Positions 1-64,000 of a stretch of DNA of 64,000 nucleotides are shown here, one piece after another. The stretch spans positions 2,108,001 to 2,172,000 of the forward strand of contig NZ_MVDG02000001.1 of the NCBI RefSeq assembly GCF_002008315.2, in the 5' to 3' direction. Under the pieces are notes generated by a model. The model was not told the origin of the DNA. It searched no databases and saw nothing but the letters and a program-made list of their open reading frames with translations. Source of the stretch: Arthrobacter sp. KBS0703. GTDB taxonomy: Bacteria; Actinomycetota; Actinomycetes; Actinomycetales; Micrococcaceae. How positions within the stretch are numbered: the first letter of the stretch is position 1; every line of letters begins with the position of its first letter. A program made the position numbers and the translations under genes.

Positions 1-264
1 GCTGCCGCGGAGAGGCTCTCCACTGCGCGGCCGCTGCTGCAGAAGAAGGCCGAGGAATTCAATCTTCCGTTGGAGAACCTGCTGACCCCGGACTTCCTGC
101 GGCGCATCGCCTGGCGCCCTCCGGCCGAAATCAGCGAGGCTGCCGTTGCCGCCGACCTCCGGGGCCTGGGCGCCCGGCCATGGCAGGTCGAACTGGTCAC
201 ACCCCTCATCACCGAAGCATTCCTCCACCCGCAGCCGCTGCCGCCGAAGGAAGCCAAGACCTAG
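1..264 (+). CDS. rnd: Ribonuclease D, C-terminal part (HRDC region)
   Basis: The frame is open from the first base and ends in TAG at 262-264, so the gene begins before the window. The 87 visible residues end with the pattern of the HRDC-type tail of actinobacterial RNase D: a helix with LLTPDFLRRIAW, then a helix containing LRGLGARPWQVELVTPLI. RNase D is a 3'-5' exonuclease that trims structured RNAs such as tRNA precursors. The catalytic DEDD exonuclease domain is outside the window, so the assignment rests on the tail and on context: an RNase D gene near dxs is conserved in actinobacteria (Rv2681/Rv2682c in M. tuberculosis). Confidence 0.7.
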   Translation, partial: AAAERLSTARPLLQKKAEEFNLPLENLLTPDFLRRIAWRPPAEISEAAVAADLRGLGARPWQVELVTPLITEAFLHPQPLPPKEAKT

Positions 265-294
265 GCGGCCGCGCCTGCGGCCGGGCTTCCTTTT
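265..294 (+). terminator. Probable terminator after RNase D
   Basis: GGCCGC (267-272) pairs with GCGGCC (277-282) around a 4-base loop. It is followed by a pyrimidine-rich stretch ending in TTTT at 291-294, directly after the RNase D stop codon. Confidence 0.5.
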
Positions 295-330
295 CGCCGT
301 GTCCGCCGCGCCGCAGGCTCCTTGCACCCA

Positions 331-350
331 ATGTTACTGGCGAGTAACAT
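331..350. promoter_or_regulatory. Perfect 20-bp palindrome, probable repressor operator of the beta-oxidation operon
   Basis: ATGTTACT (331-338) and AGTAACAT (343-350) are perfect inverted repeats with a 4-base spacer. They lie 75 bases before the thiolase start. The size and symmetry fit a dimeric, TetR-type regulator, a class that commonly controls fatty-acid degradation in actinobacteria. No regulator gene lies next to it, so the binding protein is unknown. Confidence 0.6.
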
Positions 351-424
351 AGGGCTCACTGTCGCCCGGATCCGCGCTGACCTCGGTCAGGATCCGGCAT
401 CAACGTCTCAATGAGGAGCAGCAC

Positions 425-1717
425 GTGAGCCAACACCGAAGCAGCGGAAATCAACGCACTGTCCGCGACGTCGTCTTCGTGGACGGCGTGCGCACGCCTT
501 TCGGCCGCGCCGGCGAGAAGGGCATCTACGCAGGAATGCGCGCTGATGACCTCGTGGTCAAGTGCATCCGCGAGCTAATGCGGCGCAACCCCGCCCTTCC
601 CGCCGAACGCGTCGACGAAGTGGCGGTCGCCGCAACCACGCAGACCGGGGACCAGGGCCTCACCATCGGCCGGACCGCCGCCCTGCTGGCCGGCCTGCCG
701 CGCACGGTGCCCGGCTTCGCCATCGACCGCATGTGCGCGGGCGCCATGACGGCCGTGACCACCACCGCCAGCGGCATCGGTTTCGGCGCCTATGACGTCG
801 TCATCGCCGGCGGCGTGGAACACATGGGGAACCATCCCATGGGCGCGGGCGCCGACCCCAACCCCCGCTTTGTGTCCGAACGCCTCGTGGACCCCGCCGC
901 GCTCAACATGGGCAACACTGCCGAAAACCTGCATGACCGTTTTCCGCGCATCACCAAGGACCGCACCGACGCATACGCGGTGGCGTCCCAGAACAAGCTG
1001 GCTGCCGCGTACAGCAACGGGGTGATCCAGCCGGACCTTGTCCCTGTGGCCACCATGAAGCCGGGCCAGGGCTGGACCGTCAACACCGTGGACGAGCCGC
1101 CGCGGCCGGGCACCTGTCTCTTATACACATCTAGATGGGTATAAGAGACAGCCGTTCCGGGCCCACGGCCGGGTGACGGCCGGCAACGCAGCAGGACTTA
1201 ACGACGGCGCCACCGCCGCGCTGCTGGCGTCCTCCGACGCCGCCGCTGAACTGGGCCTGCCCGTCAGGATGCGGCTGGTCAGCTACGCCTACGCCGGGGT
1301 GGAACCGGAGGTCATGGGATCGGGCCTGTGCCCTCAACCGAGAAAGCCCTGGCCAACGCCGGCCTGGACATCGGCGACATCGGCCTGTTCGAAATCAACG
1401 AGGCATTTGCAGTGCAGGTCCTGAGCTTCCTGGACCACTTCGGGATCGCCGACGACGACCCCCGGGTCAACCGCTACGGCGGCGCCATCGCGGTGGGCCA
1501 CCCCCTCGCATCGTCGGGCGTCCGGCTCATGAACCAGCTGGCCCGCCAGTTCCATGAGGATCACTCAGTGCGCTACGGCATCACGGCCATGTGCGTCGGC
1601 CTTGGCATGGGTGCCACGGTCATCTGGGAAAACCCGCATCACGCAAACTACAGCGGCGCCGACCGGTCAGACATCGCCGATTCCGCTTCCACCTCAACCG
1701 CAGGAGCCTCAGCATGA
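425..1717 (+). CDS. fadA: Acetyl-CoA C-acyltransferase (thiolase), broken by an adapter and a frameshift
   Basis: Thiolase performs the last step of beta-oxidation, cleaving 3-ketoacyl-CoA with CoA. It starts at GTG 425 behind GAGGAG. The N-terminal part reads cleanly to 1113, with the acyl-accepting cysteine at residue 104 in DRMCAGAM. The C-terminal part carries NEAFA, GGAIAVGHPLASSG (catalytic His) and MCVGLGMG (second catalytic Cys). Two defects split the frame. A 38-bp library adapter at 1114-1151 replaces roughly 11-13 residues, and one base is missing near 1318/1319, where VEPEVMG should run into GPVPSTEKAL. Restored, the protein would be about 430 residues, normal for the family. The stop overlaps the next start (ATGA), so the two genes are translationally coupled. 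I read it as an intact gene damaged by assembly. Confidence 0.9.
1114..1151. other. Nextera mate-pair junction adapter (artefact) inside thiolase
   Basis: Two inverted 19-bp Tn5 mosaic ends abut head to head: CTGTCTCTTATACACATCT, then its reverse complement with one mismatch (G for T at 1138). This is the circularisation junction of a Nextera mate-pair library, not genomic DNA. The reading frame on either side is thiolase but in different phases, and about a dozen residues are missing. Confidence 0.93.
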
Positions 1718-3870
1718 GCGCCGCAGATTTCCGCAAGCTTGCCGACCTTTTCCCGGATGAGACGGTCACCCATTCCTATGTGCAGGATATCGAGCTGCCG
1801 GCCGTGGGCGGCGACACCAGTCCGGGCGTCCTCGCCCTGATCACGCTCGACAACGGGCTGGACCACACCAAGCCCACCACGCTGGGACCCAACACCCTGG
1901 TGGAACTCGGGACCGTGCTCGAGGGCCTCAGGGAGCGGGCCGCCAATGGCGAGATTGTCGGCGTCGGAGTGACGGGCAAGCCGCATTACCTGGTGGCCGG
2001 CGCGGACCTGTCCGCGGTGAAGTCACTCAACAGCCGGGAGCACGGGCTGTGGATGGCGCAGCTGGGTCACGACGTCTATGCGACCCTGGCCAACCTTGGC
2101 GTTCCCAGCTTCGCCTTCATCAACGGAGTGGCCTTGGGCGGCGGGCTGGAGATCGCCCTGCAGTCCACATACCGCACCGTGTCGGCCGCCGCCGGGGCGC
2201 TGGCCCTTCCGGAGGCCTTCCTCGGCCTGGTTCCGGGCTGGGGCGGCGTCTATATCCTGCCCCGGCTCATCGGTCCGGAAAACGCCGTCCGGGTGATGAT
2301 CGAGAACCCGCTGAACAACAACCGCACCCTGTCAGGGCCCGAGGCCGCCAAGCTCGGCATCGCGGACGCGATCTTCGAACCGGCAGACTTCGTGGAGCAG
2401 TCGGTTGCCTGGGCCGCGGGAGTCATCGCCGGCATCATCACGCCGGAACGGCAGTCCGCCGTCGACCCGTCCAGCCCCGAAGTGGCCGGCCGCTGGGCCA
2501 GGGCCGTGGCGGCCGGCCGCGCGTTCGTGGAATCCAAGACGTCCAACGCCTCCCCCGCACCGGCCAAGGTGCTGGACATCATGGAGGCCAACCGGACCAT
2601 GGGCCAGGCGGAGTCCGCCGCGCTGGAATGCGAAACCCTGGCCGGGCTCATGCAGTCAGACGAGTTCCGTTCCACGGTCTATGCGTTCCTGGACCTCGTG
2701 CAGAAGAGGTCAAAGCGCCCCGCCGGTGCCCCGGACCGCAGACTCGCCCGGCCGGTCACCAAGGTGGGCGTGGTGGGCGCAGGGCTGATGGCCAGCCAGC
2801 TGTCCCTGCTGTTCGCCCGGCAGCTCAAGGTTCCGGTGGTCATGACGGACATTGACCAGGCCCGCGTGGACAAGGGCGTGGGTTACGTCCATGCTGAGGT
2901 GGACAAGCTGCTCGGCAAGGGGCGCATCAGCCAGGATGCGGCGAACCGGACGAAGGCCCTCGTGACGGGATCGGTCTCCAAGGAGCCTTTCGCGGATGCC
3001 GACTTCGTGATCGAAGCGGTGTTCGAGGAACTCAACGTCAAGAAGCAGGTTTTCGCGGAACTCGAGGCCATCGTCTCTCCCGACTGCGTCCTCGCGACCA
3101 ACACGTCCTCGCTGTCCGTGACAGCCATGGCCGACGGCCTGAGGAACCCGGAACGGCTGGTAGGTTTCCATTTCTTCAATCCGGTGGCCGTCATGCCGCT
3201 GCTGGAAATCGTGCGCGCGCCGAAGACGGACGATGCCGTGGTGGCCACGGCTTTCGAGCTGGCGAGGGGGCTGAAGAAGACCGCGGTCCTGGTCAGGGAT
3301 GCCCCGGCCTTCGTGGTCAATCGGATCCTCCTGAGGCTGATGGGCGAGGTCACCGCAGCGTTCGACGAGGGCACGCCGGCGGACGTCGCGGATAACGCCC
3401 TGCGGCCCATGGGTTTGCCGATGACTCCGTTCGACCTGGGCGCGATGGTGGGGCTGCCGGTGGCCCAGCACGTCCAGGAATCGCTGCATGCCGCGTTCGG
3501 CGACCGCTTCAGGGTTTCGCAGAACCTGCAGAAACTGATCGACAACGGCGTGCGGTCGCTGTGGTCGCCGGCCGCGGACGGCGGCAAGGAAATTCCGGAA
3601 TCGACGCTGGCGCTGATGTCGTTCGGAACGTCGCCGTCGACTGCGGACGAGGTCCTGCGCCGGACGCAGGACGCCCTGGCCGAGGAGATCGCCCTGATGC
3701 TCGACGAGGGCGTGGTGGCCGGGCCGGAGGACATCGACCTCTGCATGATTCTCGGGGCGGGCTGGCCGATGTTCCTCGGCGGCATCACCCCGTACCTGGA
3801 CCGGACGGGAGCATCCGAGCGCGTCACGGGCAAGAGGTTCCTCGACCCGGGCGTGGCATCCCGAGCATAG
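1714..3870 (+). CDS. fadB: Multifunctional enoyl-CoA hydratase / 3-hydroxyacyl-CoA dehydrogenase
   Basis: A 718-residue protein for the hydration and NAD-dependent oxidation steps of fatty-acid beta-oxidation, partnering the thiolase just upstream. Residues about 30-230 form a crotonase fold, with GVALGGGLEIAL and the glutamate-bearing PEAFLGLVPGWGG. A Rossmann domain begins near residue 350 (KVGVVGAGLMA), followed by the dehydrogenase signature GFHFFNPVAVMPLLEIV near residue 485 and a C-terminal dimerisation domain. Start ATG 1714 is chosen because it overlaps the thiolase stop by four bases (ATGA) and follows CAGGAG. An in-frame opening further upstream lies inside thiolase. The order hydratase-dehydrogenase fits FadB/FadJ-type proteins. 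Confidence 0.9.
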   Translation: MSAADFRKLADLFPDETVTHSYVQDIELPAVGGDTSPGVLALITLDNGLDHTKPTTLGPNTLVELGTVLEGLRERAANGEIVGVGVTGKPHYLVAGADLSAVKSLNSREHGLWMAQLGHDVYATLANLGVPSFAFINGVALGGGLEIALQSTYRTVSAAAGALALPEAFLGLVPGWGGVYILPRLIGPENAVRVMIENPLNNNRTLSGPEAAKLGIADAIFEPADFVEQSVAWAAGVIAGIITPERQSAVDPSSPEVAGRWARAVAAGRAFVESKTSNASPAPAKVLDIMEANRTMGQAESAALECETLAGLMQSDEFRSTVYAFLDLVQKRSKRPAGAPDRRLARPVTKVGVVGAGLMASQLSLLFARQLKVPVVMTDIDQARVDKGVGYVHAEVDKLLGKGRISQDAANRTKALVTGSVSKEPFADADFVIEAVFEELNVKKQVFAELEAIVSPDCVLATNTSSLSVTAMADGLRNPERLVGFHFFNPVAVMPLLEIVRAPKTDDAVVATAFELARGLKKTAVLVRDAPAFVVNRILLRLMGEVTAAFDEGTPADVADNALRPMGLPMTPFDLGAMVGLPVAQHVQESLHAAFGDRFRVSQNLQKLIDNGVRSLWSPAADGGKEIPESTLALMSFGTSPSTADEVLRRTQDALAEEIALMLDEGVVAGPEDIDLCMILGAGWPMFLGGITPYLDRTGASERVTGKRFLDPGVASRA

Positions 3871-3903
3871 ATTCTGCCGCCGCCGCACCGCCTGTGACAA
3901 TGC

Positions 3904-4973
3904 TTAGGCTGCCCGCGCATCTTTGAGGTGCGCGGGTTTGAGCGATTTGGCGTGATGCAGGAGTTGGCGTTTGCGCCGGCCGCTCGTGGGCAGTGCGGTG
4001 TCCTGCAGGGCAGCACTAGCCAACGCAGCTTCGGTGAGCCGTGTGTGGTCGTGGTGACGGATCGGTGCCTCGCAGTAGGGCGTGCGGCAGGTGTGGTCGC
4101 GGGCCCGGATGACGCGGCGCAGCCCGGCCGGGAAGAGCCTGGCACGGGAATCCATGGCCGTGAGTTCCCCGGTGCCCGGGGCGGTGTACAGCCGCCGCAG
4201 CCAGACATCCACAGTGGCGTTCCCCGTGGCGGCTTCCGCGCTGAGTGCGCCTTCCGCGATATGTGCGTCTTCCGCAGCGGCTGGCCGGCCCTCCCTTGCC
4301 GCGGCGTCCCGGACGGCTGCCCGGACCCAGGCGGCAGCGACGATGCCGTAGCCAGGGAGGCGGGCGGGTTCGGAGTCGCCCTGGAGGAGGGTGCGGTCGG
4401 TCATGACGAGCTGGATCTCGATGCCGGTGATCCCGCCCGGCGTGCCGGTGATCCGTTCGACGAGGTCATCGGCCATGATCTGCCCGCGGGAGCGGCCGTC
4501 TCCCGTCCCGGCGAGGGTGTCCGCGTGCCGGGTAAGGGCGGCGTGGACGGCGACGCCGGGTGACCGGGAGCAACGCGCCATTCGTTCAGTTCCCCGGCGC
4601 TCAGCGCAGCCAGGGTGCGGGGCATCTCCGTCACCAGGGCCCTGGCCAGGCCCAACAGCCGGGACCCGCGGGCCGGGGATTCACGCCGGGCCAGCGCGAT
4701 CTGCGCCCCCACGCCCTGGCCGCGTTCATCCGCCGGGACCCCCGCCGCGGCCTGCGCGCGGCGCTGGCCGACGTCGAACCCCACCGCGATCCGGGCCTGC
4801 AGCGCGGCCGCGGCGGACTTCAGATCCTCCAGATCCCGCACCTGATCAATCATCCCGGCACCGCCGCCGTGACAGGGGCGGATGCCGGCCAGGGACGCGA
4901 TCAGGTCCCGCACACTCGTGCCGGCTCCCGCCGCCACTTCTCGATCCTGTCCCGATTCCCCCACGCCTCCCAT
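3904..4973 (-). pseudogene. Decayed DUF222 / HNH-endonuclease-like gene (13E12 repeat family)
   Basis: Two minus-strand frames together resemble a DUF222 protein. The N-terminal part starts at ATG 4973 and includes the typical [20 protein letters not shown] and [13 protein letters not shown]. After about 4582 the frame changes and jumps to [35 protein letters not shown] and [21 protein letters not shown]. Compared with full-length relatives, a central segment of some tens of residues is missing. After RHHDH the remaining HNH residues are replaced by unrelated sequence ending at 3904. DUF222/HNH proteins are multicopy in actinobacteria and of uncertain function. Natural decay is likely, but collapse of a repeated family during assembly could also cause the internal deletion. 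Confidence 0.75.
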
Positions 4974-5205
4974 ACCTGAAGTCTGCCAGCGACCACTGAC
5001 AAAAAACGGCGGCCACGGAACTACAAATCCGAACCCTGAACCCTGAATCCCGATGGGGGAGCAATCGGGAGGCTGTGACCGAGCCAGTTCCTTCCCAACA
5101 GAAGGCCGGCGCACTCGGCCGAGCCAGTGGTCCGCCCGCGCGCCGATGAGGAAATGGCGCGGGGGCGGCGCTTCTGCGAGTCCAGGACCTGGCGTCGACC
5201 CGACG

Positions 5206-5996
5206 TCAGTCCGCGAAAGCCGCCCGGAAGGCGGCGAGCGCCGCATCACCCGCCGCCGGGCTTTGACCCCGGCAGCGCCGGCCTCCAGGCCGATGACACC
5301 GGAATAGCCGGCATCACTGAGGGCCGTTGCAACGGCACGGTAGTTGATCTCGCCGGTGCCCGGTTCGAACCGCCCGGGGACGTCGGCGACCTGGATCTCC
5401 CCGATCCAGGGCAGCGCGGACCTGACAAGTTCGATCAGGTTTCCCTCCCCTATCTGGGCGTGGTAGAGATCCAGCATCATCTTCACGTTCGGATGGTCCA
5501 CGGCGGACACCAAAGCCATCGTGTCCTTGGCCCGGGCCAGCGGTATACCCGGATGGTCGAGGATCGTGTTCAGGTTTTCGAGGGCAAACGTCAGCCCGTG
5601 TTTCTCCCCCAGCACGGCCAGCCGTTCCAGGGTGCGCAAGCCGGTCAGCCACATCTCGCCGGTGGACCGGTGAATCGGCCGGACCGCGAGGCCGCCTTCC
5701 CCGAGTTCGGCCGGATGCACCACCATCCGCTCCACGCCGAGTTCCAGCGCCGCGGGAATGAGCTTCTCCGCCGAGGCGAGCACTTCGTGAGCGCCGTCCG
5801 GGTCAATGAGGCTGCCGCCGAAGTAGCCACTCATGGAAGAGAACCGGGCTCCGGTGCCGGCCAGGGCCGGGATGTCCCGACCCCGGGTGTCCCAGAGCTC
5901 CACCTCGAAGCCCTGCCCGTGAATTTGCCGTACGCGTTCGATCAGGGGCAGCTCGCCGTAGACCATCTCGGCACAGACGGCCAGGCGGAAGCTCAT
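5206..5996 (-). CDS. TIM-barrel sugar isomerase (hydroxypyruvate isomerase-like), one apparent frameshift
   Basis: An AP-endonuclease-2/xylose-isomerase-like TIM barrel of about 263 residues. Segments typical of the Hyi family are visible: MSFRLAVCAEMVY at the start, LENLNTILDHPG, MMLDLYHAQIGEGNL and EIQVADVPGRFEPGTGEINY, whose acidic and histidine residues bind the metal. Near the end one G seems missing from a run (5267-5270 on the plus strand). Restoring it gives GDAALAAFRAAFAD and a stop at 5208-5206, the normal C-terminus, whereas as written the frame runs on into the DUF222 remnant. Its start overlaps the stop of the oxidoreductase upstream by four bases, so the two are coupled. The exact substrate is not determined by sequence. 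Confidence 0.82.
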
Positions 5997-7114
5997 GCGC
6001 CGTCCCCCACCGGATGGAGTCCGGGCTCAGCGGCCCGCAGTTCGGCGACCGAGGCAACATCGACCGGCAGCCCGGTTTCAGCAGAACGCAGGGCCGCAAG
6101 TGCAACCGCCAGGGCATTGCGGGCATCGGTTCCGCCCGGGCCCGGTGTGGCTGGGCCTTGCACGCCGTCGCGGCGTGCTTTCACGGCGTCGACGAAGTGG
6201 GCCAGCTCCGCCGTGTAGGCGTCATGGAATAGGTCCACATTCAGCCGCACCGTGTCGGCACCGATACCGGCGGCGGTGTAGCTCGTCGCACTGGTGGCCT
6301 GCGGTCCGCCGGCGGTCACCATGCCGGCGGATCCGAACACTTCACCGCGCACGTCGTAGCCGTAGAGGGCGTTGAAGTTCGCCTCCGCCACCGCGATGGC
6401 GCCGTTGCTGTAGGTCACGGTCACAACTGCCGTGTCCAGGAAGCCGCCGTCCTTGGCTTCCGGGGCCACGAGCGCGTCAGCGACCGCGTGGACGCGGACC
6501 GGAACGGCACCGGGATTCAGCCAGTTGAGGGTGTCAAAGTCGTGGATCAGGGTTTCCAGGAAAATCGTTCCCGGCGGTGTACGGTCCGGGTTTGCGATTC
6601 CGGCCGCACTGCCGGGATCCCGCGTCAGGGACCGGAGCAACTGCGGGACTCCCACGCTGCCGCCGTGGATGAGCTTGCGGGCCGCGGCGAAATCGGCCGC
6701 GTAGCGGCGGTTGAACCCGAACTGAACGGTGATCCCGGCGGATTCGGCTGCCTCCAGGGCTTCATCGAGTTCCTCAATTGTGCGTCCGCCGGGCTTTTCG
6801 CAGAACACGTCCTTCCCGGCCCGTGCGGCGGCCGCGATCAGGCCGGAGTGGAACCGCGCCGGGGCTGCGATGAGGACGGCGTCGATCTCCGGATCGCTGA
6901 TCACATCGGCGGGGTCGGCACTGATCTTGCCGACCCGGAGCCTGCCGGCCAGTGCCTCGACGGCGGGAAGGGAAGGATCCGCAATCGCGTCGAGGCGGGC
7001 GCCGGGTATGCGGTGCGCAACAGACTCGGCGTGGAAACTTCCGATCCAGCCTGCGCCGATCAGGGCGACGCGGACAGGCCGGTCTTCACTGACCGGATGC
7101 TGAAGGTAACTCAT
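5993..7114 (-). CDS. Gfo/Idh/MocA-family oxidoreductase (inositol 2-dehydrogenase-like)
   Basis: A 373-residue NAD(P)-dependent dehydrogenase. It has an N-terminal Rossmann fold (VRVALIGAGWIGSFHAESV), the family signature EKPGGRT with its catalytic-site lysine, and a C-terminal mixed sheet domain containing ETLIHDFDTLNWL. Members oxidise sugars or cyclitols such as myo-inositol. Start ATG 7114 is preceded by AGGAG; a longer opening to 7159 has no comparable site and would run into the operator. It leads the operon with the isomerase and is divergent from a LacI regulator, with twin operators in the shared promoter. A sugar, inositol or hydroxypyruvate-type catabolic step is inferred, not proven. 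Confidence 0.88.
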   Translation of the reverse strand: MSYLQHPVSEDRPVRVALIGAGWIGSFHAESVAHRIPGARLDAIADPSLPAVEALAGRLRVGKISADPADVISDPEIDAVLIAAPARFHSGLIAAAARAGKDVFCEKPGGRTIEELDEALEAAESAGITVQFGFNRRYAADFAAARKLIHGGSVGVPQLLRSLTRDPGSAAGIANPDRTPPGTIFLETLIHDFDTLNWLNPGAVPVRVHAVADALVAPEAKDGGFLDTAVVTVTYSNGAIAVAEANFNALYGYDVRGEVFGSAGMVTAGGPQATSATSYTAAGIGADTVRLNVDLFHDAYTAELAHFVDAVKARRDGVQGPATPGPGGTDARNALAVALAALRSAETGLPVDVASVAELRAAEPGLHPVGDGA

Positions 7115-7135
7115 GAATACTCCTGGGCTTGGGCT

Positions 7136-7150
7136 TCTAGATCGTTCTAG
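7136..7150. promoter_or_regulatory. LacI-type operator, copy 1
   Basis: TCTAGATCGTTCTAG contains the interrupted palindrome TAGA-TCGT-TCTA. The same 14 bases recur 47 bp away at 7183. It lies 22 bp upstream of the oxidoreductase start, where a repressor would block transcription. Confidence 0.65.
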
Positions 7151-7182
7151 TGACACCATGTTGGCATGGGATTCACTGCATG

Positions 7183-7200
7183 TCTAGATCGTTCTATAGA
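7183..7200. promoter_or_regulatory. LacI-type operator, copy 2
   Basis: TCTAGATCGTTCTATAGA repeats the 7136 site in the same orientation and is placed just before the regulator gene. Two sites in the divergent promoter suggest joint repression of the operon and autoregulation by the LacI protein. Confidence 0.65.
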
Positions 7201-7221
7201 CTGGAGCGGACGAGGAGGACC

Positions 7222-8226
7222 ATGCCGGAACAGCAGCGCCGCCCAACCCTGATGGACGTGGCCCATGCGGCCGGCGTCTCACGGGCCCTGGTTTCCATTG
7301 TGATGCGCGGCGCGCCCGGCGCCGCGGAATCCACCCGGCAAAAGGTCCTCGAAGCGGCACGGGACCTCGGCTACCGGCCAGACAGCCGCGCCCGCCTGCT
7401 CCGCAGCAGCAGCACCAAACTCCTTGGCCTGAGTTTCTTCAGCGCGCACGCCTTTCACGCCGAGATTGTGGATGCCGCCTACGCCGCCGCCACGTCGCGG
7501 GGGTATGAACTGGCCCTGAGTGCGGTGGCCAACGGCCGTCCGGAGACCCGGGCCATCGAATCGCTGCTCGATTTCGGCTCCGCAGCGCTCATCATGATTT
7601 CGCCGACCCTCAGTCACCAGGAGCTGGCAGGATATGCCGGCCAGGTGCCCGTCGTCAGCCTCCTGCGCGACGACGTCGGCGATACCGTGGACTCCGTCAG
7701 CAGCGACGACCACGCCGGCATACGCATGGCGGTGGACCACCTGACCGGCCTTGGTCACCACAGTATTGTTCATGTCGACGGCGGCACGGCGGTTTCCGCC
7801 GACCAGCGCAGGGCGGCGTTCCGCGCCGAAATGGACCGTCACGGGCTGGCGGCCAGGATCCTCGCCGGCGGACCCACCGAGGAAGACGGGCTGAGGGCCG
7901 CCCGGTCCCTGCGCGCGGACCTCCCGTCAGCCATCATCACCTTCAATGACAGGTGCGCCCTGGGCGTGATCGAAAGCCTCCGGGCGGACGGGCTGAAAGT
8001 GCCTGACGACGTGTCCGTGCTGGGCTACGACGACAGCCAGTTCGCCCGGCTCAGCTACCTGCAGTTGTCGTCCGTCAGCCAGGACGCGCCGTTGCTCGCT
8101 GCCGCAGCCGTTGACCGCGCCGTTGACCGGATAGAGGGAACCCAAGCGCCCGCCCATGTCGTCCGAACCCCGCACCTGGTGGTCCGCAGGACCACGGCAC
8201 CTCCCGGGCCCGCCGCGGGCCAGTAG
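7222..8226 (+). CDS. LacI-family transcriptional regulator
   Basis: A 334-residue regulator. The first 30 residues hold the LacI helix-turn-helix and hinge lead (TLMDVAHAAGVSRALVSIVM), followed by a periplasmic-binding-protein-like effector domain with GYRPDSRARLL, FNDRCALGVIESL and VLGYDDSQFARL. Start ATG 7222 follows GAGGAGGA; an upstream opening at 7150 would overlap the operator and lacks a ribosome site. It is divergent from the oxidoreductase/isomerase operon, with matching operators between, so it probably represses that operon until a sugar or cyclitol ligand binds. Confidence 0.92.
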   Translation: MPEQQRRPTLMDVAHAAGVSRALVSIVMRGAPGAAESTRQKVLEAARDLGYRPDSRARLLRSSSTKLLGLSFFSAHAFHAEIVDAAYAAATSRGYELALSAVANGRPETRAIESLLDFGSAALIMISPTLSHQELAGYAGQVPVVSLLRDDVGDTVDSVSSDDHAGIRMAVDHLTGLGHHSIVHVDGGTAVSADQRRAAFRAEMDRHGLAARILAGGPTEEDGLRAARSLRADLPSAIITFNDRCALGVIESLRADGLKVPDDVSVLGYDDSQFARLSYLQLSSVSQDAPLLAAAAVDRAVDRIEGTQAPAHVVRTPHLVVRRTTAPPGPAAGQ

Positions 8227-8387
8227 AGCCCCCGCAGCGGCTGCGGCCTATGACGCAGCTGGCCGGGAATCGATTGCCTCGTTCTTGAGGGGCGATCTTC
8301 GGGTATCTGCCAGGCTGGCGGACACGGAACAATTTTCACTACCCGAAATAGAGTTTGAGAACCGCGAGCGCTCGAGGCGGAGGGCCG

Positions 8388-10175
8388 TCATATCGATTGG
8401 CGGTAGCCGAAGAATTCGTGGTCTTCGTTGTACCCTCCAAAGCCGCCGCCGAGGTGCTCGAAATTTTCCACAAATTCAATTCCTTTGATCCACTTGACCA
8501 TTTTGAAACCCAGCTGGGTTTCGTTGCGGAGCCTCAGCGGGGCGCCGTGTCCAAAGGAAAGCGGCTTTCCGTTCATATCGTAGGCAAGCATGGTCAGTTC
8601 GTAACTCATCTGTTCGAGCGGGTGCGCGTCGTAGTAGATGCCTTTCTCGGGCCCGTCACCGAGGGAGTAGAACACCACCCATTTCGCCTCGGGCTTGGGC
8701 TGAACGAGATCGAGAATGGTTTGCATGGAGACCCCACCCCATTTGGCTATCCCCGACCATCCCTGAATACAGAAGTGTTGGGTGATCTGCTCACGGTAGG
8801 GCATGGCGCGCAGCTGCAACAGGTCCAGCTCAACGGGGTTGGCCACCAAGCCGTCGATTTTCAGCCGGTAATCGGCGAAGTTTCCCTCGAAGAGGGCCTT
8901 GTACTCGTCGGAGTCCGGGTACTGGCCGTTGTGCCAGAAGTAGGGGGATATGTCCTTCTCGCTGTATTGCCCGGGCCTGGAGTCAACGTGTTCGAACAAA
9001 CGCTGCGCCGGTCCAGTCAATGCATACCCGACACGTTGGATCACACGCGGACGGCGGATGGTAAGGGGCGTCGCGGCAACCCAACCGGTGACAACCACCG
9101 CCATAGACAGGACGAAGATCCAAAAGCCTGTCCAGGAGTTGTCGGCGCGGCCGGCAAACATGTGGTTGAGATTGTTCAGGGCTCCGGTGGTGGAGACGAA
9201 GGTAACGTGGATGACGATGAAGAGCAGGAACCACACCAGCACCAGGAAGTGGACCGACCGGGCGGCCTGGATGCTGAGCACGGTGCTGATCCGCCGGAAC
9301 CGGGTCGAAAGTGCCGGAGACATGCCGAGCCCGGTGATAAGGGCCAGGGGTGCGGCGATGAAGACGGTTATGCAATAGGAAAGCAGTTGCAGGCTGTTGT
9401 AGTTGGTCCACCCGCTCTCGGCCGGCCAGTCCATGGACAGGTACTGGATGGCCACCGACAGTGCATTGGGGAACACGTCCCAATGCACTGGCACCAGTCG
9501 CATCCATTGCCCTGTTGTGAACAAGAGTATGTAGAAGACAATGCCGTTCGCTAGCCAAAGCGTGTCGACTCCCAGATGCCACCACCGGGCGAGCCCGATC
9601 GAATGTCGAAGTCCAGGAATCCCGAACTGGCCGGGAAGACTGATGGAGTCTTTTTTCGCTGTCCACAACGGGTCAGCAGGAACGGGCTTTTGGGCTCGAA
9701 ACCAGTCCCTGCCCGGAGTACTGTGACGGGTCCAGTACAGCCGGGGGTGGTCCGTGAAAATCTGAGCCCCTGAACGAATGATGAACATCATGAAGAACAG
9801 GTTCAGAAAATGCTGCCACCCCAGCCACGCAGGAAGCCCCAACGGCGCGTCCGAAGGGAGATCTGACATTCCCGGGAATTGGCGCATGAACGACTGGACG
9901 TCCGGCAGCTCACGCAGCCCTTTCGCTACCGCGACGGCAGCAATCAGGAGCACGAAGCCGAGCGGGAGCATCCACAGCAGATTGAACCATTTCTTCCCCA
10001 CCCGCACCCGTGGGGCTATGCCGCGGTCCTGCGGGATCGTGCCCGCAAACGTGGCAGGATCGACGGCGTCGAGGCCTTCGACCAGTTCATCCCTATAGCT
10101 TTTCACCACCTCCGGGGTCACGGCCGACTGGGCAGGTGCCGGAAGGTCGGATTTTTCCGGCGAATCAGGGCTCAT
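8388..10175 (-). CDS. Membrane cytochrome b561 / molybdopterin-dependent oxidoreductase fusion
   Basis: A 595-residue fusion. Roughly residues 55-380 form a multi-span cytochrome b561-like module with about six hydrophobic segments and histidines suited to heme (GWQHFLNLFFMMF, RWWHLGVDTLW, ARSVHFLVLVWF). From about residue 425 follows a sulfite-oxidase-fold molybdopterin domain. Its HFCIQGWSG, near residue 469, supplies the Mo-ligating cysteine. No signal peptide is obvious. The architecture suggests electron transfer between an active site and the quinone pool, like YedYZ (MsrPQ) but on one chain and with the membrane part first. The substrate is unknown. ATG 10175 is the best start in frame. 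It is divergent from a DUF1003 gene. Confidence 0.85.
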   Translation of the reverse strand: MSPDSPEKSDLPAPAQSAVTPEVVKSYRDELVEGLDAVDPATFAGTIPQDRGIAPRVRVGKKWFNLLWMLPLGFVLLIAAVAVAKGLRELPDVQSFMRQFPGMSDLPSDAPLGLPAWLGWQHFLNLFFMMFIIRSGAQIFTDHPRLYWTRHSTPGRDWFRAQKPVPADPLWTAKKDSISLPGQFGIPGLRHSIGLARWWHLGVDTLWLANGIVFYILLFTTGQWMRLVPVHWDVFPNALSVAIQYLSMDWPAESGWTNYNSLQLLSYCITVFIAAPLALITGLGMSPALSTRFRRISTVLSIQAARSVHFLVLVWFLLFIVIHVTFVSTTGALNNLNHMFAGRADNSWTGFWIFVLSMAVVVTGWVAATPLTIRRPRVIQRVGYALTGPAQRLFEHVDSRPGQYSEKDISPYFWHNGQYPDSDEYKALFEGNFADYRLKIDGLVANPVELDLLQLRAMPYREQITQHFCIQGWSGIAKWGGVSMQTILDLVQPKPEAKWVVFYSLGDGPEKGIYYDAHPLEQMSYELTMLAYDMNGKPLSFGHGAPLRLRNETQLGFKMVKWIKGIEFVENFEHLGGGFGGYNEDHEFFGYRQSI

Positions 10176-10230
10176 AGTGCAGGCTAACAGAACCTCAGCG
10201 CCGCCCCGTCCGATCCGGCTAAGGTAGAGA

Positions 10231-10668
10231 ATGACCGACGAACCGAACACCTGGCACGAAAGACACAAGGCTTCCCTCACCCGCGGGCAGCGGGCGGCGG
10301 ACCTTATGCGCAACGGGATGGGCAGCTGGCCGTTCGTGGGAGGCTTCATCGGCTTTATGCTGGTCTGGGCGGCCGTAAACACGTGGGCACTGGCATCCCG
10401 CGCCTGGGATCCATACCCCTACATCCTTCTCAACCTCTTTCTGTCCATGCTGGCAGGTCTGCAGGGGGCAATTCTGCTCATCGCAGCCAAACGCCAGGAC
10501 GCAATCGCCGGAGTCATGGCCCAGCATGACTACGCCACGAACCTCAAATCCAAGGAAGAGATCGAACGTCTGATGGACGTCAACCGGCAACAGCTGGAGA
10601 TCCTCCGCGAACTGCAGCAACTCGCAGGACACGGACACCATGACGTGGGCGCAACCACCGGGGCCTGA
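10231..10668 (+). CDS. DUF1003 membrane protein
   Basis: A 145-residue protein with two hydrophobic segments separated by a short loop (WPFVGGFIGFMLVWAAVNTW and the family hallmark DPYPYILLNLFLSMLAGLQG). A C-terminal amphipathic, coiled-coil-like helix follows (KSKEEIERLMDVNRQQLEIL). This is the DUF1003 pattern; the function of the family is not established. It starts at ATG 10231, divergent from the oxidoreductase with only 55 bp between. Confidence 0.85.
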   Translation: MTDEPNTWHERHKASLTRGQRAADLMRNGMGSWPFVGGFIGFMLVWAAVNTWALASRAWDPYPYILLNLFLSMLAGLQGAILLIAAKRQDAIAGVMAQHDYATNLKSKEEIERLMDVNRQQLEILRELQQLAGHGHHDVGATTGA

Positions 10669-10790
10669 AACGCGGCCGGCGCGCTTGTACTCCTCACGAA
10701 TAACCCGACCGGACGCCAACAGCACCCTATCCGATTCCCCTTGGGACACGGTGAACATTGGCAGGCTTCTCGGCACACGAGGACGCGCAG

Positions 10791-12344
10791 CTACGGGCCT
10801 GCGAGGACACCGTTCCGCAGCTCCACCAGCCGGTGCGAGTGTGCCCGGGCGAAGGCGATGTCATGCGTCACAAGGACGACGGCGGCGCCGCGGCCGGCCG
10901 CCGCTGCCATGGCGCCGGACAGTCGCCGGGCGTCCAGTGCGACCGTAGGTTCGTCCAGGGCCAGCACGTCAGGCTCGCGCGCCAGGACGGTGGCCAGTGC
11001 CAGCATCCGCTGGCCCGAGCCGGATAGCTCGTGCGGATGGGCGCTGCCGGCAGCGCCCAGTCCCGCCGACGCCAACGCGTCACCGGCGCGGGCGGCGGCC
11101 TCGTCACCGAACATGCGGTCCAGGCCGAACATCACCTCGCGGAGGACGGTCCGTTCGAACAGCTGGTCGTGGGGGTGCTGGAACAGCAGCCCGAGCCGCT
11201 GGGCGACGATGCCCGTCGGGACCCCGGCAATGCCCTCGCCGCCAATGCGGACCTCCCCGTGGAGCGGCCTGAGCTGCCCGTTGAGCATCCGCAGCAGCGT
11301 CGACTTCCCCGCACCGTTCGGCCCCGTCACGGCCACGATTTCCCCGGGCCACACGGCCAGGTCCACGTTCTCGAGCAGGAGCGGCCGGCCGGAGTTTTTC
11401 GCGCCGAACCCGAACGATACGCCGTCCAGTTCCACCGCCGGCACATCGGCGGGTGCCGGGCGCGTCCCGGGCCGGGACGGGGCTGACAGCTGCGCCTGAA
11501 CCAAGCCCGGCCCCTGATCCGGGTACTGTCCTGACCGCTCGCTAACGACTACTCCGGATCTGGCCGGCTCCTCGCCGGCAAGGAGCCGGTCCGGCGGTCC
11601 GGCCGCCGTCGCGATCCCGTCCTCCAGCACGAGCCAGTGTTCGGCCGAGCGCGTCAGCGGGTCCGCGCTCTGGCTCAGGACCACGACAGCGGTCCCCCGG
11701 GCCAGTTCCGCGGTCACCAGCTCCGTGACGGTCCGGGTTCCGTCCGCGTCCAGGGACGCCAGCGGCTCATCGAGGATCAGGACGGCGGGGTCAGCCACAA
11801 TGGCGCAGCCCACGGCCAGGCGCCGCAGTTCTCCCCCGGACAGCGTCGCGGGGTCGCGCTTGAGGAGGCCGGCGAGGCCGGTCCGGCGGGTTGCCTCGGC
11901 GACGATCCGGACCATCTCGGCGCGCTCGGTCCCGCGGTTTTCCAGTCCGAAGGCAAGTTCCTCTTCCACGGTGGCCCGGACCGCAGACAGCATGGCGGCC
12001 GGGTCCTGCGGCACGTATCCCACATGCTCGGCCCAGGCGGCGGGATCGAGCTGCGGGTCACTGTCCGCTCCGGAAAAGACCAGCGGCCGCCAGGCCTCCT
12101 GATCTCCCCCGGGTTCCAGCTGCAGCCGCCCCTTCAGCGTCCCGTCACGGCCGCCGGCCAGCCAGCCCCCGAGCAGCCTCCCCAGGGTGGATTTTCCGCT
12201 GCCGGAACCGCCCAGCACCGCCGTCAGCGAGCCCGGGGCCGCCACCATGTCCACTCCCTGCAGAGCGGGACGGGAGTCGCCGTGGAACGTGAAGGATTCT
12301 ATGACCGCCCGGAGGGTGACCGCGGCTGGTCCGTGCCCGTTCAT
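10791..12344 (-). CDS. ECF transporter ATPase, two ABC domains fused (EcfA1-EcfA2)
   Basis: A 517-residue protein made of two ATP-binding cassettes. The first has Walker A GGSGSGKST, signature LSGGELRRLAVG and Walker B AVLILDEPLASLD. The second has GPNGAGKST, the altered signature LSGSGQRMLALA and VLALDEPTVALD. Fused ATPases of this kind (as in YkoD) power energy-coupling-factor importers of vitamins or nucleobase-like compounds. It overlaps the EcfT gene by four bases, and the S component lies just upstream, so the three genes encode one complete transporter. Confidence 0.9.
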   Translation of the reverse strand: MNGHGPAAVTLRAVIESFTFHGDSRPALQGVDMVAAPGSLTAVLGGSGSGKSTLGRLLGGWLAGGRDGTLKGRLQLEPGGDQEAWRPLVFSGADSDPQLDPAAWAEHVGYVPQDPAAMLSAVRATVEEELAFGLENRGTERAEMVRIVAEATRRTGLAGLLKRDPATLSGGELRRLAVGCAIVADPAVLILDEPLASLDADGTRTVTELVTAELARGTAVVVLSQSADPLTRSAEHWLVLEDGIATAAGPPDRLLAGEEPARSGVVVSERSGQYPDQGPGLVQAQLSAPSRPGTRPAPADVPAVELDGVSFGFGAKNSGRPLLLENVDLAVWPGEIVAVTGPNGAGKSTLLRMLNGQLRPLHGEVRIGGEGIAGVPTGIVAQRLGLLFQHPHDQLFERTVLREVMFGLDRMFGDEAAARAGDALASAGLGAAGSAHPHELSGSGQRMLALATVLAREPDVLALDEPTVALDARRLSGAMAAAAGRGAAVVLVTHDIAFARAHSHRLVELRNGVLAGP

Positions 12345-13099
12345 GCCTGGCCGCCCCCAGACAGGGATGCTGCAATGCGCACTGCCACTGCAGCCGCGGC
12401 CAGCAGGGCAGCGAGAATACGGAAGCCCCGCTGGGCCGGCGAATCATGGACCTGCGTGTAGGAGGTCCGGGGGCCGGGGCGCCGAAACCCCCGCGCATCG
12501 AGAGCCTGGGCCCGGATGCCGGCGTCGTGGACGAGCCCCAGCACCAGCGGAACCATCTGCAGCCGCGCCGCCCCGAGGCGGCTTCCGAGGCCCTTCTCCA
12601 CCACCAGGCCCCGCGATTCCTGCGCCTGGCGGACCTTCTCGAGCCGCGCGGCAATGATGGGGGCGAGCATCAGCGTGGACGCCAGCACGTAGCCGAACTG
12701 CGGCGGAAGGCGGAGTGCGGCCAGGGAGGAGACCAGTTCCGGCACCCGGACACTGAACGAAAACAGCAGCAGGACCACGACGAATGCAGCGGTGCGCAGC
12801 CCCATGTCCACAGCGAATCCCAGTCCTTCCGTGGTGATCCGCGCAGGTCCCCAACTAGCGAGCACGGTGCGGCCCTCGGGGAAGAACAGTCCGTGCATCA
12901 CCAGCAGCGACAGCCAGAACGGCGCCAGGATGACCCCGGCGGCGAGGAGGACGCGGCGCGCGGTGCCGGTGACGGCGGCCAGCAGCACCGCACTTGCCGC
13001 GAAGGTGAGGGAAACCGCCCAGCTGGACGCCGCCGTCGTGATCACCAGGACGGCCGCGGCCGCCGTCAGGGTGGTGAGCGGGTTGAGGCGGGACGCCAC
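12341..13099 (-). CDS. ecfT: ECF transporter transmembrane component EcfT
   Basis: A 252-residue membrane protein of the CbiQ/EcfT type. It has several hydrophobic segments at the N-terminus (LTTLTAAAAVLVITTAASS) and, in the C-terminal half, the cytoplasmic coupling helices with their A-R-G-like motifs (QESRGL and ALDARGF) that dock onto the ATPases. It lies 2 bp after the S component and overlaps the ATPase gene by four bases (ATGA), giving the order S-T-A. Confidence 0.88.
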   Translation of the reverse strand: MASRLNPLTTLTAAAAVLVITTAASSWAVSLTFAASAVLLAAVTGTARRVLLAAGVILAPFWLSLLVMHGLFFPEGRTVLASWGPARITTEGLGFAVDMGLRTAAFVVVLLLFSFSVRVPELVSSLAALRLPPQFGYVLASTLMLAPIIAARLEKVRQAQESRGLVVEKGLGSRLGAARLQMVPLVLGLVHDAGIRAQALDARGFRRPGPRTSYTQVHDSPAQRGFRILAALLAAAAVAVRIAASLSGGGQA

Positions 13100-13101
13100 G
13101 G

Positions 13102-13923
13102 TCAGGCGTTCGGCTTGGCCGGCTCCTTGCCTGCGAGGACGTTGTGGCGGCGGACGAACGGGAACTGGAACGTGGTGCGGCGAGGCAGTGCGTAGACCAG
13201 CAACGCCGCGATGGCGAAGACGATGGCCTTGTCCATGGGGTCCGAGATCAGGGCCTGCTTGGTGATGGCGGCCAGCAGCGTGTCACCCATCGCCCGGAAC
13301 GCACTGACGATCGCGCCGGTCCCGGCTCCGGAGGTTCCACCGAACACGAAGGCAGCGATGGGAGCCGAGACGACGCCGGCGACAATCCCGGTGACGAATC
13401 CGGCAACAGGGGCGAGGTAGAAGCGCCGGAACAGCCCGTAGCGGGCAGCGGTGCCCGCGAGGAAGCCGATGAGCGCCGCGCCTGCCGCGAAGGGCAGGAC
13501 GGTGGGGTTGATGAAGGACCACACGATGCTGCTCAGCGCGCCGGTGGCGGCACCCGCCGCGGGGCCCGCAAGGACGGCGATCAGCACGGTGCCGATGGCA
13601 TCGAGGTAGAAGGGCAGGCCGCTGCTGCCCATGAGCTGCCCGAGCACGATGTTCAGGACCAGCGCGACGGGCATCAGCACCACCGTGGAGGTGGGGAGGG
13701 TGGGAAGCACGCCCACGATCAGCAGGACCGCGCCGAGCAGGAACCCGCCGAGCGCGACGAGGGCGGAGACGCTGCCGAGCCCGCCGGCGATGTCGGCCGG
13801 CTGGGTGAGCACCAGGTAGATGAACGTGGCTGCGATCGCGGCGGCACCAAGGATTTCCAACAGCCGGCGGTTCCGGCCCGCCTGCTGGCCGGGGGTGGGG
13901 AGGGTGAGGGACGGCTGTGACAT
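13102..13923 (-). CDS. ECF transporter substrate-binding (S) component
   Basis: A 273-residue, highly hydrophobic protein with about six or more membrane spans. It has an ECF S-component-like segment (SSGLPFYLDAIGT) and glycine/alanine-rich helices (GPAAGAATGALSSIVWSF). The S unit decides the substrate. Its sequence alone does not reveal one, but the upstream nucleoside hydrolase on the same strand suggests nucleosides or bases. A thiamine-type substrate, as for YkoEDC, is the alternative, but I see no TPP riboswitch in the 124-bp leader. Confidence 0.78.
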   Translation of the reverse strand: MSQPSLTLPTPGQQAGRNRRLLEILGAAAIAATFIYLVLTQPADIAGGLGSVSALVALGGFLLGAVLLIVGVLPTLPTSTVVLMPVALVLNIVLGQLMGSSGLPFYLDAIGTVLIAVLAGPAAGAATGALSSIVWSFINPTVLPFAAGAALIGFLAGTAARYGLFRRFYLAPVAGFVTGIVAGVVSAPIAAFVFGGTSGAGTGAIVSAFRAMGDTLLAAITKQALISDPMDKAIVFAIAALLVYALPRRTTFQFPFVRRHNVLAGKEPAKPNA

Positions 13924-14047
13924 GGTGGTTCCTTAGGCTGATGACGGCGGGGTCCGCACCCGTGGCGGGATGCTCCGCGTACGCAAAAGTGGGGCGCCTA
14001 TGTCACCTTGGCGCGGCTACCATCCTACCGACTGCCGGAGGTGCCTG

Positions 14048-15097
14048 CTACGGGGAATCCTGGCTGCTGCGGACCGGCAGCGTGCGTGCCAGCGCGCCCA
14101 CGGACGAGATCAGCTCATCGAAGCACTGCCCGGGATCGTTGGAGATGACGATCCGCGCGTTGGCCGGTTCTTTCCAGATGCCGCGGAAGTCGGCCACCGT
14201 GGTGCCGATGAGCCGGGGCGACCCGGTTTCCACGTGGACGGTGGCGGGCCGCGTCCCGTACGGCGTGCGGCCGATTGCGACGGCGGCAGCGAAGGCGTCG
14301 TGCATGTGCGCAACGAATCCCTGGTCGTACAGCCGGTGGAATTCCATGTAGAAGCGGATGGCGTCGGACAGGCAGGCCACGAGCGGATTCCCGGACACGC
14401 TGCGCTGCCCCTCGGGCTGCTCCGGCAGCACGAGCTCCGGTTCGTCCGCGCCTGCGGCCTCGGCCAGGCGCTGCAGGTGCTCCGGGCGCATCTCGATCCG
14501 CTCGGTGGTTTCCAGGGCGCACACCACCGGCAGGCCGTCCTCCGGGAGGCCGCTGTAGGCCGCGAAGACCTCCTGCGCCGCATGCGGGTCCACGGACACG
14601 TTCCATTCCGCCGTGGGCGTGGTGTTGCCCTGGTAGTTGAAGCACCCGCCCATGATGACCAGGCCCTTCAGCAACCTGGGAAGCTCAGGCTCACGGCGCA
14701 GGGCCAGCGCGAAGTTGGTCAGCGGGCCGGTGATCAGCCCGGTGATTTCTCCCGGGTGTTCCCGGACCGTCTCCACCCACACGTCCACGGCGTGCCGCGG
14801 TGATATCTCCTGTGCCGGCTTCGGCAGCTCCGCGTAGCCGATCCCCTGCGGGCCGTGGGTCTCCTCGGTGGTCACCAGGGGGATGTCCAGCGGCACCTCG
14901 GCGCCGAGTGCCACTTCCACGCCGGTGCGGCCGCAGAGTTCCAGAAGTGCCAGGTTGTTCAGGGCCACCTGCCTGGCACCCACGTTGCCGGCCGTGCACG
15001 TGATGGCCCGGATGGCGATCTCGGGCCGGGAGAGCAAGTAGACCAGTGCAAGGGCGTCGTCAATCCCGGTGTCGACGTCCATCAGGACGGACTGCAT
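14048..15097 (-). CDS. Nucleoside hydrolase (IunH/RihA-type)
   Basis: A 349-residue enzyme that hydrolyses the N-glycosidic bond of nucleosides. The calcium-binding motif DVDTGIDDA at residues 7-15 (Asp7, Asp9, Asp13, Asp14) is diagnostic. LITGPLTNFALAL, VIMGGCF and the catalytic/binding stretch NVSVDPHAAQEVF follow. Its start overlaps the aldo/keto reductase stop by one base (TGATG). The downstream ECF genes lie 124 bp away on the same strand, suggesting salvage of imported nucleosides. Confidence 0.92.
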   Translation of the reverse strand: MQSVLMDVDTGIDDALALVYLLSRPEIAIRAITCTAGNVGARQVALNNLALLELCGRTGVEVALGAEVPLDIPLVTTEETHGPQGIGYAELPKPAQEISPRHAVDVWVETVREHPGEITGLITGPLTNFALALRREPELPRLLKGLVIMGGCFNYQGNTTPTAEWNVSVDPHAAQEVFAAYSGLPEDGLPVVCALETTERIEMRPEHLQRLAEAAGADEPELVLPEQPEGQRSVSGNPLVACLSDAIRFYMEFHRLYDQGFVAHMHDAFAAAVAIGRTPYGTRPATVHVETGSPRLIGTTVADFRGIWKEPANARIVISNDPGQCFDELISSVGALARTLPVRSSQDSP

Positions 15098-16074
15098 CAG
15101 AACAGGGCCACCTTGGGTGTCTGCGGGAAGATGGCATCCAGTTCGTCCAATTCGGCCGCGTCCGGCACCCAGGCCACGGCCTCCGCATTCTGGCGGACCT
15201 GCTCGGGCCGCGTGGCGCCGGCTATGACGCTGCCGACGGACGGCTGGGCGGCCAGCCAGGAGAAAGCCACCTGCACTTCGGTGAGGTCCCGGGCAGCCGC
15301 GAACGCACTGAACTGCTCCAGCTGCTGCCAGTCCGCATCCCGTACCAGGCTGGTGCGGGTGTGGCTGAGCCGCGAGCCGGCGGGGGCCTGGTCCGGCGCG
15401 TACTTTCCGGTCAGGAGCCCATTGGCCAGCGGGAAGTACGGCAGGAGGCCGATCCCGTAGGCCTCGGCCGCGGGGGTGACCTCCAGTTCGGCACGCCGGT
15501 CCAGCAGGTTGTAGTGGTTCTGTGACGAGATGAAGCGCGAGCCGCCGCGGGCACGGGCCACGAATTCGGCCTCGGCGATCTGCCAGCCGGCCCGGTTCGA
15601 GTGGCCGATGTACCGCACCTTGCCGCTCGTCACCAGCTCGTCGAGGGCGTCGAGGGTCTCGTCGATGGGGGTCAGCGGGTCCGGGGTGTGGAACTGGTAG
15701 AGGTCGATCCAGTCTGTACCGAGCCGGCGCAGGGAGGCCTCCGCGGCGCGGATGATGTAGCGCCGCGAGCCGCGGGCCCCGAAGTCCTTGCCGTTGCCAC
15801 CCTGCATGTCCATGCCGAACTTGGTGGCCACGATGGCTTCCTCGCGCCTGCTGCCGAGCGCCTTGCCGAGCATGGTCTCGCTGAGTCCCGGCTCGCGGCC
15901 GTAGGTATCGGCGACGTCGAACAGCGTCACGCCGGCGTCAAGGGCGGCATGAACGACGGCGTCTGTCCCCTCCTGCGATTCCGTCACCGTATTGGCCCGG
16001 CCCAGGTTGTTGCAGCCGAGCCCGACCACGGAGACAGTCAATCCGGATTTTCCAAGACGGCGATATTCAGTCAT
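15097..16074 (-). CDS. Aldo/keto reductase
   Basis: A 325-residue NADPH-dependent (beta/alpha)8 reductase. The catalytic tetrad is visible: Asp and Tyr in DVADTYGR, Lys in VATKFG and His in LYQFH. IGHSNRAGWQ and the C-terminal cofactor-binding GATRPEQVRQNAEAV complete the pattern. It is the first gene of a run with the nucleoside hydrolase. TATAGG about 12-17 bp before the ATG could be the -10 element of a near-leaderless promoter. The substrate is unknown; a released sugar is a possibility given the neighbour. Confidence 0.92.
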   Translation of the reverse strand: MTEYRRLGKSGLTVSVVGLGCNNLGRANTVTESQEGTDAVVHAALDAGVTLFDVADTYGREPGLSETMLGKALGSRREEAIVATKFGMDMQGGNGKDFGARGSRRYIIRAAEASLRRLGTDWIDLYQFHTPDPLTPIDETLDALDELVTSGKVRYIGHSNRAGWQIAEAEFVARARGGSRFISSQNHYNLLDRRAELEVTPAAEAYGIGLLPYFPLANGLLTGKYAPDQAPAGSRLSHTRTSLVRDADWQQLEQFSAFAAARDLTEVQVAFSWLAAQPSVGSVIAGATRPEQVRQNAEAVAWVPDAAELDELDAIFPQTPKVALF

Positions 16075-16168
16075 GGAAACACCCTATAACGGCACGGACG
16101 GCCGCCCGTTGGCCGGCGTAAGCTTGCGGCCGCCCTGGCGCCCGCACAGCCCCGTCAGCCCGCGCAGC

Positions 16169-16387
16169 TCAGGCGGATTGGAATTCCAGTCCGTGCTCGT
16201 CGAGGGCGTCCTGAAGCTGCGCCAGGGTCTTGGCGCACATGCCCGGGAGTGCCGCAACCTGGCGCTGCCCCAGCTGCGCCACCTGCTCAAGCGTCTCCAC
16301 CCCGGAGTGGGCGAGAAGCCGGCGCGCAGGCGAGGCGATGCCCCGCGGAAGCGGTGTCCGGCCTGGTTGGACTGACTTCGGTGTCAT
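16169..16387 (-). CDS. Small helix-hairpin-helix-like DNA-binding protein
   Basis: A 72-residue protein. Residues about 17-65 (RGIASPARRLLAHSGVETLE, then QVAALPGMCAKTLAQL) match the helix-hairpin-helix pattern of the RNA polymerase alpha C-terminal domain, GIGKPAxRALxxAGIxTLxxL. AAGGAAGGCAGG ahead of ATG 16387 is a good ribosome site. Such stand-alone domains probably bind DNA or partner proteins; no specific role is known. Confidence 0.7.
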   Translation of the reverse strand: MTPKSVQPGRTPLPRGIASPARRLLAHSGVETLEQVAQLGQRQVAALPGMCAKTLAQLQDALDEHGLEFQSA

Positions 16388-16420
16388 GACGTCCTGCCTT
16401 CCTTGTGCGTGGAACTACTC

Positions 16421-16981
16421 TTAGAGGCTGAAGCTGGCGGCCTGCTTGGGTGAGTGCTTAAGCTTCAACGCCGTCGGGTCGCTGAACGGAGCCGCGCCGA
16501 TGCTCAGCTTGGTGAAATCCAGGTCCTCGCCGCGGATGCAGACCTTGATGGCGGCCACGGCCTTGTTCACATCCGGGCACAGGCAGAAGATATTGAGCTT
16601 GGAGTCGCTGAATTCCGAGCGGTCCACGACACCCAGGCCGCGCCACGCCAGGTGGCTGATCAGGGCGTCCTTGGCCTTTTCCTCAAGGTAGCGGTCCCGG
16701 CTGGTGCCTTCCTTGGTCTTCAGCGCGTACTGCGCGACCACCCAGAACTGCTCCTCCTCCGGAATCTCGGCGTAGCCGTCCTCGGCACACTGCACCGCGA
16801 AGGCGTCCATCAGCCTCTCGGCGGCCTCGGCATCCGGTACGTCCGTCTCCTCGGTCTTGCTCTGGTGCCCCACTACCCCGTGGTTCATGATGAACTGGCT
16901 GTAGTCCTCGTCGAACCAGGCTTCCCTAAACTGGAGGGCCCCTTCTTCATCGCGCTTGTAGACCCGGATAATTCCGCTCAT
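16421..16981 (-). CDS. Hypothetical protein, 186 residues
   Basis: I do not recognise this family. The protein is soluble and acidic, without signal or membrane segments. It has an N-terminal half containing EAWFDEDYSQFIMNHGVVG, which looks like a small alpha/beta unit. It overlaps the preceding DUF402 gene by four bases (ATGA), so it is co-translated with DUF402 and downstream of dxs. Codon use is like its neighbours, so it is very probably real. Confidence 0.75.
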   Translation of the reverse strand: MSGIIRVYKRDEEGALQFREAWFDEDYSQFIMNHGVVGHQSKTEETDVPDAEAAERLMDAFAVQCAEDGYAEIPEEEQFWVVAQYALKTKEGTSRDRYLEEKAKDALISHLAWRGLGVVDRSEFSDSKLNIFCLCPDVNKAVAAIKVCIRGEDLDFTKLSIGAAPFSDPTALKLKHSPKQAASFSL

Positions 16982-17523
16982 GCCCGTCCTTTCCTAAACC
17001 ATTCACGGTCTGTGCCGTCGAACGGTGGCTGTTGTGCCTTTACGGCCTGGTAGAGCTCGTCGGATGCCGACCTGATCCGGTCAACAAGCTGCACGGGGTA
17101 AGCCATCTCAATCCTGTGCTCTGCGAATTCGTCCTCGTCATCGACGAATACGCCGCGATCCGCCGAGCGGATCACGTCAAGGTCCATGTCAATCACGTGG
17201 AATTCCGCCACGCCGGGCCTGACGTTCTTCCATTCATGGGCTGTGGCGAGGTCGACGTAGACGCGGAAATCACCGGGATAGGCGTCGTCATAGAACGTGA
17301 CCACGAATTCACCGGTCCGGGGAACCAGGAGCACCGCGTCTGACGCCGTGTAGAAGGCAGCGCCGGGACGGGCGCAGAATTCGTTGGTGCCCTGGAAAAT
17401 CCACCAGCCGTGCGCGTCCTCGCCGAGGTACCGGCCGGGAACCACCCAGTGTGCCCGGCCGTCCCACTTGCGGTTGCGGGCCACCACCAGGTCGCCCTGC
17501 TTCAGTCCGTGCGGAATCCTCAC
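16978..17523 (-). CDS. DUF402 (FomD/Ntdp-fold) protein
   Basis: A 181-residue protein with the DUF402 signature. The segments [46 protein letters not shown] and [11 protein letters not shown] carry the conserved acidic residues that bind divalent metal in FomD and nucleoside-diphosphatase relatives. It starts at GTG 17523, overlapping the dxs stop by four bases (GTGA), and overlaps the next gene by four. Phosphohydrolase activity is inferred from the family. Its coupling to dxs is notable. Confidence 0.85.
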
Positions 17524-19493
17524 AGGATTGGCAGGCTGCCGGTGCTGGGGCGTTCCTGGCCCGGCAGGGGACGGGCAAAAGGCACCTTCGTCCCGAGAAC
17601 CTGCGCCACGACGTCGTGCGTGATCTTCTTGGCGGTGAGTCCCACCCGTTCCAGGACCTGGCCGCGGGTGCCGTGGTCAAGGAAGTCGACCGGGAGTCCG
17701 ACCTCGTTCAGGGCTGTGTCCACGCCGGCGGCGCGCATCTCCTGGCGGATCCGCGATCCGACTCCGCCGGCGCGCACGCCGTCTTCGATGCAGATGACGA
17801 GGCGGTGGTGGGATGCGAGGGCCACGATGGACCGGCGCACGGGAAGGACCCACCGGGGATCCACCACCGTGGAGCTGATCCCCTGTGCGCCGAGCCGGTT
17901 GGAGACATCCAGGGCGAGTTCGGACATGGCGCCGACGCTCACGATCAGGACATCGTTTTCGCTGGATCCGGCGGGGCGGCGGGCCAGCACATCGACGCCG
18001 TCGCCCAGCCGTTCTATGGCTTCGACTTCCGCGCCGACACTGCCCTTGGAGAACCTGACCACGCTGGGGGCGTCCTTGATGGCGACCGCTTCCCGGAGCT
18101 CCTCGCGGAGGCGGGAGGCATCGCGGGGTGCGGCGAGGTGGAGTCCGGGAACGATCTGGACCATGGCCATGTCCCACATGCCGTGGTGGCTGGCGCCGTC
18201 CGGGCCGGTCACGCCGGCCCGGTCCAGGACGATCGTCACGCCCGCCTTGTGCAGGGCCACATCCATGAGCAGCTGGTCGAACGCCCGGTTGAGGAACGTG
18301 GCGTAGATGGCCACCACCGGGTGGAGTCCGCCGAAGGCCATGCCGGCCGCGGACGTGAGGGCATGCTGTTCGGCGATTCCGACGTCGATGACCCGCTCAG
18401 GGTGGCGCGCGGCGAACTTGTGCAGCCCTACGGGGATTAGCATGGCGCCGGTGATGCCGACGATGTCCGGGCGTTCGTCCGCGATATCGGCAATTTCATT
18501 GGCAAAGACGGAGGTCCAGGACTGGGCGCCCGAGCCTTCGGTGGGCTCGCCGGTCTCGGGATCGATGACGCCGACGGCGTGGAACTGGTCCGCCTCGTGG
18601 GCGCGGGCCGGGGCGTAGCCGTGGCCCTTCTCCGTGATGGCATGGACGATCACCGGCCCGGCGTACTGCTTGGCCTGCGCGAGGGCGTGCTCCATGGCGT
18701 GGAGGTTGTGCCCGTCCACGGGCCCGATGTACTTCATGCCCAGGTCCTCGAACATGCCCTGGGGTGCCCACCAGTCCTTGATGCCCTTTTTCATGGCGTG
18801 CAGGCTGCGGTAGGTCAGCTGGCCGAGCGGGCCGCCGTTCTGGAGCTTCTGCTTCCACCAGTCCAGGGTGCCCTCGTAGGCCGGGGCCGTGCGGAAGGAG
18901 TCGATGGTGGGGCGCAGCGAGGCCAGGTAGTCGGCGAAGCCGCCCACCGTGGGCGCATACGAGCGGCCGTTGTCGTTGACGACGATCACCACGCGGCGCT
19001 TCTTGTCCGCGGCGATGTTGTTGATGGCCTCCCAGGCCATGCCGCCGGTCAGGGCGCCGTCGCCCACCACCGCAATGACGTAACGGTCGCCGTCGCCGGT
19101 CAGCTGACGGGCCCGTGAAATGCCGTCCGCCCAGGACAGCGAGGAGGACGCGTGCGAGCTCTCCACGATGTCGTGTTCGGATTCGCCGCGCGCCGGATAG
19201 CCGGACATGCCGCCCTGCTGGCGCAGGGTGCCGAAGTCCTGCCGGCCGGTCAGGAGTTTGTGCACGTAGGACTGGTGCCCGGTGTCAAACACGATGCTGT
19301 CCCGGGGCGAGTCAAAGATGCGGTGCACGGCCATGGTGAGTTCCACGACGCCGAGATTGGGTCCGAGGTGTCCACCGGTCTGTGAGACGTTGCTGATCAG
19401 GAATTTCCGGATGTCGGTAGCCAGCTGTTCGAGCTGCGCTGCGGACAATTTGCTCAGGTCCTGCGGGTTCCGGATGGTCTCCAAGATTCCCAA
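17520..19493 (-). CDS. dxs: 1-deoxy-D-xylulose-5-phosphate synthase
   Basis: A 657-residue, TPP-dependent enzyme condensing pyruvate and glyceraldehyde 3-phosphate, the first step of the MEP isoprenoid pathway. It shows [17 protein letters not shown], the substrate-site [16 protein letters not shown], the TPP/Mg motif [13 protein letters not shown] with its asparagines, and the transketolase catalytic glutamate in [10 protein letters not shown]. Length is normal. ATG 19493 follows GGAGGGG. It heads a coupled operon with DUF402 and an unknown gene. Confidence 0.97.
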
Positions 19494-19560
19494 CGGCCCC
19501 TCCTTCGATGGTAGACGTGCCTTTTAACTCTAACGCCTCTGCCGTTGCCGCCGCGCCGGA

Positions 19561-19604
19561 ACGCGAAAGCCCCGGCTGGTCTGTGACCGGCCGGGGCCTT
19601 CGCG
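19561..19604 (-). terminator. Hairpin terminator after acnA
   Basis: ACGCGAAAGCCCCGGC (19561-19576) can pair with GCCGGGGCCTTCGCGT, which ends near 19604, forming a long stem with small mismatches. It lies between the acnA stop and dxs, and both genes are on the minus strand. Confidence 0.6.
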
Positions 19605-19634
19605 TGCGTTACCGGTATTGGCCGGCGACTCCGC

Positions 19635-22445
19635 CTAGTTCGCGGAGATCTGGCGCAGAACGTACTGCAGGATGCCGCCGTTGCGGTAGTAGTCGGCTTC
19701 GCCCGGGGTATCGATGCGGAGCACGGCATCGAACGACTTGGCGGTGCCGTCTTCGGCGGTGGCCGTGACCTTGAGGGTCTTCGGCGTGGTGCCTTCGTTC
19801 AGGGCGGTGACGCCCTCAACAGCGAAGGTTTCCGTGCCCGTCAGCCCCAGGGTGGCAGCGGACTCGCCGGCCGGGAACTGCAGCGGAAGGACACCCATGC
19901 CGATCAGGTTCGAGCGGTGGATGCGCTCGTAGCTTTCGGCGATGACAGCCTTGACGCCCAGCAGCGCGGTGCCCTTGGCGGCCCAGTCGCGGGACGAGCC
20001 GGAACCGTACTCCTTGCCTGCCAGGACCACCAGCGGGGTGCCGGCTGCCTGGTAGTTCTGGGCGGCGTCGTAGACGTAAGCCTGCGGGCCGTCCGCCTGG
20101 GTGAAGTCGCGGGTGAAGCCGCCCTCCACGCCGTCAAGCAGCTGGTTCTTGATCCGGATGTTGGCGAACGTGCCGCGGATCATGACCTCGTGGTTGCCAC
20201 GGCGCGAGCCGTAGGAGTTGAAGTCCTTGCGCTCCACGCCGTTGGCCAGCAGGTACTGGCCGGCCGGGGTGTCCGACTTGAACGAGCCGGCCGGGGAGAT
20301 GTGGTCCGTGGTGACGGAATCGCCGAGCTTCAGCAGCACCCGGGCGCCGGAAATGTCCGTGACTGGCTCCGGCTGTGCCTTCATGCCTTCGAAGTAAGGG
20401 GGTTTCCGGACATACGTGGACTTCTCGTCCCAGGCGAAGGTGTCGCCGGCCGGGGTGTCGAGGGCCTTCCAGCGGTCGTCGCCGTCGAAGACGCCCTCGT
20501 AGCCGCGGGCGAACATTTCCTTGTCGATCGAGGAATCGATGACCTGCTGGACCTCGACCGGGTTCGGCCAGATGTCCTTCAGGAAGACATCGTTGCCGGC
20601 CTCGTCCTGGCCCAGGGCGTCGGTGTCGAAGTCGAAGTCCATGGAACCGGCCAGGGCGTAGGCGATGACCAGCGGCGGGGAGGCCAGGTAGTTCATCTTT
20701 ACGTCCGGGTTGATCCGGCCTTCGAAGTTGCGGTTACCGGACAGAACGGCGGTGACGGAAAGGTCGTTGGCCTGGATGGCCTCGGAGATTTCGGCGTCCA
20801 GCGGTCCGGAGTTTCCGATGCAGGTGGCGCAGCCGTAGCCCACGATGTAGAAGCCGAGCTTCTCCAGGTACGGGGTGAGGCCGGACTTCTCGTAGTAGTC
20901 GGTGACGACCTTGGAGCCGGGAGCAACCGAGGTCTTGACCCACGGCTTGGAGGCCAGTCCCTTGTCCACGGCGTTGCGCGCCAGCAGGGCTGCGGCGAGC
21001 ATCACGGACGGGTTGGACGTGTTGGTGCAGGACGTGATCGACGCGATGGATACCGCGCCGTGGTCCAGCTCGAACTCGCGGCCGTCTTCGGTGACAACGT
21101 GCACCGGGTTGGACGGGCGCCCTGCGGCGCCGTTGGCTGCGGACTCAACGCGTGCCGTTTCCGTGGTGTGGGAATCGGCGTGCGTGAAGGAGGGCGGATC
21201 CGAGGCCGGGAAGGACTCTTCCAGGGACTCGTCGACGCTGCCGTCTTCGATGCTCACGTAGTTGTGGATGTCCTTGCGGAACTGCTCCTTGGCATCCGTG
21301 AGCACGATGCGGTCCTGGGGACGCTTCGGGCCGGAGATGGAGGGAACAACCGTGGACAGGTCCAGCTCGAGGTACTCGGAGAACTTGATCTCGTGCGAAG
21401 GATCGTGCCAGAGGCCCTGTTCCTTCGCGTAGGCCTCGACGAGGGCGACGTTCTCCTCGGAGCGGCCGGTGAGGCGCAGGTACTCGATGGTGACGTCGTC
21501 GATCGGGAACATGGCGGCCGTGGAGCCGAACTCCGGGCTCATGTTGCCGATGGTGGCGCGGTTGGCCAGCGGCACTGCCGCCACACCCTCGCCGTAGAAC
21601 TCCACGAACTTGCCCACAACACCGTGCTTGCGCAGCTGTTCGGTGATGGTCAGCACGACGTCGGTGGCCGTGGCGCCGGCCGGGATGGACCCGGTCAGCT
21701 TGAAGCCCACGACGCGCGGGATCAGCATGGACACGGGCTGGCCCAGCATTGCGGCCTCGGCTTCGATGCCGCCGACGCCCCAGCCGAGCACGCCCAGGCC
21801 GTTGACCATGGTGGTGTGCGAGTCGGTGCCGACGCAGGTGTCCGGGTAGGCCCGGACGACGCCGTCAATTTCGCGGGTCATGACGGTGCGGGCCAGGTAT
21901 TCGATGTTCACCTGGTGCACGATGCCGGTTCCCGGCGGGACGACCTTGAAGTCATCAAACGCGGTCTGGCCCCAGCGCAGGAACTGGTAGCGCTCACCAT
22001 TGCGCTGGTATTCGATCTCCATGTTGCGCTCCAGTGCGCCGGAGTTACCGAATGCGTCGATCTGCACCGAGTGGTCAATCACCATCTCGGCAGGTGCCAG
22101 CGGGTTCACCCTCTTCGGATCGCCGCCCAGCTCCTTGACCGCTTCACGCATGGTGGCCAGGTCAACAACGCAGGGCACGCCAGTGAAGTCCTGCATGATC
22201 ACGCGCGCCGGCGTGAACTGGATTTCAGTGTCGGGCTCGGCATTGGGATCCCAACCGGCCAGTGCTCGGACGTGATCGGCCGTGATGTTCGCGCCGTCCT
22301 CGGTCCTCAACAGGTTTTCAAGCAATACCTTGAGGCTGAACGGAAGGTTTTCTGCACCTTCAACGGAGTTCAACCGGAAAATTTCGTATTCGGTACCGGC
22401 TACATTAAGTTTGCCTTTTGAACCGAAGCTGTCCACAATGCTCAT
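19635..22445 (-). CDS. acnA: Aconitate hydratase A
   Basis: A 936-residue aconitase, interconverting citrate and isocitrate in the TCA cycle through a 4Fe-4S cluster. The cluster cysteines are visible in [17 protein letters not shown] and in [35 protein letters not shown] and the C-terminal swivel domain with [20 protein letters not shown] are also typical. ATG 22445 follows GAGAGGAGTCCT. An isolated acidic/Ser-rich insert (about residues 400-440, [12 protein letters not shown]) is common in actinobacterial enzymes. A palindrome at 22498 lies in its promoter. Confidence 0.97.
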
Positions 22446-22497
22446 CGCAGGACTCCTCTCGCAACAGTTTCATCTTTGTCGCGCGGTAGACCGCTTG

Positions 22498-22519
22498 CTA
22501 GTTAGGGGAACCTAATTAG
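22498..22519. promoter_or_regulatory. Palindrome in the acnA promoter
   Basis: CTAGTTAGG and CCTAATTAG (8 of 9 positions symmetric) flank GGAA, 53 bp upstream of the acnA start. It looks like a dimeric operator. The TTAGG/CCTAA half-sites recall DtxR/IdeR iron boxes but the spacing differs, so the protein is not identified. Confidence 0.5.
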
Positions 22520-22597
22520 TGCAGGCCCTGACAAATTGCATGGGTCAACCGTGATTACGGAGCGCGACGTGGGACTACTAGGCCCATAGTAGTGGTA

Positions 22598-23971
22598 TCA
22601 GCCGCGGGGAGTCAGCAGTGCCACCGTCTCCAGGTGGTGGGTGTGCGGGTACAGGTCGAAGGCCCGAAGCGCCGACAGGGACCAGCCGCCCTGCTGGAAG
22701 TACCCGATGTCGCGGGCAAACGATGCCGGGTCGCAGGACACGTAGGCGATGGCACGGGGGCTTGAGGCCACCAACTGGTTGACCACTGCCTTGCCTGCTC
22801 CGGCGCGCGGCGGATCCAGCAGGAGGGCGTCAAAGCTGCGCGGCCGCTCGCGCAGCACGCGCTCCACGCGGCCCTGCACGATTTCGACCTGCGGTGCACC
22901 GTGCAGGTTTTTCCGCGCGTCCCGGCTCGTTCCGGGCGCGCCTTCCACCGACAGCACCGAACCTGTCTCGCCGACGGCGTCCGCGAGCGGTGCCGTGAAC
23001 AGCCCGGCCCCGGCGTAGAGATCGGCTACCGCCGCGCCCGGCTCCAGGAACCCGCCGTCGTGCAGGAAGCCCGTCACGGCGCCCACCAGCGTCTCCGGGG
23101 CGTCGCGGTGGATCTGCCAGAAGCCGGCACCCGTGACCCTGTAGTCGTGCCCGGCGGCGGACTCCTGCACCCACGTGCGGCCGCGCAGCTGCAGCGTCTC
23201 GTCCTTGAGGGGATCGTAGCTCGCCACGGAAACGTCCGCGGGAAGCTGGGCGAGGATGGTGCTGAGCCGTTTGGCGCGGGTCCCGGGCGCCGGTGCCAGG
23301 AGCACCAGCGCCCGCGAGCCGTTGGCCGGCACCGCCACCTCCACGCGCTCGATGCCCTGCAGGTCGATCTCCCACAGGCGCAGGGCGTTGACGCCGTCAA
23401 CGGCGAGTGGCATCTCCCGCACCGGAATGATGTGGTCCGAGCGGTGGGCGTGCATTCCCAGCTTTCCGGCGGCGGTCACCGCAAAACTCGCCCGCGTGCG
23501 CCACGCGAGGCCGTCACCGCCGTCGTTGGTTGCCGCGTCTGCGGCGCTGGCCGCGCCCACCGGCTCAACATCGGTGGACAGTTCGACGCCGGCCAGCCGC
23601 TTGAGCTGTTCGGTCAGTACCTCACCCTTCAGGCTGCGCTGGCGGGACAGGGAGACGTGGCCCAGTTCGGCACCGCCCACCGGCGGGTGCCCGTGGGCCC
23701 AGGAACTGGAGGAGTCGGCCACACGCCAGAAGTGCGGGACACGGTCGGGCGACGGTTCGAGGACGTCCACGACGTCGGCGCGCCAGAATTTGGCGGACTC
23801 TCCCGCGTCGGTGAGCCGGATCCGGGCGCGTTCCCCGGGGATGCCGTGACGGACGAACACCACCCGGCCTTCGTGGCGTGCCACGCAGTGGCCGCCGTGG
23901 GCCACGGGGCCGATGTCCACGACCAGTTCGGCGCCGATTGAATGGGTGGTCTGGGTGTCCGGCACGCTCAT
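22598..23971 (-). CDS. Class I SAM-dependent RNA m5U methyltransferase (TrmA/RlmD-like)
   Basis: A 457-residue RNA methyltransferase, equivalent to Rv2689c. An N-terminal TRAM domain (LVVDIGPVAHGGHCVARHEG, residues about 13-70) precedes the catalytic domain. That domain has the SAM site VADLYAGAGLFTAPLA, LLLDPPRAGAGKAVV and the nucleophile cysteine in YVSCDPASFARD. The 4Fe-4S cysteines of RlmD (CPxxxxCGGC region) are absent here: the matching stretch around VPHFWRVADSSSSWAHGHPP has none. ATG 23971 is chosen because it overlaps the permease stop by four bases (ATGA). Confidence 0.88.
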   Translation of the reverse strand: MSVPDTQTTHSIGAELVVDIGPVAHGGHCVARHEGRVVFVRHGIPGERARIRLTDAGESAKFWRADVVDVLEPSPDRVPHFWRVADSSSSWAHGHPPVGGAELGHVSLSRQRSLKGEVLTEQLKRLAGVELSTDVEPVGAASAADAATNDGGDGLAWRTRASFAVTAAGKLGMHAHRSDHIIPVREMPLAVDGVNALRLWEIDLQGIERVEVAVPANGSRALVLLAPAPGTRAKRLSTILAQLPADVSVASYDPLKDETLQLRGRTWVQESAAGHDYRVTGAGFWQIHRDAPETLVGAVTGFLHDGGFLEPGAAVADLYAGAGLFTAPLADAVGETGSVLSVEGAPGTSRDARKNLHGAPQVEIVQGRVERVLRERPRSFDALLLDPPRAGAGKAVVNQLVASSPRAIAYVSCDPASFARDIGYFQQGGWSLSALRAFDLYPHTHHLETVALLTPRG

Positions 23972-25947
23972 TGGATGTCCTGCAGTTTCTTTGCTTCTTC
24001 GGATGATTTGAGTTGCCACGGAACGCTGGCGACCATGACCCCGGGCTCAAAGTGGAGCCGGGTCTTGATCCGCAGCGCCGTCTGGTTGTGGACCAGTTGC
24101 TCCCACCACTTGCCCACCACGTATTCCGGGATGTACACCACGATGAGGTCGCGGGGAGAGTCCCGGCGCATGCTCTTGATGTAATCCATGATCGGGGTGA
24201 TGGTCTCGCGGTAGGGGCTCGCGAGCACCGTCAGCGGCACCGGGATTTCGAGCTTGTCCCAGTCGGCCAGCGTATGCGCCGTTTCCTCGGCGTTGATGTC
24301 CACGGTGATCGCATCCAGCCGGGAAGGGCGGGAGGCGCGGGCGTAGGCGAGGGCCCGGAGGACGGGCTTCCGGACGTGGGACACGAGCAGCACGGCATGG
24401 ACGCGGGTCGGGAGCGCGCGGGGCGAGGAGTCCTCGTCCACGGCCAGTTCCTTGGCCACGTTGTCGTAGTGGGCGCGGATGCTCCACATGATCAGGAACA
24501 GCACGAACATCGCCAGCAGGGCGATCCAGGCGCCCTGCTCGAACTTGGTGATGAGCACGATCACCAGCACCAGCGCCGTCATGCCGAAGCCGATCATGTT
24601 GATGGTGCGGGACTTGATCATGCGGCGGCGCAGCGCCTTGTCCTTGGCCAGCTTCAGCTCCCGGCCCCAGTGCCGGACCATGCCGATCTGGCTCATGGTG
24701 AACGAAATGAAGACGCCCACGATGTACAGCTGAATGAGCTTGGTGACGTCGGCGTTGAAGGCGAGGATGAGCACGAGCGCACCGGCGGCCAGGGCGAGGA
24801 CGCCGTTGCTGAACGCCAGCCTGTCGCCGCGGGTGCGCAGCTGGCGGGGAAGGTAGCCGTCCTGGGCGAGGATGGATCCCAGGACCGGGAAGCCGTTGAA
24901 GGCCGTGTTGGAGGCAAACACGAGGATGACGCCGGTGGCGGCGACCACGATGTAGAAGGGGATGGAGCCGGCCCCGAAAATTGTCTGCGCAATCTGGCTG
25001 ATGGCCGGGTTCTGGATGTAGTCCTCCGGCAGCGGCTTGCCGTTCAGCAGGAACTCTTTGGCCGGGTCCAGGACGATGTGAACCTTCGTGGCGTTGGCAA
25101 GGTAGATGATGCCGGCCAGCATGGCCGAACCGATGACACCTAGCAACAGCAGCGTGGTGGCCGCGTTTTTGCTCTTCGGCTTTTGGAAGTTGGGGACACC
25201 GTTGCTGATGGCTTCCACCCCGGTCAGGGCGGCGGCTCCGGAGGAAAATGCGCGGAGCAGCAGGAACGCCCCGGCCAGTCCGACGAGGCCCTGATCGAAA
25301 CCCGGGTCCGGGACAATGGTGAACGCGGCCGACGGCGCCTCGCCAAGCTGGCCTGTTACCGCCTGGAACACGCCGACGGCGGTCATGCCCAGGATCGACG
25401 CCATGAAGATGTAGGTGGGCACGGCAAACACGCTGCCGGCCTCCTTGATGCCGCGCAGGTTGACGAGCGCCAGGATCACCACGCCGATGGTGGCGATGAT
25501 GGCCTGCTGGCCGTGGAGCGACGGAACGGCGGTGGTGAGGTACGCGGCCGCCGACGACATCGACACGGCCACGGTGAGCACGTAGTCCACGAGCAGCGCG
25601 GAAGCCACGGTCAGGCCGGCGAACTTCCCCAGGTTCACGTTCGCGATCTCGTAGTCACCGCCACCGGAGGGGTAGGCGTGGACGTTCTGCCGGTAGGAGG
25701 CCACGACCGTCAGCAGGACCACCATGACGGCTAGGCCGACGAGCGGCGAGAACGCCACGGCGCTGACGCCTGCCAAGGCCAGCGTGAGCAGGATCTCGTC
25801 CGGAGCGTATGCCACGGACGACAAAGCGTCCGAGGCGAAAATGGGCAGCGCGATCCGCTTCGGCAACAGCGTGTGGGCCAGCCGGTCGTTCCGGAAGGGC
25901 CGCCCCACCAGCACCCGCTTCACGGCATTCAAAATTGTCAGCACCAC
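23968..25947 (-). CDS. APC-superfamily permease with cytosolic C-terminal domain
   Basis: A 659-residue transporter with about 12 membrane spans, carrying the APC-type N-terminus (LPIFASDALSSVAYAPDEIL, PSGGGDYEIANVNLG) and VNLRGIKEAGSVFAVPTYIF. A roughly 150-residue soluble tail (TRVHAVLLVSHVRKPVLRAL) resembles a UspA-like regulatory domain. The same gene (Rv2690c-like) lies beside trmA-like and ceoBC genes in mycobacteria. Divergence from the potassium RCK pair hints at a role in potassium or amino-acid transport; the substrate is unproven. Confidence 0.85.
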   Translation of the reverse strand: MVLTILNAVKRVLVGRPFRNDRLAHTLLPKRIALPIFASDALSSVAYAPDEILLTLALAGVSAVAFSPLVGLAVMVVLLTVVASYRQNVHAYPSGGGDYEIANVNLGKFAGLTVASALLVDYVLTVAVSMSSAAAYLTTAVPSLHGQQAIIATIGVVILALVNLRGIKEAGSVFAVPTYIFMASILGMTAVGVFQAVTGQLGEAPSAAFTIVPDPGFDQGLVGLAGAFLLLRAFSSGAAALTGVEAISNGVPNFQKPKSKNAATTLLLLGVIGSAMLAGIIYLANATKVHIVLDPAKEFLLNGKPLPEDYIQNPAISQIAQTIFGAGSIPFYIVVAATGVILVFASNTAFNGFPVLGSILAQDGYLPRQLRTRGDRLAFSNGVLALAAGALVLILAFNADVTKLIQLYIVGVFISFTMSQIGMVRHWGRELKLAKDKALRRRMIKSRTINMIGFGMTALVLVIVLITKFEQGAWIALLAMFVLFLIMWSIRAHYDNVAKELAVDEDSSPRALPTRVHAVLLVSHVRKPVLRALAYARASRPSRLDAITVDINAEETAHTLADWDKLEIPVPLTVLASPYRETITPIMDYIKSMRRDSPRDLIVVYIPEYVVGKWWEQLVHNQTALRIKTRLHFEPGVMVASVPWQLKSSEEAKKLQDIQ

Positions 25948-26037
25948 ACAAAGTTAGTCTGATTCGGACGCGATGTCATGGCAGGATTCCGGCGGTAGAG
26001 TCTTACGGAGCAGTCGGCGAGAAGTTGAGGAGACAGT

Positions 26038-26709
26038 GTGGCGCACTTCGTGATCATGGGTTGTGGACGCGTAGGGGCAACCCTGGCGCACACGCTGGAG
26101 GATGCAGGCCATTCCGTGGCCATCATCGACCAGGATGACCGCGCATTCCGCCGGCTCCGTTCCGGCTTCACCGGCCGGAAAGTGACGGGCGTCGGCTTTG
26201 ACCGTGACACGCTCAAGCAGGCCGGTGTCGCCGACGCGTACGCCTTCGCCGCGGTGTCCAGCGGCGACAATTCCAACATCCTCGCCACGCGGGTGGCCCG
26301 CGAAACCTTCCATGTACCGCACGTCGTCGCCAGGATCTACGATCCGGGCCGTGCCGAGATCTACCAGCGCCTGGGCATCCCCACAGTCGCGGCAGTGCGC
26401 TGGAGCGCCGACCAGGTCCTCAGGCGGATCCTGCCGGAACAGCACCTCGCCGGTGACTTCCGCGAGCCGTCCGGCCGCCTGGTGCTGGCCGAACTCGAAC
26501 TGGATCCCGCCTGGATCGGCCATACCGTGTCCTCGATCGAGAAGGCCGCCGATGTCCGCGTCGCGTACCTGACCCGGTTCGGCGAAGGCGTCCTTCCTTC
26601 CCCCGGCACCTCGTACCAGGAAGGCGATACCGTCCACGCCATGCTGCGTGTGGACCGCAGCGCCGAAGTGGCCCATGTTCTGGCCAAAGCACCCGCCAAG
26701 GAGTCTTAA
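26038..26709 (+). CDS. ceoB: TrkA-type potassium uptake regulator (CeoB)
   Basis: A 223-residue RCK protein with an N-terminal NAD-binding fold (FVIMGCGRVGATLAHTLEDA, then VAIIDQDDRAF) and a C-terminal RCK-C/TrkA-C domain ending near residue 220. It gates potassium transport in response to nucleotides. Start is GTG 26038 behind GAGGAGACA. The next gene begins at the base after its stop. Equivalent to Rv2691. Confidence 0.92.
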   Translation: MAHFVIMGCGRVGATLAHTLEDAGHSVAIIDQDDRAFRRLRSGFTGRKVTGVGFDRDTLKQAGVADAYAFAAVSSGDNSNILATRVARETFHVPHVVARIYDPGRAEIYQRLGIPTVAAVRWSADQVLRRILPEQHLAGDFREPSGRLVLAELELDPAWIGHTVSSIEKAADVRVAYLTRFGEGVLPSPGTSYQEGDTVHAMLRVDRSAEVAHVLAKAPAKES

Positions 26710-27483
26710 GTGAAAGTCGTCATCGTCGGAGCCGGAAGCGTGGGCTCCTCGATCGCCCGTGAGCTGCTTTCCCACAAGCACGAGATCCTGCTCATCGATC
26801 TCAAACCGGAAGTCATTGGCCGGAGCGGGCTGCGCGGGGCGCACTGGCTGGTCGGTGACGCGTGCGAGCTCAGCACCCTGCAGGACGCGAAGCTCGACGA
26901 CGCGGATGTGGTGGTGTCGGCCACGGGTGATGACAAGGTGAACCTCGTCGTGTCACTGCTGGCCAAGACCGAGTTCGGCGTCGGGCGCACCGTGGGGCGC
27001 GTCAACAACCCGAAGAACGACTGGATGTTCAATGATTCCTGGGGCGTCGACGTCGCCGTCAACACGCCGCAGCTCATGACGGCCCTCGTGGAGGAAGCGG
27101 TGGAGATCGGAGACCTCGTGCGGCTGCTCACGCTGCAGACCGGAGTGTCGTCGCTCGTGGAGTTCACGGTGCCCCATGACTCGCACGCGATCGGGCTGAC
27201 CGTGGGCGACATCGACTGGCCGGAGGACTCGACGCTCGTGGCCATCCTGCGGGACCAGGCCCCGATTACCCCCAGCCGGGACGACGTGATCGACGGGGGC
27301 GACGAACTGTTCTTCGTCACCACCATCGCCGCGGAGGACCAGCTGCGAGAACTCCTGTCACCCGGTTCCAGCGTAGGATCCGGCGCCGGTGAAGAGTCAG
27401 CAGGGGAAGCCGGGGCGCAGTTGCCGGCCGCCGTGCAGACCCGGCTGGATCAGTCGCCGGAGGCTGACGGCTTCGACGGCTGA
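26710..27483 (+). CDS. ceoC: TrkA-type potassium uptake regulator (CeoC)
   Basis: A 257-residue second RCK protein with Rossmann motif VVIVGAGSVGSSIARELLSH and LIDLKPE, plus a TrkA-C-like half containing LTVGDIDWPEDSTLVAILRD. Start is GTG 26710, immediately after the ceoB stop, as in the Rv2691-Rv2692 pair. The two probably assemble as a regulatory ring on a transporter. The last about 40 residues are low-complexity, and the 3' end overlaps the convergent DUF3159 gene by 34 bp. Confidence 0.92.
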   Translation: MKVVIVGAGSVGSSIARELLSHKHEILLIDLKPEVIGRSGLRGAHWLVGDACELSTLQDAKLDDADVVVSATGDDKVNLVVSLLAKTEFGVGRTVGRVNNPKNDWMFNDSWGVDVAVNTPQLMTALVEEAVEIGDLVRLLTLQTGVSSLVEFTVPHDSHAIGLTVGDIDWPEDSTLVAILRDQAPITPSRDDVIDGGDELFFVTTIAAEDQLRELLSPGSSVGSGAGEESAGEAGAQLPAAVQTRLDQSPEADGFDG

Positions 27484-28208
27484 ACCGCGGCAACGCCCGC
27501 GGGCCGGGTGACCAGCCAGGCCAGCCATACGCCCAGGATGTACAGCGGCGCACCCATGATGAGCCTCGTGGTTGCCAGCGCCGCCAGGCCGTCGGGGCCC
27601 ATCAGATACAGCGGCACCTGCACCAGCAGGCGCAGGGCAAGTACGCCGACGATGATCCACGTGCCGAGCCGGTAGGCGCGGACCCTGGCAGGGTGCCGGC
27701 GCCAGTCCAGCCCCTCGTTCCGGATAAAGCCGAACAGCAGCCCGGCAATGGGCCACCTGACGGCAATGGAGATCACCATCGCGACGATGTAGGCCGCGTT
27801 GGTGAGGAATCCGGGCAGGTAGAAGTCCTCCGCCTTGCCGGTGCTGTTGGCGAACCACGCGGAGATGGCGACGCCCACGATCCCTGCCAGGGCCTGGGTC
27901 AGGGGGCGGCGCTGCACGAGCCGGACCACGGTAAACACGGCTGCTGCGCCGAGGGCCGCGATGAGCGACGGCGTCAACGCACCGGTCGCGGTGAAAGTAA
28001 TGAGGAAGACCAGCCCGGGCAGGATGCTCTCCGCGATGCCCTGGTAGCCGCCGGCGCTCTTGAGCACGTCGATGCGCCCGTCATCGGTACGGTGCAGGCC
28101 GGCTTTGGACGCATACCCTTCGGCCAGCCCGGCAAAACCGGGAGCTTCCGGCGCCGAGTCCGGCTCCGGCCGTCCAGTACCCCGGTCCGGGTTCTCGGGC
28201 AAAGTCAT
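27450..28208 (-). CDS. DUF3159 integral membrane protein
   Basis: A 252-residue protein, equivalent to Rv2693c. A proline/acid-rich N-terminus (about 50 residues) precedes several membrane helices (ILPGLVFLITFTATGALTPS and VGVAISAWF). A conserved loop, STGKAEDFYLPGFLTNAAY, and RWPIAGLLFGFIRNEGLDWR follow. The function is unknown. ATG 28208 follows CAGGAG and overlaps the OB-fold gene stop by four bases, so the two are co-translated. Confidence 0.88.
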   Translation of the reverse strand: MTLPENPDRGTGRPEPDSAPEAPGFAGLAEGYASKAGLHRTDDGRIDVLKSAGGYQGIAESILPGLVFLITFTATGALTPSLIAALGAAAVFTVVRLVQRRPLTQALAGIVGVAISAWFANSTGKAEDFYLPGFLTNAAYIVAMVISIAVRWPIAGLLFGFIRNEGLDWRRHPARVRAYRLGTWIIVGVLALRLLVQVPLYLMGPDGLAALATTRLIMGAPLYILGVWLAWLVTRPAGVAAVQPSKPSASGD

Positions 28209-28609
28209 TGGTTCTCCTGGTGGGACAGTATTTCGTAGCGGGGGTTGAAGATGGTGGGCAGTCCGTCCCGTACCGTCAGCATGCCTTCGAGCCGCAACTC
28301 CGTTCCGGCATCGATGCCCGGAATGCGGCGGCGCCCCAGCCAGATCACCCGCAGGCGGTTCCGTCGCCCGGACGAAGGACGGTTCCTGCCGGCACCGGCA
28401 GGGGCCTGGGACGATTCCGCGGGGGCGGGTTCGGCGGGCCGGGTCCGGCCCGGACGGTCGTGGTCCGTGACAATCGCGGTGAACGCCGCCACCTGCGTTG
28501 CCGGCGCGTACGTCACGGATTCAATGAAGCCCTCGCAAAGGACGCGCCCCCGCTCCGGCAGTCCGCTGATGTGTACTGCCGCGCCCGGGGGTTGGCTGGT
28601 ATCAACCAA
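28205..28609 (-). CDS. OB-fold nucleic-acid-binding-like protein
   Basis: About 134 residues, equivalent to Rv2694c. Beta-rich stretches (VHISGLPERGRVLCEGFIES, FTAIVTDHD, LRVIWLGRRRIPGID, LRLEGMLTVRDGLPTIFNP) fit an OB fold like that of RecG-type wedge domains. No ATG is available. I chose TTG at 28609 because GGAG lies ten bases before it and it slightly overlaps the DUF3710 stop; this start is uncertain. A serine/proline linker near the middle is poorly conserved. Confidence 0.78.
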   Translation of the reverse strand: MVDTSQPPGAAVHISGLPERGRVLCEGFIESVTYAPATQVAAFTAIVTDHDRPGRTRPAEPAPAESSQAPAGAGRNRPSSGRRNRLRVIWLGRRRIPGIDAGTELRLEGMLTVRDGLPTIFNPRYEILSHQENQ

Positions 28610-29315
28610 TCTGGGTGATCTCCGGACCGCGTTCGGGCTGCTCGAACTCCGGCGCTCCGGGCGGCACCGAGCCCGTGGCATCCTTGGGGAGCCGCAGCTG
28701 CAAGAGGTCACGGGGAGGCATGGGGTTGTCGCCGCGGATCACAACGATTTTACGGAACAGATCCTCCAGGCCGGCTGCCGCACCGCGGTCAATCGCTGCT
28801 TCGCCGCCGAATACCCCGCGGAGGAACCAGCGGGGACCGTCGATGCCGATGAACCGGGCAACGCGGTAGCCCTGGCTGCCGTCGGCAGCTCCGGCCGGCA
28901 GCTTGGCCACCAGCTCCGTGCCGAAGTCACCGGTGACTTCCTCCACCTGGCCGCCCTGGCTGCCCACGGACTGGCCGATCTGTTCGCGGATTTCCTCCCA
29001 GAGGCCTTCCGAGCGCGGCGCAGCGAAGGCCTGCAGCTGCAGGCTCGAGCCGTCCAGGTCCATGGTCACTGCCACGACCCGCTGCGTTGCCTCTTCGACC
29101 TCAAGCCTCAGCTGGAGACCCTCACGCGGTGCAATGAGGAGGGCGCCGAGATCCACGTAGCCGTCGCGGCTGCTGATCTCGGAGACATCGAAGGGGCCGG
29201 TGGCGCTGCGGCCGTCGGCGGCGTCGTCAGCTGAATCGGCCGCGATGTCCGCCTGGACGTCCTCAGGCTCTGCCGCCTCGTGCTTCTTGGCTTTCCTGCC
29301 ACGCCCAAAAACCAT
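28602..29315 (-). CDS. DUF3710 protein
   Basis: A 237-residue protein of unknown function, equivalent to Rv2696c. A basic start (MVFGRGRKAKKHE) and acidic linker precede the DUF3710 core. That core is recognised by GYVDLGALLIAPREGLQLRL, VTMDLDGSSLQLQAFAAPRS, LWEEIREQIGQSV and RFIGIDGPRWFLRGVFGG. ATG 29315 follows GGAGACAACC. It lies between dut and the OB-fold gene, an arrangement kept across actinobacteria. Confidence 0.9.
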   Translation of the reverse strand: MVFGRGRKAKKHEAAEPEDVQADIAADSADDAADGRSATGPFDVSEISSRDGYVDLGALLIAPREGLQLRLEVEEATQRVVAVTMDLDGSSLQLQAFAAPRSEGLWEEIREQIGQSVGSQGGQVEEVTGDFGTELVAKLPAGAADGSQGYRVARFIGIDGPRWFLRGVFGGEAAIDRGAAAGLEDLFRKIVVIRGDNPMPPRDLLQLRLPKDATGSVPPGAPEFEQPERGPEITQIG

Positions 29316-29441
29316 GGGTTGTCTCCTTAGTTGTGATCTTGCCGCGCCAGCCCCGCAGGCGCCGCGTCATGTCTTGCTGACCGCCGGCGGCGTCGCGGGA
29401 GGCTTCGCCCTCGCGGAACGCTCGGGGTGTCCGGTGTGAAG

Positions 29442-29987
29442 CTAGGCGTCCGGAACGTTGAAGCCGCCCGTGGAGCCGAAGCCTCCGGCACCGCGGACGG
29501 AGTCGTTCAACTCCCCCACGGCGACGAACTGCGCATGCTCCACGCGCTGGATGACCATCTGTGCAATTCTATCGCCGCGGCGCAGTTCTATTGCCTGGTC
29601 ACGGTCGGTGTTTAGCAGCGTCACGGCGATTTCGCCGCGGTACCCCGCATCGACGGTGCCCGGCGCGTTAACCACCGTCAGCCCGTGTTTCGTGGCGAGG
29701 CCCGAGCGCGGGTGGATGAGGGCCACAAAGCCGTGCGGAAGGGCGATGGAGACGCCGGTCGGCACCAGCCGCCGCTCGCCTGGCTGCAGCACAACATCCT
29801 CGCGGGCCCGCAAATCGGCTCCGGCGTCGCCGGGGTGGGCGTAGGACGGTGCTTCCAGGCCGGCGTCGAGCATTTTCAATTGAACCTGCACAGTTGGCGA
29901 CCCGAACCCTGCGGGAAAGGGCTCTGCCGGGCCGGCGGGTGCCGCTGCATGCGGCGGAGGCGTAATAGGCGTTGTTTCGTCAGTCAC
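29442..29987 (-). CDS. dut: dUTP diphosphatase
   Basis: A 181-residue dUTPase that removes dUTP and supplies dUMP. All five trimeric dUTPase motifs are present: AHPGDAGADLRAREDV, HPRSGLATKHG, VNAPGTVDAGYRGEIAV, RGDRIAQMVIQ and the C-terminal P-loop-like GAGGFGSTG. It starts at GTG 29987. It has an N-terminal proline-rich extension of about 30 residues. Confidence 0.96.
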   Translation of the reverse strand: MTDETTPITPPPHAAAPAGPAEPFPAGFGSPTVQVQLKMLDAGLEAPSYAHPGDAGADLRAREDVVLQPGERRLVPTGVSIALPHGFVALIHPRSGLATKHGLTVVNAPGTVDAGYRGEIAVTLLNTDRDQAIELRRGDRIAQMVIQRVEHAQFVAVGELNDSVRGAGGFGSTGGFNVPDA

Positions 29988-30095
29988 AGTCCCTCACTCT
30001 ATCGCCCGCGCGGTGCATACTCCTACCGGCCGCGGGGGCGTCGGCGCCGTACCGCGCGGGATGAAAAGACTCGGCAAAGGTGGAAAGCTGGGTGC

Positions 30096-30584
30096 ATGCC
30101 CGATTCAAGCGCAGCCATGCCTGCCCACCACCAGTCCTCCCCCGATGAGACCGTTCTTTTCAGCGAAAAGCTGTGGCCCGGCGTCTGGATCTGGGTGGTC
30201 GCGGCGGGCATCGCCGGCGCCGGCATCCTGGTCTTTGCCCCCATCAGCATGGCGGCCGGGATCACGGCTGCCTGCGTGCTGTTTGCCATCGAGGCGGTCC
30301 TGCTGATTGTGTCCACCCCTGCCGTGACCGTGACGGCAGGGCGGCTCCAGGTGGGCCGGGCCAGCATTGAGCGCAGCCTCACGGGACAGGCGTCCGCCTA
30401 CCGCGGCAGCGAGGCGACGGCGGAACGCGGCACGCGCCTGAACGGCCTGGCATACCTTTGCATCCGCGGCTGGATCGATCCCGTGGTGCGGATCGAGATC
30501 ACCGACCCCTCGGACTCCACTCCCTACTGGCTGACTTCCACGCGCCGCCCGGACGAACTCGTGGCCGCGCTGACGGGAAAATAG
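30096..30584 (+). CDS. DUF3093 membrane protein
   Basis: A 162-residue protein, equivalent to Rv2698, with two membrane helices (WIWVVAAGIAGAGILVFAPI and the following AAGITAACVLFAIEAVLLIV) and a C-terminal soluble part. The conserved end is RIEITDPSDSTPYWLTSTRR. Unknown function; its position opposite dut is conserved. ATG 30096 is preferred; ATG 30117 is an alternative. Confidence 0.88.
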   Translation: MPDSSAAMPAHHQSSPDETVLFSEKLWPGVWIWVVAAGIAGAGILVFAPISMAAGITAACVLFAIEAVLLIVSTPAVTVTAGRLQVGRASIERSLTGQASAYRGSEATAERGTRLNGLAYLCIRGWIDPVVRIEITDPSDSTPYWLTSTRRPDELVAALTGK

Positions 30585-30628
30585 GCAGACGGAAAAAATA
30601 GGCAGGTCGGCAGCCTGGCCGGTGGGGC

Positions 30629-30928
30629 CTAGCCTTCGCAGTCCTTGCAGTACAGGTGGCCGTCCTTTTCGCGGGCGATCTGCGAGCGGTGCCGGACCAG
30701 GAAGCATGAGGAACAGGTGAACTCGTCAGCCTGGGCGGGCATGACGCGGACCAGCAGCTCTTCACCGGACAGGTCCGCCCCGGGCAGCTCGTATCCTTCC
30801 GCGAGATCGGCTTCATCCTCTTCGACGACTGCCGTCGGTTTGTCGGCGCGGCGGGTTTTCAGCTCCTCGATCGAGTCCTCGTTGAGGTCCTCTTCGGATT
30901 TCCTCGGCGCATCATAGTCTGTCGCCAT
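30629..30928 (-). CDS. DUF4193 zinc-ribbon-like protein
   Basis: A 99-residue protein, equivalent to Rv2699c. The N-terminus is very acidic (MATDYDAPRKSEEDLNED). The C-terminus has two CxxC pairs (FTCSSCFLVRHRSQ and LYCKDCEG) suited to a zinc ribbon. Found throughout actinobacteria near sigA and dut. A nucleic-acid or protein-binding role is inferred only from the ribbon. Confidence 0.92.
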   Translation of the reverse strand: MATDYDAPRKSEEDLNEDSIEELKTRRADKPTAVVEEDEADLAEGYELPGADLSGEELLVRVMPAQADEFTCSSCFLVRHRSQIAREKDGHLYCKDCEG

Positions 30929-30997
30929 GGTCTGCTGTTCACGCTCCGTCGACTCGCTTGATTAATTCACCGTACACAACACCGAACACGTGCGATT

Positions 30998-31017
30998 TGT
31001 GCCCGATCACGGGCACA
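30998..31017. promoter_or_regulatory. Perfect 8-bp inverted repeat upstream of sepH, operator or hairpin
   Basis: TGTGCCCG and CGGGCACA flank ATCA and are followed by TTTTT at 31018-31022. It could be a terminator-like hairpin or a regulator site in the 260-bp divergent region between DUF4193 and sepH. Confidence 0.45.
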
Positions 31018-31188
31018 TTTTTCCCTAAGCCGCAAGGAAAAGCCAGAGTCCAGCCGAAGACTGGCGATGCCTTGGCCCCACGGCACCGAAAGTCCCGGAA
31101 TATCGCGGCGCGCCCTCCGTCCTAACAGGAAATGACCGCCTTGGGTGGCAGAGTTTCGATTGATAGTAATGCCAGGGTGGAGGATTGT

Positions 31189-32595
31189 ATGCAGGATCTA
31201 CGGCTTGTAGGCGTCCACGACGACGGGGAGCATCTCCTGTTAAGCGGCACCGGCGGCGAAATGTTCCAGTTGCCGATCAACGAAGCATTACGGATGGCGG
31301 CCAGCCGGCCCTCGGTGAGGACATCGGCGGCCAGTGTTGTGGCCATGTCCCCCCGCGACATCCAGGCCAGGATCCGCAGCGGCTCCACGGCTGCGGAGGT
31401 GGCGGCGGCTTCCGGCATGCCGCTCGAAAAAGTTGAACGTTACGAAGGCCCGGTCCTGGCCGAGCGCGAATACGTCGCCCAGCAGGCCCGCAAGGTGGAA
31501 GTCGCTTCGCCGGCCCCCGGCCACGACATCTACCGGTCGGCGTTCGGTGACAACCCCGCCACACTGGCCGACATGGTGGCCCACCGGCTCACCGCGCACG
31601 GCATTGATTCGTCCTCGCTTGAGTGGGACTCCTGGCGGCGTCCCGACGGCACCTGGACTGTAGTGGCCCGGTTTGAGGTCGCGCCGGGCGGTCATGCCAG
31701 CATCGGCGAAGAACCCCCGGCCATGTGGACGTTCAATCCCTCGCGCAAGTCCCTGCAGAACGCCAACCGTTGGGCGCAGCAGCTCAGCGAGCTGGAGCCC
31801 CTGGACGGGCCGGTGCCCGCCCGCCGGCTCTCCGCCGTCTCAGACCGGCCCTTTGATTTCGAAACCGATGCCGAGGCCGCAGCCCGCACCGGAGCAGAGC
31901 AGCAGAAGGACCCTGACGGGCTCCTGGACATGCTGCGCTCCCGGCGGGGCCAGCGGATCGGTGTTGACGAAGATGGCGATGACGCCCTCGCCCTGCTGCT
32001 GACCAACGGCGTCCCCGCGGCCCACCCGAGGCCTTCCGAAGTTCCTGCCGCCGTCGACACCGACCCGGAGCCGGAAGAGCAGGAACAGGGCCCGGCCGAA
32101 GGGGATCTGTCCGATTCCCCGGCCGCCCAGTTTGGCCAGCCGGGCCGCAGGCGCGATGGCCGGCCCTCGATGCTCTCCCGCCTCAGCCTTGCACCCCAGC
32201 ACCAGGATTCCGACGACGATTCCCTGAAGCTGCACGACGGCGTCAGCACGGACACGCGGGAAATCACCATTGTGCCGTCCCGGCTGCGCCCAGTCAGCAC
32301 TGCGGGTAAGGACACCGCCGCGGTTTCCGCGGCGGGTTCGGCAGCCGACGACGCTGCGGCGGACCAGCCTGCCGAGGCCCCGCAAAGGCCGGCGGCCGGC
32401 AACGTCGGGTTGGACGAATTGCTGGGCCGCGGTACTCCGCGCCGCCGGCTGGAAGCCAACCGGACACAGCCGGGCCAGGGAACCACGCCCCGCCCCGACC
32501 AAGAACGCGATGAACCCGAACGCCAGCCATCGAGGCCGAAGCGCTCCAGCGTTCCCAGCTGGGATGAAATCGTCTTCGGCACCCGGGGCGACTAA
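31189..32595 (+). CDS. sepH: Cell-division regulator SepH
   Basis: A 468-residue protein. The first about 170 residues form the DUF3071 domain (MQDLRLVGVHDDGEHLLLSG, a helix-turn-helix-like ARIRSGSTAAEVAAASGMPL, and WDSWRRPDGTWTVVARFEV). A long disordered, Pro/Asp/Arg-rich tail follows. In Streptomyces and mycobacteria SepH binds FtsZ and promotes Z-ring assembly at the septum. ATG 31189 follows GGGTGGAGG; the in-frame opening at 31132 lacks a site. It converges with tdk, overlapping by four bases. Confidence 0.92.
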   Translation: MQDLRLVGVHDDGEHLLLSGTGGEMFQLPINEALRMAASRPSVRTSAASVVAMSPRDIQARIRSGSTAAEVAAASGMPLEKVERYEGPVLAEREYVAQQARKVEVASPAPGHDIYRSAFGDNPATLADMVAHRLTAHGIDSSSLEWDSWRRPDGTWTVVARFEVAPGGHASIGEEPPAMWTFNPSRKSLQNANRWAQQLSELEPLDGPVPARRLSAVSDRPFDFETDAEAAARTGAEQQKDPDGLLDMLRSRRGQRIGVDEDGDDALALLLTNGVPAAHPRPSEVPAAVDTDPEPEEQEQGPAEGDLSDSPAAQFGQPGRRRDGRPSMLSRLSLAPQHQDSDDDSLKLHDGVSTDTREITIVPSRLRPVSTAGKDTAAVSAAGSAADDAAADQPAEAPQRPAAGNVGLDELLGRGTPRRRLEANRTQPGQGTTPRPDQERDEPERQPSRPKRSSVPSWDEIVFGTRGD

Positions 32596-33308
32596 GCGGT
32601 CCTGTCGCCGGTCCCGTGCCAGAGGCATGCATCAACCTCGAACGGCAGCAACTGGTCCTGCTGGGCCATGATGTTGGCTCCGTGGGCGGTGACGCGGCGC
32701 ATGAAATGGCGCCGGCACAGTGTCTCGTAGCCGACTGCCGGCATGTGGCCGGTCTCCGCGGACACCGCATCGCCTGCCATGTCGACGTCGCCCACCACCA
32801 CCTGCGCACCTTCCATCACCATGACGCCGTCCACTGTCCTGGCGTTGTGCGTGGCGCGGCGCCCGCACCAGCACAGGGCTTCCACTTGGAGGACCTGGAC
32901 GCGGTCCGCAAGTTCAATCAGCCGCTGCGATCCGGGGAAGAGCCGCGTGCGGAAATCTGCGGTGATCCCGAAAGCAAAGACGTCGACGTCGATCTCGTCC
33001 ACCACCCGGGCAAGCTGCTCCACCTGGGCCGGCGAATAGAACTGGGCTTCGTCGCAGATGAGGTAGTCAACGCGGATCCCCCGGGTGCGGCGGAGCACCA
33101 CTTCGTCCCAGAAATCGGTGGTGTCCACGACCTCGACGGCGTCCGTCTCCAGCCCGAGGCGGCTGGAGATACGGGACCCGCCGGCGCGGTCGTTGCGGCT
33201 GAACCGCACTCCGCCGCGTCCGCGGGCGCGGTGGTTGTAGTCCATCTGGAGCGCCAGTGTCGATTTTCCGCAGTCCATGGTGCCCGAGAAAAAGACGAGC
33301 TCAGCCAC
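32592..33308 (-). CDS. tdk: Thymidine kinase (type II)
   Basis: A 238-residue kinase for thymidine salvage. Its P-loop is FSGTMDCGKST (residues 7-17), the catalytic acidic motif is YLICDEAQFY, and zinc-lasso cysteines lie in EALCWCGRRATHNAR and YETLCRRHF. It starts at GTG 33308, overlapping the upstream hydrolase stop by eight bases. It sits near no other nucleotide gene except the hydrolase. Confidence 0.95.
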   Translation of the reverse strand: MAELVFFSGTMDCGKSTLALQMDYNHRARGRGGVRFSRNDRAGGSRISSRLGLETDAVEVVDTTDFWDEVVLRRTRGIRVDYLICDEAQFYSPAQVEQLARVVDEIDVDVFAFGITADFRTRLFPGSQRLIELADRVQVLQVEALCWCGRRATHNARTVDGVMVMEGAQVVVGDVDMAGDAVSAETGHMPAVGYETLCRRHFMRRVTAHGANIMAQQDQLLPFEVDACLWHGTGDRTA

Positions 33309-34578
33309 GGGCTCCCCTCCGGCCGGCGGGCTTCCCTGCCGCCTTGAAGCAAAGCAGCGGAACTTCCCGTTCCGCCTTGGTCAGGGAGCCGTGCTGACCC
33401 ACCACCTCCAGGGCGGTCGCCCGCACGCGGCGGGTGTCGTACAACGCCAGGGCATCGCGGGCGGCGATCATCACATCCCCCACGCGCCCGGCAACTTCCG
33501 GCCGGACCGGGCCGAAGAGTCCGGCAGCCAGGGCTTCTTCCCGGGTAAAGGCCCAGATCCTGTCGCCGAACCGGCCGCGCCAGGCGTCCAGCAGCCGCTG
33601 CCGGGCGTTCCCGTCGGCACCGTCTTCCAGGTACAAGTGGACCATCCGCGGCTCGCCGGCCGTGTGCCGGACCCCGGCGACCAGCGCAGGCTCGGCGGAA
33701 TAGTCGATGCGCTGGGCCTCGGCGACGTCAAGCATTCCGTGATCGGCTGTGACCAGGACTGTGGTCCCGGTAGGGAGGGTGGCGTCCAGGCGTTTGACGG
33801 TGGCGTCCAGCTCTTCAAACTGATGCTCCCACTGCGGCGATTGGGAGCCGTAGCGGTGGCCGGCCTTGTCGAGGTCGTTCAGGTAGAAGTACATGAGGCT
33901 CGCGTCCGCCCCGGCCATCGCCTCGGCGGCGGCAGCGGTCCGGGCGTGCGAGGTGGTAGCAGAGATGAACCTGCCGCCGCGGAGCGCCGCGAGGGTCATG
34001 GGCGAGCTGCCGAACTGCGGAAGGCTGACGGTGGCGACGTCAACGTGCTCCGCCGCGCGCTCGAAGACCGTGGGGAAGGGCTGCCATTTCAGCGGGTCGA
34101 CGCCGGCATCCCAGTTGCCCAGCATGTTGACCACCTTGTCCTGGGCCGGGTCCAGGACGTCGTATCCCACCAGTCCGTGCTGGCCGGGAGCGAGCCCCGT
34201 GCCCAGGCTGGCCAGGGAAGCCGCCGTGGTGGAGGGGAACGCGGAATCCAGCCACACGGGGACTGCGCCCTGCCCCTGCTGCATGATTCCGCGGAGGAAG
34301 GGGGTATGGGCGGACTTCTGCTTGAGCAGGCTGCGGCCCAGCCCGTCTGCGAGGACCACACAGATGCGCTTGGCCGGCGGCAGGCCCAGCGCGTTCTCGA
34401 ACCCGTCCACACCCAGGCTGGCCGCCGCGCTGCTCAGTACTTCAGCGACCGAGCGGCGCCCGTAGGCCGGGGCGGCGGGCAGTTCAGCCGCTGCCGGTTG
34501 CGACTGCACGGCCGCGGATAGCTGCGGGGAAAGTGTTGACCGGGTGGCGGAGGAGGGCGTTTCGTGTTCCGGCCCCAT
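33301..34578 (-). CDS. Alkaline-phosphatase-superfamily phosphodiesterase / nucleotide pyrophosphatase
   Basis: A 425-residue hydrolase. ICVVLADGLGRSLL supplies the first metal aspartate, AFPSTTAASLASLGTG holds the threonine nucleophile, and TADHGMLDV and the C-terminal APRxTRREEAL-like region complete the bimetal site. No signal peptide is clear, so it is probably cytosolic. It starts one base after the DUF5998 stop and overlaps tdk. Substrate unknown; nucleotide or phosphodiester cleavage is inferred from the family. Confidence 0.88.
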   Translation of the reverse strand: MGPEHETPSSATRSTLSPQLSAAVQSQPAAAELPAAPAYGRRSVAEVLSSAAASLGVDGFENALGLPPAKRICVVLADGLGRSLLKQKSAHTPFLRGIMQQGQGAVPVWLDSAFPSTTAASLASLGTGLAPGQHGLVGYDVLDPAQDKVVNMLGNWDAGVDPLKWQPFPTVFERAAEHVDVATVSLPQFGSSPMTLAALRGGRFISATTSHARTAAAAEAMAGADASLMYFYLNDLDKAGHRYGSQSPQWEHQFEELDATVKRLDATLPTGTTVLVTADHGMLDVAEAQRIDYSAEPALVAGVRHTAGEPRMVHLYLEDGADGNARQRLLDAWRGRFGDRIWAFTREEALAAGLFGPVRPEVAGRVGDVMIAARDALALYDTRRVRATALEVVGQHGSLTKAEREVPLLCFKAAGKPAGRRGARG

Positions 34579-34579
34579 C

Positions 34580-35323
34580 TCAGCGCTGGTGCCCGCGGCT
34601 CAGGCGGTTCGAGAACACGCCCATGCGGGGACGCGGCTGGGGTACGGGCAGCCCGTGCGGAACAGGGGCGGCGGACGCGGTGTTGACGGCCCGGAGGGCA
34701 CGGGCAAACAGCTTGGCGTCCTGGACCGCCTGCAGTCCGTCCGCCTCGGCGCTGATGCGCAGGACGATGTCCTCCTGGGCGATGGTTCCGCTGTACCCGT
34801 GGTCGGCCTCGCACTGCGGATCGCCGCAGCTTGCCGGGCCCATGTCGAGCCGCTGCCCGCCGGACCAGGCAATGGAAAGGGTCACTTCGCGGACCGGATC
34901 CGACGGCTTGTAGTTCTGCGGCTGCGAGTACATGTAGCTCAGCACCACCGAACGGATCTGGGTCACGGGCACGGACTCCGTGGAAATCTGCGCGACGATC
35001 TGTTCGCCCGCCTCATCCAGCTGCTGGTCGTCAACGTGGGTGATCACCAGCATGTCGTCGGTGAGTACCAGCACGGTGATGTGCCGCCGCACCTCGGCGC
35101 GGTCAAAATGCGTCTCCAGGTGGACGAGGTGGGCCACGCAGTCGCGGCCGTCCAAGGCGTCATCGACGACGTCGGCCACCAGCCGGGGGTAGAAGCCGGC
35201 CTGCTGGAGCGCGCCTTCAAGGCTCTGGCCCTGGGCGCTGTGGTTGTGTGAGCCGTGGTGGAAAACCTGCTGCGGGCTGTGGTCGGGCGCTTGAGGCTTC
35301 GAGGTGGGAGGCTGGGAGCTCAT
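34580..35323 (-). CDS. DUF5998 protein
   Basis: A 247-residue actinobacterial protein of unknown function. After a disordered start, the family core shows LEGALQQAGFYPRLVADVVD, HLVHLETHFDRAEVRRHITV, LVLTDDMLVITHVDD and CGDPQCEADHGYSG. ATG 35323 follows a GGGAGG-type site (GAGCTCATTT on the plus strand), which favours it over the upstream opening. It heads the three-gene run with the phosphodiesterase and tdk. Confidence 0.85.
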   Translation of the reverse strand: MSSQPPTSKPQAPDHSPQQVFHHGSHNHSAQGQSLEGALQQAGFYPRLVADVVDDALDGRDCVAHLVHLETHFDRAEVRRHITVLVLTDDMLVITHVDDQQLDEAGEQIVAQISTESVPVTQIRSVVLSYMYSQPQNYKPSDPVREVTLSIAWSGGQRLDMGPASCGDPQCEADHGYSGTIAQEDIVLRISAEADGLQAVQDAKLFARALRAVNTASAAPVPHGLPVPQPRPRMGVFSNRLSRGHQR

Positions 35324-35366
35324 TTCCCCATTTTCACAGATCGGCTTGGCACATGCTAACCCGGCG

Positions 35367-38057
35367 TCAACTGCGCATGGCCCGCCGTGCGCTGTCGGTC
35401 CGCTGCGCGGCGTTGCCGATCCGGACGTCGGCGGCCAGGATGAACGCCCCCTGGGGGGTGGCCTGGACGGGGTTGAACTCCACGAGGGCAATTTCCGGGT
35501 GGGCGTCCTTGAGCCGGGCCAGCCGTGCGGCCAGGTCCTCGAGAGCTGATACGTCCACGGCGGGCAGGCCCTGGTAGCCGAAGAGCTTGCGGGACGCCCG
35601 CGGGCTGCGGATGAACTCCCGCAGGTCGGCGGCGGACAGCGGCGGCACCCGGTGCGCCCAGTCGTCCAGCAGGTTCACCGCGTCGCCCGCCAGCCCGAAG
35701 GAGACCACGGGCCCCAGCAGCGGGTCCTCGATGGCCCGGAACGTGCAGGCCTGGCCCACCGGCGCCATCGCCTGGACCTCCAACGAGGACGAACCGTACG
35801 GCTCAAGGGCGCGGCGCATCTGGAGGATGTTCAGCCGCAGTGACTCCGCGTCCTGGATGTCCAGCCGCACGCCGCCCAGGTCCAGCCTGTGCCGCAGGGT
35901 CGGATCAGTGGTCTTGAGCGCCACCGGCCAGCCCAGTTTTCCGGCTGCCTCCACGGCCTCATCGGCGGTGTCGAAGCCGGCGGCGGGCAGCACGTCGATT
36001 CCGTAGTGGCCCAGCAGGCGGGCGGCGTCCGCGGAATCCAGTTGCTTCAGCTGTTCACCGCTGACGTCGGCCAGCAGTCGCTCGAGATCGGCATGGGCGG
36101 CTTCCGCGTCGCACCCGTCGGGTTCCGCAAAGAGGCCCTGGTCCCGCCCCGCCCACTCGGCGTAGCGCACCACCGCTGCCAGGGCGGCGACGGCGGCTCC
36201 GGGGTTTGAGTAGCACGGGACCGGCGACGTGCCGGCGTCCGCCGCCACCATTCCCTCGACGTACACGGACGGGTCCAGGATGCCGGTGAAGGCCGCGACC
36301 ACGGGCTTTCCCGCCTCGGCCGAAGAGTCGGCCAGGACCCGGGCGATGTTCTCCACGGTCAGTCCCCGGGCCGGAAGGAACGCTACCACCGCCGCGTGCA
36401 CTGACTCCCTGGCCAGGACCTCCCGCAGCCTCTCCCGCAGGGCCGGCAGCGCGAGCGACATGCCGGCGTCGAGGTCCAGCTCCGCGACAAGTTGTTCCAC
36501 ACCGAGGCCGTGGGCGGACGCACTGTCCGCCACCACCTTCCCCAGCGCCCCCGAGTTGCTGAAGACCGCCACTCCGGCGCCCTTGGGCAGCGGCTGCCCG
36601 GACACGATCTGCGCGACGTCCATGAGCTGCTCGATGGTCTCCACGCGGATCACGCCCGCCTGGCGCATCATCGCATCCAGGGCATCGGCGGGGGCCTGCG
36701 TGGTCCGCACGGCATGACCGGGCGGAAGCTGCAGGCCCATGGAGTCGGACTTGGCCACGATGACGGGTTTGGTCAGGGCAAGCCGGCGGGCCAGCCGGGA
36801 GAATTTGCGCGGGTTGCCGATCGACTCCAGATACAGTCCCACGGCAGTGGTGTCGGCGTCGTCCTCCCAGAACTGCATCATGTCGTTGCCGGAAACGTCG
36901 GCCCGGTTGCCGGCGGAGAGGAAGGTGGAGATGCCCGCGCGGCGGCGGCTGGACGCCGCGTACAGCGCCACCCCGATGGCCGCGGACTGGCTGAACAGCC
37001 CCAGTCCGCCGCGCCGGGCCAGGCTGGGCGCCATGGAGGCGTTGAGGGAGACGGCCGGATTGGTGTTGACAATGCCCAGCGACGCGGGCCCGATCACCCG
37101 CATGCCGTTGGCCCTGGCCTGCCGGACAAGGGCCCGCTGGCGCGCCAGGCCGCGCTCACCGTCCTCGGTGAAGCCTGCCGAGGCCACAAGGACTCCCTTG
37201 ACGCCGGCGGCTGCGCAATCATCCACCACCTTGGGGACTTCGTCGTACGGGACGGCGACAATGGCCAGCTGTACGGGCCCGGGCACTTCGGAGAGCCGGC
37301 CGAAGGACAGCATTCCGGCAAGCTCAAACGCCTCCGGATTGATGGCGTAGACGGGGCCGGTGAATCCGCCCTCAATGATGTGCTCCAGGAACTGGTACCC
37401 CACCTTGCCCCATTTGCGGCTGGCGCCGATCACGGCCACCGACGACGGCGCCAGCAGGTCCCGCACGCTCCTCGCCTCCGCGCGGTGCTCCCGGGATTCC
37501 ATCACGGCGCGCGATTTGTCGGTGGGGTCGATGTTGAATTCCAGGCTCACCACGCCGTCGTCGAAATGGCGCTTGACGTCGTAACCCGCGTCGGAAAAGA
37601 CCATCAGCATCTTGCGGTTCTCGGGCAGCACCTCGGCGCTGAACCGGCGGATCCCGTTTTCCCGGGCGGCTGCCGCCAGATGCTCGAGCAGGATGGATCC
37701 GATGCCGCGGCCCTGGTGGGCGTCGGCGATGTTGAAGGCCACTTCCGCCTCCGCGGGATCGTCCAGCCGGTCGTAGCGGCCGATCCCGATGATGTCCCCG
37801 CCGATGGTGATCACCAGCGCCACCCGGTCCCTGTAGTCCACCTCCGTGAACCGCTTGAGCTCCTTGCTCGAGAGCCTGGCCTTGAACGCGAAGAACCGCA
37901 TGTAGATGGAGTTCTGCGACTGGCCCGTGTGGAACGCCTGCACCGCGTCAGAATCGGACGGGTGAATGGGGCGCAAGTGTGCCGTCCCGCCGTCCCGCAG
38001 GACGACATCGGCTTCCCAATATTCCGGATATACGCCGTCCGCGGGCTGATCCACCAT
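35367..38057 (-). CDS. GNAT acetyltransferase fused to ADP-forming acyl-CoA synthetase-like domains (Pat-like)
   Basis: An 896-residue fusion. Residues about 18-175 are a GNAT domain with acetyl-CoA loop DAHQGRGIGSILLEHL. From about 195 follows a CoA-binding domain (LLAPSSVAVIGASRKWGKVG), a succinyl-CoA-ligase-like domain (LGLFSQSAAIGVALY) and, from about 680, an ATP-grasp domain (WPVALKTTDPTLRHRLDLGG). GNAT-first order is that of actinobacterial protein-lysine acetyltransferases, which acetylate enzymes such as acetyl-CoA synthetase. A histidine (PPGHAVRTT) sits where ADP-forming synthetases carry their phospho-His, but its context is degenerate, so ligase activity is doubtful. ATG 38057, divergent from parC. 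Confidence 0.9.
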   Translation of the reverse strand: MVDQPADGVYPEYWEADVVLRDGGTAHLRPIHPSDSDAVQAFHTGQSQNSIYMRFFAFKARLSSKELKRFTEVDYRDRVALVITIGGDIIGIGRYDRLDDPAEAEVAFNIADAHQGRGIGSILLEHLAAAARENGIRRFSAEVLPENRKMLMVFSDAGYDVKRHFDDGVVSLEFNIDPTDKSRAVMESREHRAEARSVRDLLAPSSVAVIGASRKWGKVGYQFLEHIIEGGFTGPVYAINPEAFELAGMLSFGRLSEVPGPVQLAIVAVPYDEVPKVVDDCAAAGVKGVLVASAGFTEDGERGLARQRALVRQARANGMRVIGPASLGIVNTNPAVSLNASMAPSLARRGGLGLFSQSAAIGVALYAASSRRRAGISTFLSAGNRADVSGNDMMQFWEDDADTTAVGLYLESIGNPRKFSRLARRLALTKPVIVAKSDSMGLQLPPGHAVRTTQAPADALDAMMRQAGVIRVETIEQLMDVAQIVSGQPLPKGAGVAVFSNSGALGKVVADSASAHGLGVEQLVAELDLDAGMSLALPALRERLREVLARESVHAAVVAFLPARGLTVENIARVLADSSAEAGKPVVAAFTGILDPSVYVEGMVAADAGTSPVPCYSNPGAAVAALAAVVRYAEWAGRDQGLFAEPDGCDAEAAHADLERLLADVSGEQLKQLDSADAARLLGHYGIDVLPAAGFDTADEAVEAAGKLGWPVALKTTDPTLRHRLDLGGVRLDIQDAESLRLNILQMRRALEPYGSSSLEVQAMAPVGQACTFRAIEDPLLGPVVSFGLAGDAVNLLDDWAHRVPPLSAADLREFIRSPRASRKLFGYQGLPAVDVSALEDLAARLARLKDAHPEIALVEFNPVQATPQGAFILAADVRIGNAAQRTDSARRAMRS

Positions 38058-38113
38058 AGGCTTAGCCTAGCCAAGACTCCCGAAGTGCACCCCAAAAAGG
38101 ATTTACCAGCCCC

Positions 38114-40624
38114 ATGGCCCGCCGCCAGAATTCAACCCCCGCAGGGGAAACCGTCCAGGACTACGTCGAAAACATCGTTGACATAGACGTCACTTCCGAG
38201 ATGGAAGGCTCGTTCCTCGAGTACGCCTATTCGGTCATCTACTCGCGGGCCCTGCCCGACGCCCGGGACGGCCTCAAACCGGTCCAGCGGCGCATTCTGT
38301 ACATGATGAGCGAGATGGGCCTGCGGCCGGACCGGGGCCACGTCAAGAGCGCCCGCGTGGTGGGCGAGGTCATGGGCAAGCTCCACCCGCACGGTGACAC
38401 GGCCATCTACGATGCCATGGTCCGCATGGCCCAGGACTTCTCGCTGCGGCTTCCGCTGATCGACGGCCACGGCAACTTCGGATCGCTCGACGACGGCCCG
38501 GCGGCGCCGCGGTACACGGAGGCCCGCCTCGCGGCGGCGGCGCTCACGCTGACGGACCACCTCGACGAAGACGTGGTGGACTTCGTCCCGAACTACGACA
38601 ACCAGCTCACCCAGCCGGAGGTCCTGCCGGCAGCGTTCCCCAACCTGCTGGTCAACGGTGCCACGGGCATCGCCGTCGGCATGGCCACCAACATGGCCCC
38701 GCACAACCTCGTGGAGGTCATCTCCGCGGCCCGGCACCTCATCGCCCACCCGGATGCCACGCTCAAGGACGTCATGCAGTTCGTCCCGGGCCCGGACCTT
38801 CCCACCGGCGGGCGGATCGTGGGCCTGGACGGCATCCGCGACGCCTACGCCACCGGCCGCGGGTCCTTCAAGACGCGCGCCAAGGTGGAGGTGGAACAGT
38901 TGTCCGCCCGCCGGACCGGCCTTGTGGTCACCGAGCTGCCCTACATGGTGGGCCCGGAGAAGGTGATCGAAAAGATCAAGGACGCCGTCAACGGCAAGAA
39001 GCTCGCCGGCATCAGCGACATCGTCGACCTCACAGACCGCAAGCACGGCCTGCGCCTGGTGATCGAACTCAAGAACGGCTTCAACCCGAACGCCGTGCTC
39101 CAGCAGCTCTACCGCTACTCGCCGATGGAAGACTCCTTCGGCATCAACAATGTCACGCTCGTGGACGGGCAGCCGCAGACCCTCGGCCTGCTCAAGCTGC
39201 TGACCGTCTACGTGGACCACCGGATCGACGTGGTGCGGCGCCGGACAGCGTTCCGGCTCGGCAAGAAGAAGGACCGCCTGCACCTGGTGGAGGGCCTCCT
39301 CATCGCCATCGTGGACATCGACGAGGTCATCCAGATCATCCGGTCATCCGACGAGGTGTCGGCAGCCCGGGAACGGCTGATGTCCATCTACGACCTCTCC
39401 GAGGTCCAGGCAAACTACATCCTGGAACTCCGGCTTCGCCAGCTGACCAAATACTCCCGGATCGAACTCGAGAAGGAGCAGGACCAGCTCCGCCGGGAGA
39501 TCGAGGAACTCGAAGCCATCCTCGCTTCCGACGAGCTGCTGCGCGAGCTGGTGTCCGGGGAGCTGGCGGAAATCGCCGAGAAGTACGGCACCCCGCGGCG
39601 CACCGTGCTCCTCGAATCCGAGGCCGTCTCCCCCACCGTCGCGGCCGCGGCGCTCCCCGGGATCAAGGGCAAGGCGGCCCCGCTGGCCCTCGAAATAGCG
39701 GACGATCCCTGCTGGGCCATTCTTACGGCGTCGGGCCAGATCGCACGGACGTCCAACCAGGACAGCCTCGCGGAAGCCGGGCCGCGCTCGAAGCACGATG
39801 TATTCCGTTCCGTGGTCAAGACCTCGGCCCGCGGCGAGATCGCGGCGGTCACTTCGCAGGGGCGCATGCTGCGCATCCAGGTGATGGACATGCCGGTCCT
39901 ACCTCCGATGTCCGGCCTGCCGAACTTGGCAGGCGGAGTGCAGGCCAGGGACTTCATCACGCTGCTCAAGGGGGAATCCCTCGTGGCCTTCGCACCGCTG
40001 GACGAGGTGCTGGCGATCGGCACCGCCCAGGGCGTGGTCAAGCGTGTGCAGCCCGACTATCCCCTGAACCGCGAGGACTGGGAGGTCATCGCACTCAAGG
40101 ACAAGGACACCGTAGTGGGCGTTTCGCCTGCGGGATCCGACGACGCCGACCTCGTGTTCCTCACGGGGCAGGCCCAGCTTTTGCGGTTCAGTGCGGCCAA
40201 CGTCCGGCCGCAGGGCCGGACCGCAGGCGGCATGGCGGGCATCAAGCTGGCGCCCGGCGACCAGGTGATGTTCTTCGGCGCCGTCGCCCCCGGTGACGAC
40301 GCCGCCGTCGTCGTCACGATTTCCGGCACCGACGGTGCCCTGCCGGGCACCGCGCCGGGGGCCGCGAAGGTCACGGCTTTCTCCGAGTACCCCGTCAAGG
40401 GCCGCGCTACCGGCGGGGTCCGGGCGCACCGGTTCCTTAAGGGCGAAGACACGCTGCTGCAGGCATGGGCGGGGCACGGCCCGGCGAAAGCCTCGTCCCT
40501 CGCCGGAGTTGCCCGGTCCCTCCCACAGGAGCACGGCCGGCGCGACGGTTCCGGCATCCCGCTGTCCCAAGCGGTGGAGGCAATCGGGCCCAGCATGACC
40601 TGGGCCGACGAGCAGCCCGCCTGA
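38114..40624 (+). CDS. parC: DNA gyrase / topoisomerase IV subunit A
   Basis: An 836-residue type IIA topoisomerase A subunit: winged-helix/tower breakage-reunion domain, then a beta-pinwheel C-terminal domain. [39 protein letters not shown] and the catalytic tyrosine 134 in APRYTEARL are present. The canonical seven-residue GyrA box (QRRGGKG-like) is not evident, which favours topoisomerase IV-like ParC over gyrase. The partner B subunit lies at 50362-52470. ATG 38114 has AAGGA upstream. Confidence 0.92.
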
Positions 40625-40659
40625 CCGGCGCCGGGCCGGATCCGGCCTACACTACTGCC

Positions 40660-41178
40660 ATGCCTATCATCCCGGATGAAAAAGACTGGACGTGGGTCCT
40701 GTCCCGCCCGTGCAGCGACTGCGGATTTGATGCCTCCACCGTTACGCCGGCGACTGTTCCCGGCAGCGTCGAAAACATGCTGCCCCGCTGGCGCGCCGTA
40801 CTCCGCCGGCCGGATGCCGCCGAACGCCCCGATGACAGTACGTGGTCGCCGCTGGAGTACTCCTGCCACGTCCGCGATGTCTTCAGCCTCTTCGACCAGC
40901 GCCTGAACCTGATGCTGGGCCAGGACAACGCTGAGTTTGCGAACTGGGACCAGGACGCCACCGCGGTGGAGAAGGATTACGCCAATGCGGACTCCGCCGT
41001 GGTGAGCGCCGAACTCACCGCGGAAGGCGAGCAGGTGGCTGCCTCCTTCGCCCGCGTTGCGGAGTCGCAATGGGGCCGGACCGGGCTCCGCAGTAACGGC
41101 TCGGAGTTCACCGTGCTGACACTGGCGCAGTATTTCCTGCACGACGTCGTTCACCATCTCCACGACGTCGACGGCTGA
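40660..41178 (+). CDS. DinB-family protein
   Basis: A 172-residue four-helix-bundle protein with the DinB/DUF664 features PLEYSCHVRDVFSLFDQRL (metal-binding His) and YFLHDVVHHLHDV (second metal histidines). Such proteins are mycothiol-dependent or metal-dependent enzymes of mostly unknown substrate in actinobacteria. The start ATG 40660 lies 35 bp after parC. Confidence 0.85.
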   Translation: MPIIPDEKDWTWVLSRPCSDCGFDASTVTPATVPGSVENMLPRWRAVLRRPDAAERPDDSTWSPLEYSCHVRDVFSLFDQRLNLMLGQDNAEFANWDQDATAVEKDYANADSAVVSAELTAEGEQVAASFARVAESQWGRTGLRSNGSEFTVLTLAQYFLHDVVHHLHDVDG

Positions 41179-41323
41179 CCGGGCCCGCCAGGAAACAATT
41201 CACTGCCCCCGGACCATTGCCTGTTGCGGCGCCGGTGAATAGTCTTTGGCTTGGGAGTGTCCGTCAAACCTGATTGGGGGGCGGCTTGAACGGTCTTCGC
41301 CTCGGGGGACACTGCCGTTAAGG

Positions 41324-41362
41324 GCTGGCTCCACGGTCTCTCCCGCGGCGGGTGGAGCCAGC
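41324..41362. terminator. Hairpin between convergent DinB and GNAT genes
   Basis: GCTGGCTCCAC (41324-41334) is perfectly complementary to GTGGAGCCAGC (41352-41362). It lies in the 198-bp convergent gap and could serve both strands. Confidence 0.6.
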
Positions 41363-41376
41363 TCCGGCAGGCCGGT

Positions 41377-42392
41377 TCAGAGGACCTTGTCCCAGGCCAC
41401 GCTCCGGTTGACGGGGTGGTACCCCATCTTGAGATACAGCGCCAGCGCACCCGTCGGGTTTTCGGAATCCACGTCCAGTGAAGCCTTGTCCATTCCCGCG
41501 GCCGCGAACCGCCGCATGGCATCGGCCAGCAGGGCCTGCGCAATGCCCCGCCCGCGGAATTCACGGCGCACGCCCAGGAGTTCCGTGTAGCCCTCGCTGA
41601 AGCCGCGCGTCGCCGCGCTCTCGGGGTCATGGCTCGCCAGCTGGTAGCCGGCCACATCACCGGTGCCCGTTTCCAGGACAACCGCACTGAGGTCTGGGCG
41701 GGCCAGGGGGTCGTTGACGGTAAACCTCCACGATTCCTCGTCGCGCGGCTCGCTGCCCCAGTGATCGGCGAAGGCCTGGTTGTGCGCCAGGCGAACGGCT
41801 TCGCTCAGGTGCGGCTCCATGGTCACGAGCTCCAGGCCGGCGTCTAGGACCGCCTGGGGCAGCGGCCCTGCCAGCGGCCGGTGCATTTCATTGAAGTACC
41901 GGACCACGTGGTAGCCACTGCTGGCCAGGAGGGCGGCCTGGTGCTCATGCTTTTGCTCGATGAAAATCCTGAGCCGGGGTTCGGCATCGGGCCCGCCGGC
42001 AGCGCCGGCATCCTCCGCGAACCGCTGCCGCGTCCGCGCCTCCAGCCACTGCAGGAGGGCTGAGCCGACGCCGCGGCGCTGCCACTGCGGATCGACGCAG
42101 CCGAAGCCGTGCGCTTTCTCGCCGTCCCTGTTCTTGGAGATGCGGGCGTAGGCCCGCGGGACGCCGTCGGGGTCGAATCCCAGCACGGTGTTGGACCGGG
42201 GCGGGTTCTTCCGGGACTCCATGAGCTGCTCCAGTTCGGCGCGGTGCTCAAACCAGACGGGCTTCTCGGCCGCTGCCGTGCGGGCGATGAGCGCCGCCCA
42301 CGAGTCGAGGTCCCCGGCCTCTGCGTTCCGCCAGTGCAGCGCCGGAAAGTCAACGGCGCAGGCGGCGGCAACATCGTTTTGCGTCCTGGCAT
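41377..42392 (-). CDS. GNAT acetyltransferase with two GNAT domains (MshD-like), one apparent frameshift
   Basis: A protein of about 338 residues with two GNAT repeats. The N-terminal half has FGCVDPQWQRRGVGSALLQW and the C-terminal half has LLGVRREFRGRGIAQALLAD and SLDVDSENPTGALALYLKMGY. The two-domain layout resembles mycothiol synthase MshD, though it could be another acetyltransferase. The frame opening at ATG 42392 (MPGRKTM) must shift near 42344/42345 to reach LHWRNAEAGDLDSW; adding one G to that GG pair (plus strand) joins them as PLTFPALHWRNAE. Without correction the first in-frame ATG is 42222, giving a truncated 281-residue product. Confidence 0.8.
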
Positions 42393-42396
42393 CAGG

Positions 42397-44064
42397 CTAA
42401 CCGGCGGAAACTGAGCGCGCCATCACCCCGGCCACGTCCGGCCGGCCGTCCCCGTCGAGGGCAAGCAAGGCGTCATGGGGGCTGATGTCGGCCGGGTTGT
42501 GCGTTACCAGCACCACCGTCCGGGCGCTCAGTCCGGCCCGGAGGTCCGCCATCAGCTCCCGGCCCGATGCGGCGTCCAAATGCGCCGTGGGCTCATCGAG
42601 TAGGATCACGTCGGCCTTGGTCATCAGGGTCCGGGCAACGGCCAGCCGCTGGCGTTCGCCGCCGCTGAGGAACGCGCCGCCCGGGCCGATCCGCGTGTCG
42701 AGGCCGTTCTCCAGCCGGGCGACGAGCGGTGCCAGGCCGACAGCGGCGAGTGCGTCCCGCATGTCCCGTTCGGCGCCATCTCCGTCCGCCGCCTGCTGCC
42801 CCTGGCGTCCGAGCAGCAGGTTGCCGCGCACCGTGGAATCAAAGAGGTGGGCCTCCTGCGGACACCACGCCGCGGCGCCGGTGACTGCTATCGCTCCCCC
42901 GCTGGCCGGGAGGAAGCCAAGGGCCACGGCCAGCAGCGTGGATTTGCCCGCACCGGACGGCCCCGTGACGGCGAGCCAGCGGCCGGGTTCCGCGACGGCA
43001 GAGAGCCCGCTGAAGACGGTTCCGCCGCCGGGCCATGCCGCGGACAGTCCAGCCAGTTCCAGTCCGGCCCGGTCCCCCTGGCGCGCACCGGGCTTGACGG
43101 ACACGCCCGCGTCCGGCCCGCCGGGGCTGAGGACACCGGACTCACCGATCCGCCGCAGCACGGCACGCAGGGCCGGGAACTGGCGCACCGCCGTCGTCGT
43201 GGCCGCAAACGGTTCCACGAGCGCCAGTTGCAACAGGACGACGACGGCGACCATCGGGGCCGCGACGGACCCCGCCAGCACCTGCGGCGCCGCCATGACG
43301 GCAGTGGCCAGCGCGCCAGCGCCGCAGGCGGCCACCGTCATCGCTGTGCCCAGTCCTTCGGCCCAGGCCGAACGCTGGGCGGCACGGGTGGCCGCGCGGT
43401 CCAGGGATCGGATGTCCGCGAGCACGGGCAGAGCCGCGCCGTTGGCATGCAGTTCGGCCCTGGCGTCGAGCGCTGCAGCGATGCGGCGGAGGACTCCGGA
43501 GCGCAGACGCTGCTCGGTGGTTGCCGACATCCGGTCTGCAACGAGTGCGGCCGCCCGGCGCCGCAACCAGGCTGGCCACAGCCGCGGCAAGAACGGCTGG
43601 CAGGGCGGCTGGCAGTATCCACGCCGAGGTGCCCGCGGCGGCGGCCGCGACGGCGAGCGCCGTGACCGGCGGCAGGACAACCCGCGGAAGCAGGTCCCGG
43701 ACGGTGTCGACGTCGTCGATGATGGCACCCAGCACGTTGCCGCCCTGCAGGAGGCGCCGGAGGGACAGGGCCCGCTGGCTCAGCGACTGCCAGAGGGTGC
43801 CCCGCAGGACGGTCAGTGAGGCGAAGACGGTTTCATGCACCAGGAGCCGTTCGCAGTAGCGCAGGACTGCCCGGCCGATTCCGAAGAACCGGACACCCAC
43901 GATGGCCGTCAGCAGGTACAGGATGGGCGGCTGTTCGCTTGCCCGCAGGATGAGCCACCCCGACAGGCCGGAGAGTGCTGCGGCAAAGAGCGCGGCCAGT
44001 ATGCCGACGACGCGGCCAGGGCGAACCTGCCGCCCACTGGTGCGAGCAGGCGGCGCAGGAGCAT
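42397..44064 (-). CDS. cydC: Thiol reductant ABC exporter, CydC half, with apparent frameshifts
   Basis: The CydC permease/ATPase, which with CydD exports cysteine or glutathione-like reductants needed for cytochrome bd assembly. The N-terminal membrane part begins LLRRLLAPVGGRF. It is continued in another frame by VVGILAALFAAALSGLSGWL, EQPPILYLLTAIVGVRFFGI and RAVLRYCERLLVHE. The ATPase has GPSGAGKST, FLSGGERQRLAVARTLM and VILLDEPTAHLD. Frames change near 44012 (one base missing) and near 43560 (one extra or two missing). ATG 44064 is the likely start if separate, but no stop separates it from CydD, so a fused CydDC is possible. Confidence 0.85.
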
Positions 44065-45910
44065 GGCCGTCGGAGGAGCGGAGGGCGGGGTGTGCGCGGC
44101 ACCGGCAGTGTGCGCGGCGCGGGCGGTGTGCGCAGCGCGGGCGGTGTGCGCAGCGCGGGTAAATTGCGCGGTTCCGTAGCCGGAGCCGACAAGCTGCCGC
44201 CCGGATGCCGCCGTGATGCCGCCCGGCACCCGGCGCTTCGGCACCTGCGGCTTCTGTGGCTCCGGCGGCACGGCCGGACCCCGCCAGCGGCACCAGTTCG
44301 TCGGCGAGCTCGCGTGTCTGGCGGTCATGGGCCACCAGAATGACCGTGGCCCGGCCGCGCAGGGCCCGGATGGCGTCATGGACCACGTTGGCTGATGCCC
44401 GGTCCAGGTGCGCCGTCGGCTCGTCGAGCAGGAGGACCGTGGCGCCTGCCTCGATGCGGGCCAGGCCTCGGGCAAGGGCAACGCGGCGCAGCTCGCCGGG
44501 GCTGAGTTCGGCCGGGTGCTTGCCGGCCAGGTGCCCGGCGCCGGCGGCCGCAAGACAGCGCAGCACGTCACCGTCCGGTGCCGGGTCCGCGGTCCCCGGG
44601 CCGGTGCCGCCTGGCCCGCGGCTGTCTGGCCGTTAGCCGTGAGATAGAGCAGGATCTCGTCCCGCACCGTCTCCGCCACCATCACGGGGTGCTGAGGCAC
44701 CCAGGCAACGTCCCCGGCCATGTAGCCGCCGACGACGCCGCTCACGTCGGCGCCTCCTCCGGAGCCGATGATGCCGGCGAGGACGCCAAGGACCGTGCTC
44801 TTGCCTGCTCCGCTGGGGCCGTCCAGCGCGGTGACCAGGCCGGCCGGTGCCGAAAAGGTGAGGGGGCCGACGGCGGCGCCCTGCCTCCCCGCGTAGCTGA
44901 CGGTCAGGTCCCTGACGGTCAGGTCAGCCGGAACGGCCAGCCCGGTCTGGCCTGGCGGCACGGGCTCCAGCCGCTGCTGCCCGGCTGCTTCCAGCACCGC
45001 CGTCGTTTCCGTGAGTGCGGCCCTGCCGTCGTCGCTTGCGTGGTGTGCCGTTCCCAACTCCCGAAGGGGCAGGTAGCAGTCCGGCGCCAGAATCAGCGCG
45101 AGCAGGCCGGCTTCGAGGACCATGTCGCCGTGGACCAGCCGGACGCCGATGAAGACGGCCACCACTGCCACCGAGATCGTTGCGATCAGCTCCAGGGCCA
45201 GGGCGGACAGAAATGCGGTCCGGAGGGTCCCCGTGGTGCGCGACCTGTACTCCTCGGAGATTTCCTCCAAGGCTCGGCGCTGGGCTGAAGCGCGGCCCAG
45301 GCCAACCAGCACCGGCAGCCCCTTGGCCAGTTCAAGCATGTGCGCGGACAGCCGGGCCAGCGCCGCCTGCGCTTCCTGGACCCTGTCCTCCGTGTAGCGG
45401 CCGATCAGCACCATAAACACAGGCACGAGCGGAACCGTCAGCACGATCACCACCGCGCTGACCCAATCGGCGAGAAGGATGCGGGCGCCCAGCAGCAACG
45501 GAATGGCGGCGCAGTTCACCAGTGCCGGGAGGTACTGGGTGTAGTAACTGTCCAGGGCATCCAGCCCCCGGGTCGCGAGCACGGCCAGCCCGCCGTCGGC
45601 GGGCCGGCCTCGCGGACACCGTTGCGCAGCGCCGTTTCAAGGAGCCGTGCACGCAGCTCCTCCTTGACGCCAAGGGCGGCCCGGCGCGAGGCGACTCCCT
45701 GCGCCCAGACGGTCAGGGACCGGAGGAGGACGCCTGCCGCCCCCAGCCCAGCTGAGCAGCCCAGGCGGCGTCGTGCGCCATGAGCCCGGCCAACACGGAG
45801 GCCACGGCCTGGGCCATGAGCACCAGGGACAGGGCCTTCAGCGCTGCGAGCAGGCCAAGGCCGTAGAGTGCGCGGCGCGTTGAGGGACCGGCGGGGAACT
45901 GCGATCTCAC
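44065..45910 (-). CDS. cydD: Thiol reductant ABC exporter, CydD half, with apparent frameshifts
   Basis: The CydD permease/ATPase half. It starts at GTG 45910, six bases after cydB, with ALYGLGLLAALKALSLVLMA. The membrane domain continues as YLPALVNCAAIPLLLGARIL, and the ATPase has DGPSGAGKST, LSPGELRRVALARGLA and VLLLDEPTAHLD. Frames change in the C-run 45740-45744, at about 45600, near 44588 (each restored by one base) and near 44279-44282. No in-frame stop precedes cydC, and a linker with a hexapeptide repeat connects them. The preserved motifs argue for sequence errors, not natural decay. The right boundary is arbitrary. Confidence 0.83.
44090..44161. repeat. Four tandem 18-bp repeats in the CydD-CydC linker
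   Basis: Four consecutive units beginning GTGTGCGC start at 44090, 44108, 44126 and 44144. The middle two differ by a single base. On the minus strand they encode an Ala-Ala-His-Thr-Ala-Arg-like hexapeptide repeat in the linker frame. Confidence 0.85.
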
Positions 45911-45916
45911 GGCCGG

Positions 45917-46985
45917 TTAGTCATTCCTGGTGAAGGCCTTGGCGGCAACCGCCGGCAGGAAGCTGTGCGCCTCCGGGATGTGCGAGGCGCTGACCCGGCG
46001 GCGGAACACCCAGTAGGTCCAGGCCTGATAGGCGATCACCAGCGGCAGGCCGACGCATGCCACGATGCTCATGAGGCCCAGCGTGTAGTCGGACGATGAC
46101 GCGTTGGAGATGGTCAGGCTGAACGCGGGGTCGATGGTGGACGGAAGGACCACCGGGAACACGGCTCCGAAGATGGAGGCCGAACCGCACAGCAGGAACA
46201 CGCCGACTGCAAGGAAAGCCCGGCCTTCGTTGCCCCTCCGGGCCTGGAGCCAGGCGGCAGCCGCCGCGACCACCGCAACGGCGAGCACGGCCACCGTCCA
46301 GGCCTCGCCGCTGAGCAGCTGCACGCTGACGGCCCAGCCGGCCAGCGGAAGCAGCAGGACCGGCAGCAGCCGCACAAACCAGCGCCGGGCCCGGTGCCGC
46401 ACATCGCCGTCGGTCTTCAACGCCAGGAAGGCCAGGGCGTGCAGCAGGGCGAACCCCGCCACCGCGAACCCGCCAAGCAGCGCGTATCCGTTGAACCAGG
46501 AGAACGGGCCGCCGTCGCGGTCTCCGTTGGCGTCCAGGGGCAGGCCCGTTGTGGTCAGCGCCAGAGCGGCGCCCACCCCGAAGGCGGCAAGGAAGGATGT
46601 CTCTTATACACATCTAGATGTGTATAAGAGACAGGTCCCAGGTGTTGCGCCACCGGTCGGTGTCCACCTTGCCGCGGTACTCAAATGCAACCGCCCGGAA
46701 GATCAGGGCGACCAGAACCAGGAGCAGCGGCAGGTACAGGGCCGAGAAAAGGGACGCGTACCAGAACGGGAACGCCGCAAAGGTGGCACCGCCCGCCGTC
46801 AGGAGCCATACCTCGTTGCCGTCCCAGACGGGACCGATCGTGTTGAGCAGCACGCGGCGTTCAGTGTTGTTGCGGGCAAAGATCTTCATCAGCATTCCCA
46901 CCCCCAGGTCGAAACCCTCGAGGAAGAGGTATCCGGTCCACAGGACGGCGATGGCGATGAACCAGATGGTCGGCAGCAGTTCCAT
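45917..46985 (-). CDS. cydB: Cytochrome bd oxidase subunit II, interrupted by an adapter
   Basis: CydB, the second membrane subunit of the quinol oxidase. The N-terminal part (46985-46635) reads MELLPTIWFIAIAVLWTGYL, FLEGFDLGVGML and IGPVWDGNEVWLLTAGGATF, all classic CydB. The C-terminal part (46596-45917) resumes at SFLAAFGVGAALALTTTGLP and runs through several membrane helices to LVIAYQAWTYWVFRRR. The 37-bp adapter between them replaces roughly ten residues, and the frame changes across it. Restored length is about 350 residues, normal for the family. The ATG lies 18 bp after the cydA stop. CydD follows after six bases. Confidence 0.92.
46598..46634. other. Nextera mate-pair junction adapter (artefact) inside cydB
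   Basis: TGTCTCTTATACACATCT (first base of the mosaic end lost or changed to A at 46597) is joined directly to AGATGTGTATAAGAGACAG. The frame breaks here within an otherwise continuous CydB. Confidence 0.95.
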
Positions 46986-47003
46986 GCTCAGTATCCTCAG
47001 CTC

Positions 47004-48605
47004 TTAGTAGGCGAATGCCAGGACGTCGTCGGCTGTTCCGGACTTCCCCGGCCCGCCCGGGCCCGGAATGTTGTCCTCGTTCTCGTCAACCGGTGCGTGG
47101 ACCAGTTCCGGCATGGCCGAAACGACGCCGCCGCGGACGTACTTGACGAGGAGTTTCACCTCCACCACGAGCAGCACCGCATAGATGGTGGTGAGCACGA
47201 TCAGTGACGTGAGGATCTCACCGGCTGAGACTCCGGGCGAAACGGCCGCCGCGGTGAACATGAAGACCTGGTCGATGCCGTTGAGGTCGGGGTTGGGCGC
47301 CACGACGAACGGCTGGCGGCCCATCTCCGTGAAGATCCAGCCGGCGGCGTTCGCACCAAACGGAGCCAGGATGCCGAACACGGCGAGCCTCATGAGCCAG
47401 CGGGACTCCGGCACGGTGCCGCGCCGGGTGACCCACAGGGCCAGGAGTGCGGCCAGCGCCGCGACGCCCCCGAAGCCGATCATCATGCGGAACCCCCAGT
47501 AGGTGACCTCCATGACGGGCACGTACTGGACCTCTTGGCCGGCCCGGTCGCCGTAGATCGGGTCATTCGGCACGTGCGTGCCGTAATCGGCCTTGTACTG
47601 GTCCAGGAGGCTGTTGACGCCCTTGACCTCGGTGGTGAAGTCACCCTTGGCGAGGTAGGAGAGGATGCCCGGGACCTCGATCAGCGCCACGATGTCGTCG
47701 CAGTTCCGGGAACCGAGGTTGCCGACGCTGAGGACCGAGAAGCCCGTCCCGTCGTGGCAGGCGGCCTCGGCGGCGGCCATTTTCATGGGCTGCTGTTCGA
47801 ACATCAACTTTCCCTGCAGGTCTCCGGTCAGCGCGGTGCCTGCGAAGGAGATCATGGCGACGACGGCGCCGATCCGCAGCGAGCGGATCCAGACGGTGTG
47901 GTCGGTAAGGTCGCGTCCCGGAATGTCGGCAGCGCCCGGGATGACCTTGCCGTCGGCCCCGACGGTGTCGATGCCGTCCCTGCGCCGCCGCCAGAGGTGG
48001 TACCAGGCGATGCCGAGCAGGAAACCGCCGGCCACCGCGAGTGCGCCGAAGAGGGTGTGCGGCACGGCCACGAGTGCGGTGTTGTTGGTAAAGACCGCCC
48101 ACGCGTCGGTCATGACCGGCCGGCCGTCGATCATCTTGACGCCCACCGGGTGCTGCATCCAGCTGTTGGCCACAATGATGAAGTACGCGGAAAAGAAGGA
48201 TCCGATCACGGCGATCCAGAGGCAGGCCAGGTGGACGCCTTGCTTGAGCTGCTTCCAGCCGAAGATCCAGAGGCCCAGGAAGGTCGATTCAACGAAGAAC
48301 GCCAGCAGCGCTTCCAATGCCAGCGGAGCGCCGAAGACGTCGCCCACGAACCGGCTGTATTCGCTCCACGCCATGCCGAACTGGAATTCCTGCACGATTC
48401 CGGTGGCCACGCCCATGATGAAGTTGATCAGGAAGAGCTTGCCCCAGAATTTCGTCATCCGCAGGTAGGCCGGGTTGCCCGTCCGGTGCCAGATGGTCTG
48501 GATGACTGCCACGACGAGGCCCAGGCCAATTGTCAGCGGCACCATCATGAAGTGGTAGACGGTGGTGATCCCGAATTGCCAGCGTGCGATTTCCAAGGCT
48601 TCCAA
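47004..48605 (-). CDS. cydA: Cytochrome bd ubiquinol/menaquinol oxidase subunit I
   Basis: A 533-residue heme-bearing subunit of the high-affinity terminal oxidase. ARWQFGITTVYHFMMVPLTI carries an N-terminal heme-ligand histidine, FQFGMAWSEYSRFVGDVFGA and LEALLAFFVESTFLGLWIFG bear the proton-channel glutamates, and NSWMQHPVGVKM holds a second His. About nine membrane spans are predicted, with a short Q-loop as in Gram-positive enzymes. First gene of cydABDC. Its upstream region holds three BlaI-type palindromes, so it is probably repressed by the divergent regulator. Confidence 0.97.
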   Translation of the reverse strand: MEALEIARWQFGITTVYHFMMVPLTIGLGLVVAVIQTIWHRTGNPAYLRMTKFWGKLFLINFIMGVATGIVQEFQFGMAWSEYSRFVGDVFGAPLALEALLAFFVESTFLGLWIFGWKQLKQGVHLACLWIAVIGSFFSAYFIIVANSWMQHPVGVKMIDGRPVMTDAWAVFTNNTALVAVPHTLFGALAVAGGFLLGIAWYHLWRRRRDGIDTVGADGKVIPGAADIPGRDLTDHTVWIRSLRIGAVVAMISFAGTALTGDLQGKLMFEQQPMKMAAAEAACHDGTGFSVLSVGNLGSRNCDDIVALIEVPGILSYLAKGDFTTEVKGVNSLLDQYKADYGTHVPNDPIYGDRAGQEVQYVPVMEVTYWGFRMMIGFGGVAALAALLALWVTRRGTVPESRWLMRLAVFGILAPFGANAAGWIFTEMGRQPFVVAPNPDLNGIDQVFMFTAAAVSPGVSAGEILTSLIVLTTIYAVLLVVEVKLLVKYVRGGVVSAMPELVHAPVDENEDNIPGPGGPGKSGTADDVLAFAY

Positions 48606-48650
48606 GGCGGTCCCTACTTTTGGCTAGGTCTCAAGCTCTCATGCGCTGTT

Positions 48651-48667
48651 TTCTACGTTACGTAGAA
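48651..48667. promoter_or_regulatory. BlaI-type operator 1 (TTCTAC-N5-GTAGAA)
   Basis: TTCTACGTTACGTAGAA is a perfect palindrome of 6-bp arms around GTTAC, 46 bp upstream of cydA. Operator 2 starts 24 bp away. Confidence 0.75.
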
Positions 48668-48674
48668 CATCAAC

Positions 48675-48691
48675 TTCTACAGAGTGTAGAA
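48675..48691. promoter_or_regulatory. BlaI-type operator 2 (TTCTAC-N5-GTAGAA)
   Basis: TTCTACAGAGTGTAGAA has the same perfect arms with spacer AGAGT. With operator 1 it forms a closely spaced pair on the cydA side of the divergent promoter. Confidence 0.75.
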
Positions 48692-48706
48692 CACGGCATC
48701 CGACGC

Positions 48707-48722
48707 TGTAAACATCGTTACA
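48707..48722. promoter_or_regulatory. Second palindrome class in the cydA-blaI region
   Basis: TGTAA and TTACA flank ACATCG. It differs from the three BlaI-type sites and may bind another regulator of cyd expression; unidentified. Confidence 0.4.
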
Positions 48723-48763
48723 CCGCCCGCGCCGGGCTGCAATGAGACGCGGCGCGCCACGCC

Positions 48764-48780
48764 TTCTACTTCATGTAGAA
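48764..48780. promoter_or_regulatory. BlaI-type operator 3 (TTCTAC-N5-GTAGAA)
   Basis: TTCTACTTCATGTAGAA repeats the perfect arms with spacer TTCAT. It lies about 100 bp before the blaI start, consistent with autoregulation. Confidence 0.75.
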
Positions 48781-48878
48781 AGAACGGCACAAACACGCTA
48801 GATTTGAACTTGAAGAATTGGAATCACAGCACGGGGCCAGCCGGCCCTAAGGCAGTGCGTTGTCAAAAGGATGTACAC

Positions 48879-49265
48879 ATGGCAAGTCTTGGGGAACTGG
48901 AACGGGCGGTCATGGACCTGCTCTGGGCGGGCCACGAAGCAGCCACCGCCAACACGCTGCGGGATATGCTCGCGCAGAGCACGGTTGCCCATGGCGGCGC
49001 AGCGGGGCACGAGGGCAAGGACCTGGCAGTCACCACGGTCCTGACCGTCCTGTCGCGCCTTGAAAAGAAGGGCCTGGTGGAACGGGAACGCGGCATGCGG
49101 CCCCACCGCTACCAGGCGGTATCCAGCCGCGAGGACCACACCGCCGAACTCATGCACGAGGTGCTGGGATCCGCCCCGGACCGCGAGGCCGTTCTCGCCC
49201 GGTTCATCGGATCCGTCACCGAAAGTGAAGCCGAGACGCTGCGCAAACTGCTTGGCCACAGCTAG
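48879..49265 (+). CDS. blaI: BlaI/MecI/CopY-family transcriptional repressor
   Basis: A 128-residue winged-helix repressor. LGELERAVMDLLWAGHEAAT and the recognition region TTVLTVLSRLEKKGLVERER are the family hallmark, and a C-terminal dimerisation helix bundle follows. ATG 48879 has AAAAGGA upstream; the longer opening at 48804 lacks a site. It pairs with the M56 peptidase gene seven bases downstream, the BlaI-BlaR1 arrangement, and is divergent from cydA with three matching palindromes between. It most likely controls cydABDC and itself. Confidence 0.92.
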   Translation: MASLGELERAVMDLLWAGHEAATANTLRDMLAQSTVAHGGAAGHEGKDLAVTTVLTVLSRLEKKGLVERERGMRPHRYQAVSSREDHTAELMHEVLGSAPDREAVLARFIGSVTESEAETLRKLLGHS

Positions 49266-49271
49266 CGGCAG

Positions 49272-50258
49272 ATGTTCTGGACCTCATACTTCCTGGCGGT
49301 CCTGGCGATAGTACTGGCCTGGCCGGTGCCTATCCTCCTTTCCCGCGCCCACTGGCCGGCCCGGGATCCGTTCACGGCCATGCTGCTCTGGCAGGCCATC
49401 GGCCTCGCCGGCGGCCTGTCGATGATCGGCGCCATGCTGGTCTACGGCCTCGAACCGGTCGGGGACAACCTAATCGCCGGGCTGCAGGCCCTGGCCGGAA
49501 TGGTGCTCCACAACGCACCCACCACGGCGCTGGGCTTCTGGCACCTGTTTGCGCTCTCCGCGGCCGCCCTGCTGACGGCGCACCTCGTCTTCACGCTGCT
49601 GCTGACCTATTACAAGATCGAGCGGCAGCGCCGGCGCCACCGTGAACTGCTGGCGCTGCTGGCCTCGCCTTCGGCCGACGGCACGGGCACCGTGGTGATC
49701 AACCATGACTCGCCGGTGGCGTACTGCCTGCCCGGCGGGGCCCGGTCCGTCACCGTGCTCTCCGACGGACTGATGGCAGCACTGGAACCCGCGGAGCTCC
49801 GCGCTGTCCTCATTCACGAGAACGCCCACCTGAACCAGCGCCACCATCTACTGCTGTGGGCCTTCGCGGCCTGGCGTCAGGCCCTGCCCTGGCTGCCCAC
49901 CACCCGCCTCGCCCAGGAAGCCGTGAACTCCCTGATCGAGATGCTCGCCGACGACGTCGCCCTCAGGACCGAAAGTAAGGTGACGCTGATTAAGGCCATT
50001 GCGATCGTGGCCAGCGGCTCCGCCGTTCCGCAGGCGGCACCGGCCATGGGCCCGGGCGTACTTCCCGGCGCTGGCCTGCAGCTGCCGGACGGCTCCGCCG
50101 GTTCCGGCTCGGCAAGCACGACGGCGTCACGCGTCAGCCGTCTTCTCTCGCCCCGGCCACCACTTCCCGCCGCCCTCCGCGCCGCAGTGGTGGCGGTCTG
50201 CGTCCTGCTGCTGGCCATCCCCACCGCACTGCTGATTGTGCCCGGCCTGCTCGGCTGA
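49272..50258 (+). CDS. M56-family (BlaR1-type) membrane metallopeptidase
   Basis: A 328-residue membrane zinc peptidase. Three N-terminal membrane helices and one at the C-terminus surround a cytosolic gluzincin domain with VLIHENAHLNQRHHLLL (HExxH). A downstream glutamate lies in EMLADDVALR. Unlike BlaR1 of staphylococci, it has no extracellular penicillin-binding sensor domain, so another signal, such as redox or membrane state, must activate it. It presumably cleaves or inactivates the BlaI repressor encoded upstream. The 3' side of this gene adjoins an adapter junction, so its true downstream neighbour is not certain. Confidence 0.9.
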   Translation: MFWTSYFLAVLAIVLAWPVPILLSRAHWPARDPFTAMLLWQAIGLAGGLSMIGAMLVYGLEPVGDNLIAGLQALAGMVLHNAPTTALGFWHLFALSAAALLTAHLVFTLLLTYYKIERQRRRHRELLALLASPSADGTGTVVINHDSPVAYCLPGGARSVTVLSDGLMAALEPAELRAVLIHENAHLNQRHHLLLWAFAAWRQALPWLPTTRLAQEAVNSLIEMLADDVALRTESKVTLIKAIAIVASGSAVPQAAPAMGPGVLPGAGLQLPDGSAGSGSASTTASRVSRLLSPRPPLPAALRAAVVAVCVLLLAIPTALLIVPGLLG

Positions 50259-50321
50259 TTGCTCGCGGCTGGCGGCTTCCCGCTGACAGCGCCGCACTGA
50301 GTCCGGCCGGGGTCGCCGCGC

Positions 50322-50359
50322 CTGTCTCTTATACACATCTAGATGTGTATAAGAGACAG
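50322..50359. other. Nextera mate-pair junction adapter (artefact) between the M56 gene and parE
   Basis: CTGTCTCTTATACACATCT is joined to its reverse complement. It lies 64 bp after the M56 stop and two bases before the parE stop codon. Sequence may be missing here, so adjacency of the two sides is only inferred. Confidence 0.95.
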
Positions 50360-50361
50360 CC

Positions 50362-52470
50362 TCAGGCGTCGATGCGGTCCCGGTCCAGGCTCGCGGCACC
50401 GGCGATGATGAAGTCCTTCCGCGGTGCAACGTCCGATCCCATCAGCAGGTCGAACGTGGCTTCGGCATGCTGGGCGTTTTCGATGTTGACCTTGCGGAGC
50501 ATGCGGTGCCGCGGATCCATGGTGGTTTCGGCCAGCTGCTCGGCGTCCATCTCCCCCAGGCCCTTGTAGCGCTGGATGGGTTCCTTGTACTTCTTGCCGT
50601 CCTTGGCCAGCCTGGCCAGCAGCGCATGGAGCTCAGCTTCGGAGTAGGTGTAGATCATTTCGTTGGCCTTCTGGCCCGGGTTGATGACCTCCACCCGGTG
50701 CAGCGGCGGCACTGCAGCGAACACCCTGCCCTGTTCAACCATGGGGCGCATGTAGCGGAAGAAGAGGGTGAGCAGCAGCGTGCGGATGTGGGCCCCGTCC
50801 ACGTCGGCGTCGGTCATGAGGATGACCTTGCCGTAGCGGGCGGCCTCGATCGCGAAGCTGCGCCCCGAACCCGCTCCGACCACCTGGATCAGGGCGGCGC
50901 ATTCCGCGTTGGAGAGCATGTCCCCCACCGATGCCTTCTGGACGTTCAGGATCTTGCCGCGGATGGGCAGCAGGGCCTGGAAGTCGGAGGACCGGGCCAG
51001 CTTCGCGGTGCCGAGGGCCGAATCACCTTCAACGATGAACAGTTCCGAGCGGGCGACGTCGTCGGTGCGGCAGTCCGCCAGCTTCGTGGGCATCGATGAC
51101 GTCTCGAGGGCGGTCTTCCGGCGCTGCGTCTCCTTGTGGACGCGGGCGGAGATGCGCGACTTCATCTCGCTGACGATCTTCTCCAGCAGCAGCGCCGACT
51201 GTGCCTTGTCGTTGCGGTTCGCCGAGTTGAGCTTGGCCGCAATCTCCTTTTCCACCACCCTGGCCACAATCGCCTTGACCGCGGAGGTGCCCAGGATCTC
51301 TTTGGTCTGGCCCTCGAACTGCGGCTCAGCGAGCCTGACGGTCAGGACGGCGGTCAGGCCGGCAAAAATGTCGTCCTTCTCGATTTTGTCGTTGCCGGCC
51401 TTCAGCTTCCTGGCGTTGGTCTCGACGGCCTTGCGGAACGTCTTGACCAGGGCCTGCTCGAAGCCTGCCTGGTGTGTGCCGCCCTTGGGGGTGGAGATGA
51501 TGTTGACGAAGCTGCGGACCGCGGTGTCGTAGCCGATCCCCCAGCGCAGTGCGACGTCCACTTCGCAGTCCCGTTCGACCTCCGCCAGCTTGCTGTGGCC
51601 TTTGTCGTCCAGCACGGGGACGGTTTCCTTGAACTTCCCGGCGCCGTGCAGGCGCCAGACGTCCGTCACGCCGGAGTCGATCGCGAGGAATTCCACGAAC
51701 TCCGAGAGGCCGCCGTCATGGTGGAACACTTCCTCGTGCGGGCCCAGCTCCCCCGGCGTGCCTGCGAGCTTGCGTTCGTCCCGCACCGTGAGCTTCAGGC
51801 CCGGCACCAGGAAGGAGGTCTGGCGTGCGCGGGCGGCCAGTTCGTCATACGAGAACTTGGCGTCCGGCGTAAAGATTTGCCGGTCCGCCCAGTAGCGGAT
51901 GCGCGTTCCGGTCACGCCCCGTTTGGCCTTGCCCACGACGTCGAGCACGGAATCGTCCACGAACGCGGTGAAGCTGGCGGCCGGATCGGGCCGCGGGCCG
52001 CTGTCCTTGAAGCGGCCGGGCTCGCCACGGCGGAAGGACATCTTGTAGGTTTTGCCCCCACGGTCCACTTCCACGTCGAGCCGTGCGGACAGCGCGTTGA
52101 CCACCGACGCGCCCACGCCGTGCAGGCCGCCCGATGCGGTGTAGGAGCCGCCGCCGAACTTGCCGCCGGCGTGGAGCTTGGTGAAGACGACCTCGACGCC
52201 GGTGAGGCCGGTCTTGGGTTCCATGTCGACGGGGATGCCGCGGCCGTCGTCGTGGATTTCGACGGAATTGTCCGCGTGCAGGATGATCTTGATGTCGTGG
52301 CCGAAGCCCGCCAGGGCCTCATCGACGGAGTTGTCGATGATTTCCCACAGGCAGTGCATGAGTCCCCTGGAGTCCGTGGAACCGATGTACATGCCCGGAC
52401 GCTTGCGGACAGCCTCCAGGCCCTCCAGCACCGAAAGGTGGCGGGCGGTGTAATCAGAACTCGGTGTCAC
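50362..52470 (-). CDS. parE: DNA topoisomerase IV / gyrase subunit B
   Basis: A 702-residue GHKL-ATPase type IIA topoisomerase subunit: EIIDNSVDEALAGFG, the ATP motifs IHDDGRGIPVD and GGLHGVGASVVNALS, then TOPRIM FIVEGDSALGTAKLARS and MTDADVDGAHIRTLLLT. Length and the absence of a large insert favour ParE over GyrB. Start is GTG 52470 behind AAGGAG. The stop lies two bases from the adapter; the C-terminus itself (ASLDRDRIDA) looks complete. It partners the A subunit at 38114. Confidence 0.94.
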   Translation of the reverse strand: MTPSSDYTARHLSVLEGLEAVRKRPGMYIGSTDSRGLMHCLWEIIDNSVDEALAGFGHDIKIILHADNSVEIHDDGRGIPVDMEPKTGLTGVEVVFTKLHAGGKFGGGSYTASGGLHGVGASVVNALSARLDVEVDRGGKTYKMSFRRGEPGRFKDSGPRPDPAASFTAFVDDSVLDVVGKAKRGVTGTRIRYWADRQIFTPDAKFSYDELAARARQTSFLVPGLKLTVRDERKLAGTPGELGPHEEVFHHDGGLSEFVEFLAIDSGVTDVWRLHGAGKFKETVPVLDDKGHSKLAEVERDCEVDVALRWGIGYDTAVRSFVNIISTPKGGTHQAGFEQALVKTFRKAVETNARKLKAGNDKIEKDDIFAGLTAVLTVRLAEPQFEGQTKEILGTSAVKAIVARVVEKEIAAKLNSANRNDKAQSALLLEKIVSEMKSRISARVHKETQRRKTALETSSMPTKLADCRTDDVARSELFIVEGDSALGTAKLARSSDFQALLPIRGKILNVQKASVGDMLSNAECAALIQVVGAGSGRSFAIEAARYGKVILMTDADVDGAHIRTLLLTLFFRYMRPMVEQGRVFAAVPPLHRVEVINPGQKANEMIYTYSEAELHALLARLAKDGKKYKEPIQRYKGLGEMDAEQLAETTMDPRHRMLRKVNIENAQHAEATFDLLMGSDVAPRKDFIIAGAASLDRDRIDA

Positions 52471-52695
52471 AGGTCGTGAACTCCTTCAGCAACGGGCCTG
52501 GTGAGGCGTTAAAAAGCTCCCTCTAGCCTAGTCCTGCGGGGCCGTTTCACCCTGCTGCCACTCCCGCCGCAGCGTCAGGCGGACCCCGTTCGTTACGCAG
52601 ACGTGATACGCGGACAGCGAAAGTGACACATCCTTGCCATGGTTTGGCTGCGAATGCTGGTTATATAGATGTACAGATCTACTAAGGAGGCCGAC

Positions 52696-52917
52696 ATGAC
52701 CACAGCAGTTGCCGACCGCACACTCACTGCGGCTGACCGTTGCGACCGTTGCGGTGCGCAGGCATACGTCCGGGTTGTACTCGAGTCCTCCGGAGGCGAG
52801 TTGCTGTTCTGCGCTCACCATTCACGTGCCGTCGAAGCGACCCTCAAGCCGCTGAGCTCGGACTGGCACGACGAGACGGGCCGGCTTCACGAGAAGGCAC
52901 CGGTACCGGTCGACTAG
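52696..52917 (+). CDS. Small zinc-finger-like protein (DUF7455)
   Basis: A 73-residue actinobacterial protein. TAADRCDRCGAQAYVRVVLE and LLFCAHHSRA give a CxxC plus CxxH set suited to zinc. Found near sigA and parE in related genomes. AAGGAGG ahead of ATG 52696 makes the start firm. A TATATAGAT stretch about 30 bp upstream could be a -10 element. Function unknown. Confidence 0.85.
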   Translation: MTTAVADRTLTAADRCDRCGAQAYVRVVLESSGGELLFCAHHSRAVEATLKPLSSDWHDETGRLHEKAPVPVD

Positions 52918-52942
52918 ACCACGCCGCTGAAAAGCGCGAAGC

Positions 52943-52981
52943 AAAAAGCCAGGGCTCCCGGCAAGGGACCCTGGCTTTTTT
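52943..52981. terminator. Strong bidirectional terminator after the DUF7455 gene
   Basis: AGCCAGGG and CCCTGGCT flank TCCC-ggcaa-GGGA-type inner pairs, with AAAAA before and TTTTTT after the stem. It would stop transcription from both sides of the DUF7455/sigA convergence. Confidence 0.85.
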
Positions 52982-53010
52982 CTGCCTGAAAGCAGAAGCC
53001 AGGTTCTGCC

Positions 53011-53063
53011 AAAAAGCAAAAGCCAGGGCCGCCACCCGGATTATCCGGCGGCGGCCCTGGCTC
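53011..53063 (-). terminator. Terminator of sigA
   Basis: GCCAGGGCCGCC and GGCGGCCCTGGC form a long stem around the loop region ACCCGGATTATCC. On the minus strand it is followed by TTTTTGCTTTTT, downstream of the sigA stop at 53100. Confidence 0.85.
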
Positions 53064-53099
53064 TAGCGTCCAATCCAAAGCTCCTGTATCAGGAAGCTC

Positions 53100-54425
53100 C
53101 TAGTCCAGGTAGTCCCGCAGGACCTGGGACCGCGACGGGTGCCGCAGCTTGGACATGGTCTTGGATTCGATCTGGCGGATACGCTCACGCGTGACACCGT
53201 AGACCTTGCCGATTTCGTCTAAAGTCTTCGGCTGACCGTCCGTGAGGCCAAAGCGCATAGCCACCACTCCGGCTTCGCGCTCGGACAGCGTATCCAGCAC
53301 CGAGTGGAGCTGTTCCTGCAGCAGCGTGAAGCTCACGGCGTCGGCCGGAACCACGGCTTCGGAGTCTTCGATGAGGTCGCCGAACTCGGAATCCCCGTCC
53401 TCGCCGAGCGGCGTGTGGAGGGAAATCGGTTCGCGGCCGTACTTCTGGACTTCGACAACCTTTTCCGGCGTCATGTCGAGTTCGAGGGCCAGCTCTTCGG
53501 GCGTGGGTTCCCGGCCGAGGTCCTGCAGCATCTGGCGCTGGACGCGGGCGAGCTTGTTGATGACCTCAACCATGTGGACCGGGATACGGATGGTGCGGGC
53601 CTGGTCGGCCATGGCGCGGGTGATGGCCTGGCGGATCCACCACGTGGCGTAGGTCGAGAACTTGAAGCCCTTGGTGTAGTCGAACTTCTCGACAGCACGG
53701 ATGAGGCCCAGGTTTCCTTCCTGGATGAGGTCGAGGAAGAGCATGCCGCGGCCGGTGTAGCGCTTGGCCAGCGACACCACGAGGCGGAGGTTCGCCTCAA
53801 GGAGGTGGTTCTTGGCGCGCTTGCCGTCATGGATGATGAATTCCAGCTCACGCTTGAACTTCGGATCCATGGAACCGTCGTCGGCGTTGATCTTTTCCTC
53901 GGCGAAGAGTCCGGCCTCGATCCGGAGGGCGAGGTCAACCTCCTGCTCAGCGTTGAGGAGGGCGACCTTGCCGATCTGCTTCAGGTAATCCTTGACGGGG
54001 TCGGCTGTGGCGCCGGCGGACATGACCTGCTGGACGGGGGCGTCGTCGTCATCGGCATCGGAGTAGACAAATCCAGAGCCAGTGGGCGCTGCGGCACCCT
54101 TGCCTGCCTCGTCGGCTTCGTCAACGAGATCCGCGCTGTCGGGTGATACGTCGTCGAGATCCTCTTCGACGTCCGCATCGTCATCGGACGTGGAGCGGCT
54201 TCCGGCAGCTTCGGCTGCCGCCTTGGCGCCGGGCTTGGGGCCGCGCTTCTTGGGCTCGGGCTTGGAAGCGGCAGACGCTGAGCCGCCATCGGCGATCGCG
54301 GCATCCTTGACAGCCTTGTTGGCGGCGCGGGTGGCTGCACGCTTGGCGTTAGTTGCCGCCTTCTTCTCCTCGGCTGACGCATCGGCCAGGGCGGCGGGTT
54401 CCTTCTTCGCGGAAGACGGGGTCAC
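53100..54425 (-). CDS. sigA: Primary RNA polymerase sigma factor
   Basis: A 441-residue housekeeping sigma factor. The first about 120 residues are a Lys/Ala-rich then acidic extension ([20 protein letters not shown]) typical of actinobacterial SigA. Region 1.2 begins at [20 protein letters not shown]. Region 2 has [20 protein letters not shown] and [20 protein letters not shown], region 3 follows, and region 4.2 is [20 protein letters not shown]. Start is GTG 54425 behind AGAAAGG; ATG at the corresponding place is absent. The 258 bp upstream (54426-54683) hold its promoter; no gene is seen there. Confidence 0.97.
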
Positions 54426-54683
54426 AGAAAACCTTTCTAGCGGCGGTCTGTGGAATCACCATACGGGCAACACCACTATGACCCTGTCAAGTCCGTGATT
54501 GATATCAGGTGCAACCGCGGCTGGCAGAGCCATTAAGTAGAACTGCCGGAGCGGCCGCAATGTTCCCGTTTCCGGGTTCAATTGCAAGCACTGATTCACG
54601 GACCCAACCGGGTCTCGGCAACCATTGTCTCATGTTTTCCCCGTCATGGCCGCTGGGGGTGTAATCCGGGGGCGGGGCTCCCC

Positions 54684-56027
54684 TTACGCGGATCCGCCAC
54701 CCTGGGCGGCGTCGGTGCCGAATTTCTGCCAGGCCGCCTCGCGGCGGCTGGCCCAGCCACAGATGGTTCCCCGGCGGACCACTTCGGAAAGCAGTTCCGC
54801 GAGCCTGTATCCCGGGCTGGCCTCCAATGCCTGACTCAGCGAGGCGTGCGCGAAGGACCCCCTCCCCCGGCACCATTCGATCCATCCTTTTGCCGTCAGC
54901 GCCGCAGCCCGCGCTTCCCCCGGCCCGCGGGACGACAGCTGAAGCATCAGGTCTTCGAGCCGCTTCATCGTCTCCCAGTCGGGCAGCGCGGGGCTCAGGC
55001 CCAGGAGGACTTCGCCGTATCCGGGCACGGGCGCGGATCCGCAACCGGAGGGCGCGCCTTGGTCTGCACGGCCGTCGCTGCCGCCGGCAGGGTCAGGCCG
55101 GACTGCCGGCGCGGGCAAACCCGACGGAACCGGATCGCACGGGGACCGATCAGACAGTGCCGGACCGGACACCGGCAGGGGTGTCCGCGCCGAGAAGATC
55201 CCGAATTCCTCCGCGCCTGCCTCAGCCGCTGGACGTCCCGCGGCCGCCATGACCAGGACGGCGTCACGCCACGCCGGCACGCACAGGCAGGCCCGCAGGA
55301 ATCCGGCCATTTCCGGCGGAAGGCCGGCGCCGGGTCCGCCGGGTGCGGCGGGTGCGGCCGCCAGCACCCTTTGCCACACGTCCAGGACCCGTTCGAACTG
55401 GGGCCTGCTGGCCCGCCTGCTGTCAAGCTCGCCGGCCCAGCGCTGTTCGGCGGCCTCCACGGCTTGGTCCTGCGTAGCCTGCGGGATATGGTCCCCGGCC
55501 GGGGATGTTCCGGGCGGCGCCCCGACACTGCTGCCAAGGAACACCATCTCGGCGTTGAGGCGGCTGTCGCGGATCTCAGCCACAGGGCGGCCGGGCAGCG
55601 GGCAGCAGCCGGCGTCAGTGCAGTAGGCGTTGCGCCAGTACTCATCGCCGACGTACCAGGCATCCCGCACTGGCATCCCGGCGAGTCCGAGCGCACATTC
55701 AAGATCAGCCATCAGCAGCCGGCCTGCACCCTGGACGGATTCCCCCGGCCCGGCGGCGGCCGCCCAGCCGTCATTCGTGAAGAACATCAGCAGGGAGCCG
55801 TCGGCGTGGTCGTCTGCCAGCAGGTAGCCGGCCACGGTCCGGGCGAAGTGTTCCCGTTCGCGGCGGGATCCGGTGGCGGGCAGATCGACCCGGAGCGTGG
55901 CTCCGAGGCGCTTGCCCTGCATGGTCATGGCCACCAGGCTGCGGGACGGCCAATAACCCAGGCTGTGCGGAACGTAGCCGAGGATGTCTTCGGGGCCGGT
56001 GATGGTGAGGTGCTGGGGTGCTGTCAT
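54684..56027 (-). CDS. DUF4192 protein
   Basis: A 447-residue actinobacterial protein. The N-terminal DUF4192 signature is clear: TITGPEDILGYVPHSLGYWP, SLVAMTMQGKRLGATLRVDL and the stretch with AGYLLADDHADGSLLMFF. The C-terminal half has TPR-like helices (AALTAKGWIEWCRGRGSFAH). A Pro/Gly/Asp-rich linker around residues 290-340 is variable. Function unknown. Confidence 0.88.
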   Translation of the reverse strand: MTAPQHLTITGPEDILGYVPHSLGYWPSRSLVAMTMQGKRLGATLRVDLPATGSRREREHFARTVAGYLLADDHADGSLLMFFTNDGWAAAAGPGESVQGAGRLLMADLECALGLAGMPVRDAWYVGDEYWRNAYCTDAGCCPLPGRPVAEIRDSRLNAEMVFLGSSVGAPPGTSPAGDHIPQATQDQAVEAAEQRWAGELDSRRASRPQFERVLDVWQRVLAAAPAAPGGPGAGLPPEMAGFLRACLCVPAWRDAVLVMAAAGRPAAEAGAEEFGIFSARTPLPVSGPALSDRSPCDPVPSGLPAPAVRPDPAGGSDGRADQGAPSGCGSAPVPGYGEVLLGLSPALPDWETMKRLEDLMLQLSSRGPGEARAAALTAKGWIEWCRGRGSFAHASLSQALEASPGYRLAELLSEVVRRGTICGWASRREAAWQKFGTDAAQGGGSA

Positions 56028-56071
56028 GCATCCAGCTTCGGCCAGTTAGTTACCGCCCGGTATGCAGGACT

Positions 56072-56104
56072 TTGGCTATGTGAATATTTTTGGCTATGTG
56101 AATA
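56072..56104. repeat. Two 15-bp direct repeats, 18-bp period, in an AT-rich gap
   Basis: TTGGCTATGTGAATA occurs at 56072-56086 and 56090-56104 between the MFS and DUF4192 genes. The local composition is markedly lower in GC than the flanks. Confidence 0.85.
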
Positions 56105-56170
56105 CGGCCCGTTTGTGGAGGGACAGTGCCGGTCTGGAGACCGCGGGCTGCGTGACGGCGTCTTGCGGTA

Positions 56171-57511
56171 TTAGTCGCGGGACGGCGTGTTGCGCCGGAT
56201 GTTCTTCGCCCTGCGCTGTTCGGCCATGGCCTTGAGCAGCGGCTGCACCACCACGCCCTGGGCCGCCATCTGGCGGCGCACTTTGCGGCGGACCACCAGC
56301 ATGGCGACGGCGCCGATTCCGATCAGCAGGAAATGCACGGACAGGGCGACGCGGAACGGCTCCAGGCCGTACAGCACCCCGTTGGAGAACCCCGTGGCAT
56401 ACAGGATGTCCAGCACCGCGCCGATCAGGTAGATCGCCACAAGGGCGGCGATGAACCCGCCGACGTTGACGATGCCCGTGGCAGTACCGATCCGGTGGGC
56501 CGGGTTGAACGTGCGGGCGAAGTCGAAGCCGATCATGGACCCCGGCCCTCCGATGGCCAGCACAACAATGAGGCCGGCCAGGAGCCACAGGGGCGAGCGG
56601 CCCGGGTAGAGCAGTACGGCGGCCCAGGCTGCGGCGGTGGCGCCGGCAATGAGGAGAACCATGGTGGAACGCCGGAGCGGGTGCCGCGAAACGAAGCGGC
56701 CGATCACCGGACCGGCACCGATGGCGCCCGCCACGTACAGGGCCATGAGCGAGGCAACCGTGCTGGCGTCGAGCCCCTGGGCCGAAATCAGGAACGGATA
56801 ACCCCAGGTCATGGCAAAGACGGTGCCGCTGAACTGGATGGTGAAGTGGCTCCACAGGCCAAGCCTGGTGCCCGGCTGCTTCCAGGCCCGGGAAAGGGAC
56901 ACGCCGGTGGCGCGCAGGCCTTTCGTCGCTGGCTGGGCAGGAGTGCCGTGCGGAAGGTCCTGCAGCAGCAGGACCACCAGTACGACGGCGACTCCGGACA
57001 GTCCTGCCAGGGACAGGAAGGCGGGCGTCCAGCCAGCCGAATGCAGCATCAGGGCGAACGGCACCACGCTGATCAGCTGCCCGAGCTGCCCGGACATGCC
57101 GGTGAGCTGCGTCAGCAGCGGCACCCGGGCGGGGGCGAACCAGAGCGGGATCAGCCGGATGACCGAGATAAACGTCATGGCGTCGCCGGCGCCCACCAGG
57201 ACGCGGCCCAGCACGCCGGCCGGAACGCTGTCAGCGAAAGCGAGCTGCAGTTGGCCGAGCCCCATGAGCACTGCTCCGCCGGCAATCATCGCCCGGGAGC
57301 CGAACCTGTCCACCAGCACGCCCACCGGAATCTGCAGTCCCGCGTATACGAGCAACTGGAGGACAGTGAAGAACGAAATCGCCGAAGCACTGGCATGGAA
57401 CCGCTCCGTCGCCTCGAGGCCGACCACGCCGAACGACGTACGCTGGGTCACAGCCACCAGGTACGAAAAAATGCCGATCGACCAAACGAGCCAGGCGCGG
57501 GGTGCAGTCAC
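56171..57511 (-). CDS. MFS transporter
   Basis: A 446-residue major-facilitator protein with 12 predicted spans. It has MFS signature pieces after TM2 (GVLVDRFGSRAMIAGGAVLM) and around TM4-5 (VGAGDAMTFISVIRLIPLWF). A second-half motif, GPVIGRFVSRHPLRRSTMVL, is also present. Start is GTG 57511 with AAGGG upstream. The substrate is unknown; the sequence resembles nitrate/sugar-phosphate-type permeases only in general. Confidence 0.88.
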   Translation of the reverse strand: MTAPRAWLVWSIGIFSYLVAVTQRTSFGVVGLEATERFHASASAISFFTVLQLLVYAGLQIPVGVLVDRFGSRAMIAGGAVLMGLGQLQLAFADSVPAGVLGRVLVGAGDAMTFISVIRLIPLWFAPARVPLLTQLTGMSGQLGQLISVVPFALMLHSAGWTPAFLSLAGLSGVAVVLVVLLLQDLPHGTPAQPATKGLRATGVSLSRAWKQPGTRLGLWSHFTIQFSGTVFAMTWGYPFLISAQGLDASTVASLMALYVAGAIGAGPVIGRFVSRHPLRRSTMVLLIAGATAAAWAAVLLYPGRSPLWLLAGLIVVLAIGGPGSMIGFDFARTFNPAHRIGTATGIVNVGGFIAALVAIYLIGAVLDILYATGFSNGVLYGLEPFRVALSVHFLLIGIGAVAMLVVRRKVRRQMAAQGVVVQPLLKAMAEQRRAKNIRRNTPSRD

Positions 57512-57558
57512 CCTTACATTATGCCCGGACGCCGCAAAAATCGTATTTTATTGACGGC

Positions 57559-58497
57559 TTATTGAGCCGGATTTTCGCGGGCCAAGTAGGCCTCCACGGC
57601 CGCACCGAGCGCATCGCCGTCGGGCAGTTCGTCGTTCTCGTCTGCCAGCAGGGATCGCCGCACCGTGCCCTCCGCCTTCTCGTCGTAGCGGGCCTCCAGC
57701 TTGGACACCACCTGCTGCACCTCTTCGGAGGCCTCGATCTGCTCGGCAATCTGCCGGCCCACTTCGCGCCCGGATTCCCGGAGCCTGTCCGTGGGGAGCA
57801 TCAGCGACGTGGCAGCACCGAGATACTCAAGTCCCGCCACGGCCGCGGTGGGGTATTCGGCTTCGGCGAGATAGTGCGGAACGTGAATGACGTAGCCGGC
57901 GACGTTCCGTCCCGCCTCCGTCAGGCGGAGCTCCAGCACATGCCCCACGGCGGCAGGAACTTCGACGGTCGGCTTCCAGACCGAGATGCCCTCGATGAGT
58001 TCGGGGCGGTTGCCGTGCACCGTCACGCCCACCGGCCGCGTGTGCGGCACCGGCATGGGGATGGAGTGGATCCACGTCACAAGGTTGACGTCCAGTTCCT
58101 CCACAATGTGCACAACGGCCCGGGCGAAGCGTTCCCACTGCAGATCCGGCTCAAATCCGCCGAGGAACAGGAACGGACTCCCCAGCCCGTCAACCAGCCG
58201 GTACAGCGCCAGGCTGGGGGCCTGGTAGTCCTGCAAATGGTCCTCCACGAAGGACACGTGGGGGCGCCGGGAACGGTAATCGATCAGCTGGTCGGCATCG
58301 AACACAGCAACGCGTTCGGAATCGAGGGTGTCGAGGAGCTCGGCCGTGATCTGCCTGACCACATGGCCGGCGTCGGCAAAACCGGTAAATCCCATCACCA
58401 GATTCAGCCCGCGCAATTCGGGGCTGTGGAACAGCTCAATGTTCTTGGCATAGAGCGCATCGGGGTCCAGCAGCGAGCCGGAAATCCGTTCAAACAC
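57559..58497 (-). CDS. PAC2-family protein
   Basis: A 312-residue PAC2-fold protein, related to archaeal/eukaryotic proteasome assembly chaperones and common in actinobacteria. Key segments are LNLVMGFTGFADAGHVVRQI, VAVFDADQLIDYRSRRPHVS, WIHSIPMPVPHTRPVGVTVHG and HVPHYLAEAEYPTAAVAGLE. Start is GTG 58497 after AAAGGAA. Function is not established. The 256-bp divergent region to pepA carries no gene. Confidence 0.9.
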   Translation of the reverse strand: MFERISGSLLDPDALYAKNIELFHSPELRGLNLVMGFTGFADAGHVVRQITAELLDTLDSERVAVFDADQLIDYRSRRPHVSFVEDHLQDYQAPSLALYRLVDGLGSPFLFLGGFEPDLQWERFARAVVHIVEELDVNLVTWIHSIPMPVPHTRPVGVTVHGNRPELIEGISVWKPTVEVPAAVGHVLELRLTEAGRNVAGYVIHVPHYLAEAEYPTAAVAGLEYLGAATSLMLPTDRLRESGREVGRQIAEQIEASEEVQQVVSKLEARYDEKAEGTVRRSLLADENDELPDGDALGAAVEAYLARENPAQ

Positions 58498-58753
58498 GGC
58501 GAGTTCCTTTCGTGGTCGGAGGGTTAATGTCCATAACGCTGGGCAACCATACGGAATTCCTCATCCTGCTGTGGCGCGGCTCTCAATGAATCCGGCTCCT
58601 GCGCCGCCGAGAGACTACGATCGGAACTGGCCTTCACTGAGGGCCACTGCTGCCGGCGGCCTCCCACACGGACCGCGGCCGGGTACCCATGGCAGGGCGC
58701 CTAACATGCACTTCCTGCCCGAAATAATCACAGAGAATTGAGGACTGATCCTC

Positions 58754-60277
58754 GTGGTCAAGAATACTGAAATCAACCTTAGTGCCATTGCGCGGGACCT
58801 GAAGAAGGCAGCCAGCGACGCAGTTGTCATCGGCGTCGGCCAGGGGGCGGACGGTCCTGTCCTGCTGGAGAATCCGCTGACGGCGAAGTCGGCCGAGGCC
58901 CTGGCCGATTCGTTGAAGGTTCTTGGCATCACCGGGGCCGCGGACCAGGCAGTCCGCCTGCCTGGGCTCCCCGAGACGGGTTCCGGAGTCCTGGTGCTGG
59001 CGGGAGTCGGCAAGGTCAGCAACGGCCAGCGGTTGTCCGGCGAGGCCCTGCGCCGCGCTGCAGGCTCCGCCGTCCGCCAGCTCGCCGGGCTCTCGTCTGT
59101 CACACTGGCCTTCCCGACGGCGGATGTCGCCGACGTGGCGGCTGTCGCCGAAGGCGCCGCGCTGGGAGCCTACTCCTTCACCGAGCACCGGTCCTCCAAG
59201 GACGGCCTCAAGGAACCGGTCAGCAACGTGGCCATCTTCACCGAGCTGGCCGGCGACAAGCAGCTCGAACCCGCTTTTAAGCGCGCCGGCCTCCTCGGCC
59301 GGGCAGTCAACGCCACCCGTTCGCTGGTGAACCAGCCGCCGAGCCACCTCTACCCCGAATCTTTCGCCGAAGCGGCCAAGGAACTGTCCAAGGGCCTGCC
59401 CGTCAAGGTCACGGTGTGGGACGAGAAGCGCCTCGAGAAGGAAGGCTTCGGCGGCATCATGGGCGTCGGCAAGGGCTCGGCCCGCCAGCCCCGCCTCGTC
59501 AAGGTGGAGTATGCGCCGGCGAAGGCCACCCGGAAGATCGCACTCGTGGGCAAGGGCATCACTTTCGACACCGGTGGCATCTCCATCAAGCCGGCCCTCG
59601 GCATGGGCGACATGAAGAGCGACATGGCCGGTGCCGCCGTCGTCCTTAATACAGTGCTGGCCCTCGCGGGCCTGGGCCTTCCGGTCAAGGCAACCGCCTG
59701 GCTCTGCATCGCGGAGAACATGCCGTCCGGCGCGGCGTCCCGTCCGGCCGACGTCCTCACGATGTTCGGCGGGAAAACCGTTGAAGTCCTCAACACCGAC
59801 GCCGAGGGCCGGCTGGTCATGGCGGACGGCATTGTCGCGGCGAGCCAGGAATACCCGGACGCCATCATCGACGTCGCCACGCTGACAGGGGCGCAGCTGA
59901 TCGCGCTCGGAAACCGCACGGCAGGTGTCATGGGTGCGGACAGCGTCACCGGCCCGCTCAAGGCGGCGGCGGACCGTGCAGGGGAGCTCGTCTGGCCCAT
60001 GCCGCTGCCGGAGGAACTGCGGCCCAGCATCGATTCGCAGGTGGCGGACCTGGCCAACATCGGCGAGCGTCACGGCGGCATGATGACCGCGGCGGTGTTC
60101 CTGCGCGAGTTCGTGGGGAAGGGCAAGGACGGCCAGCCCATCCCGTGGGCGCACATCGACATCGCGGGCCCCTCCTTCAACAACGGCGCGCCCTACGGCT
60201 ACACACCGAAACAGGGCACCGGCTGCACGGTGCGCACGCTGGTGGCCTACGTTGAGGATCTCCTGGCCGCGGCCTGA
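58754..60277 (+). CDS. pepA: Leucyl aminopeptidase
   Basis: A 507-residue M17 aminopeptidase releasing N-terminal residues from peptides. The C-terminal catalytic domain has the two-metal site: VGKGITFDTGGISIKPALGM and GDMKSDMAGAAVVL, with the hallmark NTDAEGRLVMADGIVA. The N-terminal domain (about 170 residues) is divergent, as usual. It starts at GTG 58754. A strong hairpin follows the stop. Confidence 0.96.
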   Translation: MVKNTEINLSAIARDLKKAASDAVVIGVGQGADGPVLLENPLTAKSAEALADSLKVLGITGAADQAVRLPGLPETGSGVLVLAGVGKVSNGQRLSGEALRRAAGSAVRQLAGLSSVTLAFPTADVADVAAVAEGAALGAYSFTEHRSSKDGLKEPVSNVAIFTELAGDKQLEPAFKRAGLLGRAVNATRSLVNQPPSHLYPESFAEAAKELSKGLPVKVTVWDEKRLEKEGFGGIMGVGKGSARQPRLVKVEYAPAKATRKIALVGKGITFDTGGISIKPALGMGDMKSDMAGAAVVLNTVLALAGLGLPVKATAWLCIAENMPSGAASRPADVLTMFGGKTVEVLNTDAEGRLVMADGIVAASQEYPDAIIDVATLTGAQLIALGNRTAGVMGADSVTGPLKAAADRAGELVWPMPLPEELRPSIDSQVADLANIGERHGGMMTAAVFLREFVGKGKDGQPIPWAHIDIAGPSFNNGAPYGYTPKQGTGCTVRTLVAYVEDLLAAA

Positions 60278-60284
60278 CCGGTGA

Positions 60285-60330
60285 CGCGGCTGTGTGACGG
60301 GCGGCGTGATCCGCCCGCCACACAGCCGCG
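60285..60330 (+). terminator. Terminator after pepA
   Basis: CGCGGCTGTGTG (60285-60296) pairs perfectly with CACACAGCCGCG (60319-60330), and an inner CGGGCGG/CCGCCCG stem extends it to 19 base pairs. No T-tract, but it begins eight bases after the stop. Confidence 0.75.
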
Positions 60331-60384
60331 TGACACTCGACACAAGCGCTCCACAAATGTCCCGGCAAGGTGGAGCATGGATAA

Positions 60385-60406
60385 GTGGTTCGCTAAGGTG
60401 AACCAC
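60385..60406. promoter_or_regulatory. Inverted repeat upstream of lpdA
   Basis: GTGGTTC and GAACCAC flank an 8-base spacer, 112 bp before lpdA in its 240-bp upstream region. Candidate operator; binding protein unknown. Confidence 0.45.
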
Positions 60407-60517
60407 GGTAGTCACAAATGAAAGGGAACCGGCCTGCTGGCATAATCACGGCAGAGCAAGTTCCAAGACCAGATGATGCGTACTCTCGTGTCATCGTTCA
60501 CGCGAGGGAGCGTCTAA

Positions 60518-61900
60518 GTGGCCGATCAGGCAACTGCGCAAGAATTCGACATCCTGGTACTCGGTGGCGGCAGCGGCGGATACGCCACGGCCCTCCGGGC
60601 CGTTCAGCTTGGCTTCACTGTCGGCCTCGTGGAGAAGGGCAAGCTGGGCGGGACCTGCCTGCACAACGGCTGTATCCCCACCAAGGCGCTGCTGCACTCG
60701 GCCGAACTGGCTGACCACGCCCGCGACTCCGCCAAGTACGGCGTGAACGTCACCTTGGACGGCATCGACATCACGGCCGTCAACGCCTACAAGGACGGAA
60801 TCGTCGCCGGTAAGTTCAAGGGACTGCAGGGCCTCATCAAGTCCAAGGGCATCACCGTCATCGAAGGTGAGGGCAAGCTCCAGGGCACCGACACCGTCGT
60901 CGTCAACGGCACCGCTTATAAGGGCAAGAACATCGTCCTCGCCACGGGCTCCTACTCCCGTTCGCTTCCCGGCCTTGAAATCGGCGGCCGCGTCATCACT
61001 TCGGACGAAGCGCTGACCATGGACTACATCCCCAAGAGCGTCATCGTCCTGGGCGGCGGCGTGATCGGCGTCGAGTTCGCTTCAGTGTGGAAGTCGTTCG
61101 GCGTGGACGTCACGATCGTCGAAGGCCTGCCCTCGCTGGTCCCGAACGAAGACGCCACCATCGTGAAGAGCCTCGAGCGGGCCTTCAAGAAGCGCGGCAT
61201 CAAATTCTCCACCGGCACCTTCTTCCAGGGCGTCGAGCAGAACGAAAACGGCGTCAAGGTCACGCTGGTTGACGGCAAGACGTTTGAAGCCGAACTCCTC
61301 CTGGTCGCCGTTGGCCGCGGCCCCGTCACGGCCAACCTCGGCTATGAAGAGGCCGGCGTCACCATCGACCGCGGGTTCGTCATCACCAACGAGCGCCTGC
61401 ACACCGGCGTCGGCAACGTCTACGCCGTGGGCGACATCGTTCCCGGTGTCCAGCTGGCGCACCGAGGCTACCAGCAGGGCATCTTCGTCGCCGAAGAAAT
61501 TGCCGGCCTGAAGCCCGTCATCGTCGAGGACGTCAACATCCCGAAGGTCACCTACTGCGAGCCTGAAATCGCCACTGTGGGCTACACGGAAAAGGGCGCC
61601 AAGGAAAAGTTCGGCGAGGACCAGGTCGAGACCCAGGAATACAACCTCGCCGGCAACGGCAAGAGCTCCATCCTCGGCACCGGCGGCCTCGTCAAACTGG
61701 TCCGCCAGAAGGACGGCCCCGTCGTCGGCGTCCACATGATCGGCTCCCGCATGGGTGAGCAGATCGGCGAAGCCCAGCTGATCGTGAATTGGGAAGCCTA
61801 CCCCGAGGATGTGGCCCAGCTGCTGCACGCCCACCCGACCCAGAACGAGGCGCTGGGCGAAGCCCACCTCGCCCTCGCGGGCAAAGCCCTCCACGGCTAA
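60518..61900 (+). CDS. lpdA: Dihydrolipoyl dehydrogenase (E3)
   Basis: A 460-residue FAD/NAD-dependent disulfide oxidoreductase that reoxidises lipoamide on 2-oxo acid dehydrogenase complexes. FAD motif LVLGGGSGGYATALRAVQLG, redox-active Cys47 and Cys52 in GGTCLHNGCIPTK, NAD motif VLGGGVIGVEFASVW, and the catalytic base in HAHPTQNEALGEA are all present. Start is GTG 60518 with GAGGGAG upstream. sucB follows 116 bp downstream. Confidence 0.97.
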   Translation: MADQATAQEFDILVLGGGSGGYATALRAVQLGFTVGLVEKGKLGGTCLHNGCIPTKALLHSAELADHARDSAKYGVNVTLDGIDITAVNAYKDGIVAGKFKGLQGLIKSKGITVIEGEGKLQGTDTVVVNGTAYKGKNIVLATGSYSRSLPGLEIGGRVITSDEALTMDYIPKSVIVLGGGVIGVEFASVWKSFGVDVTIVEGLPSLVPNEDATIVKSLERAFKKRGIKFSTGTFFQGVEQNENGVKVTLVDGKTFEAELLLVAVGRGPVTANLGYEEAGVTIDRGFVITNERLHTGVGNVYAVGDIVPGVQLAHRGYQQGIFVAEEIAGLKPVIVEDVNIPKVTYCEPEIATVGYTEKGAKEKFGEDQVETQEYNLAGNGKSSILGTGGLVKLVRQKDGPVVGVHMIGSRMGEQIGEAQLIVNWEAYPEDVAQLLHAHPTQNEALGEAHLALAGKALHG

Positions 61901-62016
61901 CGCAGCTCCGCAAAACAACAGGGCTTAGTGCACCCGGCATGATCCGCAGGGTGCACTAAGCTCGAACAAGCCAGCAATCATCCGCACTAAAGATCAATAA
62001 GGAGAACGGGGACGAC

Positions 62017-63771
62017 ATGTCTGAATCCGTTAACTTGCCCGCCCTCGGTGAGAGCGTCACCGAAGGAACCGTCACCCGCTGGCTCAAGCAGGTAGGTGAC
62101 CGGGTAGAGGTGGACGAGCCGTTGCTCGAAGTCTCCACCGACAAAGTAGACACTGAAATCCCCTCTCCGATCGCCGGCGTCATCGAGGAAATCCTCGTTG
62201 CCGAAGACGAAACCGCAGAAGTTGGTGCTCCGCTGGTCCGCATCGGTGACGGTTCAGGCGGCGGGTCCGCCCCCGCCGAAGCCGCTCCGGCCGAGGAAGC
62301 ACCGGCCGCCGAAGAGGCGCCTGCCGAGGAAGCACCCGCCGCCGAGGCACCCGCCGAGCAGGCTCCCGCCGCCGAAGAGGCTCCCGCCGCGTCCGGCGAA
62401 GGCCACGAAGTGACCCTCCCCGCACTGGGCGAGAGCGTCACGGAGGGCACTGTGACCCGCTGGCTCCTGTCTCTTATACACATCTAGATGTGTATAAGAG
62501 ACAGCTCCTCGAGGTCTCCACGGACAAGGTGGACACCGAGATCCCGTCGCCTGTTGCCGGCACGCTCCAGGAAATCCGCGTCAACGAAGACGAAACGGCC
62601 GAGGTCGGCTCCGTCCTCGCGGTCATCGGCTCCGGCGCTGCTGCCCCGGCCGCCGCACCCGCACCCGCCGCTGCTCCCGAGAAGGCGGCCGAAGCGCCGG
62701 CTGCTGCACCGAGAAGCCGGCCGAGGCACCTGCCCCGGCTCCGGCCAAGGAAGAAGCTCCGGCACCTGCCGCCCAGGCACCTGCTGCTCCGGCTGCCGCT
62801 CCTGCTGCTGCCCCGGCCGAGGCACCTGCGGCCGGCGCCGAGTCCGGCTACGTCACTCCGCTGGTGCGCAAGCTTGCCAACCAGCAGGGCGTAAACATCT
62901 CCTCCCTCACCGGCACCGGGTGGGCGGGCGCATCCGCAAGCAGGACGTGCTCGCTGCCGCCGAGGCCAAGGCAGCGCCGGCTGCAGCGCCCGGCGGCCCC
63001 GCCGCTTCCGCCGCTCCGTCCGCTGTCTCTTATACACATCTAGATGTGTATAAGAGACAGACGCAGAAGGCCCCGCGCATCCGCCAGGTCATTGCCCGCC
63101 GCATGCGCGAGTCCCTCGAGATCTCCACCCAGCTCACGCAGGTGCACGAAGTGGACATGACCAAGATCGCCAAGCTGCGCCTCAAGGCCAAGAACTCGTT
63201 CCAGGCCCAGAACGGCGTCAAGCTCACCTTCCTGCCGTTCATTGCCAAGGCAGTGGCCGAGGCCCTCAAGCAGCACCCGAAGCTCAACGCTGCGTACGAC
63301 GAGGACAAGCAGGAAATCACCTACCACAACGCCGAGCACCTGGCGATCGCGGTGGACACCGACAAGGGCCTGCTGGTCCCGGTCATCTCCGATGCCGGCA
63401 ACCTTAACCTGGCCGGCCTGGCGGGCAAGATCGCAGATGTGGCCGGCCGCACCCGCGACGGCAAGATCGGCCCGGACGAGCTGTCCGGCGGCACGTTCAG
63501 CATCACCAACATCGGATCCGTCGGCGCCCTGTTCGACACCCCGATCATCAACCAGCCGCAGGTGGGCATCCTTGGCACCGGTGCGATCGTCAAGCGCCCC
63601 GTGGTGGTGGCCGATGAGAACGGCGACGACTCGATCGCCATCCGTTCCATGATGTACCTGTCCCTGACGTACGACCACCGCCTGGTGGACGGCGCCGATG
63701 CAGGCCGCTTCCTGCAGTCCCTCAAGGCCCGCCTTGAAGAGGGCGCGTTCGAAGCGGATCTGGGACTCTAA
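62017..63771 (+). CDS. sucB: Dihydrolipoamide acyltransferase E2 (SucB-type), broken by two adapters and two frameshifts
   Basis: The E2 core of a 2-oxo acid dehydrogenase complex. It begins at ATG 62017 behind AAGGAG. Lipoyl domain 1 carries Lys43 in [14 protein letters not shown]. An Ala/Pro/Glu linker leads to a near-identical lipoyl domain 2. A subunit-binding domain ([30 protein letters not shown]) follows. The catalytic domain ends with the active His in [16 protein letters not shown]. Adapters at 62467 and 63023 replace about 12 residues of lipoyl domain 2 and a linker piece. One base is missing near 62710 and one near 62919. Restored, it is a normal two-lipoyl actinobacterial E2 and pairs with lpdA. 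Confidence 0.92.
62467..62504. other. Nextera mate-pair junction adapter (artefact) in sucB lipoyl domain 2
   Basis: CTGTCTCTTATACACATCT is joined to AGATGTGTATAAGAGACAG. Upstream reads VTRWL and downstream LLEVSTDK; by comparison with lipoyl domain 1, twelve residues (36 bases) are replaced by these 38 bases. Confidence 0.96.
63023..63060. other. Nextera mate-pair junction adapter (artefact) in the sucB linker
   Basis: The same perfect head-to-head mosaic-end pair, between the linker ending SAAPSA and the catalytic-domain start [15 protein letters not shown]. The frame changes across it. Confidence 0.96.
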
Positions 63772-63783
63772 GCTCCGGAATTT

Positions 63784-63849
63784 CGGCGGCGGCGGCCGTC
63801 CGGGACACGGTGGGAAACCACCGGCGGACCCGGCGGCCGCCGCCGTTTT
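63784..63849 (+). terminator. Terminator after sucB
   Basis: CGGCGGCGGCCG (63784-63795) pairs with CGGCCGCCGCCG (63834-63845), followed by TTTT, 13 bases after the sucB stop. Confidence 0.75.
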
Positions 63850-63887
63850 CCGTTGCTGCTGGTCGCGTTCCGACCCACGCCCGGGCT

Positions 63888-63904
63888 TACTACGAAGCGT
63901 AGAA
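63888..63904. promoter_or_regulatory. BlaI-type operator 4 (near-match) at the promoter of the last gene
   Basis: TACTACGAAGCGTAGAA matches the TTCTAC-N5-GTAGAA sites near cydA at 11 of 12 arm positions. It lies just upstream of a possible -10 element TAGACT (63914-63919), where a bound repressor would block the following gene. Confidence 0.6.
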
Positions 63905-63925
63905 ACATCTGGCTAGACTGATGCC

Positions 63926-64000
63926 ATGATAATCGTCTATAACATCATGGTCTTCCTGCACATCGTCGGCGCCGCGATGATCGTCGGCATCTGGATCGGC
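63926..64000 (+). CDS. Membrane protein, N-terminal fragment
   Basis: Twenty-five residues are visible before the window ends (MIIVYNIMVFLHIVGAAMIV and five more). They are almost wholly hydrophobic, forming one membrane helix with a histidine, like CopD-type or other small integral proteins. The ATG lies about where transcription would start from TAGACT, so the message may be leaderless. The upstream BlaI-type palindrome suggests shared control with cydA. Family not recognised from this fragment. Confidence 0.7.
   Translation, partial: MIIVYNIMVFLHIVGAAMIVGIWIG

Follow-up and report, generated by a model that had tools for sequence, protein, structure and literature searches.

Probable operators of a BlaI-type repressor beside cydA, and a haem and respiration regulon, in Arthrobacter sp. 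KBS0703

The staphylococcal BlaR1-BlaI and MecR1-MecI systems are pairs of a repressor and a membrane zinc peptidase, and the locus studied here, within a 64,000-nucleotide stretch of the Arthrobacter sp. KBS0703 genome (the window), raises the question of what such a pair does next to a cytochrome bd gene.

The locus and its control region

The gene for cytochrome bd subunit I, cydA (47004-48605, minus strand, TTG start; PF01654, 500 bits), is accompanied on the same strand by open reading frames that we named cydB by eye (45917-46985), and is divergent from blaI (48879-49265, plus strand), which encodes a 128-residue BlaI/MecI/CopY-type repressor with a Penicillinase_R winged-helix match (PF03965, 72.8 bits against a cut-off of 22.6). 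The closest solved relative of this repressor is 2g9w, which we take to be M. tuberculosis Rv1846c. Next to blaI lies the gene for a 328-residue M56/M48-type membrane zinc peptidase (49272-50258, plus strand), assigned from profile and fold matches: it scores above the cut-off of the M48 profile (39.7 vs 20.3 bits) and under that of the Pfam M56 profile (22.8 vs 31 bits), and BlaR1 is its top solved-fold match among the matches listed. In the structure model its membrane and protease fold is BlaR1-like, with long helices at residues 2-16, 33-60, 89-130 and 300-327, and its H182-E183-x-x-H186 and E223-x-x-A-D motifs are invariant in 35 homologues. No penicillin-binding or beta-lactam sensor domain is present in the 328-residue protein according to its Pfam matches and structure model, and we do not class it as a beta-lactam receptor because it lacks the C-terminal extracellular penicillin-binding sensor domain. 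The first-pass annotation had described a BlaI-type repressor beside a sensorless BlaR1-like peptidase of family M56; this description stands except for the family label, since the M56 profile falls below its cut-off and M48 above. An adapter-like dimer (about 46597-46634) splits the cydB frames, and similar dimers occur near 50322-50359, 62467-62504 and 63023-63060, and also at 1114; we presume them to be pairs of transposon mosaic ends joined back to back, of the kind used in Nextera adapters. As positions 45500-51500 align end to end with four relatives, a single piece in each, across the first two dimers, these look like assembly scars and not biology, and the same collinearity led us to reject an assembly artefact around the palindromes described below.

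The gap between the divergent cydA and blaI genes is 273 bp long and contains three perfect TTCTAC-N5-GTAGAA palindromes, here called operators A, B and C, none assigned a strand. Operator A (48651-48667, TTCTAC-GTTAC-GTAGAA) lies downstream of the predicted cydA -10 element, operator B (48675-48691, spacer AGAGT) overlies that element, and operator C (48764-48780, spacer TTCAT) is 5' of blaI. The window coordinates bear out the earlier observation of three 17-bp palindromes with identical arms and differing spacers, two of which (A and B) start 24 bp apart. The predicted cydA promoter, TTTACA-18-TACACT (48683-48712, minus strand), came from a promoter scan that found one match where 0.1 was expected in shuffles, and its -10, TACACT, sits inside operator B. 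In the aligned control regions of 74 of the 80 named loci introduced below (L121, L122, L147, L156, L118 and L120 left out), the operator B spacer bases ACT, read in the direction of cydA, are conserved as A in 74/74, C in 73/74 and T in 74/74. A possible blaI -10, TAGATT (48799-48804, plus strand), was picked by eye 18 bp past operator C; the promoter scan gave no match there, and TA.ATT after operator C is conserved in the alignment of these loci. As read from the sequence, the operator geometry at cydA and blaI fits repression together with autoregulation.

Sites across the genome, the genus and the family

Four places in the window match the motif with up to two mismatches, against 0.30 expected, and none of 100 shuffles had four or more. 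Across the whole genome there are nine perfect places and two for the reversed control pattern; one of the nine, C12:1052, is a second copy of the hemQ site, on a redundant contig of 3.4 kb, and perfect sites are therefore counted as eight. This contig, C12 (L010), carries an adapter scar and duplicates of the hemQ and hemC regions found on C1; it is a redundant or rearranged piece of the assembly. When up to two mismatches are allowed, the genome has fewer matches to the motif than to the reversed control (88 vs 188), so two-mismatch matches carry no weight and all inferences use perfect and one-mismatch sites only.

The eight perfect sites occupy six regions of the genome. Three are those between cydA and blaI, and the others lie 5' of a histidine-phosphatase gene that opens a TlpA-CcdA-ResB cytochrome c maturation (ccs) operon (ResB by eye), upstream of hemQ-hemH-hemC (HemQ NF042928, 331.7 vs 235 bits; HemH PF00762; HemC by eye), upstream of a pyridoxamine-oxidase-like (PPOX) gene, upstream of the flavohaemoglobin gene hmp (Globin, PF00042), and 5' of a gene for a 123-residue membrane protein with no Pfam or NCBIfam match (L009:3097-3465). 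Other profile matches in these regions are PF00300, AhpC-TSA (PF00578), CcdA (PF02683) and PF12900. All eight one-mismatch places in the genome were inspected. One comes after a wecA-like gene (PF00953) and 5' of an atpI-like gene that has atpB (PF00119) behind it, one is upstream of an ABC transporter ATPase gene, and one is about 200 bp upstream of sucC (PF08442). A fourth, TACTACGAAGCGTAGAA (63888-63904, no strand assigned), lies in the window 21 bp before the gene for a 116-residue membrane protein without a Pfam family. This gene begins at 63926 and is cut by the end of the window (full copy at L018:1527-1874), and its homologues in L043, L213 and L240 have perfect sites. The place is the last of the four window matches counted above and is assigned to the same regulon. 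Two further sites (L014, L016) fall inside genes and were taken as chance, and two (L015, L017) are intergenic with no clear target. Several sites lie between divergent genes, either of which they could serve. No beta-lactamase gene was seen by eye at the eight perfect and eight one-mismatch sites. The first-pass annotation, which considered cydA, underestimated the scope, because cydA is one of about ten targets, and the gene content supports the view that the motif marks a haem and respiration regulon of BlaI.

Perfect sites number 6-9 in each of the 13 genomes of the genus, where the reversed pattern occurs 0-2 times, and the perfect motif is absent from six genomes of other families. Every perfect site of nine of the 12 genus relatives was followed up, giving 50 loci, and all 50 are at genes that also bear sites in KBS0703: cydA/blaI (9), hemQ (9), ccs (9), PPOX (6), hmp (7), the 123-residue gene (9) and the 116-residue gene (1). 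The 123-residue membrane protein gene is a constant member of the regulon, found in 9/9 relatives examined. We further compared 80 named blaI loci from Arthrobacter, Pseudarthrobacter, Paenarthrobacter and one unplaced member of the Micrococcaceae. The blaI and M56 genes are adjacent in 80/80, and a divergent cydA is present within the examined stretch in 78. Three sites stand in the cydA-blaI gap in 77 of these 78 loci and two in the remaining one; at least one site is thus present in every gap, and the loss from relatives that would have spoken against the earlier proposal was not seen. The cydA start is at most 432 bp from blaI in 76/78 loci. In the other two (L118, L120) it is 3.5-3.8 kb away, with about 3.3 kb of extra DNA in between; operators A and B stay beside cydA and C beside blaI, a natural split of the control region. 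The two loci with no cydA in the examined stretch (L121, L122) keep a single site before blaI. A chance origin of the perfect sites was ruled out by the shuffle and reversed-control counts and by the family-wide counts.

More distant genera were sampled as 72 site loci (L179-L250) from 20 genomes, most cydA/blaI sites being left out and three of the 72 coming from blaI-less genomes. Among the other 69, 31 are at the perfect-site targets of KBS0703 (hemQ 10, hmp 6, PPOX 4, the 123-residue gene 4, ccs TlpA 4, blaI 2, cydA/blaI 1), seven at its one-mismatch targets (ABC transporter 4, sucC 1, 116-residue gene 2), and 13 at new respiratory or copper genes, namely UbiA-family (CtaB by eye; 2), CtaC (2), SdhC (2), SURF1 (2), a QcrC-like cytochrome c (1), CopC (3) and CopD (1); 11 are at recurrent uncharacterised genes and seven have no assigned target. 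One representative of each new target group was scanned against profiles and the rest were assigned by similarity. Several of these gaps are also divergent, and the partner gene may be the closer one: in the sdhC gap the site is 39-66 bp from the other gene (a mannose-1-phosphate guanylyltransferase by eye) and 216-242 bp from sdhC, and in the SURF1 gap a glyoxalase-like gene stands on the opposite side of the site. A family of membrane proteins of about 200 residues recurs behind sites in several genera (L217, L226, L233, L215, L204, L192); L217 has no Pfam match. Genomes of one genus, g18 (G029, G182 and others; L179-L205), have no close cydA and mostly carry 9-15 perfect sites (one genome has 3, one has 6); in the two examined, sites are at ctaB-like, ctaC, SURF1, sdhC, hemQ and other genes, and control of the main aerobic chain seems to have passed to the regulon in this genus. 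The atpI-like gene was matched in 30/31 family genomes, some of the matches being weak. A site with at most one mismatch occurs 71-147 bp before the match in 18/30, the commonest sequence being TTCTATCTCGTGTAGAA (9/18), and 12/30 have no site within one mismatch; the control pattern is never nearer than three mismatches at these loci.

The probable binder of the palindromes

Across 197 genomes of the family, the perfect motif is present in 171, BlaI in 169 (E <=0.001) and CydA in 174 (E <=1e-50), with eight BlaI-negative and three CydA-negative genomes deduced from their absence in the tables of positives. Motif and blaI occur together in 168 genomes, are both missing from 25 and are discordant in four; that is, the motif is found in 168/169 genomes with BlaI and is absent in 25/28 without (Fisher's p = 3e-27, a statistic that ignores the kinship of the genomes). 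Genomes with cydA and no blaI lack the motif in 13/15 cases, and those with blaI and no cydA have it in 10/10; this 2x2x2 table of motif, blaI and cydA led us to reject a tie of the motif to cydA rather than to blaI, or to another regulator. The pattern is repeated within genus g12, where each of four blaI-bearing genomes has one site and the other eight genomes have none. A single perfect site is present in each of three genomes without blaI (L245-L247), at no known regulon gene in the examined stretch.

Outside the family, 40 blaI loci from other families were searched for CTAC-N5-GTAG within 200 bp upstream. A site is present at 22 of them, 13 with a T(V/I/L)LTVL-type (Leu-type) recognition helix and nine with a TVMTV-type (Met-type) helix. 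Half-arms beside the Leu-type helix read TTC in 38/44 and never TAC, and those beside the Met-type helix read TAC in 25/32 and never TTC. Such covariation of the outer bases of the arms with the recognition helix points towards BlaI as the protein that binds them. The other 18 loci, including 8/9 of family f13, have no such site within 200 bp upstream; the recognition helix of f13 is similar to the one in 2g9w. In 22/40 loci blaI has a divergent CydA-like neighbour, the CydA-like proteins of f27 being only 27-28 percent identical. In L300 a cydA on a different contig from blaI has a TACTAC site 76 bp ahead of it (in trans), and in L313, from another family, a TACTAC site stands between a phosphatase gene and a TlpA-like gene (by eye) of a ccs operon. 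In six class-level genomes TWCTAC-N5-GTAGWA has few clear targets (cydA, ccs, copC, hemE) and several unclear ones, and in one of the six the control is commoner (2 vs 1). As the genomes are related, neither the co-occurrence nor the covariation counts are independent events. Considering this sequence evidence together, the three palindromes are very probably binding sites of the adjacent BlaI, and the proposed BlaI control of cydA through them is supported by conservation, co-occurrence independent of cydA, helix covariation and promoter overlap.

Mechanism, alternatives and relation to known systems

The proposed mechanism begins with BlaI on operator B, at the cydA -10, and on operator A just downstream, where it would shut off cydA, and on operator C at its own promoter, where it would regulate itself. 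Through similar sites BlaI would likewise control cytochrome c maturation and the final steps of haem synthesis, as well as the genes for flavohaemoglobin and ATP synthase, sucC and others. The membrane zinc peptidase without a beta-lactam receptor domain would be its likely inactivator: on failure of the haem-dependent respiratory chain (low oxygen, NO, haem or copper shortage) it may cleave BlaI and so release the regulon. We infer the cleavage from the pairing of the two genes in 80/80 named loci and from the intact active site, and the respiratory signal is a guess from the content of the targets. This explanation as a whole, comprising BlaI operators, a haem and respiration regulon and a sensorless peptidase as likely inactivator, is one that we hold with good confidence. 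A bolder proposal, offered tentatively, is that BlaI with a sensorless M56 partner is an old regulator of haem-dependent respiration in Actinomycetes, with control of beta-lactamase as a later offshoot, and that a breakdown of the haem-copper chain is sensed within the membrane by the peptidase itself, perhaps via the invariant Cys152 or via haem or quinone, releasing a regulon through which oxidase, haem supply, cytochrome assembly and ATP synthase are all switched at once.

It is unlikely, without being negligible, that BlaI controls the regulon with no respiration-triggered M56 cleavage, either sensing a ligand or metal itself or leaving the peptidase to answer a cell-wall signal as classical BlaR1 does. 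The copper-responsive repressor CopY is of the same superfamily as BlaI, and copC and copD carry sites in some genomes; however, KBS0703 BlaI is far under the cut-off of the CopY model (TIGR02698, 25.6 vs 122 bits). Against this reading stand the constant blaI-M56 adjacency, the invariant catalytic residues, the missing beta-lactam domain and the 0/8 perfect sites at a beta-lactamase gene (by eye). It seems improbable that BlaI activates some targets, or mainly tunes basal expression, rather than acting by simple repression: site positions do differ between targets and operator C lies towards the -35 of the putative blaI promoter, but operator B covers the predicted cydA -10, and in the sections of PMC12565901 on BlaI, overexpression of the mycobacterial protein reduces transcription of the gene that precedes the atp operon. 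Least probable by our estimate, despite an Rrf2-type gene upstream of hmp and the respiratory nature of the targets, is ownership of the palindromes by another respiration or NO regulator (e.g. of Rrf2/NsrR type) with blaI a coincidental neighbour, as the sites disappear together with blaI rather than with cydA, precede blaI at loci that have no cydA nearby (L121, L122, L182, L223), and have arm bases that track the BlaI helix.

BlaI as a respiratory repressor is not wholly new, because the passages on this system in PMC5473688 (citing Sala 2009) state that M. tuberculosis BlaI binds the promoters of genes for cytochrome bd and ATP synthase and that mycobacterial BlaR has no sensor domain. Excerpts of further papers describe BlaI binding at the Rv1303/atp promoter and lowered transcription of the Rv1303 homologue (PMC12565901), two atp genes as predicted BlaI targets with cydB under SenX3/RegX3 instead (PMC7924339), atp genes as BlaI targets (PMC5874750; PMC9480834), and atpH and sigC as targets (PMC8265638). 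KBS0703 resembles the M. tuberculosis BlaI-BlaR system (Rv1846c-Rv1845c) in its sensorless partner and in its cytochrome bd and ATP synthase targets, here seen as sites only. Unlike that account, cydA adjoins blaI, the operator has the form TTCTAC-N5-GTAGAA, and perfect sites also stand at hemQ-hemH-hemC, ccs and hmp. The staphylococcal BlaR1-BlaI system shares the repressor and peptidase pair and supplies, in BlaR1, the top fold match of the KBS0703 peptidase; in contrast to BlaR1 and MecR1, the latter has no penicillin-binding sensor, and the targets are respiratory rather than beta-lactamase or PBP2a. No report of BlaI with haem or cytochrome c genes in Micrococcaceae was found among the open-access literature matches listed. 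A respiratory link was thus known in one genus, to which our comparisons would add an operator, haem and cytochrome c targets, a family-wide tie and the helix covariation.

These results recast a pair annotated as penicillinase regulators as a switch for respiration and haem in a large soil family, and probably in its class. They provide an exact operator with ten or so testable targets and a code that links helix residues to operator bases, and they sharpen the question of what a BlaR1-type peptidase without its receptor domain senses. A regulator family that owes its name to antibiotic resistance appears to govern respiration in soil actinobacteria.
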